Assembly: GCA_002716745.1 (NCBI GenBank)
Contig: PBBW01000005.1
Span: forward strand, 46,890 to 90,842
DNA: 43,953 nt
Direction of reading: 5' to 3'
From: Gammaproteobacteria bacterium
GTDB taxonomy: Bacteria > Pseudomonadota > Gammaproteobacteria > Magnimaribacterales > TMED112
The notes below the pieces were generated by a model. The model made no database searches, was not told where the DNA came from, and saw nothing but the letters and a program-made list of their open reading frames with translations. A program made the position numbers and the translations under genes. Positions within the stretch are counted from its first letter, which is position 1. Each line of letters starts with the position of its first letter. Shown one piece after another: positions 1-43,953 of this stretch.

Positions 1-1008
1 GACTTAAAAATTAATAAGCCAATTCTGGAGCTCGATTCGAGTAATGCTAAAAATGTAGAAAATGTATTAGGAAAAACTAAAATGCTTTTAACTACTGTTG
101 GCCCTTATCAGTTACATGGAAATGAAATAATTTCTACATGTTGCAAACTGGGTGTTCATTATGTTGATTTATGCGGTGAACCCGGATGGATGTTTGAGAT
201 GCAAAAATATAATGAAGATGCTAAAAATAGTGGGGCTATTATTGTCCATAGCTGTGGTTTTGATTCGATACCTTCAGATTGTGGAGTCTATTTCTTACAG
301 AAAAAAGCAATTGAAAAATTTCAAAAACCTTTAAGTCAAATTAAATGTAGAGTCAGAAAAATGAAAGGCGAGTTTTCAGGCGGAACAGCAGCATCTCTTA
401 AGGCCACTCTACATGCAATGCGAAAAAATCCGGATTTATTTAATACATTAATTAATCCTTTCGCCTTATGTGAGGGGTTCAACGGACCGACTCAGCCCAC
501 TGATCATAAAATGTATTTTGATGAGGTGCTTCATGATTGGGTTTCTCCTTTCGTAATGGCAGCTATAAATACTAAAAATGTCCATAGAACAAATTTTATG
601 CTTGGCCATTTATATGGAGAACATTTCTTATATGATGAAATGGTCTCATGCGGTAGTGGTGATGAAGGGAAGGCTCGTGCAGAGGCAATGTCTTCACATA
701 ACCCCCTAATTGGTAAAGATGTTCCAAAACCAGGTGAAGGCCCATCGAGAGAATCAAGAGAATCTGGCTCTTACGATATGTTGTTTGCGGGAGTCGAAAA
801 TAACAAAGTCATAATCCAAGCCTCAGTGAAAGGTGAGGGTGATCCAGGGTATCTTTCAACCTCAAAAATGATAGTGGAGAGCGCTTTATGCATACTACTT
901 GATTGTGAAGATTTAAATGGCGGAATTTTTACGACAATCCCAGCAATGGGAGATAAATTAATTTCAAGATTAGAAAGTAATGAAGTTATGAAATTTAGCT
1001 TAGAGTAA
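1..1008 (+). CDS. Saccharopine dehydrogenase-like / trans-acting enoyl reductase-like NAD(P)-binding oxidoreductase (5' truncated by window edge)
   Basis: ORF is open from position 1 in the frame of the 82..1008 ORF (DLKINKPILELDSSNAKNVENVLGKTKMLLTTVGPYQLHG...); motifs VGPYQLHGNEIISTCCKLGVHYVDLCGE and CGFDSIPSDCGVYFL typical of the family. Confidence 0.8.
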   Translation, partial: DLKINKPILELDSSNAKNVENVLGKTKMLLTTVGPYQLHGNEIISTCCKLGVHYVDLCGEPGWMFEMQKYNEDAKNSGAIIVHSCGFDSIPSDCGVYFLQKKAIEKFQKPLSQIKCRVRKMKGEFSGGTAASLKATLHAMRKNPDLFNTLINPFALCEGFNGPTQPTDHKMYFDEVLHDWVSPFVMAAINTKNVHRTNFMLGHLYGEHFLYDEMVSCGSGDEGKARAEAMSSHNPLIGKDVPKPGEGPSRESRESGSYDMLFAGVENNKVIIQASVKGEGDPGYLSTSKMIVESALCILLDCEDLNGGIFTTIPAMGDKLISRLESNEVMKFSLE

Positions 1009-1014
1009 ATAGTA

Positions 1015-1605
1015 ATGAAGATTGAATTTATTTTTGATTTTGCAAGCCCCAATGTTTATCTTGCCAATAAGGTCTTGCCAGAATTTATAGAAAAACATAA
1101 TGTTTCTTTTGAATATAACGTTTGCTTATTGGGTGGGATTTTCAAGCTAGCAAATAATCAGCCTCCATTAATTGCAGCACAAGATATTCCAAACAAAACC
1201 GATTATTTTATGAATGAAATTTCTAGATTTGTAGATTTTCATAAAATCAAAGAATTTAAGATGAACCCATTTTTCCCTGTAAATACTGTAATGATGCAAA
1301 GAGGTCTTATATATGCCTCCAAGCAAGGCAATCAAGAAAGATACATTGAAGTTGTAATGAGAGGTCTGTGGGAAGAGGAAAAAAACCTTGGAGATCATGA
1401 GGTATTATCAAGTCACCTAACTTCCAATGGTTTGAATGGTACTGAGATCATTGAACATGCAGTGGATCAAGAAGTAAAGGATGAGCTATTCGCAAATACT
1501 GAGAATGCAGTAAAAAGAGGTGTCTTTGGCGCACCTACATTTTTTATTGGTGAACATATGTTCTTTGGTAAAGAGGCAATTAGAGAAATGCCTGATTATT
1601 TGTAG
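1015..1605 (+). CDS. 2-hydroxychromene-2-carboxylate isomerase / DsbA-family thioredoxin-fold protein
   Basis: FIFDFASPNVYLANKVLPEF N-terminus and C-terminal VFGAPTFFIGEHMFFGKEAI motif. Confidence 0.85.
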   Translation: MKIEFIFDFASPNVYLANKVLPEFIEKHNVSFEYNVCLLGGIFKLANNQPPLIAAQDIPNKTDYFMNEISRFVDFHKIKEFKMNPFFPVNTVMMQRGLIYASKQGNQERYIEVVMRGLWEEEKNLGDHEVLSSHLTSNGLNGTEIIEHAVDQEVKDELFANTENAVKRGVFGAPTFFIGEHMFFGKEAIREMPDYL

Positions 1606-3164
1606 CCAGGACCATGTAAAACTTTTCCAGGTTTAGCTCCTGTGTGGTTACCGCCTTCAACAACTACGATGCCATTCACTAAAACAAACTCTACTCCATT
1701 TGAATACTGATGCGGGTTCTGAAAAGTAGCATTATCTGAAATCGTTTTTTCATTAAAAATTACAATATCTGCATAATAACCCTCTTTAATTAGGCCTCTT
1801 TCTTTAATTGATAGTACTTTTGCAGGCAATGAAGTCATCTTTCTAATGGCTTCAGGAAGGCTAATTATATTTTGCTCTCTTACATATTTCGCCAAAACTC
1901 GCGGATACGTTCCATATGATCTAGGATGAGGTTTACCCTCACCAAAAATCATCATTGGTCCATCTGAAGCAATTGAAGCTCGAGGATGTCGCATTATATT
2001 TTTAACATCCTCATCACTTATAGCATGGAATACTGCTCGAGCATTTCCTTGTTTATAGATCTTAAACACAGTTTCCGCAGCGTTCTCAGCAGAGGGTTCT
2101 AGGCCATAAGAAATTGTAATTTCTGCAAGATTTTTTCCTTCAAGGCTGGTATCCCATTTTGCTTCAGATATTACAACATTTTTAGGATCACCACCTCCAC
2201 GATCAAATAGGATTCTTTCAATGATTTCCTCTTTTATTTTTGCTCTTATTTCAGAATCCTCTATTCTTTGTAGCAGCATCTCTCTACCACCAGCTTGTGC
2301 CCATTGAGGTATAAGTGCGCGTAGACTTGTTTGTGAGGCTGTATAAGGATATTGATCCAGATAAACATCAAAACCTTCATTGACTGCAGCGTCTACCAAC
2401 TTAAGTGTTTCTTTGGAAAGCCCCCAATTGCTTTTTCCGATAACCTTATGGTGAGTTATCACTGCTGGAAGTTCCGCAAGCTTTCCAATATCAATTGTCT
2501 CATTTACAGATTCAATTATCAGTGCTGCTTCATCCCTCATGTGCGAAATATAGATACCTCCATATTTCGATGCTACTTTAGCCAATTCTACTACTTCATT
2601 TTTAGTGCTAAAGCTTCCTGGAACATAGAAAAGTCCCGAAGACAACCCTAATGCCCCGTCTTTCATCGCTTGATCAACAATAGAAATCATTTGTTCTAAT
2701 TCTTGTGTTGTAGGTGCACGATTCTCAAGACCCATTACTTCCCTTCTAACAGTTCCCTGCCCTACGAAAACTGCCCAGTTGGGAGAAATTTTAGTTGAAG
2801 AGATTTTTTCATAATGCTCTCCAATAGGCAGTGGAGAAGAGCCATCATTACCATCAGTTAATGTGGTAACCCCTTGAAACAAAAAAGCTTCAGCAGTAGG
2901 CACATCAAAGATTCCTCTTACCGCATGTGTATGCATATCGATGAAACCTGGAGAAACTATTAGGCCTTTTGCATTAATTATCTTTAAAGCTGAACCTTTT
3001 AAATCTCCAACATTAATAATCTTATCGTTTTTAACACCCACAGAAGCAAAAATTGGATCTCTGCCAGAACCATCAACCACTTTCCCATTAATAATTAAGA
3101 CGTCGTACTCTGGCTCGTAGGTGCAGCCAACCAAGAAAAGGAGAAGTATAAAAAAACTACGCAT
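1596..3164 (-). CDS. N-acyl-D-amino-acid deacylase-like amidohydrolase, probable lipoprotein
   Basis: Lipobox-like FLVGC after hydrophobic N-terminus; SPGFIDMHTHA metal-binding motif; C-terminal GLIKEGYYADIVIF...VLVNGIVVVEGG typical of amidohydrolases. Confidence 0.85.
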   Translation of the reverse strand: MRSFFILLLFLVGCTYEPEYDVLIINGKVVDGSGRDPIFASVGVKNDKIINVGDLKGSALKIINAKGLIVSPGFIDMHTHAVRGIFDVPTAEAFLFQGVTTLTDGNDGSSPLPIGEHYEKISSTKISPNWAVFVGQGTVRREVMGLENRAPTTQELEQMISIVDQAMKDGALGLSSGLFYVPGSFSTKNEVVELAKVASKYGGIYISHMRDEAALIIESVNETIDIGKLAELPAVITHHKVIGKSNWGLSKETLKLVDAAVNEGFDVYLDQYPYTASQTSLRALIPQWAQAGGREMLLQRIEDSEIRAKIKEEIIERILFDRGGGDPKNVVISEAKWDTSLEGKNLAEITISYGLEPSAENAAETVFKIYKQGNARAVFHAISDEDVKNIMRHPRASIASDGPMMIFGEGKPHPRSYGTYPRVLAKYVREQNIISLPEAIRKMTSLPAKVLSIKERGLIKEGYYADIVIFNEKTISDNATFQNPHQYSNGVEFVLVNGIVVVEGGNHTGAKPGKVLHGPGYK

Positions 3165-3193
3165 TACTTAATAGATTATATTAGAATTTAAAC

Positions 3194-4312
3194 ATGAATT
3201 TCTGCTTAAAAACTTCAATACTATTTTTACTATTTATTTCATATCTTTCAAAAGCATATGAATTTAATTTTAGACAAGTTGGCGGGGAGTTTAATGACCC
3301 TTGGAGCTTAGCTTTTTTAGACAATGATAAATTTATTCTTTCAGAACTTTCTGGGAAACTAAAACTCGTATCTTTAGAGACGGGTGACGTTCTATATGAG
3401 ATTGAAGGAGTACCTGAGGTTCTTTATGAGGGCCAAGGTGGATTGTCAGAGATAGTTTTAGATCCAAATTTCCTAGAAAACAAAAAGATTTATATTTCTT
3501 ATTCAGCCCGAATTGTAGATGATGGGCAAAAGGTCGATAAATTATTCAGCCCGAAAAATACATTGTATGTAGCATCAGCTATTCTTCAGGAAAATAGACT
3601 AGAAGATTTGAATGTAATTTTCAAAGCAAAAGCTGAAAGAGAGGCACCTGCTCACTATGGGGGAAAAATTGGTTTCCTATCAGATGGAAGTTTAATTATT
3701 ACAAGCGGCGATGGCTATAATAACAAAGAAGATGCTCAGCTACTTGATAATCATTTTGGAAAAATAATTAGAATATATTCGGACGGTTCAATTCCAAATG
3801 ACAACCCTTTTATAGGCGATACTAATGCATTGCCAGAAATCTATTCCTATGGCCACAGGAATATGCAAGGTTTGGTAATAAAAGACGACATAATTTATGA
3901 GAATGAACATGGTCCAAAGGGTGGCGACGAATTTAATATAGTTGAGCCTGGTAAAAACTATGGTTGGCCTGCAATTTGTTATTGTGTAGATTACAGCGGT
4001 GCTCAAATAACACCATTCACGGAACTGGAGGGCATGGAACAGCCTCTTACTTATTGGAGGCCTTCAATTGCGCCTTCTGGAATGATGCTCTACAGTGGAA
4101 AAAAATTTAAAACCTGGAAAAACTCATTTTTTATCTCCGCTTTATCAGGGAAAATTTTGAGCAGAGTAACTTTAGTTGACAATAAAGTCGAAGAACAAAT
4201 ACTCCTCAAAGATTTTAATGAAAGACTAAGAAATGTTTATGAGACTCCTGAGGGTAATATTTTAATATTGACTGATGGCCCAGGCGGTAAAATTTTTGAG
4301 CTTTCCCCATAA
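3194..4312 (+). CDS. PQQ-dependent soluble aldose sugar dehydrogenase-like (glucose/sorbosone dehydrogenase family) with signal peptide
   Basis: PWSLAFLDND, YGGKIGFLSDGSLIITSGDGYN, YSYGHRNMQGL, GPKGGDEFNIVEPGKNYGWP motifs. Confidence 0.88.
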   Translation: MNFCLKTSILFLLFISYLSKAYEFNFRQVGGEFNDPWSLAFLDNDKFILSELSGKLKLVSLETGDVLYEIEGVPEVLYEGQGGLSEIVLDPNFLENKKIYISYSARIVDDGQKVDKLFSPKNTLYVASAILQENRLEDLNVIFKAKAEREAPAHYGGKIGFLSDGSLIITSGDGYNNKEDAQLLDNHFGKIIRIYSDGSIPNDNPFIGDTNALPEIYSYGHRNMQGLVIKDDIIYENEHGPKGGDEFNIVEPGKNYGWPAICYCVDYSGAQITPFTELEGMEQPLTYWRPSIAPSGMMLYSGKKFKTWKNSFFISALSGKILSRVTLVDNKVEEQILLKDFNERLRNVYETPEGNILILTDGPGGKIFELSP

Positions 4313-4318
4313 ACTTAA

Positions 4319-4840
4319 ATGCGAATAATTCGTTTTTTAATTTATTTAGTAAGTACAATTGCTGCTGCAAGTTTACTATCCGCACCTATTAGCTCATTCT
4401 TTTCATTATATTGGGTAAGTGTAAACGTTAAAATAGTTTCATTTGACCAGATAATATATACGCTTCTTTCAGATATATTTAATTATGGACCCACACTTTT
4501 TTTGATTTACCTGATTGGTTTTTTTTCAGTATTCACGATTGCCATTCCAATTTTAAACTACCGTAAGATTCAATCACCAAGTGCTTTTGGATTGATGGGA
4601 ATTTTTTCAGTTATGCTTTCAATATTTTTAGTCCAAGAACTCATTGTTGGGACTAAAGTGATAAGTGGTTCTAGAACCTTTCTAGGGTTATTGCTTCACT
4701 ATTTTGCGGGATATCTGTCAGGATTGTTTTTCCATAGAATCCGAAGAAAACAGCTGACCAAAAAATTCATTTTAATATTTTCTACCATAGCTGTAATTTT
4801 TTTTACTGCTCCCACTATATTGGCATTCACTTTTAGTTAA
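4319..4840 (+). CDS. Hypothetical multi-pass membrane protein
   Basis: Several hydrophobic segments (about 4-5); no family recognised. Confidence 0.6.
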   Translation: MRIIRFLIYLVSTIAAASLLSAPISSFFSLYWVSVNVKIVSFDQIIYTLLSDIFNYGPTLFLIYLIGFFSVFTIAIPILNYRKIQSPSAFGLMGIFSVMLSIFLVQELIVGTKVISGSRTFLGLLLHYFAGYLSGLFFHRIRRKQLTKKFILIFSTIAVIFFTAPTILAFTFS

Positions 4841-4884
4841 AAAAACCAAATTATTAGGAGTAAATATATGTATAATTCCCTAAT

Positions 4885-5715
4885 ATGCGAATCGCACTTA
4901 GCTTATTAGGAATAATTGGTCTTTTAATATTATCTATACCTGCTGGAGTGCACCTTGCAGGTCTGCATCCTAAAAATACCCATGAATTCGACTTTAATTT
5001 TAAAGGGCAAAAAGCATTAATAATTGCAACAAATCATGGTGTATTAAATAAACCTGGTGAAGAAACTGGCAAAAGGACGGGATTATTTCTGTCCGAGCTA
5101 TCCATTCCTTATTTTCATTTTATTGAAGCAGGACTGGATGTTGAAATAGCGAGCATTGAAGGAGGAGACGTGCCATTAGAGCCAACCCCCTTCTTTATAA
5201 AAACACGCGAGGATAATGCTTTTGAATCAAACCCCTTAACCATGAATAAATTAAAAAATTCAAAAAAAATAGACAATTTAGATTTTACAGAATATTCAAT
5301 AATTTTTATTTCAGGTGGCTGGGGGGCTTCATATGATCTAGGCTACTCAGACTTGTTAGGACAAAAAATTACGGATGCTTACTACAATTCCGATGCTATT
5401 CTTGCTGGAATATGTCATGGGGTGTTAGGGTTTATAAGAGCAATGAAACCGAATGGAGATTTTCTTGTAGCAGGCAGAAAAATGACTGGAGTAACTGATA
5501 AGCAAGTAAAAGAACTTGGGATCTCTATAACTCCTATGCATCCTGAAACCGAACTAAAGAGGGTTGGTGTGACATTTAAAAGTCAAACAAATTTTAGAGA
5601 TATCTTTTCAAATTATACGGTAGTTGATGATGAGAAGAGGTTTGTTACGTCTCAAAATCAGAATGGCGGACATGATATTAGTTATACTATTCTTGAGCTC
5701 TTACAGGTTAAATAA
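4885..5715 (+). CDS. DJ-1/PfpI-family (type 1 glutamine amidotransferase-like) protein with N-terminal hydrophobic segment
   Basis: IIFISGGWGASYDLGYSD and AILAGICHGVLGFI nucleophile-elbow motif. Confidence 0.8.
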   Translation: MRIALSLLGIIGLLILSIPAGVHLAGLHPKNTHEFDFNFKGQKALIIATNHGVLNKPGEETGKRTGLFLSELSIPYFHFIEAGLDVEIASIEGGDVPLEPTPFFIKTREDNAFESNPLTMNKLKNSKKIDNLDFTEYSIIFISGGWGASYDLGYSDLLGQKITDAYYNSDAILAGICHGVLGFIRAMKPNGDFLVAGRKMTGVTDKQVKELGISITPMHPETELKRVGVTFKSQTNFRDIFSNYTVVDDEKRFVTSQNQNGGHDISYTILELLQVK

Positions 5716-5767
5716 TTAAAAAAAGAATACTAAATTTTTGATATGAGCATATAATAACTGATTCTTT

Positions 5768-5844
<77 letters not shown>

Positions 5845-5855
5845 TTAGAGTAAAT

Positions 5856-7412
5856 ATGAAAAAATTTATCTTAATTTTTTTTAGTTGGCTAAGTCTCATG
5901 GTGTTTTCTCACGATGCCTGGAAAGCCATAAAATTATCCGAAGAAATTGCTCATGCTCCATCAGTTCTTCCAGACAGAGTTGTACTTACATGGAACGATA
6001 ATCCAGCAACTACTCAGTCAGTTTCTTGGCGGACCGATACCTCTGTTATTAATGGCTATGCTCAAGTTGGGCTTGCTAATGCGAGTGGCAGGACAATGAA
6101 AACCTCAGAATTGAAAGCAGTAACAACACCATTTAAAAGTGATATTAACGATGCACATTATCACAATGTAAATTTTACAAACCTTAAGCCTAATACTTTA
6201 TATGCCTACCGAGTTGGTGATGGCGAGAACTGGACAGAATATTATCATTTCAAAACCGCAAACCTTAAACCAGAACCATTTAGTTTTATTTACTTTGGAG
6301 ATGCGCAAAATGAAGTCAAAACTCATTGGTCAAGGGTTTTTAGAGAGGCGTTTCGTGATGCGCCTAGAGCTGCATTTACCTTACATGCTGGCGATCTTGT
6401 AGATGAACATTATATGGATGCTCAGTGGGGTGAATGGCATCAAGCCCCAGATTGGGTTAACGGAACAATACCTGTCATTGCCACACCTGGAAATCATGAA
6501 TACCTTGATGATTCTCAACGCAAGAGAATTTGGAAAACTAAAAAAGAAAAAGAAGTAAAAGTAAAAATAGATGAATACAAACTACATGCTCCGGGTATAT
6601 TTAAAATTACTGTGGAGGATGAGCTTGACCAGAGAGGCACTCTATTCATTAAAGAAAGTGGCCAGATTGAATCCATTGATTCTGGAATAGAATTAATAAC
6701 TGGTTTTTCTCAAGCTGAATTAAAAGATGCATTAATATTGGGAGGAGGTGCTCCTCTTTATGATCGTCTTCAAAACCCAACTGGAACACCAATTTTGAGT
6801 ACCCATTGGCGCCCGCAATTTTCCTTTCCAATACAAGACGTGCCAAAAGAAAGCTTAAAAGAAACGGTTTACTACATTGATTATCAAGGTGTAAGATTTA
6901 TTTCATTAGATTCTAATACTGAGCTTGAGGCACAAATCCCTTGGTTACAAAAAGTACTTGAACAGAACTCCAATAAATGGACAATCGTTACGTTTCATCA
7001 TCCAATGTATTCACCTGCATCAGATCGTGACAATATTGAGTTAAGACAAGCTTGGAAGCCACTTTTTGATAAATATAAAGTCGACTTAATATTAAGCGGG
7101 CATGACCATACTTATTCTAGAACTGGTCTTGTTGATACCAAGAATTTAAAGAATGTTCCGACTGGTTATCAGCAGGCTTATGACCCTAACATTGGAACTG
7201 TAAATGTTGTCTCTGTGAGTGGTCCTAAAATGTATGAAATCACTAAAGGTAAATATGCTAAAACTTTTGCAGAGAATAAACAGCTTTACCAAATAATCGA
7301 TGTAGAAAACGATGCTCTGAGATATAGGGCATTTACAGCGATAGGCGAGCTATACGATGAATTTGTCCTCAAGAAAGTTGTTGATAAGCCAAATATTCTG
7401 ATAGAAAAATAA
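5856..7412 (+). CDS. Secreted purple acid phosphatase-like metallophosphoesterase with N-terminal fibronectin-like domain
   Basis: Signal peptide; WRTDTSVINGYAQVG; metal motifs YFGDAQ, HAGDLVDE, GNHEY, FHHPMYS, LSGHDHTYSR. Confidence 0.9.
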   Translation: MKKFILIFFSWLSLMVFSHDAWKAIKLSEEIAHAPSVLPDRVVLTWNDNPATTQSVSWRTDTSVINGYAQVGLANASGRTMKTSELKAVTTPFKSDINDAHYHNVNFTNLKPNTLYAYRVGDGENWTEYYHFKTANLKPEPFSFIYFGDAQNEVKTHWSRVFREAFRDAPRAAFTLHAGDLVDEHYMDAQWGEWHQAPDWVNGTIPVIATPGNHEYLDDSQRKRIWKTKKEKEVKVKIDEYKLHAPGIFKITVEDELDQRGTLFIKESGQIESIDSGIELITGFSQAELKDALILGGGAPLYDRLQNPTGTPILSTHWRPQFSFPIQDVPKESLKETVYYIDYQGVRFISLDSNTELEAQIPWLQKVLEQNSNKWTIVTFHHPMYSPASDRDNIELRQAWKPLFDKYKVDLILSGHDHTYSRTGLVDTKNLKNVPTGYQQAYDPNIGTVNVVSVSGPKMYEITKGKYAKTFAENKQLYQIIDVENDALRYRAFTAIGELYDEFVLKKVVDKPNILIEK

Positions 7413-7478
7413 TCTTTATCTTAGGCTTAATATGTGCTGCGAATATATCTATCTACATTACTTCTTTATAATTATTTA

Positions 7479-7721
7479 ATGAATAAATACTGGCAAGAAA
7501 ATCTAAGAATAATATTTGCACTTCTATCGATCTGGTTTTTGGTTTCCTTTGGATTTGGAATAATTTTTTCTGAGTGGCTTGACCAGTTCAAAATTGGTGG
7601 TTTCAAGCTTGGATTTTGGTTTGCTCAGCAAGGCAGTATTTTTTTCTTTGTGATACTTATTTTCGTTTATGTCCATCTAATGAATAAATTAGATGAAAAA
7701 TATAAGGACAAGGAAAAATGA
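7479..7721 (+). CDS. DUF4212-family small subunit associated with sodium:solute symporter
   Basis: ATG at 7479 within ORF 7434..7721; MNKYWQENLRIIFALLSIWFLVSFGFGI...GFWFAQQGSIFFFVILIFVYV; ATGA overlap with the symporter. Confidence 0.88.
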   Translation: MNKYWQENLRIIFALLSIWFLVSFGFGIIFSEWLDQFKIGGFKLGFWFAQQGSIFFFVILIFVYVHLMNKLDEKYKDKEK

Positions 7722-9466
7722 GCACTCAAGCATTAACTTATCTATTTGTTGGAATCACATTTGCTCTTTACATTGGAATTGCATTTTGGAGTAAAGCAAA
7801 AGATACGCGTGATTTCTATGTAGCTGGCAAAGGAGTAAGCCCACTTGCTAATGGTATGGCTACTGCAGCTGATTGGATGTCCGCTGCTTCATTTATTTCA
7901 ATCGCAGGAATAATTGCTTTTTCAGGTAGAGATGGCTCCGTTTACTTAATGGGTTGGACGGGAGGTTATGTTTTGCTAGCGCTTTTGCTTGCTCCATATC
8001 TAAGAAAATTTGGAAAATATACCGTCCCAGAGTTCATAGGCACAAGGTACTACTCCGATCTAGCAAGAATTGTAGCCGTGCTTTGTTTAATTTTTATCTC
8101 TTTTACCTATATAGCAGGACAGATGCGCGGCGTCGGGATTGTTTTCTCAAGGTTCCTTGAAGTTGATATTAATCTTGGGGTAATCATAGGGATGGTAATA
8201 GTTTTCTTCTATGCAGTTATGGGGGGAATGAAAGGTATTACTTATACTCAAGTAGCCCAATATTGTGTGTTAATTTTTGCTTATTTAGTTCCTGCAATTT
8301 TTATTTCTATTTTAATCACAGGTAATCCTGTTCCACAGCTTGGTTTTGGAAGCACTGTAAGTGGAAGCTCTGAATACATATTAGATAAATTAGATCGAAT
8401 TACTGAGGAACTTGGGTTTAATCCATATACTGAGAATACTAAAAGTACATTTGATGTGATCTGTATTACAGCGGCGCTAATGTTTGGAACTGCAGGACTT
8501 CCGCATGTAATTGTGAGATTTTTTACAGTACCAAAAGTTAAAGACGCAAGGAAGTCCGTTGGATATGCTTTAATCTGTATAGCACTTTTATTTACAACCG
8601 CTCCTGCTGTAGGTGCATTTGCAAGGGTAAATATTGCTGACTCCATCCAAGATACAAAATATGTAGAAGCGCCAGAATGGTTTAAAAATTGGGAAAACAT
8701 AGGTCTAGTTGCTTGGAAAGATAAAAATAATGATGGAGCAATGCAACTTTATCCAGGAAATGCTTTTGAAGAAATACAGCCTTCCTTTTCAGAAAAAGTG
8801 GGGCAGTATGGAGAGAGGGTTGTTACCAACAATATCAATGAGGATAGTAAAAATGAACTTTACATTGATAGAGATATTATGGTTCTTGCAAACCCAGAGA
8901 TTGCTAGCCTGCCACCGTGGGTATTTGCTCTAGTTGCTGCAGGTGCATTAGCAGCTGCTCTTTCAACTGCAGCAGGATTATTATTAGTAATTTCATCTTC
9001 AATTTCACATGATCTTATGAAAAAGACATTCAGACCAAATATTACAGAGAAACAAGAACTCCTTTATGCAAGAATTGCGGCAAGTGCTGCAATTTTAGTT
9101 GCAGGTTATTTTGGCATCAACCCACCAGGATTTGTAGCTCAAGTTGTTGCTTTGGCATTTGGTCTAGCAGCCTCAACCATATTCCCTGCATTATTAATGG
9201 GCATATTTTTTAAAGAGATTAATAAGGAAGGAGCAATACTTGGAATGGTGCTAGGTCTAGTTACGACATTGTCGTACATTATTTATTTTAAGTTTATATT
9301 CCCAGAATTAAACAACTCAGAATATTGGTTATTAGGTATTTCTCCTGAAGGATTTGGTGTAATTGGGATGCTTGTAAACTTTGCGACTGCCATAATTTGC
9401 CTTCAGGTGTTCTCAAAGCCACCTAGCAGTGTGACTAATTTGTTAAATTCAATCAGAAAACCCTAG
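7718..9466 (+). CDS. Sodium:solute symporter, VC_2705/ActP-like
   Basis: FYVAGKGVSPLANGMATAADWMSAASFISIAG; GGMKGITYTQVAQY; GTAGLPHVIVRFFTVP; coupled to a DUF4212 gene. Confidence 0.9.
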   Translation: MSTQALTYLFVGITFALYIGIAFWSKAKDTRDFYVAGKGVSPLANGMATAADWMSAASFISIAGIIAFSGRDGSVYLMGWTGGYVLLALLLAPYLRKFGKYTVPEFIGTRYYSDLARIVAVLCLIFISFTYIAGQMRGVGIVFSRFLEVDINLGVIIGMVIVFFYAVMGGMKGITYTQVAQYCVLIFAYLVPAIFISILITGNPVPQLGFGSTVSGSSEYILDKLDRITEELGFNPYTENTKSTFDVICITAALMFGTAGLPHVIVRFFTVPKVKDARKSVGYALICIALLFTTAPAVGAFARVNIADSIQDTKYVEAPEWFKNWENIGLVAWKDKNNDGAMQLYPGNAFEEIQPSFSEKVGQYGERVVTNNINEDSKNELYIDRDIMVLANPEIASLPPWVFALVAAGALAAALSTAAGLLLVISSSISHDLMKKTFRPNITEKQELLYARIAASAAILVAGYFGINPPGFVAQVVALAFGLAASTIFPALLMGIFFKEINKEGAILGMVLGLVTTLSYIIYFKFIFPELNNSEYWLLGISPEGFGVIGMLVNFATAIICLQVFSKPPSSVTNLLNSIRKP

Positions 9467-9489
9467 CTTAAAACATACCTAAGTGCGCT

Positions 9490-9525
9490 TCATAATTGAT
9501 TATAATCATAGTTTTGGTATAGTCT
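9490..9525 (+). promoter_or_regulatory. Candidate promoter with palindromic operator (Zur-like?) upstream of the His-rich small protein and TonB receptor
   Basis: Perfect 12-bp palindrome TGATTATAATCA at 9497..9508 overlapping a -35-like TTGATT (9496..9501); TATAGT -10-like at 9518..9523, 16-nt spacer. Confidence 0.45.
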
Positions 9526-9530
9526 GCCTT

Positions 9531-9797
9531 ATGTTTAATGCCCAACTAAAACTACTGGTTGCAATTTTCTTTGCTTCAGCCCTTAGCGCAGAGCCGTTGG
9601 TACATGATCACCATGATCATGATGAGGCTGTTAAAATTGAGTGCCTTGCATGTGAGAATTCTTTTTCATTTGAAATTACTGATACAACTAAAGAAACCTT
9701 TAGTCTACCTTTTTCTAATAAAAGCGTATTAATAGATCAAAAAATTGAATCAATTGAAGTTCCAATCTCCAATTCTAGAGCGCCTCCTAGAATTTAA
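9531..9797 (+). CDS. Small exported His-rich putative metal-associated protein
   Basis: ATG at 9531 in ORF 9483..9797; signal peptide then EPLVHDHHDHDEAVKIECLACENSF and C-terminal NSRAPPRI; directly upstream of ZnuD-like receptor. Confidence 0.7.
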   Translation: MFNAQLKLLVAIFFASALSAEPLVHDHHDHDEAVKIECLACENSFSFEITDTTKETFSLPFSNKSVLIDQKIESIEVPISNSRAPPRI

Positions 9798-9844
9798 GTT
9801 CTTTCACAAAATAATTTAATTTTTTTTAATAGGAGGTAATCAAA

Positions 9845-12148
9845 ATGAAAAAAATATTAACAGTTTTAATTTTTATGGCGACACTCAACTTAGTTGCCCA
9901 AGAAGTCGAAGAAGTAGTTGTTGTATCTTCACTTACAGATGCAAATGGCCAATTAAGTGAAATTGGCGATCCAATTCATGTGGTCAGTGGAGAAGATTTA
10001 GACGCATCGGCTACTCAAAGTTTAGGTGAGTCAATTGACGAATTACTTGGAGTATCATCTGTAGATTATGGTGCTGCAGTTGGCCAACCTGTTATTCGTG
10101 GTTTATTAGATGGTAGAGTCAAGATACTAAGAAATGGTCTTAGCGTTGCAGACGTAGCAGGTATGGGGGCAGATCACCTAAATGAAGTTGATCTTTTTAA
10201 TGTTCAACAAATCGAAATTATAAGAGGACCATCATCCTTGCTTTATTCAAAAGGTTCGATTGGTGGTGTTATAAATATCATTGACAATACTATTGCACAA
10301 CGGGACTTTGATTCACAAAAAGTTAGTCTTGGTCTTGAGGCTCAAACTGTAAATGAAGGTGATTCTAAAAATTTTTCTTATGAAAATAATTTTAATGGAA
10401 TAAATTTCAGCGTTTCTTACAAAGACTCACAATTTGGTAATTACGAAATACCTAATGGAGCAATCATTCATTCCGAAGATGAGCATGACGATCATGGCGA
10501 TGAAGATCATGGCGATGAGCACGACGAGCACGAAGAAGATATGTCTGTTTTAGCTAACTCAGATTTTGGATCTACCACTTCAAGAATTGGTGTTTCAAGA
10601 ACTGGTGACTGGGGCTACTTTGGAATTTCACTTGAGGATCAAGAAACTGTATATGGCATTCCTTTTCATGGTGATGAGCACGGTGATGAGCACGGTGATG
10701 AGCACGGTGATGAACATGGTGATGAGCACGGTGATGAGCATGAAGGAGAAAGAATTTACGCTTTTACTGACTCTCAAGCAGTGAATTTAAGAGGTGGATT
10801 CATTGTCAATAATAGTATGTTGAATGGCATTGATTATTTTTACAGAGATACAGACTATTCATTTTCTGAGCAGCATGCCGAAGAAGAAGGTCATGAAGAA
10901 GAAGGTCATGAAGACGAAGGTCATGACGATCATGGGCATGAAGAAGGACCAACAGTGTTTAATAATCAAGCACAAGAATTTGGTGCCATTTTTGATTTTG
11001 CTGTTTCTGGAAACGTAAACTCATCTAAAGTTATGGTGAATTATCTTGCAATGGATGAATCAATAGTAGGGCACGAAGCTTTTATGGATCCTGTTGAAAG
11101 TGAAAGTTTTAACATTGGATATTATGTTAGCAGAAACCTTCCTGGGGACTTTGACTTAGATTTAGGTTTTAGATATGACCAAATAAATAGAAAAGGTTCA
11201 GTAACTGAAGAACATCATGAGGAAGAAGGTCATGACGATCACGGTGACGAAGATCATGGCGATGAGCATGATGAAGACCATGAAGAAATGGAAGTAGAAT
11301 ACTTTGATAAAGACTTTGATGAATTAAGTTTTTCAGCAAGCCTCAATAAGCAATTAAATGATTCTATGGTGGTTAATTTTAGCTTTTCTAGTGTTGCAAA
11401 CGCACCATCAAGTACAGCAATGGCTATGAATGGACCGCACTTAGCTCGTGGCAGATTTGAAACTGGTGATGTAAACCTTTCAGCGGAGAGAGCTTCCAAC
11501 TTTGAAGGCACATTGTTTTATAATGATGGAGATTATTTTGGGCAATTTACTTTATTTCAAAATAGTATTGCTGATTATATTTATCTTCAAGACGAGTTAG
11601 AGCATCACGACGAGGATCATGGTGATGAAGATCATGATGAGCATGGTGATGAAGATCATGATGAGCATGGTGATGAGCACGGAAATTTAATCCATGCCGA
11701 TTTTCTTCAACAAGATGCTGATTTTAATGGTTACGAATTTGAATTTGGTAGAAGGTTTAAACTTGCGTCGGGAGAGCTAGAGGTAAGTTATGGTAGAGAT
11801 GTAGTGAATGGTGAGTTTTCTAACGGAGAAAATGTTCCAAGAATTGTCCCTGCAAGAAATCTTTACAATTTGTCATATGTTGGTGGGGATCTAAGTTTAA
11901 ATCTTACCCTTAAGGATGTAGAAGCTCAAAAAGACATTGGTGATGGTGAAACAGCCACTGATGGATATAAGATGCTTAATCTTTTAGCAATGAGAAATTT
12001 TAATCTTTCATCAGGCAATAATCTGAAAGTATCAGTATTTGCTAATAATATTCTCGATGAGGTTGGAAGAAATCATGCATCATATGTTAAAGATGAGGTC
12101 CCACTTCCGGGATTGAATTTTGGTGTCAAATTTAGACTAGATTTTTAA
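9845..12148 (+). CDS. TonB-dependent outer-membrane receptor, ZnuD-like (putative zinc receptor) with five His/Asp/Glu-rich segments
   Basis: Signal peptide; plug-domain motifs QPVIRGLLDGRVKILRNGLSVADVAGMGADHLNEVDLFNVQQIEIIRGPSSLLYSKGSIGGVINIID; HGDEHGDEH-type repeats; C-terminal LNFGVKFRLDF ending in F; SD AGGAGG upstream. Confidence 0.9.
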   Translation: MKKILTVLIFMATLNLVAQEVEEVVVVSSLTDANGQLSEIGDPIHVVSGEDLDASATQSLGESIDELLGVSSVDYGAAVGQPVIRGLLDGRVKILRNGLSVADVAGMGADHLNEVDLFNVQQIEIIRGPSSLLYSKGSIGGVINIIDNTIAQRDFDSQKVSLGLEAQTVNEGDSKNFSYENNFNGINFSVSYKDSQFGNYEIPNGAIIHSEDEHDDHGDEDHGDEHDEHEEDMSVLANSDFGSTTSRIGVSRTGDWGYFGISLEDQETVYGIPFHGDEHGDEHGDEHGDEHGDEHGDEHEGERIYAFTDSQAVNLRGGFIVNNSMLNGIDYFYRDTDYSFSEQHAEEEGHEEEGHEDEGHDDHGHEEGPTVFNNQAQEFGAIFDFAVSGNVNSSKVMVNYLAMDESIVGHEAFMDPVESESFNIGYYVSRNLPGDFDLDLGFRYDQINRKGSVTEEHHEEEGHDDHGDEDHGDEHDEDHEEMEVEYFDKDFDELSFSASLNKQLNDSMVVNFSFSSVANAPSSTAMAMNGPHLARGRFETGDVNLSAERASNFEGTLFYNDGDYFGQFTLFQNSIADYIYLQDELEHHDEDHGDEDHDEHGDEDHDEHGDEHGNLIHADFLQQDADFNGYEFEFGRRFKLASGELEVSYGRDVVNGEFSNGENVPRIVPARNLYNLSYVGGDLSLNLTLKDVEAQKDIGDGETATDGYKMLNLLAMRNFNLSSGNNLKVSVFANNILDEVGRNHASYVKDEVPLPGLNFGVKFRLDF
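10670..10741 (+). repeat. In-frame tandem repeat, six copies of a 12-bp unit (GGTGATGAGCAC), encoding GDEH repeats
   Basis: Direct reading; units 4 and 6 vary only at synonymous positions (GAACAT, GAGCAT). Confidence 0.97.
11621..11680 (+). repeat. In-frame tandem repeat, two perfect 24-bp copies (GGTGATGAAGATCATGATGAGCAT) plus a 12-bp GGTGATGAGCAC unit
   Basis: Direct reading within the TonB receptor. Confidence 0.95.
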
Positions 12149-12156
12149 TTTCTTTT

Positions 12157-12178
12157 GGGAGAGGTTTCGGCCTCTCCC
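12157..12178 (+). terminator. Probable intrinsic terminator downstream of the ZnuD-like receptor
   Basis: 8-bp perfect stem GGGAGAGG-TTTCGG-CCTCTCCC, followed after a few nt by CTTTTT. Confidence 0.65.
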
Positions 12179-12242
12179 ACACTCTTTTTAAACTCTTTAA
12201 TTTATATTAGATGGTACTATTAAATAAGTACTCTATTACTAA

Positions 12243-14825
12243 ATGAAAGTGAACTATTTAAAAACCATACTTTTTGCATTCTTTTTTTATGGTTCTTTCG
12301 TTTCAACTGCTGATAAAGATATAGAAGAAGTACTGGTTACAGGTTCTTATATTAAAGATGCGGTAGATTCCATAGGCCCCCTAGAAGTCTTGTCAGAAGA
12401 CGATTTTATATCACTCAATATAACGAATTTAGCTGAGATTAGTAAATACTTAAATATTGCATCAGGGTCACATTTTCAATCAAATACTTTGGGCGGTGTT
12501 GATCAAGGCATGTCATCAATTACATTGAGAGGCTTAGATCATGCATCTACTCTGTTACTTATTAATTCAAAACGACATACTTTTGCTGGCACTCCTTCCA
12601 ATGAGGGCGAAGGGTATATAGATTTAAATATTATTCCTGAAATCTCTTTTAAGAGAATTGAGATTTTAAAGGAAGGTGCAACTTCGTTATATGGATCGGA
12701 TGCAGTGGCAGGAGTTGTAAATTTTATAACACATAAAGATTTTAAGGGTTTGAAGATTCGTTTTGGAGACCAAACAACAACAAACTATAATCAAAAAGAC
12801 CAAAATATAGGTCTGCTTTATGGACAAGAGTTAAATAATTGGGATTTAGTTTTTGCTGCAAACCTACTTGATAGGGCACCATTATCTGCTTCAGAAATCC
12901 CAAATATTGCAGAGTTAGCATTAAGCGGTCTTGGAAACACATTTATTACTACTGCAGCTGATGAAATAACAGAAGGAAGATACGAAGGTGTCTATGAAGC
13001 AAATCAAATAGTTCCTGATCCAAATTGTGTTGAGAATGGTGGTATTTTGCAGGGGTTTTGTAGATTTCTTTATGGGACAAGATTCAATATAGTTAATACT
13101 GAAGACCACTCAAAATTTTATTTGAATCTGAGCAATGATATTCATAACCTTTCATTAATTGCCTCAAATGTCAGAGTAATCGATAATCCTCAGTCACCCT
13201 CTTATCCTGCGTTACCCTACTTAACAAGACTAATTCAACCAGGTGAAGGATCCTCACCATTCAATACACCAGTAAAATGGCGAGGCCGGCCATTAGGCTC
13301 ACAATATGCTTCCCCATTTTCACCAAAAGACATAAAACAATTTCACTTAAATTATTCGTATTTTACAAAAATAGAAAATATTGATTTTGAATTTTCTTTG
13401 TCTACAAGTGAGCATCAGAACAAACACAACAGACCAGATATTATTGATTCAAGATTTCAAAGCGCAATGCAAGGCAGTGGCGGCCCATCACAGAACGAAA
13501 CATGGAATATTTTTGAACCAGAGCTAAATAGTCAATCATTAATTGATTATGTAAGAGGAGCCGAAATTTCAAATAAAACTGGAAGCTTATCTGTCTTTGA
13601 TGTAATTGGGAGAACAGAACTATTTAATTTTGATTTTGCATTTGGCTCACAAATTAGTGATGAAAAATTAGATATAAGCTATAACGAGATAGCTCGTGCT
13701 GAATTTGATCGTGATGGAAAAATAATTAAAACAGCAGATCTTTTTTTCCTTGGCGGTGGAAAAAATGTTTCTACAAATAGAAACAAAGTAGCATTCTTTT
13801 TAGAGGGAAGGACAAATTTAGTAGAAGTCATTGATATAAGTTTGTCAGGCAGATATGAAGAGTCAAAAAATTACTCGTCTTTTGATCCAAAGGTTTCTAT
13901 AAAATCAACATTTAATGAAAATATTTTTTTAAGGGGTTCATTTGGTTCTTCTTTTTCGATGCCATCAATGGCTCAAATGTTTTCAAGTAATATAAATCTT
14001 GGAAGTGTAAGAGATATTGAAGGTAACATCTTTGTTCGACAGGCTCAGATTGGCAACCCTGATCTCAAGCCCTCCACAGCTGACAATTCAAATTTTGGAG
14101 TTGTTCTTGATTATAAAAACAGAGTTTTTACGATCGACTACTGGTTAATAGATTATAAAAATAGAGTTGAATCGCAAAGCTCACAGGCATTGCTTTTAAG
14201 CGATCCGTTTGGACCAAGTATTACTAGAAATGACGAAGGGGAATTAATTGGAGTTACTACAACTTACTTTAACGAAACGACAACAAAACTTTCTGGTTTT
14301 GATTTTTCATACGACGAAAATTTAATTCTGGAAGACTATGGGAAGATTAATCTCTCTGTAAAAGGTACAAGTTTTATTGAATTTTTAACTCCTGAAATTG
14401 GAGCAAATCCGTCTTCAAATCTAGTTAATAGGGTAGGAAGGTTTAATTTTGATGCGAATACACACTCTATACCAAAGTACAGAATCAATTCATTTCTAAA
14501 TTGGAATTATGATAACTATGAGGTTGCCTTAAATACAAGATTTATTGATGGCTATATAAATGAAAGAAGTATTCCTGAGAGTGCATTGAATCAAGGCTAT
14601 AAGAATAAAATTGATAATTTCTTGGTTTTTGATTTAACTTTTAGACAAAACTTCCCACAATTTTTTGACAATATGAATTTTAAAACTTCATTCTCAATAA
14701 TTAATATTCTTGATGAGCAGCCACCAAAAATCTACGATGCGCCTGATTTTAGTTTTGACACAAGAGTTCATGACCCTAGAGGGAGATTAATTAATATTCA
14801 ATTTGAACTCGCCCCAAAGAATTAG
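12243..14825 (+). CDS. TonB-dependent outer-membrane receptor
   Basis: Plug-domain IEEVLVTGSYIKD...ITLRGLDHASTLLLINSKRH...FKRIEILKEGATSLYGSDAVAGVVNFIT; C-terminal beta-barrel. Confidence 0.92.
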   Translation: MKVNYLKTILFAFFFYGSFVSTADKDIEEVLVTGSYIKDAVDSIGPLEVLSEDDFISLNITNLAEISKYLNIASGSHFQSNTLGGVDQGMSSITLRGLDHASTLLLINSKRHTFAGTPSNEGEGYIDLNIIPEISFKRIEILKEGATSLYGSDAVAGVVNFITHKDFKGLKIRFGDQTTTNYNQKDQNIGLLYGQELNNWDLVFAANLLDRAPLSASEIPNIAELALSGLGNTFITTAADEITEGRYEGVYEANQIVPDPNCVENGGILQGFCRFLYGTRFNIVNTEDHSKFYLNLSNDIHNLSLIASNVRVIDNPQSPSYPALPYLTRLIQPGEGSSPFNTPVKWRGRPLGSQYASPFSPKDIKQFHLNYSYFTKIENIDFEFSLSTSEHQNKHNRPDIIDSRFQSAMQGSGGPSQNETWNIFEPELNSQSLIDYVRGAEISNKTGSLSVFDVIGRTELFNFDFAFGSQISDEKLDISYNEIARAEFDRDGKIIKTADLFFLGGGKNVSTNRNKVAFFLEGRTNLVEVIDISLSGRYEESKNYSSFDPKVSIKSTFNENIFLRGSFGSSFSMPSMAQMFSSNINLGSVRDIEGNIFVRQAQIGNPDLKPSTADNSNFGVVLDYKNRVFTIDYWLIDYKNRVESQSSQALLLSDPFGPSITRNDEGELIGVTTTYFNETTTKLSGFDFSYDENLILEDYGKINLSVKGTSFIEFLTPEIGANPSSNLVNRVGRFNFDANTHSIPKYRINSFLNWNYDNYEVALNTRFIDGYINERSIPESALNQGYKNKIDNFLVFDLTFRQNFPQFFDNMNFKTSFSIINILDEQPPKIYDAPDFSFDTRVHDPRGRLINIQFELAPKN

Positions 14826-14841
14826 GGATATAATATCTAAC

Positions 14842-15660
14842 ATGAAATTCGTTCTAGTTTTATTTATCCTAATACTTTATATAAAACCTACTAAGGCAAA
14901 TGAAAAAGACCATGAATTGTTAATGGCAACATTATTTGTTCAATCGTCGGCTGAATTTTACGCAAATTCAAAATCCTTATACAGTTCTGCTCAACAAAAT
15001 CTTCTAGACGTGCTTGAAAACAAAAATCATACTGCTGCCCTTGAGCAAATGGGAAATTTTCAAGACAAACCACCAGCAATTATTTTAGATGTCGATCAAA
15101 CAGTCTTAGATAATAGCGCCTATCAAGCAAGGCTAATAAAAAATAATTCTTCTTATCCTAATGGTTGGGTAAGTTGGGCAAAAGAGGAGAAAGCTGAATT
15201 TCTTCCAGGCGCACTAGAATTTATAAAATTTGCTCAATCAAAAGGCGTAGAAATTTTCTTCGTAACGAACAGAGTTATAGAAATTGAAAATGCAACCCTT
15301 AGTAATTATGAAAAGCTAGGTCTAAAACTTTCATCACGAGTTGATCATATATTATCTAGAGGAGAGAATGGATGGGATTCAAATAAGACTTCAAGGAGGG
15401 AACTAGTTGCAAAAGATTACAGAATATTAATGATGTTTGGCGATAACTTAGGAGATTTTGTTGATATTAAAGATAATTTATTAACACCTCAGAAAAGAGT
15501 AGAAATCACAAAAAAATATGATGATTTTTGGGGTATTTCTTGGTTTATGTTTTCAAACCCAATGTATGGAGCATGGGAGGGAGCTATTATCGATTTTGAT
15601 TATTCAGTTCCTAGAAATAAAAAATTAGAGATGAAAGAATTATCTCTTGATGCAAAATAA
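14842..15660 (+). CDS. HAD-superfamily acid phosphatase / 5'-nucleotidase, lipoprotein e(P4)-like family, with signal peptide
   Basis: ATG at 14842 within ORF 14803..15660; AIILDVDQTVLDNSAYQ, FFVTNR, MMFGDNLGDF HAD motifs. Confidence 0.85.
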   Translation: MKFVLVLFILILYIKPTKANEKDHELLMATLFVQSSAEFYANSKSLYSSAQQNLLDVLENKNHTAALEQMGNFQDKPPAIILDVDQTVLDNSAYQARLIKNNSSYPNGWVSWAKEEKAEFLPGALEFIKFAQSKGVEIFFVTNRVIEIENATLSNYEKLGLKLSSRVDHILSRGENGWDSNKTSRRELVAKDYRILMMFGDNLGDFVDIKDNLLTPQKRVEITKKYDDFWGISWFMFSNPMYGAWEGAIIDFDYSVPRNKKLEMKELSLDAK

Positions 15661-16912
15661 AAAATTTCCAAAAAATATGACATCTTTTTTTTCAAAAAAT
15701 ACATTTAACTCTGGTTTATTTTTCTTCTTTGTCTTATTTTCTATATTCGTTTTAAGGCCTTTTAGAAATACAATTGCTGCAAATATTGGAACTGCAGATT
15801 TGCCAATCTATCTAATATTGATTGTCTTTTTGATGTTAGTTGCGAACACAGTTTACTCTTTAGTAGTATCTAGAATTAGTCTTAAAAATCTAGTTCAGTC
15901 AATCTATGGATTTTTTATTATTTGCCTTGGGGCATTTCTTTTAATCTATTCGTATTTCCCTGAAAACAATGCAATAAAATCAACATTTTATGTGTGGTAT
16001 AACATATTTAATTTTTTTATAGTTGCAATTTTTTGGGCCATGACTGTCAATTCTTACGATATAGAGGATGGTAAAAAATTCTTTGGGATAATAAGCGCTT
16101 TCGGTTCCTTAGGCGCCTCTTTTGGCGGACTACTTGTCGATAACTATTTATATGACAAAGAAAACCTGTCTCTAATGATTACTGTTGCATCTCTATTGCT
16201 AGCAATTTACTTTTCATCAAGGGTTCAAAGAAAGAAAGTAAATTTAAATTTTTCTTCTGAAACAAATTTATCTAGTTCTTTTGAGCAGTTTTCTCAAATA
16301 AAAAGTAACCCACTTATAAGGAAGTTTATTTTATATGCTTTTGTATGGACGTCTTTATCAACTGCCTTATGGTTTTTCCAGCTAGAGATTATAAATAGTT
16401 ACACTAACGACTCAGATATAAAAACGAAAATCTTTGGAAGGGCAGACTCTATTGTTCCTTTGCTGACATTATCTATTCAGCTTCTACTGACCTCCTCGAT
16501 ACTTAGATCGAAATACTTTGGTATTAAATTCGTTCTTTCAATTTACGGAGTCATTTTTAGTTGCGCATTCTTAGCTATTTCCGGTTATTTCTCTGAATAT
16601 TTGTTGGCATCATCTGGAGTTTTAGTTTTTCTTGTTTTGCAGGGGGTAATAAGACCTTTCGAATACGGTCTAAATAAACCAGCTAGGGAAGCGATTTATA
16701 CCACTCTAACATCAAAAGAAAAATATAAATCTACGGTTTTTATAGATACTTTCACAAATAGGTTTGGTGATGCCACTGGTGGTCTTCTTTTTAACCTTCT
16801 ATTGACACTAGGATTTGTTATGTACACAGCTCCGTTAGCATTAATTCCTTTGTGTTTATTTCTTGTATATCTTGGATTATCGATATCAGAAAGTGTCAAG
16901 AGTGTTAAATAA
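15650..16912 (+). CDS. MFS-like transporter resembling NTP/NDP exchange (Npt1/Npt2-type) transporters
   Basis: VLRPFRNTIAANIGTADLPIYLILIVFLMLVANTVYSLVVSRI...FVWYNIFNFFIVAIFWAMTVNSYDIEDGKKFFGIISAFGSLGASFGGLL (first residues partly paraphrased around FYVWYNIFNF); about 11-12 TM helices; overlaps upstream gene. Confidence 0.7.
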   Translation: MQNKKFPKNMTSFFSKNTFNSGLFFFFVLFSIFVLRPFRNTIAANIGTADLPIYLILIVFLMLVANTVYSLVVSRISLKNLVQSIYGFFIICLGAFLLIYSYFPENNAIKSTFYVWYNIFNFFIVAIFWAMTVNSYDIEDGKKFFGIISAFGSLGASFGGLLVDNYLYDKENLSLMITVASLLLAIYFSSRVQRKKVNLNFSSETNLSSSFEQFSQIKSNPLIRKFILYAFVWTSLSTALWFFQLEIINSYTNDSDIKTKIFGRADSIVPLLTLSIQLLLTSSILRSKYFGIKFVLSIYGVIFSCAFLAISGYFSEYLLASSGVLVFLVLQGVIRPFEYGLNKPAREAIYTTLTSKEKYKSTVFIDTFTNRFGDATGGLLFNLLLTLGFVMYTAPLALIPLCLFLVYLGLSISESVKSVK

Positions 16913-16985
16913 TTAAAAAAAAGGGCGATTAAACGAAATATTAGTTGATATTTTTTCTTTGACACATAAAATATCTTCTTTGCTT

Positions 16986-17390
16986 ATGCTTACAAAAGAT
17001 AAAATCTTAAAAGCTCCTAAGAAAAATTATATGAATAAGGAGCAACTTCATTTCTTTAGAGATTTACTTGATGATCTCAAAAAAGAAACATTAACTCACA
17101 TCAAAGATGCAAAAGATCGTCTGAGCAATCCTCCTGCATGTAGTGATGAAGTTGATAGAGCGCAGCACGAAATAGACTCAATGTTATTCCTAAGGATTGT
17201 CGAAAGAGAATCAAAATTACTTCCGAAAATAGATAAAGCTATTATGAGGATCAAATCTGGAGACTATGGATATTGTTTAGAATCTGGTGAGCCTATTGGT
17301 CTTGCAAGACTAATTTCTAGACCAACTGCTGAATTTTGCGCAGAAATTAAAACAATTAACGAAGAAAAAGAAAAACATTTTGTTGATTAA
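16986..17390 (+). CDS. dksA: DksA-family RNA polymerase-binding protein with a degenerate zinc finger
   Basis: ATG at 16986 within ORF 16959..17390; NYMNKEQLHFFRDLL, coiled-coil-tip DEVDRA (DxxDxA), GDYGYCLESGEPIGLARLISRPTAEFCAEIKT. Confidence 0.88.
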   Translation: MLTKDKILKAPKKNYMNKEQLHFFRDLLDDLKKETLTHIKDAKDRLSNPPACSDEVDRAQHEIDSMLFLRIVERESKLLPKIDKAIMRIKSGDYGYCLESGEPIGLARLISRPTAEFCAEIKTINEEKEKHFVD

Positions 17391-17440
17391 GAAAATTTTT
17401 CCCCCTTTCTAAATCTCTCTACCCCTACTAGAATAAATAT

Positions 17441-17869
17441 ATGAGTAATTTTTTAAGTGTAATTTCCAATTCAAAATTAGAGGTACTTTCAGTGCTAGCA
17501 CTTCGAGTCACTCTCTCATTATTAATGTTTTCACATGGAGAGGGGAAGCTATATTCACTCATTGAGGAACCAGAACAACCATTAAACTTTATAATGAGAA
17601 TGACTTTTTTTAGTGACTTTCCACTTATCTCCTCTTGGATAGTGGCAGTTAGTGAAGCAATTATAATACCTGTATGCATTCTGGTTGGCTCTTTTAATTT
17701 TATTGGCGACTTAAATAAAACCATCTCTACGTTTGGTGGCTTAATCTCAACAATTCTTATGCTGGTGATAATTTTTGGATTTCATATTGATGTTTTAGAA
17801 CAAGGTTGGGCTGACTTCAAATATCAAATATCACTTTTAGCAATTTCAATATATTTCTTATTTAAGTAA
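17441..17869 (+). CDS. DoxX-family membrane protein
   Basis: LALRVTLSLLMFSHGEGKLYSLIEEP..., four hydrophobic segments. Confidence 0.65.
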   Translation: MSNFLSVISNSKLEVLSVLALRVTLSLLMFSHGEGKLYSLIEEPEQPLNFIMRMTFFSDFPLISSWIVAVSEAIIIPVCILVGSFNFIGDLNKTISTFGGLISTILMLVIIFGFHIDVLEQGWADFKYQISLLAISIYFLFK

Positions 17870-18108
17870 TGCTTAGATTCACAGTGGCTACAGTGATTTC
17901 CACAGTTTTGCTCTCTACAATCATGTCAGGGCTAGTAAGTTTCTTTATCACCGCTTTAAATACAGGTGATTTTCCACCAGATTTAGCACCCTGGATCAGT
18001 TCATGGATGTTGGCATGGGCTATTGCTACCCCAATCGTTTTTATCACTGCACCCTTTTCCAAATTTGTGGCCAATAAACTTTCTGATGACCCAAGAGATA
18101 AAGAATAG
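17869..18108 (+). CDS. DUF2798-family small membrane protein
   Basis: TIMSGLVSFFITALNTG..ISSWMLAWAIATPIVFITAPFSKFVANKL; start overlaps the stop of the DoxX gene. Confidence 0.8.
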   Translation: MLRFTVATVISTVLLSTIMSGLVSFFITALNTGDFPPDLAPWISSWMLAWAIATPIVFITAPFSKFVANKLSDDPRDKE

Positions 18109-18147
18109 TTGTATTTTTTGCTTTTGATATTTATTATTTGAGGTCTT

Positions 18148-18223
18148 GGGGCTATAGCTCAGCTGGGAGAGCGCCTGCTTTGCACGCAGGAGGTCTGCGG
18201 TTCGATCCCGCATAGCTCCACCA
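18148..18223 (+). tRNA. tRNA-Ala(TGC)
   Basis: Acceptor GGGGCTA/TAGCTCC (one G-T), D-arm TAGCTCAGCTGGGAGAGC, anticodon loop TTTGCAC (TGC), TTCGATC T-loop, encoded CCA. Confidence 0.97.
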
Positions 18224-18281
18224 TTTTCGTTATTGTATTCGACTTAAATTATGACAGAATCTAGGGAGTAATTATTAATTT

Positions 18282-19071
18282 ATGAAAACATCTATGAACA
18301 ATGAAATCTATTTTGTAAATTCATTCACTGATGAAGTTTTTTCAGGCAATCCTGCAGGCGTAGTATTCCATGAAAAAAAAAATAGATATAAATTTGATGC
18401 AAAAAATAGCGGCAGAAAATAACCTATCAGAGACTGCATTTATTGAACTTCCAACAAAGAAAATTCTTTTTTTTACTCCAATCATGGAGGTTGATTTGTG
18501 TGGGCATGCGACTTTAGCTTCAGCATTTATATTCTTTAATTTCATAGATCAGAATTCTAAAGAAATTAATTTTCAATCTAAAAGAGGAGAGCTTAGAGCA
18601 ATAAGAAAAGATGAAAAAATACAGATGGAGCTCCCAAGAGATTTTCCAAAACCATCTGAAGATCTTGATTTAATCCAATCATCAGTTAATTCTGAAGTTC
18701 TTGAGCTTTATAAAGGAGTTGACGATTATTTAGCAGTTGTAGATTCAGAAGATGAGGTTTTAAATTTAGATTTAGATTTTGAAGTTATAAAAACCTTTGA
18801 CTCTAGAGGTTTGATTATTTCATCTATTGGGAGTGATGTTGATTTTGTTTCAAGGTGGTTTGGCCCTCAGACTGGAGTTGATGAAGACCCAGTTACAGGA
18901 TCTGCACATACACTTTTGACCCCTTACTGGGCAAAAAGACTAAATAAAACAAGAATGGAAGCAAGACAACTATCTAAAAGAGGTGGAAATTTATCCTGTG
19001 AGTTAAAAGATAGCTCTGTTCTAATTTCTGGCAAAGCAAAACTTTATCTGAGAGGGGAGTATTTTTCTTAA
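18282..19071 (+). pseudogene. PhzF-family isomerase/epimerase, frameshifted at a 10-A tract (N-part 18282..18422; C-part ORF 18370..19071)
   Basis: Frame 1 gives MKTSMNNEIYFVNSFTDEVFSGNPAGVVFHEKK; frame 2 gives KIDINLMQKIAAENNLSETAFIELPTKK...GVDEDPVTGSAHTLLTPYW. The switch is at A(10), 18373..18382; deleting one A restores one continuous PhzF-like protein. Confidence 0.85.
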
Positions 19072-19156
19072 GATTATTTTTTATGGTTTATAATACGTTC
19101 ACTGGTCCAGTTCTTTAGGTTCAGAATAGGCCCATTTTTTTTAAAAAAAGGAATAA

Positions 19157-19738
19157 ATGAAAAATATTTATATATTAATTTCTTTAGTAATTCTTGGATT
19201 TTTAATTTATGTTTTTAACAAAGGAGAGACGATGCCAAAAGTAAAACTAACTACTTCTGTCGGCGACATAGTTATTGAGCTAGACAGTGAAAATGCACCA
19301 ATATCGACAGAAAACTTTCTGTCCTACGTAGATAGCGGTTTTTATAACGGAACTATATTTCACAGAGTTATATTTAATTTTATGATTCAAGGAGGCGGTC
19401 TCCTTGAAGATATGTCATCTAAAGATCAAAAACTAGAAGCAATATTAAATGAGGCTGATAACGGCTTATTAAATGAAAGAGGAACGATTGCAATGGCTAG
19501 AACATCAAGCCCTCATTCAGCAACGTCTCAATTTTTTATCAATCATGTAGATAATGGTTTTCTGAATTACAGGGGCAATCAAAGTGATCAAGACTGGGGT
19601 TATGCTGTTTTTGGAAAAGTGGTGGAAGGAATAGAGGTAGTTGATAATATTGCTGGTGTGGAGACCTCTGCGTCGCCACCACATCAAGATGTTCCAGTTG
19701 AAGCAGTAGTTCTAGTAAAGGCAGAAAGATTAGACTAG
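19157..19738 (+). CDS. Cyclophilin-type peptidyl-prolyl cis-trans isomerase (long, N-terminally anchored form; second start at 19232)
   Basis: [39 protein letters not shown] motifs; N-terminal TM helix. Confidence 0.93.
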
Positions 19739-20854
19739 CTAAATACCTATAGCTTTCTCAATTTCTTCTTGAGTTTCATATGGTTTTGAAATTTCCGCCC
19801 AATCAGGTTGGAAATTGTCTTCCATTTCTTGGTAACTAAGTACACCCAGTTTGTCATATTTTGGTTTAACTTTATCTGTAATAAGACCAATTCTCGTGAG
19901 GTTAGGAATGATCTTGGTAAATAACATATTTTTAAAATGCTCGCCCTGTTGAGAATTTGCAGTAATTCTTGTTGCTTCTTCTTTTGAAATGTCTAGGAAC
20001 CTTGAAATTACATCACCTGTAATTAATCTATCTCTCATTACAACACACGCCTCAAATGCAAATTGTGCTCTATCTTCAATTTCAGCTTTCGTTAAAGTCT
20101 TGAGATAGTCTTCCAAATAATTTACTCCAAATGTTACATGTCTTGCTTCATCTCTAATTACATAATGTAATAGCTGTTTCAATAGACCATCATTTAAAAT
20201 AATTTTCATATTATTGAATGCTGCTAATGCAAGTCCCTCAATTATGATTTGCATTCCAATAAATTTTAGATCCCATCTTTCATCAGTCAAAATTTTATCT
20301 AACAAGGATTTCAATCCATCTGTAGCAGGATATTGGAATCCTATTTTTTCTTTTAAGTATTTATTGAAGCCCTCTACGTGTCTTGCTTCATCAAAAGTTT
20401 GAGAGGCTGCATAAAGTTTTGCATTAAATGTAGGTGCACATGATACAAGTTGAGAGGCCACTAACAAAGCGCCTTGCTCTCCATGCAAAAATTGACTCAA
20501 CTGCCATGAAACTCTATGTCTATCCATTTCTATCCTAGTCTCTGGAGATAAATCGGAAAACCCTGGAAGTTTTTCTTCTGGAAATTGAAAAATCTCAGGA
20601 TTTACCAGTGGTTTATCTTTTGGATATTGTTGCTTCCAATCTAAATCAAATTCAACATTCCAATTGAGTTTCTTTCCAAGCTCATAGAGTTTTTTGATTC
20701 GATCCTCAACAACCACATAATCCCAATTGTAGGATCCTGTTAAGGGGCTTTTGAAAATCTCATTAACACATTCAACTGCATCTTGGTCTTTGGGGTTAAT
20801 TTCAGGATATGAAGTAACCTTTTGTGGTTGATTTTGAACAATTTTATTTTTCAT
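19739..20854 (-). CDS. Ferritin-like/R2-like diiron protein (possible oxygenase)
   Basis: Two DEARHV motifs (FDEARHVEGF and RDEARHVTFGV) plus helices with GEQGALLVAS and IIEGLALAAFN, the E/ExxH/E/ExxH ligand pattern. Confidence 0.75.
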   Translation of the reverse strand: MKNKIVQNQPQKVTSYPEINPKDQDAVECVNEIFKSPLTGSYNWDYVVVEDRIKKLYELGKKLNWNVEFDLDWKQQYPKDKPLVNPEIFQFPEEKLPGFSDLSPETRIEMDRHRVSWQLSQFLHGEQGALLVASQLVSCAPTFNAKLYAASQTFDEARHVEGFNKYLKEKIGFQYPATDGLKSLLDKILTDERWDLKFIGMQIIIEGLALAAFNNMKIILNDGLLKQLLHYVIRDEARHVTFGVNYLEDYLKTLTKAEIEDRAQFAFEACVVMRDRLITGDVISRFLDISKEEATRITANSQQGEHFKNMLFTKIIPNLTRIGLITDKVKPKYDKLGVLSYQEMEDNFQPDWAEISKPYETQEEIEKAIGI

Positions 20855-20901
20855 AATGTTTGCTGTTTAATGATATATTATAATGCCTATTTTTTGTAAT
20901 T

Positions 20902-21654
20902 ATGCCAAATAGATTAAAAAATAAGACAGCCTTTATAACTGGTGGAGCCCAAGGTTTCGGAAAAGGTATTGCATCTAAGTTTAAAGAGGAGGGGGCAAAA
21001 GTAATTATTTCAGACATCAATAAAGCCCTTGGAGAAGAGACTGCTAAAGATTTGGGAGTTTCATTTTTAGAGCATGATGTTGGTGATCCAACACAATGGG
21101 AAAAAGCAATTAGTGAAATTAAAAGAAAAGAAGGAAAGCTTAACATTCTTGTTAATAACGCTGGCATTGGTTATTTGGGTAATGTTGAGCAGACCAGTGT
21201 AGAGGACTGGGATAGAGTCCACAAAGTTGATTTAGATTCAGTATTTTATGGATGCAAATTCGCATTACCGCTTTTACGAGAATCTGGTAATGGTTCTATA
21301 GTAAATATCTCCTCAATTTCAGGAATTATCGCAGGACACAATTTTAGTGCATATAACAGTGCAAAAGCAGGAGTTAGACATCTTACAAAATCTGTAGCAC
21401 TACATTGTGCAAGAACTACTGACCTCGTTAGATGTAATAGCTTGCATCCTGTTTTCGCAAGAACAGAAATTCTTGAGGCATTGCTCAGTGATACGTCATC
21501 AGGCATGTTGGAGAAGTTAGAAAAACAAATCCCTGTAAGAAAGCTCGCAGAGATTGAGGATATTGCTAATGCAGTTCTGTTCCTATCATCAGATGAATCA
21601 AAAATGATAACTGGTACTGAACTAGTTATTGATGGTGGGCTATCAGCACAATAA
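20902..21654 (+). CDS. Short-chain dehydrogenase/reductase
   Basis: TGGAQGFGKGIA, NNAGIGYLG, SAYNSAKAGVRHLTKS, C-terminal TGTELVIDGGLSAQ. Confidence 0.95.
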   Translation: MPNRLKNKTAFITGGAQGFGKGIASKFKEEGAKVIISDINKALGEETAKDLGVSFLEHDVGDPTQWEKAISEIKRKEGKLNILVNNAGIGYLGNVEQTSVEDWDRVHKVDLDSVFYGCKFALPLLRESGNGSIVNISSISGIIAGHNFSAYNSAKAGVRHLTKSVALHCARTTDLVRCNSLHPVFARTEILEALLSDTSSGMLEKLEKQIPVRKLAEIEDIANAVLFLSSDESKMITGTELVIDGGLSAQ

Positions 21655-21656
21655 TA

Positions 21657-22547
21657 ATGGATCCCAAAAAACTAAGTCAATCTGAAAATTCATTTGAAAG
21701 CGTAATTGATAGGCTGTCTCTCGAGCAACTAGATACTTACTTATTCAGATATAAAGGAAAAAATGCAGGTATTGTAAGAATTTTTGGGGGCCAAGTAATA
21801 GCCCAAGCTTACATTGCAGCAAATTCGACTGTAAGTGAAGAAATGTATCTCCACTCATTGCATGCATATTTTTTGCGCCCAGGAATTATCAAGCAACCTG
21901 TTCTCTTTACAGTAGATCCTGTAAGAGACGGAAAAAGCTTTTTTACTCGTACAGTAAAAGCAATCCAAAATAATGAAATTATTTTTATAATGACCGCTTC
22001 TTTTCAAAAGGAAGAAGATGGCTTAACTCACAGCATTGAAATGCCAAAAGTTCCAGACCCAGACCAGCTTAAAGATGAGATTCAAATGAGAGAAGAAAAT
22101 ATTGAAATTATCCCAAAGGAATTAAGAAAATTTTTTCTAAAGAAAAGGGAATATACACTCAAATGTGTGGAATGGAATGATGTCTTTGACCCAAAACCTA
22201 TGCCACCTGTGCGAAATGTTTGGCTGAAGCCAAATGGCGATATTCCTAATAAAGCGTTTTTACATCATGCATTCCTAGCCTATGTTTCTGACTCTGGTCT
22301 TCTGGCCCCATGTTTATATCCTCATGGGATGAGCTATATGTCCCCAGACTTAATGATGGCAAGTCTTGACCATGCAATGTGGTTCCATAAAAGAGACTTT
22401 CTTTGGAATGATTGGATTCTTTACTCTACAGACAGCCCATATACCGGTGGCTCAAGAGGTCTAGGAAGAGGTACATTTTTTACCAGACAAGGCGAGGTTA
22501 TAGCTTCAGTTACGCAAGAGGGATTATTTAGAGTTAAGAAAACGTAA
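21657..22547 (+). CDS. tesB: Acyl-CoA thioesterase II
   Basis: RIFGGQVIAQAYIAA, LHSLHAYFLRPG, SLDHAMWFHKRDFLWNDWILY. Confidence 0.92.
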   Translation: MDPKKLSQSENSFESVIDRLSLEQLDTYLFRYKGKNAGIVRIFGGQVIAQAYIAANSTVSEEMYLHSLHAYFLRPGIIKQPVLFTVDPVRDGKSFFTRTVKAIQNNEIIFIMTASFQKEEDGLTHSIEMPKVPDPDQLKDEIQMREENIEIIPKELRKFFLKKREYTLKCVEWNDVFDPKPMPPVRNVWLKPNGDIPNKAFLHHAFLAYVSDSGLLAPCLYPHGMSYMSPDLMMASLDHAMWFHKRDFLWNDWILYSTDSPYTGGSRGLGRGTFFTRQGEVIASVTQEGLFRVKKT

Positions 22548-23543
22548 CTTATTTAGAAAAACGCTTACTTTGTCTGGATTAATATCTGGAGTTAATCCTG
22601 ATCCTAAATTACAAACATAATTGTATTTCTGGGAGTATTTTTCAAAAATTTCTTCAGCCAATGACTCTAAATAGTTATCGTTTTCATGGAAAATATTTGG
22701 ATCAAGATTACCTTGAATAGCAATTTCTTCATTAATGTATTCTCCAATATTTTCGTTTACATTAAGGTTAAAAATTTTTGCACTAGTCTCTTTAGTAAAT
22801 GGTTTAATCTTCAATCCTCTTGCATACAGTATTACAGGAATAGAATCATGAAGGGAGTTAATAATTTTATCTACATACTGCAATGAAAACTCGTGATAGT
22901 CATTTTCAACTATACCTCCCCAAGAATCAAAAATTTGTAGACAATCAGCGCCAGACTGAGCCTGATTTCTTAAATATTCTACTGTTATCTCGGTAATTAT
23001 ATTTAGTTTTTCATGAGTGCTTTCGCTATTGTTTCTTACATAATCTTGGATTTGATTAAAGTTTTTTGGTGATTTGCCGTAATACATATATGTGAAGATT
23101 GTCCAAGGGCTCCCACAAAAACCAATAAGCGGAACATCGACCTTACTTTTAATAAGTTTAGTAGCCTCATATACGTAGCTTAACTGATCATCAGAATTAA
23201 ATTTTAATTTCATATCTGGAGAATTTCTAAAGCTATCAGAAAATACTGGACCCTTTCCGGAGATAAATTGAATTTTAGACCCTAGAGCTTCAGGCACAGT
23301 CAGAATGTCAGAAAAAGTAATTGCAGCATCTAAAGGAAACTTTCTAAGTGGTTGCAGGGTAAGCTCACAACATACCTCTGGTTTTTTAATCATGTCAAAA
23401 AAATCAGTGTATTTTGATCTTATACTTCGGTATTCAGGCATATACCTTCCAGCTTGCCTCAAAAACCATACAGGAACATATCCTTTCTGATTCTTTCTAT
23501 TTAATGCGTCTAAAAAAATTCTATTTTTCAAAATCTTTTGCAA
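22524..23543 (-). CDS. hemE: Uroporphyrinogen decarboxylase (TTG start predicted)
   Basis: PVWFLRQAGRYMPEYR, FSDILTVPEALG, GFCGSPWTIFTYM, QIFDSWGG, GNLDPNIF. Confidence 0.96.
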   Translation of the reverse strand: MQKILKNRIFLDALNRKNQKGYVPVWFLRQAGRYMPEYRSIRSKYTDFFDMIKKPEVCCELTLQPLRKFPLDAAITFSDILTVPEALGSKIQFISGKGPVFSDSFRNSPDMKLKFNSDDQLSYVYEATKLIKSKVDVPLIGFCGSPWTIFTYMYYGKSPKNFNQIQDYVRNNSESTHEKLNIITEITVEYLRNQAQSGADCLQIFDSWGGIVENDYHEFSLQYVDKIINSLHDSIPVILYARGLKIKPFTKETSAKIFNLNVNENIGEYINEEIAIQGNLDPNIFHENDNYLESLAEEIFEKYSQKYNYVCNLGSGLTPDINPDKVSVFLNKLRFLNSK

Positions 23544-24597
23544 ATGTATTTAAAAAATTTAAAAGTTTGTTTGTATCTGTTTCTTCGTAAATTACAGGTT
23601 CCCCAAATCCATTAAGTAAAATTAATGAAATACTTTGATTTGATGAATTCTTCTTGTCAGATTTCATAAAGTTATAAATTTTATTTGGATCTAATTCTAT
23701 TTTAGAGAAATCATAGTTAATTGATCTCAAAAGATTAGAAGATTTATTAAAATCATTTTTACTCAATAATTCTTGGTCATATGAATATTGAAGAGCCATT
23801 AACATTCCAATCGCAACTGCATGACCATGGAGTATTGAGTTTTCTACATTTGCAGATTCAATTCCATGCCCAAAAGTATGACCAAAGTTTAAAAATTTTC
23901 TTTTACCAGCTTCAAGGAAGTCTTCGTTAACAATATCTTTTTTAATGTTTATTGATCTATTTATGATTTCCTCAAGAGATTTTGTATTTCTTTGATTAAT
24001 TGCCTCAATATTTTCATAGATATAATCAGTTTCAGCCTCAGATGTAATAAGAGCATGTTTAATAATTTCTGAGACCCCAGTGAGATACTGTTGTTTATCT
24101 TGCGACATCAGGAATTCAGTACAAATTACAATTTCATTAGGATTATAAAACGACCCAATTAAATTTTTTACTTCTAGAAAGTTAATAGCAGTCTTTCCTC
24201 CTATACATGCATCAACTTGAGATAGAAGTGAAGTCGGAATTAAACAAAGTTTTATACCTCTCTTAAACGTTGACGCAATAAAGCCTACTAAATCTGTCGT
24301 AGCTCCACCACCAATTGCAACAACAGTGTCATTACGTTGAACATTAATTTCATGTAAAAACTCGTAACATTGTTGTAGCTTAGCGAAACCTTTATCTCTT
24401 TCAGGATCCTCCAAAACAAAAATTTCTAATTCAAGCTTTCCTAGGACATTGGAAATTACATTGTTGCTTTCAAGGACCGCCTTATCAATAAATACAACTT
24501 TAGGTTGAATGTTTTCAAGGTATTGCAAAACACTTTCAATACTCACCAATGAATTAACAGTTACTTCTGAACTTTTCTGACTTATTTTAAAATTCAT
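23521..24597 (-). CDS. aroB: 3-dehydroquinate synthase
   Basis: AIGGGATTDLVGFIASTFKRGI, IPTSLLSQVDACIGGKTAIN, FGHTFGHGIE. Confidence 0.96.
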   Translation of the reverse strand: MNFKISQKSSEVTVNSLVSIESVLQYLENIQPKVVFIDKAVLESNNVISNVLGKLELEIFVLEDPERDKGFAKLQQCYEFLHEINVQRNDTVVAIGGGATTDLVGFIASTFKRGIKLCLIPTSLLSQVDACIGGKTAINFLEVKNLIGSFYNPNEIVICTEFLMSQDKQQYLTGVSEIIKHALITSEAETDYIYENIEAINQRNTKSLEEIINRSINIKKDIVNEDFLEAGKRKFLNFGHTFGHGIESANVENSILHGHAVAIGMLMALQYSYDQELLSKNDFNKSSNLLRSINYDFSKIELDPNKIYNFMKSDKKNSSNQSISLILLNGFGEPVIYEETDTNKLLNFLNTFAKDFEK

Positions 24598-25090
24598 AAT
24601 ATTCCATAATTTTTTTCACAGTTTCCCTAATATCTGTGTTTGAAGTATCAAGTGTTAAATTTGAAATGGAAGAATAAATTTTTCTTCTTTCATTGTAAAG
24701 CTGCTCAAATTCTTTGTAATTTAGATTTTTCAATAAAGGCCTGTCATCCTTACGTTTCGATGCCCTTTGAAATAATATATCAGGATAGGCATCTAAAAAA
24801 ATTACCTCATTCCCCAAAAAATGGTTTTTACAACCTGAGTTGAGTGGAGCCCCACCTCCAGTAGATATAACTTTTTCATTATCGATGGCTATTATTTCTG
24901 AGAAACATTCAGCCTCTATTTTTCGAAAATACTCTTCGCCATTATCCTCAAAAATTTTTGGAATTTTCGAATTATGTCTTTTTTCAATCCAATGATCTAA
25001 ATCGTAAAAATCTTTTGATATTTTCCCTGCGAGCCTATTTCCCACTAAAGATTTTCCAGCCCCCATCATTCCAATTAAAATTATGTTCAT
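24587..25090 (-). CDS. aroK: Shikimate kinase
   Basis: IILIGMMGAGKSLVGNRLA Walker A, DLDHWIE, STGGGAPL, DDRPLL. Confidence 0.95.
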   Translation of the reverse strand: MNIILIGMMGAGKSLVGNRLAGKISKDFYDLDHWIEKRHNSKIPKIFEDNGEEYFRKIEAECFSEIIAIDNEKVISTGGGAPLNSGCKNHFLGNEVIFLDAYPDILFQRASKRKDDRPLLKNLNYKEFEQLYNERRKIYSSISNLTLDTSNTDIRETVKKIMEYYEF

Positions 25091-25131
25091 AATGTAAAAT
25101 GTAATTTAAATTGAATAATAATATATATCTA

Positions 25132-27474
25132 ATGATTTTGAGACCATTACTGATTCTACTTCAGATATTTTTTATATTGATAGGGGCCCTTTATCTGTCA
25201 TTCTCGAGAGACTTGCCATCTGTTGAGACAATTACAGAGATAAAACTAACAAATCCAATGCGCATCTATACAAAAGATGAAAAACTTATTGGATTATTTG
25301 GTTCAGAAAAAAGGAAGATAATCTCTTACGATGAAATCCCAGAGACTTTAAAACATGCAATCATATCTGCAGAGGATGCAGGCTTTTTTAATCACTCTGG
25401 TGTCAAATTTACAAGTTTACTAAGAGCTGCTTACGGCCAATTAACTGGGCGATCATTAGGTGGTGGAGGGACAATAACAATGCAAGTTGTTCGTAATTAT
25501 GTTCTTTCATTTGAAAGGACATATGAAAGGAAAATAAGAGAAATAATCCTTGCATTCAAATTAGAAGATAGCTTTTCGAAAGAAAAAATATTTGAGCTCT
25601 ATTTCAATAAGGCTTACTTAGGGAACAGAAATTATGGTTTTGCAGCGGCATATCAATTTTATTTTGGGGGAGATTTTTCAAACGCAACAAATTCAGAATC
25701 TGCATTATTAGCAGCTATACTTCAGCGTCCATCAAAAACTAATCCTATAAATGATCCTGTAGCTACAAAAGCAAGAAGAGACTTAATTTTAAATCTCATG
25801 TATCAAAATGGCCACATTACACAAAAAGAGCTTGTTACCTCAAAAAAAGAAGATGTGACCACGAAAAGTTTTGGTCCTCAGATTGATATCGAGGCAAAAT
25901 ATATATCCGAATCAATTAGAGAGGAACTAATCAAAAAATTTGGTGTGTCTGCGTATGAAGATGGTTTTAATGTTTTTACAACAATAGATTCAAAAAAACA
26001 GAAGAATGCGGTTAAGTCATTAAGAGAAAATCTTTATAAGTACCAAAGAAGAGCAGGTTGGGAAGAAGAAGCAGTTATCAAGGATCTAAATTTCAATGTC
26101 TTAAAAATGCTCTATTTGCCTAATCGTTTATTTTTGCTTCCAAAACAAATTAACTTTGAAAAAGTCTCAGAAATGAACCTTAGTAAAATAAGCCAAATTC
26201 TTTCAGAAGTTCCACAGTTTAATAACTCTTCAAATGCAATTGTAATTAATATTGAGGATGATTTAATCCATGTTTTAGATCAAGATTTAAATATGTTCCA
26301 AATTGAATGGAATGCAGAAGAATTTTCATCAAACGGTTTTCAATCCTTCTTTGATTTTCTTGAAGAGGGCAGCCTTATCAACTTCAAAGAGGAATTAGAG
26401 AGTTATAGTATTGTTCAAATACCCGAAGCAGAGGCTGCATTTGTTGCAATGAGTTCTGAAAGCGGTGAAGTTCAAGCATATATTGGGGGATTTGATTTTA
26501 AACGTTCGAAGTTTGATCGAGCGAAAAAATCTCAACTTATGGTTGGATCAAGTATTAAACCTTTTATATATGCATGCGCTTTTGAAAACGGCTTAAATCC
26601 CTCATCGGTATTTCTAGATGGTCCAATAACATTACAAGATGAGCTGCTTGAGGATATTTGGAGACCAAAAAATAATTCAGGTGACTTTTTAGGGCCTGTT
26701 CGTTTAAGAGAGTCTTTAATTGATTCTTTAAACTTAGTATCAATTAAATTGGTTAGATATTTGGGATTAGATAAGACCTTAGAATGTTTAAGAAAATACA
26801 GTTTTGGTGAATCTTTATTACCAGAAAATCTCTCAGTAGCACTAGGAACAGGCACTACAAATCCATTAGATTTTGTTGAGAATTATTCCATATTCACTAA
26901 CAAAGGGAATCTTATTGAATCCCATATTATTGATAGAGTTGAGGATATTAATGGAAATATTGTCTATGATCCAAATCATAAATATACAAGTGGAAAAATC
27001 CCCTTAGTCAAAAAAGTTTTGGATGAAAGGGTTGCATTTATGCTTGCCGATATTTTAAAAGATACTCTTTACAGAACTTCAGTTGCAAAATCTTTTGATC
27101 TACCGTTAGAAAATCTTGGAGGAAAGTCTGGAACAACAAATAATTCTACTAGCACGTGGTATGCAGGTTTTGCTGGAGATATGATAATTGCAGTATGGGT
27201 TGGTAAAGATAATTTCAGTTCATTAGGGGATGAAGAGTTTGGTGGAACCATTGCTTTGCCAATCTGGTTGGATTTTTTATCTCACTCCAAAGATAGCATC
27301 GTAGACAAGCCCTTGATCCTACCTGAGGGAGTTTCAGTAGTGAGGGTGAACAAAAAAACTGGCAACATCTCAAATACATTTGATGATAGTGTTTTTGAGT
27401 TTTTCTTGGAGGAGAATTTAGAGCAATTACTTGAGGAAGCTTACAAAACCGATTTCTTAAATGTATTTGATTAA
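25132..27474 (+). CDS. mrcA: Penicillin-binding protein 1A (bifunctional transglycosylase/transpeptidase)
   Basis: EDAGFFNHSGV, GGGTITMQVVRNYVLS, KAYLGNRNYGFAAA, transpeptidase GSSIKPF, SLN, GKSGTTNNS; ATG 25132 preferred over TTG 25111. Confidence 0.93.
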   Translation: MILRPLLILLQIFFILIGALYLSFSRDLPSVETITEIKLTNPMRIYTKDEKLIGLFGSEKRKIISYDEIPETLKHAIISAEDAGFFNHSGVKFTSLLRAAYGQLTGRSLGGGGTITMQVVRNYVLSFERTYERKIREIILAFKLEDSFSKEKIFELYFNKAYLGNRNYGFAAAYQFYFGGDFSNATNSESALLAAILQRPSKTNPINDPVATKARRDLILNLMYQNGHITQKELVTSKKEDVTTKSFGPQIDIEAKYISESIREELIKKFGVSAYEDGFNVFTTIDSKKQKNAVKSLRENLYKYQRRAGWEEEAVIKDLNFNVLKMLYLPNRLFLLPKQINFEKVSEMNLSKISQILSEVPQFNNSSNAIVINIEDDLIHVLDQDLNMFQIEWNAEEFSSNGFQSFFDFLEEGSLINFKEELESYSIVQIPEAEAAFVAMSSESGEVQAYIGGFDFKRSKFDRAKKSQLMVGSSIKPFIYACAFENGLNPSSVFLDGPITLQDELLEDIWRPKNNSGDFLGPVRLRESLIDSLNLVSIKLVRYLGLDKTLECLRKYSFGESLLPENLSVALGTGTTNPLDFVENYSIFTNKGNLIESHIIDRVEDINGNIVYDPNHKYTSGKIPLVKKVLDERVAFMLADILKDTLYRTSVAKSFDLPLENLGGKSGTTNNSTSTWYAGFAGDMIIAVWVGKDNFSSLGDEEFGGTIALPIWLDFLSHSKDSIVDKPLILPEGVSVVRVNKKTGNISNTFDDSVFEFFLEENLEQLLEEAYKTDFLNVFD

Positions 27475-27476
27475 AT

Positions 27477-28838
27477 CTATGTGTATTTTAATTCTAGATT
27501 GGGAAAAATTCTTTTGAGGTTTTTTTCAAATTCAATTTGTATTTTATTCAAGCTTTCCTTCGAGTTACCCTCAAACCTTAATACTAGCTTGGGAGATGTA
27601 TTTGATGCTCTTATCAGACCCCAACAATCCTTATAACTTACCCTCACACCATCAAGAAGATTGATATCAGCATTAGGAAAATCCATTTGCTCCGTAAACT
27701 GCTCAACAAAGAGAAATTTTTCTTCATCAAGAACATTTAAATTTAGTTCCTCAGTTGAAAAACTTTTTGGAAATTCAGCAATAATCTCATTTAGATCTTT
27801 ATTATTTTGCGAGACAATACTAGAAATGACAGCTGCAGTATAAATAGCATCATCAAACCCATACCATTTATAATTTATAAAAATATGTCCAGACATTTCT
27901 CCCCCTAAAATGGCAGATGTTTCTTTGATAGTATTTTTTATATTGAAATGCCCTGTTTTTTCCATGATAGGTTTACCACCATGGCTCTTAATTAATTTAG
28001 GCAATTCATTTGAGCACTTAACGTCATAAACAACTGGCCCTTTTTTAAATTTTAAAAAATAAGAGCTCAAAAGCATTATGATGTGATCTGAGAGAACCTG
28101 GTTACCTGATCTTGTAATTAAGCCAACTCTATCGCCATCACCATCAAATGCAAAACCAAGATCTGCTTTATTTTCCTCAATTGTACGTTTAAGCTGCACT
28201 AAATTTTTTTCTTTTCCTGGATCGGGATGATGATTGGGAAAATTTCCATCTGGCTCCTCATTAATAGAGATTATATCTATACCTATACCTTCAAAAACTT
28301 TACGAGCTAGAGGTCCTGAAGCTCCATTTCCAGCATCCAAGACAACTTTTAATGGCTTTTTTATAAGAATCTTTTCTTTTATTTCATTCAAATACTGATC
28401 TGTAAAATCATGACTAATAACTTTTCCATCTTTCTTTTTATTTTCTTTGAAGTTAACTACTTTATCTTTTATTTCTAGGCCTGAAACAGGATTACCTTTA
28501 ATTACAATCTTCATCCCATTATCTTCTTTGGGATTATGACTTCCTGTAATCATTACACCATGTTCACTCCCAGTAGCCTTAGTCGCATAGTACACCATAG
28601 GCGTTGGAACTAAGCCTAAGTCATGAACATCAACACCAATAGAAGTGATACCAACTATAAGATTTTTTTTAATTCTATCTTTTGAGAGCCTGCTATCATG
28701 ACCAACATAAATAGATTGATCGCCCGCTTTAACAACATAATTACCCAGAACAGAACCTATTTTTTGAACGACATTATCCGTTAAATCTTCATAAGCATTT
28801 CCTCTAATGTCGTATGCTCTAAAAATATTTTCGTTCAT
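27477..28838 (-). CDS. algC: Phosphomannomutase/phosphoglucomutase
   Basis: FRAYDIRG, ITGSHNPKEDNGMK, FAFDGDGDRVG, GGEMSGHIF, RASNTSPKLVLRFEG. Confidence 0.93.
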   Translation of the reverse strand: MNENIFRAYDIRGNAYEDLTDNVVQKIGSVLGNYVVKAGDQSIYVGHDSRLSKDRIKKNLIVGITSIGVDVHDLGLVPTPMVYYATKATGSEHGVMITGSHNPKEDNGMKIVIKGNPVSGLEIKDKVVNFKENKKKDGKVISHDFTDQYLNEIKEKILIKKPLKVVLDAGNGASGPLARKVFEGIGIDIISINEEPDGNFPNHHPDPGKEKNLVQLKRTIEENKADLGFAFDGDGDRVGLITRSGNQVLSDHIIMLLSSYFLKFKKGPVVYDVKCSNELPKLIKSHGGKPIMEKTGHFNIKNTIKETSAILGGEMSGHIFINYKWYGFDDAIYTAAVISSIVSQNNKDLNEIIAEFPKSFSTEELNLNVLDEEKFLFVEQFTEQMDFPNADINLLDGVRVSYKDCWGLIRASNTSPKLVLRFEGNSKESLNKIQIEFEKNLKRIFPNLELKYT

Positions 28839-28878
28839 TTGGTTTCCAAAATCGGTTACAAGTAATTATACTACCTCT

Positions 28879-29787
28879 ATGTCAGATACGTATTGGGTTG
28901 ACGGCAAATATCTTAAAAAGGAAGATGTTTCTATAAGCCCACTAACACACACTTTTCACTATGGCCTTGGAGTTTTTGAGGGAGTCAGATCTTATGGAGC
29001 TGAAGATGGAAGTGTAAATATCTTCAGACTAGATGAGCACACAAATAGACTTCTTGAATCTGCAAAAATAACTGGCATCGATATTAACTTTTCATATGAT
29101 GAAATTTTTGATGCTCAGATACAGGTTGTAAAAAAATCGAATCTACAAAATGCTTACATAAGACCCTTGCTTTATCTTGGTAGTGAGCGCTTAGGCTTAG
29201 ATATTGATGGAATAGATTCTCATGCAATGGTAACTTGTTGGGAGTGGCCAGCCTATTTTGGTGAAGATGCACTGGAAAAGGGAATCGATGTAATGGTATC
29301 TTCATTTACAAGACAATTTCCAAATAGTTTAATGACAAAATCTAAGATTAGTGGTGGATACGTTAATGGAATAATGGCTCATGACCAAGCAAAGAAAAAT
29401 GGATATCAAGAGGCGGTACTTCTCGATACTAATGGATTTGTTGCAGAGGGAAGCGGACAAAATATTTTTGTAGTAAAAGATGGATCTTTAATTACACCCT
29501 CATTAAATTGTTGCCTAAATGGGATTACAAGGAGGTCGGTTTTAAAGTTTGCGGAAGATGAAAATATTGATGTAATTGAGCGAAATATTACCCGAGATGA
29601 ATTATATACTGCAGATGAATTATTTTTTTGCGGAACAGCAGTTGAGATAACCCCAATCAGATCAGTTGATAAAAAACTTATTTGTAATGGAAATAGGGGT
29701 GAAATAACAAATTTAATACAATCATTGTACCTTGATACTGTTCAAGGCAAATCTAAAAAATATCAAGATTGGCTCACTAGAGTTTAA
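28879..29787 (+). CDS. ilvE: Branched-chain amino acid aminotransferase
   Basis: ATG at 28879 within ORF 28807..29787; THTFHYGLGVFEGVRSY, NGFVAEGSGQNIFVVKDG, FFCGTAVEITPI. Confidence 0.93.
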   Translation: MSDTYWVDGKYLKKEDVSISPLTHTFHYGLGVFEGVRSYGAEDGSVNIFRLDEHTNRLLESAKITGIDINFSYDEIFDAQIQVVKKSNLQNAYIRPLLYLGSERLGLDIDGIDSHAMVTCWEWPAYFGEDALEKGIDVMVSSFTRQFPNSLMTKSKISGGYVNGIMAHDQAKKNGYQEAVLLDTNGFVAEGSGQNIFVVKDGSLITPSLNCCLNGITRRSVLKFAEDENIDVIERNITRDELYTADELFFCGTAVEITPIRSVDKKLICNGNRGEITNLIQSLYLDTVQGKSKKYQDWLTRV

Positions 29788-31019
29788 TGAAAAAACTCAA
29801 AATTGCTTTCTTAAGCTATAGGAGTGATCCATTTTCTGGAGGCCAAGGGATCTATTTAAAAAATGTCTGTGAGTCTTTAGCTGATTACGGACACGAAATT
29901 ACAATCTATTCAGGAAGCCCTTTACCAATTGTCTCCAGTAAAATTTCAATTGTTGAGGTTGAAACTCCAAAATATTTTGAGACGTTTAGTTTTTCTAAAA
30001 GAATTAAAATTTTTAAAAATCAACCAAAAAGTCCTTTGGAATTCCAAGATTTTTTTGAAACAATTACTGGAACCTTTTCCGAACCAATGTTTTTTGGACA
30101 ACGATTACAAAGGAATAATCACTTTAAGGCAAATGAAAAGAAATATGACGTTTTTCATGATAATCAATCTCTTGGCATATATCCGGGCACTATTAAAAGC
30201 AGATTAGTTACTACCCTTCATCATCCAATCCAAATAGATAGAAGTATTGATCTAATGAATGAGAAGTCGGTACTTAAGAGAATATCGATCAATCGCTGGT
30301 ATTCATTTCTTAATTATCAAGAAGCAAATGTGTTCTCATCACGTCTTGTTATAACCCCATCTAATAATTCGAAGAATGATATAACTAAGTTTTTTAAATA
30401 TCCTTCAAATCAAATTGAGGTTTTATGGAATGGGATTAATCTTGACGATTTTCAATTTAGAAAGAAAAAAGATTTTGGTAAGAAACTTGTGACAATAATA
30501 AGTTCAGATGTTCCTATGAAAAATTTAAAAAATATTTTAATTGGCTTTTCAATTGCACTTAAAAATGATGAAGGCCTTACTCTGACAATAGTTGGTGATG
30601 TTAGAGAGGAAAATTTGAAATTAATAAAAAGTCTTGGCTTAGATGATTTTGTAATTATCCATCAAAAACTAACTAAGAAAAAATTAATTGAGATCTTATC
30701 GGCATGCGATATTGGCATAAGTGGTTCTTTATATGAAGGGTTTGGTTTTCCACTCATTGAAATGATTGCTATTGGTTTACCAATACTGGCTTCAAATAAG
30801 GGGTCTCTTCCAGAAATTATGGGAGATGCAGGAATCACTTTTAACCCATATGATCCAAATGAATTATCAGATTCTATTCAGAAATTAGTTAATAATGATG
30901 AAATGCAAAATAAAATTTCAAGTAATTGCCAAATTCGAAGGGATGATTTTTTTGGTTGGGACGAGTATGCTAAAAAGCTTGAATTCTTCTACCAAAAAAT
31001 AATTGATGGACACATTTAA
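29787..31019 (+). CDS. Glycosyltransferase family 4
   Basis: SDPFSGGQGIYLKNVCESL N-terminus; CDIGISGSLYEGFGFPLIEMIAIGLPILASNKGSLPEIMGDAGITF donor-site motif; TAATG overlap with ilvE. Confidence 0.92.
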   Translation: MKKLKIAFLSYRSDPFSGGQGIYLKNVCESLADYGHEITIYSGSPLPIVSSKISIVEVETPKYFETFSFSKRIKIFKNQPKSPLEFQDFFETITGTFSEPMFFGQRLQRNNHFKANEKKYDVFHDNQSLGIYPGTIKSRLVTTLHHPIQIDRSIDLMNEKSVLKRISINRWYSFLNYQEANVFSSRLVITPSNNSKNDITKFFKYPSNQIEVLWNGINLDDFQFRKKKDFGKKLVTIISSDVPMKNLKNILIGFSIALKNDEGLTLTIVGDVREENLKLIKSLGLDDFVIIHQKLTKKKLIEILSACDIGISGSLYEGFGFPLIEMIAIGLPILASNKGSLPEIMGDAGITFNPYDPNELSDSIQKLVNNDEMQNKISSNCQIRRDDFFGWDEYAKKLEFFYQKIIDGHI

Positions 31020-31701
31020 TTTTAATTCTATAAACCTTAAAAAAATTAAATCATTTGCTGATATAGGTTGTGGAAACGGAAGACACTTAAAATCACTTGG
31101 TTTTAAGCTTCAAATGTGCCGTATGACTGGAGTCGATCATTCTTCAAGTGAAATCATGCAGTTGAGATCAGAATTTCAGAATTATATTTGTAAAAATCAA
31201 AATTCATATGAGTTTATTGACGAAGATATAAGAAAACTTTCAATAGATAGCTCATCACAAGATTTGGTAATTTGTTCGGAAGTTTTAGAACATGTTCCAA
31301 ATTTTGAAATGGTTCTTAAAGAGTGTGTACGAATCTTGAAACCAAACGGAGTTTTACTAATAAGTGTGCCCAGCTATCTCCCTGAAAAGTTTTGTTGGCT
31401 TTTCTCAAAAGAATATCAACAAACACCTGGAGGACACATAAGGATTTTTAAGAAAAATTTCCTCAGGGAGGTCTTTAAAAGACAAGGCTTAAAAATATTT
31501 AAGGCACATAGGCAGCATGCTTTTCATTCTTTTTATTGGATAATGAGATCTAAAAATAAAATGAAAGATTCTAAATTTTTGCAATCATTTCATGAGCTCC
31601 TCGTTAAACAGATGTTCGGTAAAGCTAAGATTAGTGAAAGGTTTGAAAAGGTGATTAATCCATTATTTGGAAAGAGTGAGTGCTTCTATTTACATAAATG
31701 A
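31006..31701 (+). CDS. Class I SAM-dependent methyltransferase
   Basis: FADIGCGNGRHLKSLG, DLVICSEVLEHVPNFEMVLKECVRILKPNGVLLISVPS; ATG 31006 (ORF TTG 31003). Confidence 0.9.
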   Translation: MDTFNFNSINLKKIKSFADIGCGNGRHLKSLGFKLQMCRMTGVDHSSSEIMQLRSEFQNYICKNQNSYEFIDEDIRKLSIDSSSQDLVICSEVLEHVPNFEMVLKECVRILKPNGVLLISVPSYLPEKFCWLFSKEYQQTPGGHIRIFKKNFLREVFKRQGLKIFKAHRQHAFHSFYWIMRSKNKMKDSKFLQSFHELLVKQMFGKAKISERFEKVINPLFGKSECFYLHK

Positions 31702-32672
31702 ACAAAAGAGAATTTATAGAGAATATATCTTGGATAAAAAGAAATCAGAATGCTGATGGTTCCATACAGTGGGATGAGAAGGGTAAGTGTGATCCCTGGG
31801 ATCACATTGAATGTCTGATTGCTTTGGCAATTTATAATGAAAATGAATCTTTTTTGGCAGGCATTGAATGGGTCAGAAATAATCTAAATGAAGAATTCAT
31901 GGTTGCACCAGTTTTTCATAGACAAAAAGCTAGTGAAGATCATTTTGAGTACCATCATGCTCCTTATTTTGCAGTAGCATTGCTTCAGTATTACTACAGC
32001 TCCAATAACAAGAAAGTTTTACATGATAACTTAGAGATACTTAGAGGAATAGTATTAAAAACTCTTGCTGCACGTGATGAATATGGATATTTTTACTGGG
32101 CAAAGGATGAGAATGGCTTTAATGATAATTCCTTAATTACAGCAACTAGTTCAATTTTTTTGTCACTGAAGTGTGTCTCTGCTATCTATAAAATTTTGGG
32201 GATAAGGTCATTAAAACTGGAAAATGAGATTGCTTCTATAAAACAAACTTTTGATTTGAAATCAAAAAGATTTAATAGGGACAATATTGATAGATCTAGG
32301 TTTTCAATGGATTGTTATTACCCTTATTTAAGTGGTTTAATCATGGATGCAGGTTTAAATAGAAATCTAGAGAAATTCTATGTGAAAGATCTTGGAATAA
32401 AATGTGTCATCGAAGAGCCTTGGGTGACAATTGCTGAGAGCTCAGAAGCTATAATCGCATTATTACGTTCTGGAGATAAAGCTTTTGCTCATAAGATTTT
32501 CGAGAATATTTTGAAATTAAGAGGAACTGATGGGCTATTTCCAACTGGTTATCAATACGAACAGAAAATTTTTTGGCCAGATGAAAAATCTACCTGGACA
32601 AATGCTGCTGTTGTAATAGCCGCAGATGCTCTTTTTGATCTAACAAGCAAAAATAAAGCTATTCTTGTTTAA
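31698..32672 (+). CDS. Prenyltransferase/squalene-oxidase-repeat-like (alpha/alpha toroid) protein of unknown function
   Basis: QNADGSIQWDEKGKCDPWDHIECLIAL, GTDGLFPTGY, WTNAAVVIAADALFDL; ATGA overlap with upstream methyltransferase. Confidence 0.65.
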   Translation: MNKREFIENISWIKRNQNADGSIQWDEKGKCDPWDHIECLIALAIYNENESFLAGIEWVRNNLNEEFMVAPVFHRQKASEDHFEYHHAPYFAVALLQYYYSSNNKKVLHDNLEILRGIVLKTLAARDEYGYFYWAKDENGFNDNSLITATSSIFLSLKCVSAIYKILGIRSLKLENEIASIKQTFDLKSKRFNRDNIDRSRFSMDCYYPYLSGLIMDAGLNRNLEKFYVKDLGIKCVIEEPWVTIAESSEAIIALLRSGDKAFAHKIFENILKLRGTDGLFPTGYQYEQKIFWPDEKSTWTNAAVVIAADALFDLTSKNKAILV

Positions 32673-33267
32673 TTAGTGCGACAAGGCTTTTCTCTCTCTT
32701 TACTAACTTAAAACCTTTCTTTAGCGCTTTCTCCATTATGGCCTTCGGTGCTTGCCCCCCTTCTTCAATAGAATCGTATATATCATGAATGGCCATTATT
32801 CCGCCTTTTTTAATTTTTTTATTCCAGAAATTAAAATCATCTTCTGCAGATTCAAATGTATGACTTCCATCAATGAATAATAATGAAATATCATCTTTAA
32901 GAATCTTTGAGGCTGTTTTAGAACTCGTCACCATAGGTATGACAAAATCATCAAGATCGTTATCAGTCAGATTTTTAATGAATGAAGGGAAAGTGTTGAT
33001 TCGTCCTAAAACATGATCATATTCTTCTGAATCATGGTAAAGCTCTCCAAGCTGATGTTCTTCAGAGCCCTTATGATGATCAATTGAAATAAAGGTAGCA
33101 GATACTTCTTTTGCAGCTGCAGCCAAATAGCAAGTTGATTTTCCACAATACGATCCGATCTCCACTGTGACTCCATCTTTTGAATATTCTTTTACAAGTT
33201 GAAATAAAAAATTCCCCTCCTCAATGTCAAGAAAACCTTTTACGTGCTGATAATTTTTTCTACTCAT
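32659..33267 (-). CDS. CmcI-like / class I SAM-dependent methyltransferase
   Basis: VEIGSYCGKSTCYLAAAAKE, ISLLFIDGSHTFESAEDDFNFWNKKIKKGGIMAIHDIYD; internal ATG 33267 preferred (minimal overlap with upstream gene). Confidence 0.82.
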   Translation of the reverse strand: MSRKNYQHVKGFLDIEEGNFLFQLVKEYSKDGVTVEIGSYCGKSTCYLAAAAKEVSATFISIDHHKGSEEHQLGELYHDSEEYDHVLGRINTFPSFIKNLTDNDLDDFVIPMVTSSKTASKILKDDISLLFIDGSHTFESAEDDFNFWNKKIKKGGIMAIHDIYDSIEEGGQAPKAIMEKALKKGFKLVKREKSLVALIKQE

Positions 33268-34123
33268 AAATTTCAGGGTACTGTGATTTGAATCTTCGAT
33301 GATGCCACAAATATTGCTCAGGTGCCTTTGAAATACTGTTTTCAATTTCAATGTTAAGATTTTCTGCAAATTTTTTCTCTGAATCTGATTCATTATTAAA
33401 ATCCTTTATTACAGCTCTGAAACCACCACTAACTCTGAAGAAGTCAAAATAAACAACATTACATCCAGATATTTTCTTTAATTTTGCTGGGACCGTAGTT
33501 GTTAAACACCTCTTCCCATAAAAGCTTGAAATAATGGAATGTTTATTTCTATAGTCTTGGTCTGGTCCATACATCACAATCTTCCCATCCTTCAATATTT
33601 TTAGACATTGTTTTATATCAGAGTTAGAAATGATCCCTTTCAGAGACTTTGTTCTACCTTTCATTTGAATCATTTGAATTAGGGCATTATTATTCGGTCT
33701 TTCTAAGCCGTACATACCAAATTTAGTTGCTAAGATTCTAGCAGAGAGCTCAAGATAAAGTGTATGTCTAAATAAGACTAAAGCTCCCTTATTTGAACTC
33801 TGAAATTTATCCAAAATCTCTAACCCGATAAATTCAATATTTAGTTTGCTTATCTGCTCATTGCTGGCATTCCAAGCAAAATTATTTTCATATAGAGCTC
33901 TATATGTTTCATTCCATATGTTTGTCTTCAACAATGACTTTTCAGAATCAGTTAGATTAATAAAACAGTGATCAATATTGGCATTTATAATTCGCCTCCT
34001 TCTTTTAAGAAACATGCTCAAAAATCTCCACATATGAGAGTCATTGCCTTTAAACCAGCGCCTTGGCAAAATACAAATAAATTTTGTGAAAATAAGTATT
34101 AATGGGAGAATAATATTATTCAT
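33260..34123 (-). CDS. Lipid A biosynthesis (Kdo)2-lipid IVA-type acyltransferase (LpxL/HtrB-like)
   Basis: RRRIINANIDHCFINLTDSEK, LFRHTLYLELSARIL, GPDQDYRNKHSIISSFYGKRCLTTTVPAKL. Confidence 0.82.
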   Translation of the reverse strand: MNNIILPLILIFTKFICILPRRWFKGNDSHMWRFLSMFLKRRRRIINANIDHCFINLTDSEKSLLKTNIWNETYRALYENNFAWNASNEQISKLNIEFIGLEILDKFQSSNKGALVLFRHTLYLELSARILATKFGMYGLERPNNNALIQMIQMKGRTKSLKGIISNSDIKQCLKILKDGKIVMYGPDQDYRNKHSIISSFYGKRCLTTTVPAKLKKISGCNVVYFDFFRVSGGFRAVIKDFNNESDSEKKFAENLNIEIENSISKAPEQYLWHHRRFKSQYPEIYE

Positions 34124-34125
34124 AA

Positions 34126-35352
34126 ATGTTTATTGTATATAACTTAATTTATATTTTTGTCCTGCCACTATTAATTCTAAAAGATTTCTTTAGAAAAGAT
34201 CATGGAGGCATTAGATTGATTTCAAAAAGATTTGGTCTTGGGCTATCAGAGCAAAAGCATACACACATTTGGCTTCATGGCGTAAGTTTAGGAGAAATTA
34301 AAACACTAATTCCAGTAGCTAATTCTTTTTTACAAAAAAATGAAAGAATTCTTTTATCTTCTACAACAAATACGGGAATCTCTAAGATAAATAAATTATT
34401 TGGTGAAAACCCAAATGTTGAAATAATACCATTTCCATACGACTTTCAATCAATTCATAACAAAATAATTAAGAGTTTTCGTGTTAAAAAGATAATTCTT
34501 TTTGAAAGTGAGTTTTGGCCAAACCTATTATCTCAAAAGAATGATGAAGTAAAAATTGTATCGTTTAATACAATTATTTCTGATAACACTTTTTCGAGAT
34601 ATAAATTTTTTAAATCATTCATAAAAGAGGCACTAAGTACTATAGATATGTTTTTTGTACAGTCACTAGATGCTGCGTCTAAACTTAAAAATTTTGGGTT
34701 ATCCAATGTAAAAGTTTTAGGAAATATTAAGATATACAAAGAAACCTATGAGGCAAATCAAAGTGATTACCAAAGAATAAAAAACAAAATTAGTGATTGC
34801 TCAAAATGTATATTTACTGCAGGTAGCACACATAACAATGAAGAAGAATTTATTATTTCTAGTTTACCGGAAAATAATGAGCTCCTTCTATTTATTGCTC
34901 CTAGGCATCCGGAAAGATTCATCAGTGTAGAGAGACTTTTAGAAAAACAAAAGTTTAAGTGGTCAAAATTCTCAGAAATTGAAAAGGTTACTGATGAAAA
35001 AATAATTCTCTTTGATGAAGTAGGGACATTATTTGAGTTATACATGAATTCAAATTTTGCTGTTGTTGGAGGGAGTATAAAATATAAGAAGGGACATAAC
35101 TTTTTAGAGCCAATATTTGCTGGAACATCAGTAATAACAGGAGCAAATCTTGAAAACTACTTAGAAATAAAATCACTATTTTGTGATACTGGAGTTATTG
35201 AAACATTTACGTCTGAATCTGAGTTGAGAGGGCTAGTAAATTTATATATTGATCAGAAAGTCAGAGAAAGGCGACTAATAGTACAGAAAACAGAAATTGA
35301 TAAATTTGGAGGCAAATATAAACAGATCATCCAGGAATTACATGAAATATAA
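34126..35352 (+). CDS. waaA: 3-deoxy-D-manno-octulosonic acid (Kdo) transferase
   Basis: IWLHGVSLGEIKTLIPVANSFL, LFESEFWPNLL, FTAGSTHNNEEEFI, APRHPERF, GGHN-like VVGGSIKYKKGHNFLEPI. Confidence 0.93.
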   Translation: MFIVYNLIYIFVLPLLILKDFFRKDHGGIRLISKRFGLGLSEQKHTHIWLHGVSLGEIKTLIPVANSFLQKNERILLSSTTNTGISKINKLFGENPNVEIIPFPYDFQSIHNKIIKSFRVKKIILFESEFWPNLLSQKNDEVKIVSFNTIISDNTFSRYKFFKSFIKEALSTIDMFFVQSLDAASKLKNFGLSNVKVLGNIKIYKETYEANQSDYQRIKNKISDCSKCIFTAGSTHNNEEEFIISSLPENNELLLFIAPRHPERFISVERLLEKQKFKWSKFSEIEKVTDEKIILFDEVGTLFELYMNSNFAVVGGSIKYKKGHNFLEPIFAGTSVITGANLENYLEIKSLFCDTGVIETFTSESELRGLVNLYIDQKVRERRLIVQKTEIDKFGGKYKQIIQELHEI

Positions 35353-36292
35353 ATATAATATTCCTGCAGTTTTTATCCTTGGACCAACAGCTTGCGGTAA
35401 AACAGAAATCTCTTTGGAACTAATTGATTCATTCCCATTTGAAATTGTCAGTGTTGATTCGGCAATGGTTTACAAAGATATGAATATCGGCACTTGCAAG
35501 CCTTCTAACGAAATTCTTAAATCTAAAAAGCATCACCTTGTGGATCTGATAACACCAAAACAAAATTTTGATTTAGGGGTATTTCTAAAAAATTTAGATC
35601 ATTCTATTGAAGAGATTTTGTCACATGATTGTGTTCCTCTTTTTGTTGGCGGATCAATGATGTATCATCACATTCTTCTAAATGGATTCCATGATTTTCC
35701 ATCTGAACCCAATATTAAACAAAGAATTCAAAATGATTACGATCAAAATGGCATTACTTCATTGCAAAAAAAGCTTAGTTCTCTTGATTCTGAACTCTTC
35801 ACTCAGATCGATATATCAAATTACAGACGAGTTATAAGAGCTCTAGAGATTATTGAGATAACTGGTGAAAAGCTTTCGGTACTTAAGGAAAAACAAAAGA
35901 CCATGTTCTTCAATCAAAAAAAATGCTTAACACTTTCTTTAAATACCAATAAAGAAACATTGATTGAACATGCAGCAAATCGCTTGGATAAGTTAATAGA
36001 AAAAGGTTTTATAGATGAATTTAAAGAAATAATTTGTAAATATGAACTTGAAGAAGAAGATCAAAGTATGCAATCAATAAATTACAGACAATACTTTAAT
36101 CATGTTCGGGGTAAGAAATCATCTCAAGAATCGTATACAGAAGCAATGATCGCAACTAAATTGCTTATTAAATCACAACAAACATGGTTGAAAAAAATCA
36201 ATGCAGACACATCTATTGACAGTACAAATATAAATTTGAAGAAAGAAATTTCTGATACAATAAGCAATTATCAAAGGAGAATAATGCGATGA
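35342..36292 (+). CDS. miaA: tRNA dimethylallyltransferase
   Basis: ATG at 35342 within ORF 35297..36292; FILGPTACGKTEISLEL, SVDSAMVYKDMNIGT, GGSMMYHHILLNG. Confidence 0.95.
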   Translation: MKYKYNIPAVFILGPTACGKTEISLELIDSFPFEIVSVDSAMVYKDMNIGTCKPSNEILKSKKHHLVDLITPKQNFDLGVFLKNLDHSIEEILSHDCVPLFVGGSMMYHHILLNGFHDFPSEPNIKQRIQNDYDQNGITSLQKKLSSLDSELFTQIDISNYRRVIRALEIIEITGEKLSVLKEKQKTMFFNQKKCLTLSLNTNKETLIEHAANRLDKLIEKGFIDEFKEIICKYELEEEDQSMQSINYRQYFNHVRGKKSSQESYTEAMIATKLLIKSQQTWLKKINADTSIDSTNINLKKEISDTISNYQRRIMR

Positions 36293-37320
36293 GTTGGAAT
36301 CCAAATGAAAAAGATCCTTGGGGAAGAAAAAACAACAACCCACCAGATCTAGATGACGCAATTGAACAATTAAGAAAAATGTTTTTTTCTGGTAATTCTG
36401 GAAAAAGCTCTGGAGGGGGAGGCAGTCCTTTCAAATTCGGATTTAAATTCTTTTCCTATCTCCTTTTAGGAGCAGTTACACTCTATTTATTTCTTGGTGT
36501 AAGAATTGTCAACGAGGCTGATAGAGAGGTTGTATTTACACTAGGTAAATATAATAGAGTTCTTGGTCCAGGGTTGCAGTTTCATTTTCCAGTGGTTGAA
36601 GAAATATATGCGTCAGAAAATATTTCTAAAATAAGAACATTTGTATTGCCCACAAATATGCTTACAAAGGATGAAAATATTGTTGATGTTGAGTTGAATG
36701 TTCAATACACAATTAGTGATTTAATGAATTACTCACTTAATGTTGAAGATCCTGAAATCACAATAAGACAAGCTGCTGAGAGTGCTTTAAGACATGTTGT
36801 AGGAGAAAACTTAATGGATGATCTTCTAACATCTGGCGCTGCAGCAATTAGTTCTGGAATTTTACTCAGGCTTGATGAATATTTGGCAATTTACGACGCT
36901 GGTATATCAGTCCAACAGGTCAACATTGAACAAAGACAACCGCCTGCAGAAGTAATAGATTCATTCAGGGATGTTGTGGCAGCAAGAGAGGATAAAGAAA
37001 CTCTAAGAAACGAGGCACAAAAATATGCACTTTCAATAGTGCCAGTGGCAAGAGGTGATGCACAAAGACAATTACAGGATGCCGAAGGCTACAAGCAAAA
37101 GGTGATAGCAATTGCTGAGGGTGAATCTCAAAGATTTGAAGCGCTTTTGACAGAATATCAAAAGGCTCCTGAAGTCACCAGAGAAAGATTATATCTGGAT
37201 GCTTTGGAAGAGGTCTATTCCTCAAGCACTAAGGTAATGATTGATGTAGAGGGCGGCAATAATCTTTTGTATTTACCAATAGACCAAATAATGAAAAAAG
37301 CGGAGGAAGATGATGAATAA
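36289..37320 (+). CDS. hflK: HflK membrane protease modulator
   Basis: MSWNPNEKDPWGRKNNNPPDLD N-terminus, SPFH domain NEADREVVFTLGKYNRVLGPGLQFHFP. Confidence 0.95.
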   Translation: MSWNPNEKDPWGRKNNNPPDLDDAIEQLRKMFFSGNSGKSSGGGGSPFKFGFKFFSYLLLGAVTLYLFLGVRIVNEADREVVFTLGKYNRVLGPGLQFHFPVVEEIYASENISKIRTFVLPTNMLTKDENIVDVELNVQYTISDLMNYSLNVEDPEITIRQAAESALRHVVGENLMDDLLTSGAAAISSGILLRLDEYLAIYDAGISVQQVNIEQRQPPAEVIDSFRDVVAAREDKETLRNEAQKYALSIVPVARGDAQRQLQDAEGYKQKVIAIAEGESQRFEALLTEYQKAPEVTRERLYLDALEEVYSSSTKVMIDVEGGNNLLYLPIDQIMKKAEEDDE

Positions 37321-38179
37321 CAACCTTATAGGAATAATATCACTTGTAATAATTATAGTTTTAGCTCAATCGATAGTGATCGTTAAAGATACTGAAAAGG
37401 CACTACTTTTAAAACTTGGAGCTTTTGAAAGAACTCTAGAACCTGGATTAAATTTCAAAATTCCTCTCATGGACACTGCCTTAAAGTTTGAAGGAAGATT
37501 GAGAACACTTGATACTCAACCAGATAGGGTATTATCAAGCGAATCAAAACCTTTATTGGTAGACTCTTTCGTCAAATATAAGATTGTTGATGCAGAAACT
37601 TTTTATACATCGACAAACGGTGGCCAAGATAGAGTTGCAGAAGATACACTGCAAAGAAGGGTAAGAGATAAGCTTAGAAACGAGTTTGGTAAAAGAACTC
37701 TCCAAGAAGTTGTGTCTGGAGACAGAGATGGTCTTATGTTGTCCTTAAAAGAATCATTAGGTGAGGATTCAAACGAGCTTGGAGTTGAAATCGTTGATTT
37801 TAGAGTCAAGAGAATAGACTTTGAGAGAGAGATAAGAGCATCGGTATTTGAAAGAATGAAAACCGAGAGAAATAGGATCGCTGAAGAGCTGAGAGCAGAA
37901 GGGAGAGAGCTCGCAGAGGAAATTAAAGCTGATGCGGACAAGCAAAGAACTATTATTCTTGCGAATGCTACCAGAGAATCAGAAAAAATTAGAGGTGAGG
38001 GTGATGCTATTGCAACAGCAACCTATGCATCCGCCTTTAACAAAGACCCAGAATTCTATGATTTCACTAGAAGCTTAAAAGCATATAAAGGCACGTTTAA
38101 TAATAAAGGCGATGTTTTGCTTCTTGATCCAGACAGTGACTATTTTAAGTATCTAAATAAATCAGACGCAAGGCCTTAA
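37310..38179 (+). CDS. hflC: HflC membrane protease modulator
   Basis: IVKDTEKALLLKLGAFERTLEPGLNFKIPLMD...RMKTERNRIAEELRAEGRELAEEIKADADKQ. Confidence 0.95.
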   Translation: MMNNNLIGIISLVIIIVLAQSIVIVKDTEKALLLKLGAFERTLEPGLNFKIPLMDTALKFEGRLRTLDTQPDRVLSSESKPLLVDSFVKYKIVDAETFYTSTNGGQDRVAEDTLQRRVRDKLRNEFGKRTLQEVVSGDRDGLMLSLKESLGEDSNELGVEIVDFRVKRIDFEREIRASVFERMKTERNRIAEELRAEGRELAEEIKADADKQRTIILANATRESEKIRGEGDAIATATYASAFNKDPEFYDFTRSLKAYKGTFNNKGDVLLLDPDSDYFKYLNKSDARP

Positions 38180-39442
38180 ATGAAAAAGTCCCTGATTCTA
38201 GTGGGCACTCAGTGGGGCGATGAAGGTAAAGGAAAAATTGTTGATTATTTTTCTTCAAAATTTAAGGCTGTCTGTCGATTTCAAGGAGGCCACAATGCTG
38301 GCCATACAATTTATCAAGGAAAGGAAAAATTTGTTCTCCACTTAATACCTTCTGGGATCTTCTATGATCATGTAAAATGCTTCATAGGTCAGGGTGTCAT
38401 TCTTTCACTTGACTCTCTTTTAAGTGAGATAGATGAAATTGAATCAAAAGGAATTAATTTAGAAGGAAAATTACGCATAAGCAGATACTGTAGTTTGTTG
38501 TTACCTATTCACGCAAAAATTGATCAACTTAGAGAGGATCACAAAAATTCAATTGGAACTACTCGAAGGGGGATAGGGCCAGCATACGAAGATAAAACTG
38601 CTAGAAGAAGCATAAAAGCTTTTGATCTTGAAGATAAAGATTTATTAAAAAAGAAAGTTTTTGATTTAGTTAGTTATTATAATTATCAGATAGAGACAAT
38701 TTTTAATTCTACAACTTTTGATCCTGGTGAAGTTCTCAAAGAATTAATAGAAAAATACAAAAAAGCTTCAAAATATTTTGGCGATGTTACTGATACCCTT
38801 GAGGACATTTATGGGGATGGCGATCCAATCTTATATGAGGGAGCACAAGGAACCCTTTTAGACGTTGATTACGGTACTTATCCTTATGTCACCTCCTCGA
38901 ACACTCTGGCAACATCTGTTGGAATTGGTTCAGGGTTCCCAAAAAGTATTTTCTCTGATGTGCTCGGAGTTGCAAAAGCCTACACCACAAGAGTAGGTGA
39001 GGGGCCTTTCCCTACAGAACTATTTTGTGATGATGGAAAGAAAATTGCTGATATTGGTAATGAATATGGTGCAACTACTGGAAGACCAAGAAGATGTGGA
39101 TGGCTTGATTTAGAGGCTCTTAAATATTCAGCTAAATTAAATAACCTAACAAGTTTATGCATAACAAAGTTAGACGTTCTTGATGATTTTAATCAAATCA
39201 AAGTCTGTATAGGGTATCAAGTCGATGGAGAACTATCTTCTTTTAAATCTCGGTTGCTGCACAAATCAAAGCCAATATACAAAACAATTGATGGTTGGGG
39301 ATGTTCTTTAAAGGATGCTAAAAATTTCAATGAACTACCAATTGAAGCAAAAGCATTCATAGAACTAATAGAGGAATTTACAAAAATACCAGTGTCACTT
39401 ATCTCAAATGGACCTAATCGAGAAGATTTAATCCTTAGATAA
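38180..39442 (+). CDS. purA: Adenylosuccinate synthetase
   Basis: GTQWGDEGKGKIVDYFS, GGHNAGHTIY, GIGPAYEDKTARR, TTGRPRRCGWLD. Confidence 0.97.
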   Translation: MKKSLILVGTQWGDEGKGKIVDYFSSKFKAVCRFQGGHNAGHTIYQGKEKFVLHLIPSGIFYDHVKCFIGQGVILSLDSLLSEIDEIESKGINLEGKLRISRYCSLLLPIHAKIDQLREDHKNSIGTTRRGIGPAYEDKTARRSIKAFDLEDKDLLKKKVFDLVSYYNYQIETIFNSTTFDPGEVLKELIEKYKKASKYFGDVTDTLEDIYGDGDPILYEGAQGTLLDVDYGTYPYVTSSNTLATSVGIGSGFPKSIFSDVLGVAKAYTTRVGEGPFPTELFCDDGKKIADIGNEYGATTGRPRRCGWLDLEALKYSAKLNNLTSLCITKLDVLDDFNQIKVCIGYQVDGELSSFKSRLLHKSKPIYKTIDGWGCSLKDAKNFNELPIEAKAFIELIEEFTKIPVSLISNGPNREDLILR

Positions 39443-40201
39443 TTCTTGAGCCCTTGAAATACCTTTATCTACCGCTTCTGAAAAAATTGAATTGAAATTT
39501 TTATCTCGTAAAAGTCTAAGACCAGCTTCAGTTGTGCCGCCTTTAGATGCGACAGAATCTACTAAAGCATCTAGACTTTCATCATTTTTAATTGCACTAA
39601 TTATACTTGTGAGGAACAATATTGTTATTTCACGTCTTATCTCTTTATCAATAACTATACCCTGCATTTTATCTTCAAATTCATTCAAAAGGTCAAAGAA
39701 AAATGCTGGAGTGCTTCCAATAAGGACAGTATGTAAATCTATCTGATCTTCGCTATCAACAATGATAGCCTTCCCTAGAAAATTAAATAGTGAAACAATG
39801 CTTTTATTCTTATGGTTTGAGTAAATTGCAGTTACTCCCAAATTATCTTTGGTACCAACATTTGTCATCACTCTGGTAATTTTTGTGCGTGGAAGCAGCT
39901 CATTGAGCTTTTCAAGTTTTACTCCAGCTGCAACACTTATTATTTCTTGCCCTTCTTTAGTGACACGTGAGAGATTTCCACAGAGGTCTGGTAAGTCTTG
40001 CGGTTTAACACATAAAAAAATAATATCTGCATTTTTGCAACAATCATCAATTGATAGAACGGTATGCCCGTTATCGACTAACCAATCTAAGCTTCCTTGA
40101 AAAATATCATGTCCTGATATCCTTATTTCACGATCTTTTGAAAGACCAGATATTAGACATTTTGCTAAATGACCACAACCTATAAAACTTAATTTCTTCA
40201 T
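39428..40201 (-). CDS. proC: Pyrroline-5-carboxylate reductase
   Basis: FIGCGHLAKCLISGL, FLCVKPQDL, SVAAGVKLEKL, ASKGGTTEAGLRLL. Confidence 0.9.
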   Translation of the reverse strand: MKKLSFIGCGHLAKCLISGLSKDREIRISGHDIFQGSLDWLVDNGHTVLSIDDCCKNADIIFLCVKPQDLPDLCGNLSRVTKEGQEIISVAAGVKLEKLNELLPRTKITRVMTNVGTKDNLGVTAIYSNHKNKSIVSLFNFLGKAIIVDSEDQIDLHTVLIGSTPAFFFDLLNEFEDKMQGIVIDKEIRREITILFLTSIISAIKNDESLDALVDSVASKGGTTEAGLRLLRDKNFNSIFSEAVDKGISRAQELSKD

Positions 40202-40623
40202 TTATAAGACTCTAATATTTTTTCAAGACTAGCGTTCACAAATTTATATGAATTTTCTGCACCAAATTTTTTTGCGAGCCTGACAGATTCATCCAGCAAA
40301 ATATTTTTAGGCGTTTTTTCTATCTCTGCTTCTGCAAGTGCTATTAAAAGTATATTCTGTTCCATCTTTTCAATAGTCTTAATTCCAAATAATTCAAATT
40401 CTGCATTTCCTTTAATCTTTTCTTGAAGCTCTTTATAGGATTTGGTGAGGAACCTAAAAATATTTTTAAAAAAAATATAATCTACTTTGGTTTTTGTATA
40501 GTTTTTTATAAATGATTCTTCAATCTCATTAGCAGCATTATGACCAAAAGAAAATTCATACATTGCTTGCACAAGTAGATTTCTTGCATTTACTTTATCT
40601 TTAAATCTTGCAAGATTTTTCAT
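40198..40623 (-). CDS. nusB: Transcription antitermination factor NusB
   Basis: ARNLLVQAMYEF N-terminus, LDESVRLAKKFGAENSYKFVNASLEKI C-terminus; position after ribH. Confidence 0.9.
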   Translation of the reverse strand: MKNLARFKDKVNARNLLVQAMYEFSFGHNAANEIEESFIKNYTKTKVDYIFFKNIFRFLTKSYKELQEKIKGNAEFELFGIKTIEKMEQNILLIALAEAEIEKTPKNILLDESVRLAKKFGAENSYKFVNASLEKILESYK

Positions 40624-41021
40624 GAGCCTTTTAATAGACTCAATAGTGCTTGAATATTACTGGAAGTATTTTTTACAATTCTTTCATCAAGCTGATCTTT
40701 GTTTTCAACACAGATTACATTATTGATCATTGGAACATATGGTACTTCTAGTGCAAGGCTTCCAATTGACCTAAAAGTTTCAGAAGTGACCAAATCATAA
40801 TGAGAAGTTTCTCCACGTATAACGATTCCACAAAATATTAAGGCATCTGGGCCTTGTTCAAGAAATGCTTTACCACCTGCAGCCAATTCAAGTGAGCCAG
40901 GAACCTTTTTTATTTCATATACTGGTCCCTGAACACTCGTAATTGTATCAACCATAATTTGTATTTGATCTTCGTACCAGCTGGTTTTTATTACGCCAAT
41001 TTTAAAATTATTCATCAACAA
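40620..41021 (-). CDS. ribH: 6,7-dimethyl-8-ribityllumazine synthase
   Basis: KKVPGSLELAAGGKAFLE, CGIVIRGETSHYDLV. Confidence 0.92.
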   Translation of the reverse strand: MLMNNFKIGVIKTSWYEDQIQIMVDTITSVQGPVYEIKKVPGSLELAAGGKAFLEQGPDALIFCGIVIRGETSHYDLVTSETFRSIGSLALEVPYVPMINNVICVENKDQLDERIVKNTSSNIQALLSLLKGS

Positions 41022-42087
41022 ATTCCTCTATATTTAAATCAAAACCGGAAAGACCACTATACTTTGTTGGAGTTCCTAAAAACTTTATCTTTTTTAATCC
41101 TAGTGCTCTTAAAATTTGTGAACCGACTCCAATAACTCGTCGATTTCTTTTTACCTCAACAGGCTTCCCCATTAGCATGTTCAACCAGTAGGATTTTGCA
41201 TCTCTGTGATTTATTAATACGAATATTCCCGCATCCTCTTTTGCCAATCTCTTTAAGGAACCTCTTGTTGACCACTTCTTACCTATTTCGTCAATGCTAA
41301 GCACATCTTGTAAAACACTTTGAGTTTGAACTCGTACCAATGGAATTGTTTCCTCAGTTATGCTGCCCTTGCTTAAAGAGAAATGATGTTCATCAAAAAT
41401 TATGTCACGCCATACGCCTAATTTAAATTCACCGTATTCGGTAGTTACATCCTTTTCCAATATTCTTTCTACTGTGGATTCTTTTGAAAGTCTAAAATCA
41501 ATAAGGTCAGCAATTGTTCCAATTTTTAGATCAAACCTTTCTGCGAATGTTATTAAATCGTCTCTCCTTGCCATACTGCCATCATCATTCATAATTTCAC
41601 AAATTACCCCAGCTGGAGTGAAACCTGCTAGTGATGATAAATCACATGCTGCCTCTGTATGACCAGCTCTTGCCAACACACCCCCATCCATGGCTTTTAG
41701 AGGGAAAACATGACCTGGTTGAACAATGTCGTCTGCAGACGCGTTTTTATTTACAGCGGTCAAAATAGTATGAGCTCTATCATTTGCTGATATTCCAGTA
41801 GTAACTCCAGTTTTTGCCTCTATTGAAACAGTAAAAGCTGTTTTATTAGAAGTTTTATTATTTGAAGTCATGGGCTTTAGATCAAGTTTCTTACACTTGT
41901 CTGAATTAAGTGTTAGGCAAATTAAACCTCTGCCATGTTTTGCCATGAAGTTAATTATTTCCGGAGTTACTGACTCTGCAGCACATACAAGATCCCCTTC
42001 GTTCTCTCGATCTTCATCATCTAAAATGATGACCATTTTTCCTTCTTTTAAATCTTGTAAAAGTTCTAAAATATTATTCTTATTCAT
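41008..42087 (-). CDS. ribBA: 3,4-dihydroxy-2-butanone-4-phosphate synthase with degenerate C-terminal GTP cyclohydrolase II-like domain
   Basis: [65 protein letters not shown]-terminal domain from about [11 protein letters not shown]. Confidence 0.93.
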
Positions 42088-43082
42088 TTTTCAAAAACCA
42101 TCTTAGTGTCCGGCCCAATAGTATAGTTTGATTTAACTTTAAATCCATATCTATCAATTAAATCTGGCGAATCAAACCAAGGTACTCCCGCATCTCCTAA
42201 TTCCTTATTTGATTCATAAATTATGAGTTGATCGCACAACTCATTTTTTATAAAAGAATTTACTAGTTTTGGACCTGCTTCGACCAAAATAGAGTTAATC
42301 TCAGTTTGTGATATAGAGTCAATTACTTTTTTTAAATCACCCAAGTTGAATATTTCTACGTCTGCATTTTGAAAAAAGTGAAGATTTTTATCCCAGTTCC
42401 TTTGTGCTGTTAGAAGTATTTTTTTTGGCTGATTAACTGGAAAATTTACTCTTGCATTCATTCTTGGATTGTCATTTCTAACAGTATTACCCCCTGTCAG
42501 AATTGCATCATGCTTAGCACGAACTATCTGAACGTCACTCCTTGAAGCCTCAGATGTAATCCAAGTAGAACTTCCGTCATTATTATGAGACTTCCCATCT
42601 TTTGAGCTTGCTAATTTGATGGTTATGAAAGGGCGTTTTGTTTTGTGCTTGAAGAAAAAAAATTTATTTAAATTTATTGTTTCCTGCCTTAAAACATCCT
42701 CTATAACTTCAATTCCATTTTCCACCATCTTTTTGATTCCTGTGCCTGAAACTTTAGGATTGGGATCATCCGAGCCAATCACTACTCTCTTTATACCTGA
42801 AGCAATTATTGCATCTGTACATGGAGGTGTTTTTCCAAAATGATTACACGGTTCTAGAGTGCAAATTAAAGTAAGGTTTTCTGTATTTGTAATATTTAAT
42901 TTTTTTAACTCGTTTAGACAGTTAACTTCAGCATGTGCTCCACCATATTGTTCATGAGCACCCTGACATATGACCTCGTTCTTATGTAAAATTAGGGCCC
43001 CAACCACAGGATTAGGTTTAGTAGTATATCTATACTTTTGAGCCAAAAGAATGGCTTGTTGCATGAATTTTTCGTAATCCAT
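42084..43082 (-). CDS. ribD: Bifunctional diaminohydroxyphosphoribosylaminopyrimidine deaminase / 5-amino-6-(5-phosphoribosylamino)uracil reductase
   Basis: [42 protein letters not shown]. Confidence 0.95.
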
Positions 43083-43534
43083 TATTTTTTTGAAAGTTCA
43101 GAAATTTCGTCGGTAAAGTCTTTTACATCTTGGAAATTTTGATAGACAGAAGCAAACCTCACGTATGCAACTTCATCCAATTCTTTAAGTTGGTTCATGA
43201 CTTGCTTTCCAAGAATCTGCGACCCAACCTCTCTTTCACCAATCTTCCTTATAGAGTCTTTAATTTCTTGAATAGCATTTTCTATCTTATCTGAAGAGAC
43301 TGGTCTCTTTTCAAGAGCTTTATGAAAACCAGCTCTGAGTTTTTCTTCATCAAATGGCTCTCTTCTATCATTTGATTTAATTATTCTTGGCATAACAAGT
43401 TCTGCTTCTTCATAGGTTGAAAATCTCTCCCCACAATTTGTACACTCTCTTCTTCTTTTTATTTGTGATCCTCCTGCTACTAGACGAGAATCAACCACTT
43501 TGGTCTCTTCATTACTGCAAAAAGGACAAAACAT
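43082..43534 (-). CDS. nrdR: Transcriptional repressor NrdR
   Basis: [42 protein letters not shown] zinc ribbon, ATP-cone domain. Confidence 0.97.
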
Positions 43535-43953
43535 TACTTATAAACCGGAAAATTCTCACACAATTGGTTTACTTCTCTAAGGATTTCAACATGTTTATCA
43601 CTTTGATCTTTGTATTCAATTGCGTCGCAAATTAGGTTGGCAACTTTATTAGCCTCATTTCCTTTAAAACCTCTTGTCGTTATAGCAGGAGTACCGATTC
43701 TAATCCCAGAAGTAACAAATGGTGATTGAGGATCATTAGGGATAGAGTTTTTATTTACAGTTATATTTAATTTCCCAAGAAGCTCTTCTGCCTCTTTGCC
43801 AGTAACGTCCTTATTTGTAAGGTCTAAAAGAACCAAGTGATTTTCAGTTTTAGGACTTACAGTTAAGAAGCCACGTTCCTGAAAAACTTTACACATCTCT
43901 GAGGCATTTAATTTAATTTCTTTTTGATATTTTTTAAATTCCGGTGTCATTGC
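43534..43953 (-). CDS. glyA: Serine hydroxymethyltransferase, C-terminal part (truncated by window edge)
   Basis: [33 protein letters not shown]; frame stays open to the window end. Confidence 0.95.

Follow-up and report, generated by a model that had tools for sequence, protein, structure and literature searches.

The window, as the whole 43,953-nucleotide stretch of DNA analysed here is called, encodes at 9845-12148 (+) a TonB-dependent receptor of 767 aa that resembles the zinc receptor ZnuD, as judged from the ORF list, Pfam, PDB and fold matches and a structural model. A Shine-Dalgarno-like AGGAGG can be read 5' of its start on the same strand (9832-9837). Also on the forward strand lies a gene for a secreted-looking protein of 88 aa (9531-9797), recognised by alignment and gene neighbourhoods and carrying an HDHHDH motif, a CxxC motif and a C-terminal SRAPP; it is referred to below as the RAPP gene. 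The two genes are separated by 47 nt and are likely cotranscribed. The RAPP protein belongs to no family in Pfam or NCBIfam, and in the alignment its sequence is poorly conserved outside the motifs. In most lineages of the SAR86 order a RAPP gene stands 5' of the receptor, and a gene with the RAPP motif was found upstream in 66 of 80 contig loci, those of Alphaproteobacteria included. A perfect 12-bp palindrome, TGATTATAATCA (9497-9508), is located 22 nt 5' of the RAPP gene ATG. Measured against the 17-mer used below, this palindrome does not count as a Zur box, and it could be due to chance.

Immediately upstream of the locus (7434-9466, +) a VC_2705-type sodium/solute symporter and its small DUF4212 subunit are encoded, a pair shared with the genome G008 but not with most relatives. 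A second TonB-dependent receptor of 860 aa, devoid of His-rich segments, is encoded 3' of the ZnuD-like one (12243-14825, +), and its homologue occupies the same place in 12 of the 27 contexts compared. A purple-acid-phosphatase-like gene (5856-7412) lies upstream of the locus and an e(P4)-type acid phosphatase gene (14803-15660) downstream, and in sister genomes (L051, L053, L060) an alkaline-phosphatase-like gene adjoins the phosphatase genes. Alkaline phosphatase is often a zinc enzyme.

The plug (PF07715) and barrel (PF00593) domains of the receptor were both recognised over the Pfam cut-offs. The best NCBIfam match is ZnuD (NF038289), with 158 bits against a cut-off of 950; as this score is below the cut-off of a model that spans a narrower set, the protein is termed ZnuD-like and not ZnuD proper. 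Neisseria ZnuD heads the PDB matches by single sequence (6.1e-32), by profile (9.5e-61) and by a more diverse full-length profile (6e-150). It is also the best Foldseek match of the receptor model (3.9e-40), 13 orders of magnitude ahead of the next family, the copper receptor OprC (2e-27). The zinc ligands of ZnuD are D99, H100, E340 and H499 (PMC4557270); by our own count, the chain numbering of the alignment runs 14 ahead of these ligand numbers. All four have counterparts in the aligned receptor: D110-H111 in the plug (10172-10177, +) correspond to D99-H100, E342 (10868-10870, +) to E340 and H532 (11438-11440, +) to H499, and each of these residues is identical in 66 of 66 relatives. Like the ZnuD of Neisseria meningitidis (PDB 4RDR, 4RDT, 4RVW; PMC4557270), the receptor is TonB-dependent with a modelled barrel of 22 strands; when structurally aligned, the two proteins are about 21% identical. 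Judged by sequence and model, it is a divergent, distant ZnuD, related best to ZnuD among the solved TonB receptors. The first-pass annotation, which had called the receptor ZnuD-like, is thus backed by sequence, fold and the four zinc ligands, and the kinship check that it had proposed led to ZnuD and not to receptors for an unrelated ligand. Unlike ZnuD, the receptor is preceded by a RAPP gene, and no ZnuABC was found in its genome.

The same annotation had pointed to five His/Asp/Glu-rich strings between 10465 and 11690; all of them occur exactly in the single ORF 9845-12148, and the span fits. From sequence and model the segments were delimited, all on the forward strand, as S1 (residues 211-232, 10475-10540) in loop L2, S2 (residues 275-302, 10667-10750) in L3, S3 (residues 343-368, 10871-10948) in L4, directly after the ligand E342, S4 (residues 455-483, 11207-11293) in L6 and S5 (residues 584-613, 11594-11683) in L8. 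Of the 40 His residues of the mature receptor, 33 lie in these segments. Shuffling of the mature receptor gave at least one such segment in 24 of 2000 shuffles, against the five observed, and none of the other window ORFs of at least 80 codons has a His/Asp/Glu segment of this kind.

AlphaFold2, run on an alignment of 66 sequences, produced a barrel of 22 strands with a pLDDT of 77.8 and a pTM of 0.81. The pLDDT falls below 50 at the N-terminal residues 13-29 and 31-41 and at 210-230, 278-300, 347-364, 460-479 and 587-609; besides the N-terminal region, the low-confidence stretches all lie within or just beside S1-S5. In TonB receptors generally, the N-terminus of the barrel is periplasmic. 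Sidedness was accordingly read from strand order, not from coordinates, with strands 1-2, 3-4 and so on joined outside the cell. In this model the five segments are flexible extracellular loops, as had been proposed from the sequence, and not periplasmic turns. In the alignment S2 coincides with cluster 1 of ZnuD loop 3, so that the His/Asp-rich loop 3 of ZnuD has its counterpart in S2, and loop 3 is the place of the peripheral metal sites of ZnuD (PMC4557270). The two described His/Asp clusters of ZnuD are both in loop 3, whereas the five segments of the receptor are spread over L2, L3, L4, L6 and L8.

The window comes from a genome of the SAR86 order (G000; 1.12 Mb, 88.5% complete), one of the most abundant groups of uncultured bacteria in the surface ocean. 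The receptor search gave at least a weak match in 61 of 61 genomes of the order, a figure that includes unrelated TonB receptors, and a strong match in most. Segments are found at the same five places, four to five of them in most genera of the order, while zero to two are present in genera g4, g7 and g14 of family f4, in g2 of f2 and in some members of g9 and g6. A scan of genome contigs also detected the receptor in SAR92, Porticoccaceae, Halieaceae, Woeseiaceae and OCS116/PS1 Alphaproteobacteria, mostly with four to five segments; more distant homologues have zero to three. The initial view that so many segments in one barrel are exceptional was not borne out, as four to five are usual in this marine receptor family. 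SAR92 and Porticoccaceae, most of which also have four to five segments, keep the ABC-3 permease, and the idea that the segment number is a response to ZnuABC loss was therefore rejected.

The DNA of two segments offers a clue to their origin. The DNA of S2 contains 5.9 copies of a 12-bp unit (10670-10740, 93% match) and that of S5 contains 2.5 copies of a 24-bp unit (11618-11676, 100% match); since both are near-perfect tandem repeats, these segments have probably grown by repeat slippage. A receptor that transports zinc could bear loops that are slippage-prone, acidic, low-complexity inserts, serving for example in escape from phages or predators, with His merely carried along. Consistent with such inserts are the repeats themselves, the segment lengths, which range from 1 to 53 residues across 66 sequences, and the several lineages nearly without segments, and the His-rich loop of Vibrio cholerae ZrgA adds binding sites and yet is dispensable (PMC9820375). 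Nevertheless, the five positions are kept among orthologues despite the repeat nature of the DNA, and the share of His in the segments is steadily high (a median of roughly a quarter across the 66 sequences) in lineages of two classes, whereas few His residues occur elsewhere in the protein (median 7). With S2 standing at the position of the peripheral metal sites of ZnuD, we regard the insert explanation as unlikely and prefer metal-binding loops. A phmmer search with the loop region alone returned chance matches only.

As for the metal, gene neighbourhoods in relatives are informative. Among distant homologues, the RAPP gene and the receptor stand beside znuABC in one locus (L221) and the receptor beside zur-znuACB in another (L220). 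Elsewhere a HisI paralogue and COG0523 are nearby, with COG0523 also directly downstream (L217), or a DUF1826-MerC-COG0523 group is found in the vicinity (L213). Zur clusters are known to include COG0523 proteins, HisI paralogues and DUF1826, and the Zur-regulated clusters with COG0523 and DUF1826 contain outer-membrane receptors (PMC2770081). By gene neighbourhood, the distant receptor relatives stand in clusters of this type; unlike those Zur-regulated clusters, most of SAR86 is without Zur.

The Zur site predicted for zrg of Vibrio parahaemolyticus includes GTGTTATATTATAACAC (PMC9817125), and this 17-mer was used as the search motif for Zur boxes. It occurs exactly before the operon in SAR86 MED-G82 (L148:5652-5668), where none was expected by chance, and with 16 of 17 positions before the operon of L009 (genome G046). 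Matches at 14-15 of 17 positions were found in L015, L128, L191, L153, L159 and L008 and also in the four loci L213, L217, L220 and L221, against a background of one match at this level in about 1.05 Mb of the window's genome; the window itself contains no Zur box by this search. Only three genomes of the SAR86 order (G043, G046, G055) encode a full second Fur-family protein, whose best NCBIfam match is Zur, below the cut-off, and all three have a Zur box before the operon. The single Fur-family protein of the window's genome is Fur, over the cut-off.

Zinc, as the first-pass annotation had suggested, is most likely the metal of the receptor, given the znuABC, zur and COG0523 neighbours and the Zur boxes in relatives. 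The alternative that the substrate is copper, nickel, cobalt or haem draws on the ability of His/Asp/Glu loops to bind many metals, on OprC as the second fold match, on the weak scores of haem models on the receptor, and on one family of the order in which the operon follows cytochrome-oxidase assembly genes, including one for an SCO1-like protein. This alternative appears very improbable, however, in view of the four of four ZnuD zinc ligands, the distance between ZnuD and OprC in the fold search and the zinc-linked neighbours and Zur boxes. Copper uptake linked to cytochrome oxidase and SCO1 was dropped, since the linkage is confined to one family.

The inner-membrane systems expected to accept zinc were missing from the order: among its 61 genomes, ZnuA and ZIP were each found in 0, with positive controls detected, ABC-3 (ZnuB) gave one marginal match, and Zur was almost absent. 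ABC-3 is present in SAR92 and other relatives. In the window's genome, for which 88.5% completeness has to be kept in mind, small home-made profiles detected no ZnuA, ZnuB or ZrgA. Pfam analysis of its 121 predicted proteins with at least three membrane segments gave MerC, MgtE, PHO4 and FecCD as the metal-capable families among the matches listed; for the longest membrane proteins this refers to the best 25 of 38 families, among which others could be hidden. The FecCD permease was rejected as a zinc importer because its neighbours resemble genes of a haem or B12 ABC system. The surface ocean is extremely poor in zinc (PMC4771312), and the literature searched did not cover how SAR86 obtains it.

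MerC (PF03203) was detected over the cut-off in 51 of 61 genomes of the order and in 31 of the 34 best ones. In the window's genome its gene (G000:C2:53013-53348) is not linked to the receptor. Elsewhere, it lies close downstream of the receptor (L049, L058, L067, L119, L131, L138, L144, L157, L158, L159), directly upstream of the RAPP gene in Alphaproteobacteria (L125, L130, L145, L155), or after a Zur-like regulator together with DUF1826, COG0523 or ZrgA (L228, L230, L234). A Zur-box-like site (14 of 17) was found 42 nt before MerC in L231. The invariant residues of the protein (C18, H21, C22, E43, H46, H68, H114, C121, C126, H129) are largely possible metal ligands and would suit metal transfer. 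The MerC of a SAR86 relative was modelled with four helices, and Foldseek found no significant match for this model. The genes beside SAR86 MerC differ between genomes; by neighbour reading, no mer gene was recognised among them.

MerC owes its name to mercury resistance. Zinc, cadmium and mercury form one chemical group, group 12. The mer-operon MerC, also a PF03203 member, is an inner-membrane Hg(II) influx transporter whose expression in plants raised cadmium accumulation (PMC6416403). SAR86 MerC shares with it the four predicted helices and conserved Cys and His; unlike it, MerC is linked to Zur, COG0523, ZrgA, the RAPP gene and the receptor in several lineages. We found no relevant paper on MerC in zinc uptake. 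In a sample of the class, MerC and ABC-3 overlapped in 0 of 16 receptor-bearing genomes, weak ABC-3 matches being uncounted (Fisher p 0.019), and 5 of 30 named genomes had both (p 0.23); the lineages are not independent in these statistics. The five genomes rule out strict exclusion, and the replacement of ABC-3 by MerC is therefore a tendency, not a rule.

Because ZnuA, ZIP and, bar one marginal match, ZnuB are absent from the order, MerC is most likely the zinc importer of the inner membrane. It is less probable, yet a serious contender, that the outer-membrane part holds while zinc crosses the inner membrane through PHO4/PiT, MgtE or an unrecognised ABC system, MerC being devoted to mercury or thiol-metal traffic. 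Two PHO4 proteins and one MgtE are encoded in the window's genome, further families may be hidden among the longest membrane proteins, and MerC was not found in 10 of 61 genomes, three of which belong to the 34 best. Against this stand the occurrence of MerC within zinc operons of several lineages from two classes, the Zur-box-like site before it, its invariant Cys, His and Glu residues, its reported handling of other group 12 metals (PMC6416403) and the lack of a mer operon recognised by neighbour reading beside SAR86 MerC.

Taken together, we favour a divergent-ZnuD zinc receptor whose loops capture the metal, with RAPP holding it and MerC importing it, and give this whole explanation a probability of roughly 0.7. 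Zn(II), bare or weakly complexed, would be gathered near the mouth of the barrel by the five His/Asp/Glu loops on the outer face. The loops would raise the local zinc concentration and feed the buried D110/H111/E342/H532 site, and TonB-driven plug movement would let zinc go into the periplasm. There, the RAPP protein with its HDHHDH and CxxC motifs would probably hold or buffer zinc, which a MerC-family importer would take across the inner membrane. Computation establishes the receptor family, the topology of the loops, the conserved ligands, the partner gene, the zinc-linked neighbourhoods and Zur boxes of relatives, and the lack of ZnuABC and ZIP and scarcity of Zur in the order, whereas zinc binding by the loops and their aid in capture, the zinc-holding role of the RAPP protein and the importer role of MerC are inferred. 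Lineages of the order with zero to two segments are equally without ZnuABC, from which it follows that the loops are not required; with the dispensable ZrgA loop and the nearly segmentless SAR86 genera, the capture role is likely an aid and not a necessity. The original picture of an extracellular zinc brush stands in part, as the receptor is ZnuD-like, the segments are modelled as extracellular and zinc is the most likely metal, while its tuning to very low zinc finds no support in those lineages.

The route without ZnuABC is a more interesting result than the segment brush, and the absence of ZnuABC and Zur, together with the partner gene that the first-pass annotation had left unmentioned, is the greater surprise. 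Whether SAR86 and other marine lineages share a zinc route independent of ZnuABC and ZIP, made up of the receptor, RAPP and a MerC importer, Zur-controlled in some and with Zur lost in most SAR86, seems to us evenly poised. Such a route would resemble Vibrio ZrgA/ZrgABCDE, a Zur-regulated zinc import with a His-rich component that works beside or instead of ZnuABC (PMC9820375, PMC9817125), and in Luminiphilus a ZrgA homologue follows MerC. ZrgABCDE is an ABC system, unlike the route proposed here, and in contrast to Vibrio no ZrgA was found in the window's genome with the home-made profile. For SAR86, the proposal names a receptor, a conserved partner outside Pfam and NCBIfam families and an inner-membrane candidate, and MerC proteins outside mer operons gain a likely job. 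If true, the MerC family, known until now for mercury, includes an inner-membrane zinc importer. The receptor family is also a natural series, from zero to five loops, for the function of His-rich loops in zinc receptors.

In a quick tree, the alphaproteobacterial receptors group in a single supported clade nested among the gammaproteobacterial sequences, and this nesting suggests transfer of the gene. The window's receptor shares 75-79% identity with those of two genomes of its genus and about 50% with most others of the genus, and the same tree places it beside SAR92 sequences with a support of 85, which is not strong; exchange of the receptor within marine Gammaproteobacteria is possible. 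In the receptor of G314 (L218), a distant homologue, a single loop (residues 264-326) accommodates one His/Asp segment of 63 aa (DDDHDDHDDDHDDH...) in place of five shorter segments.
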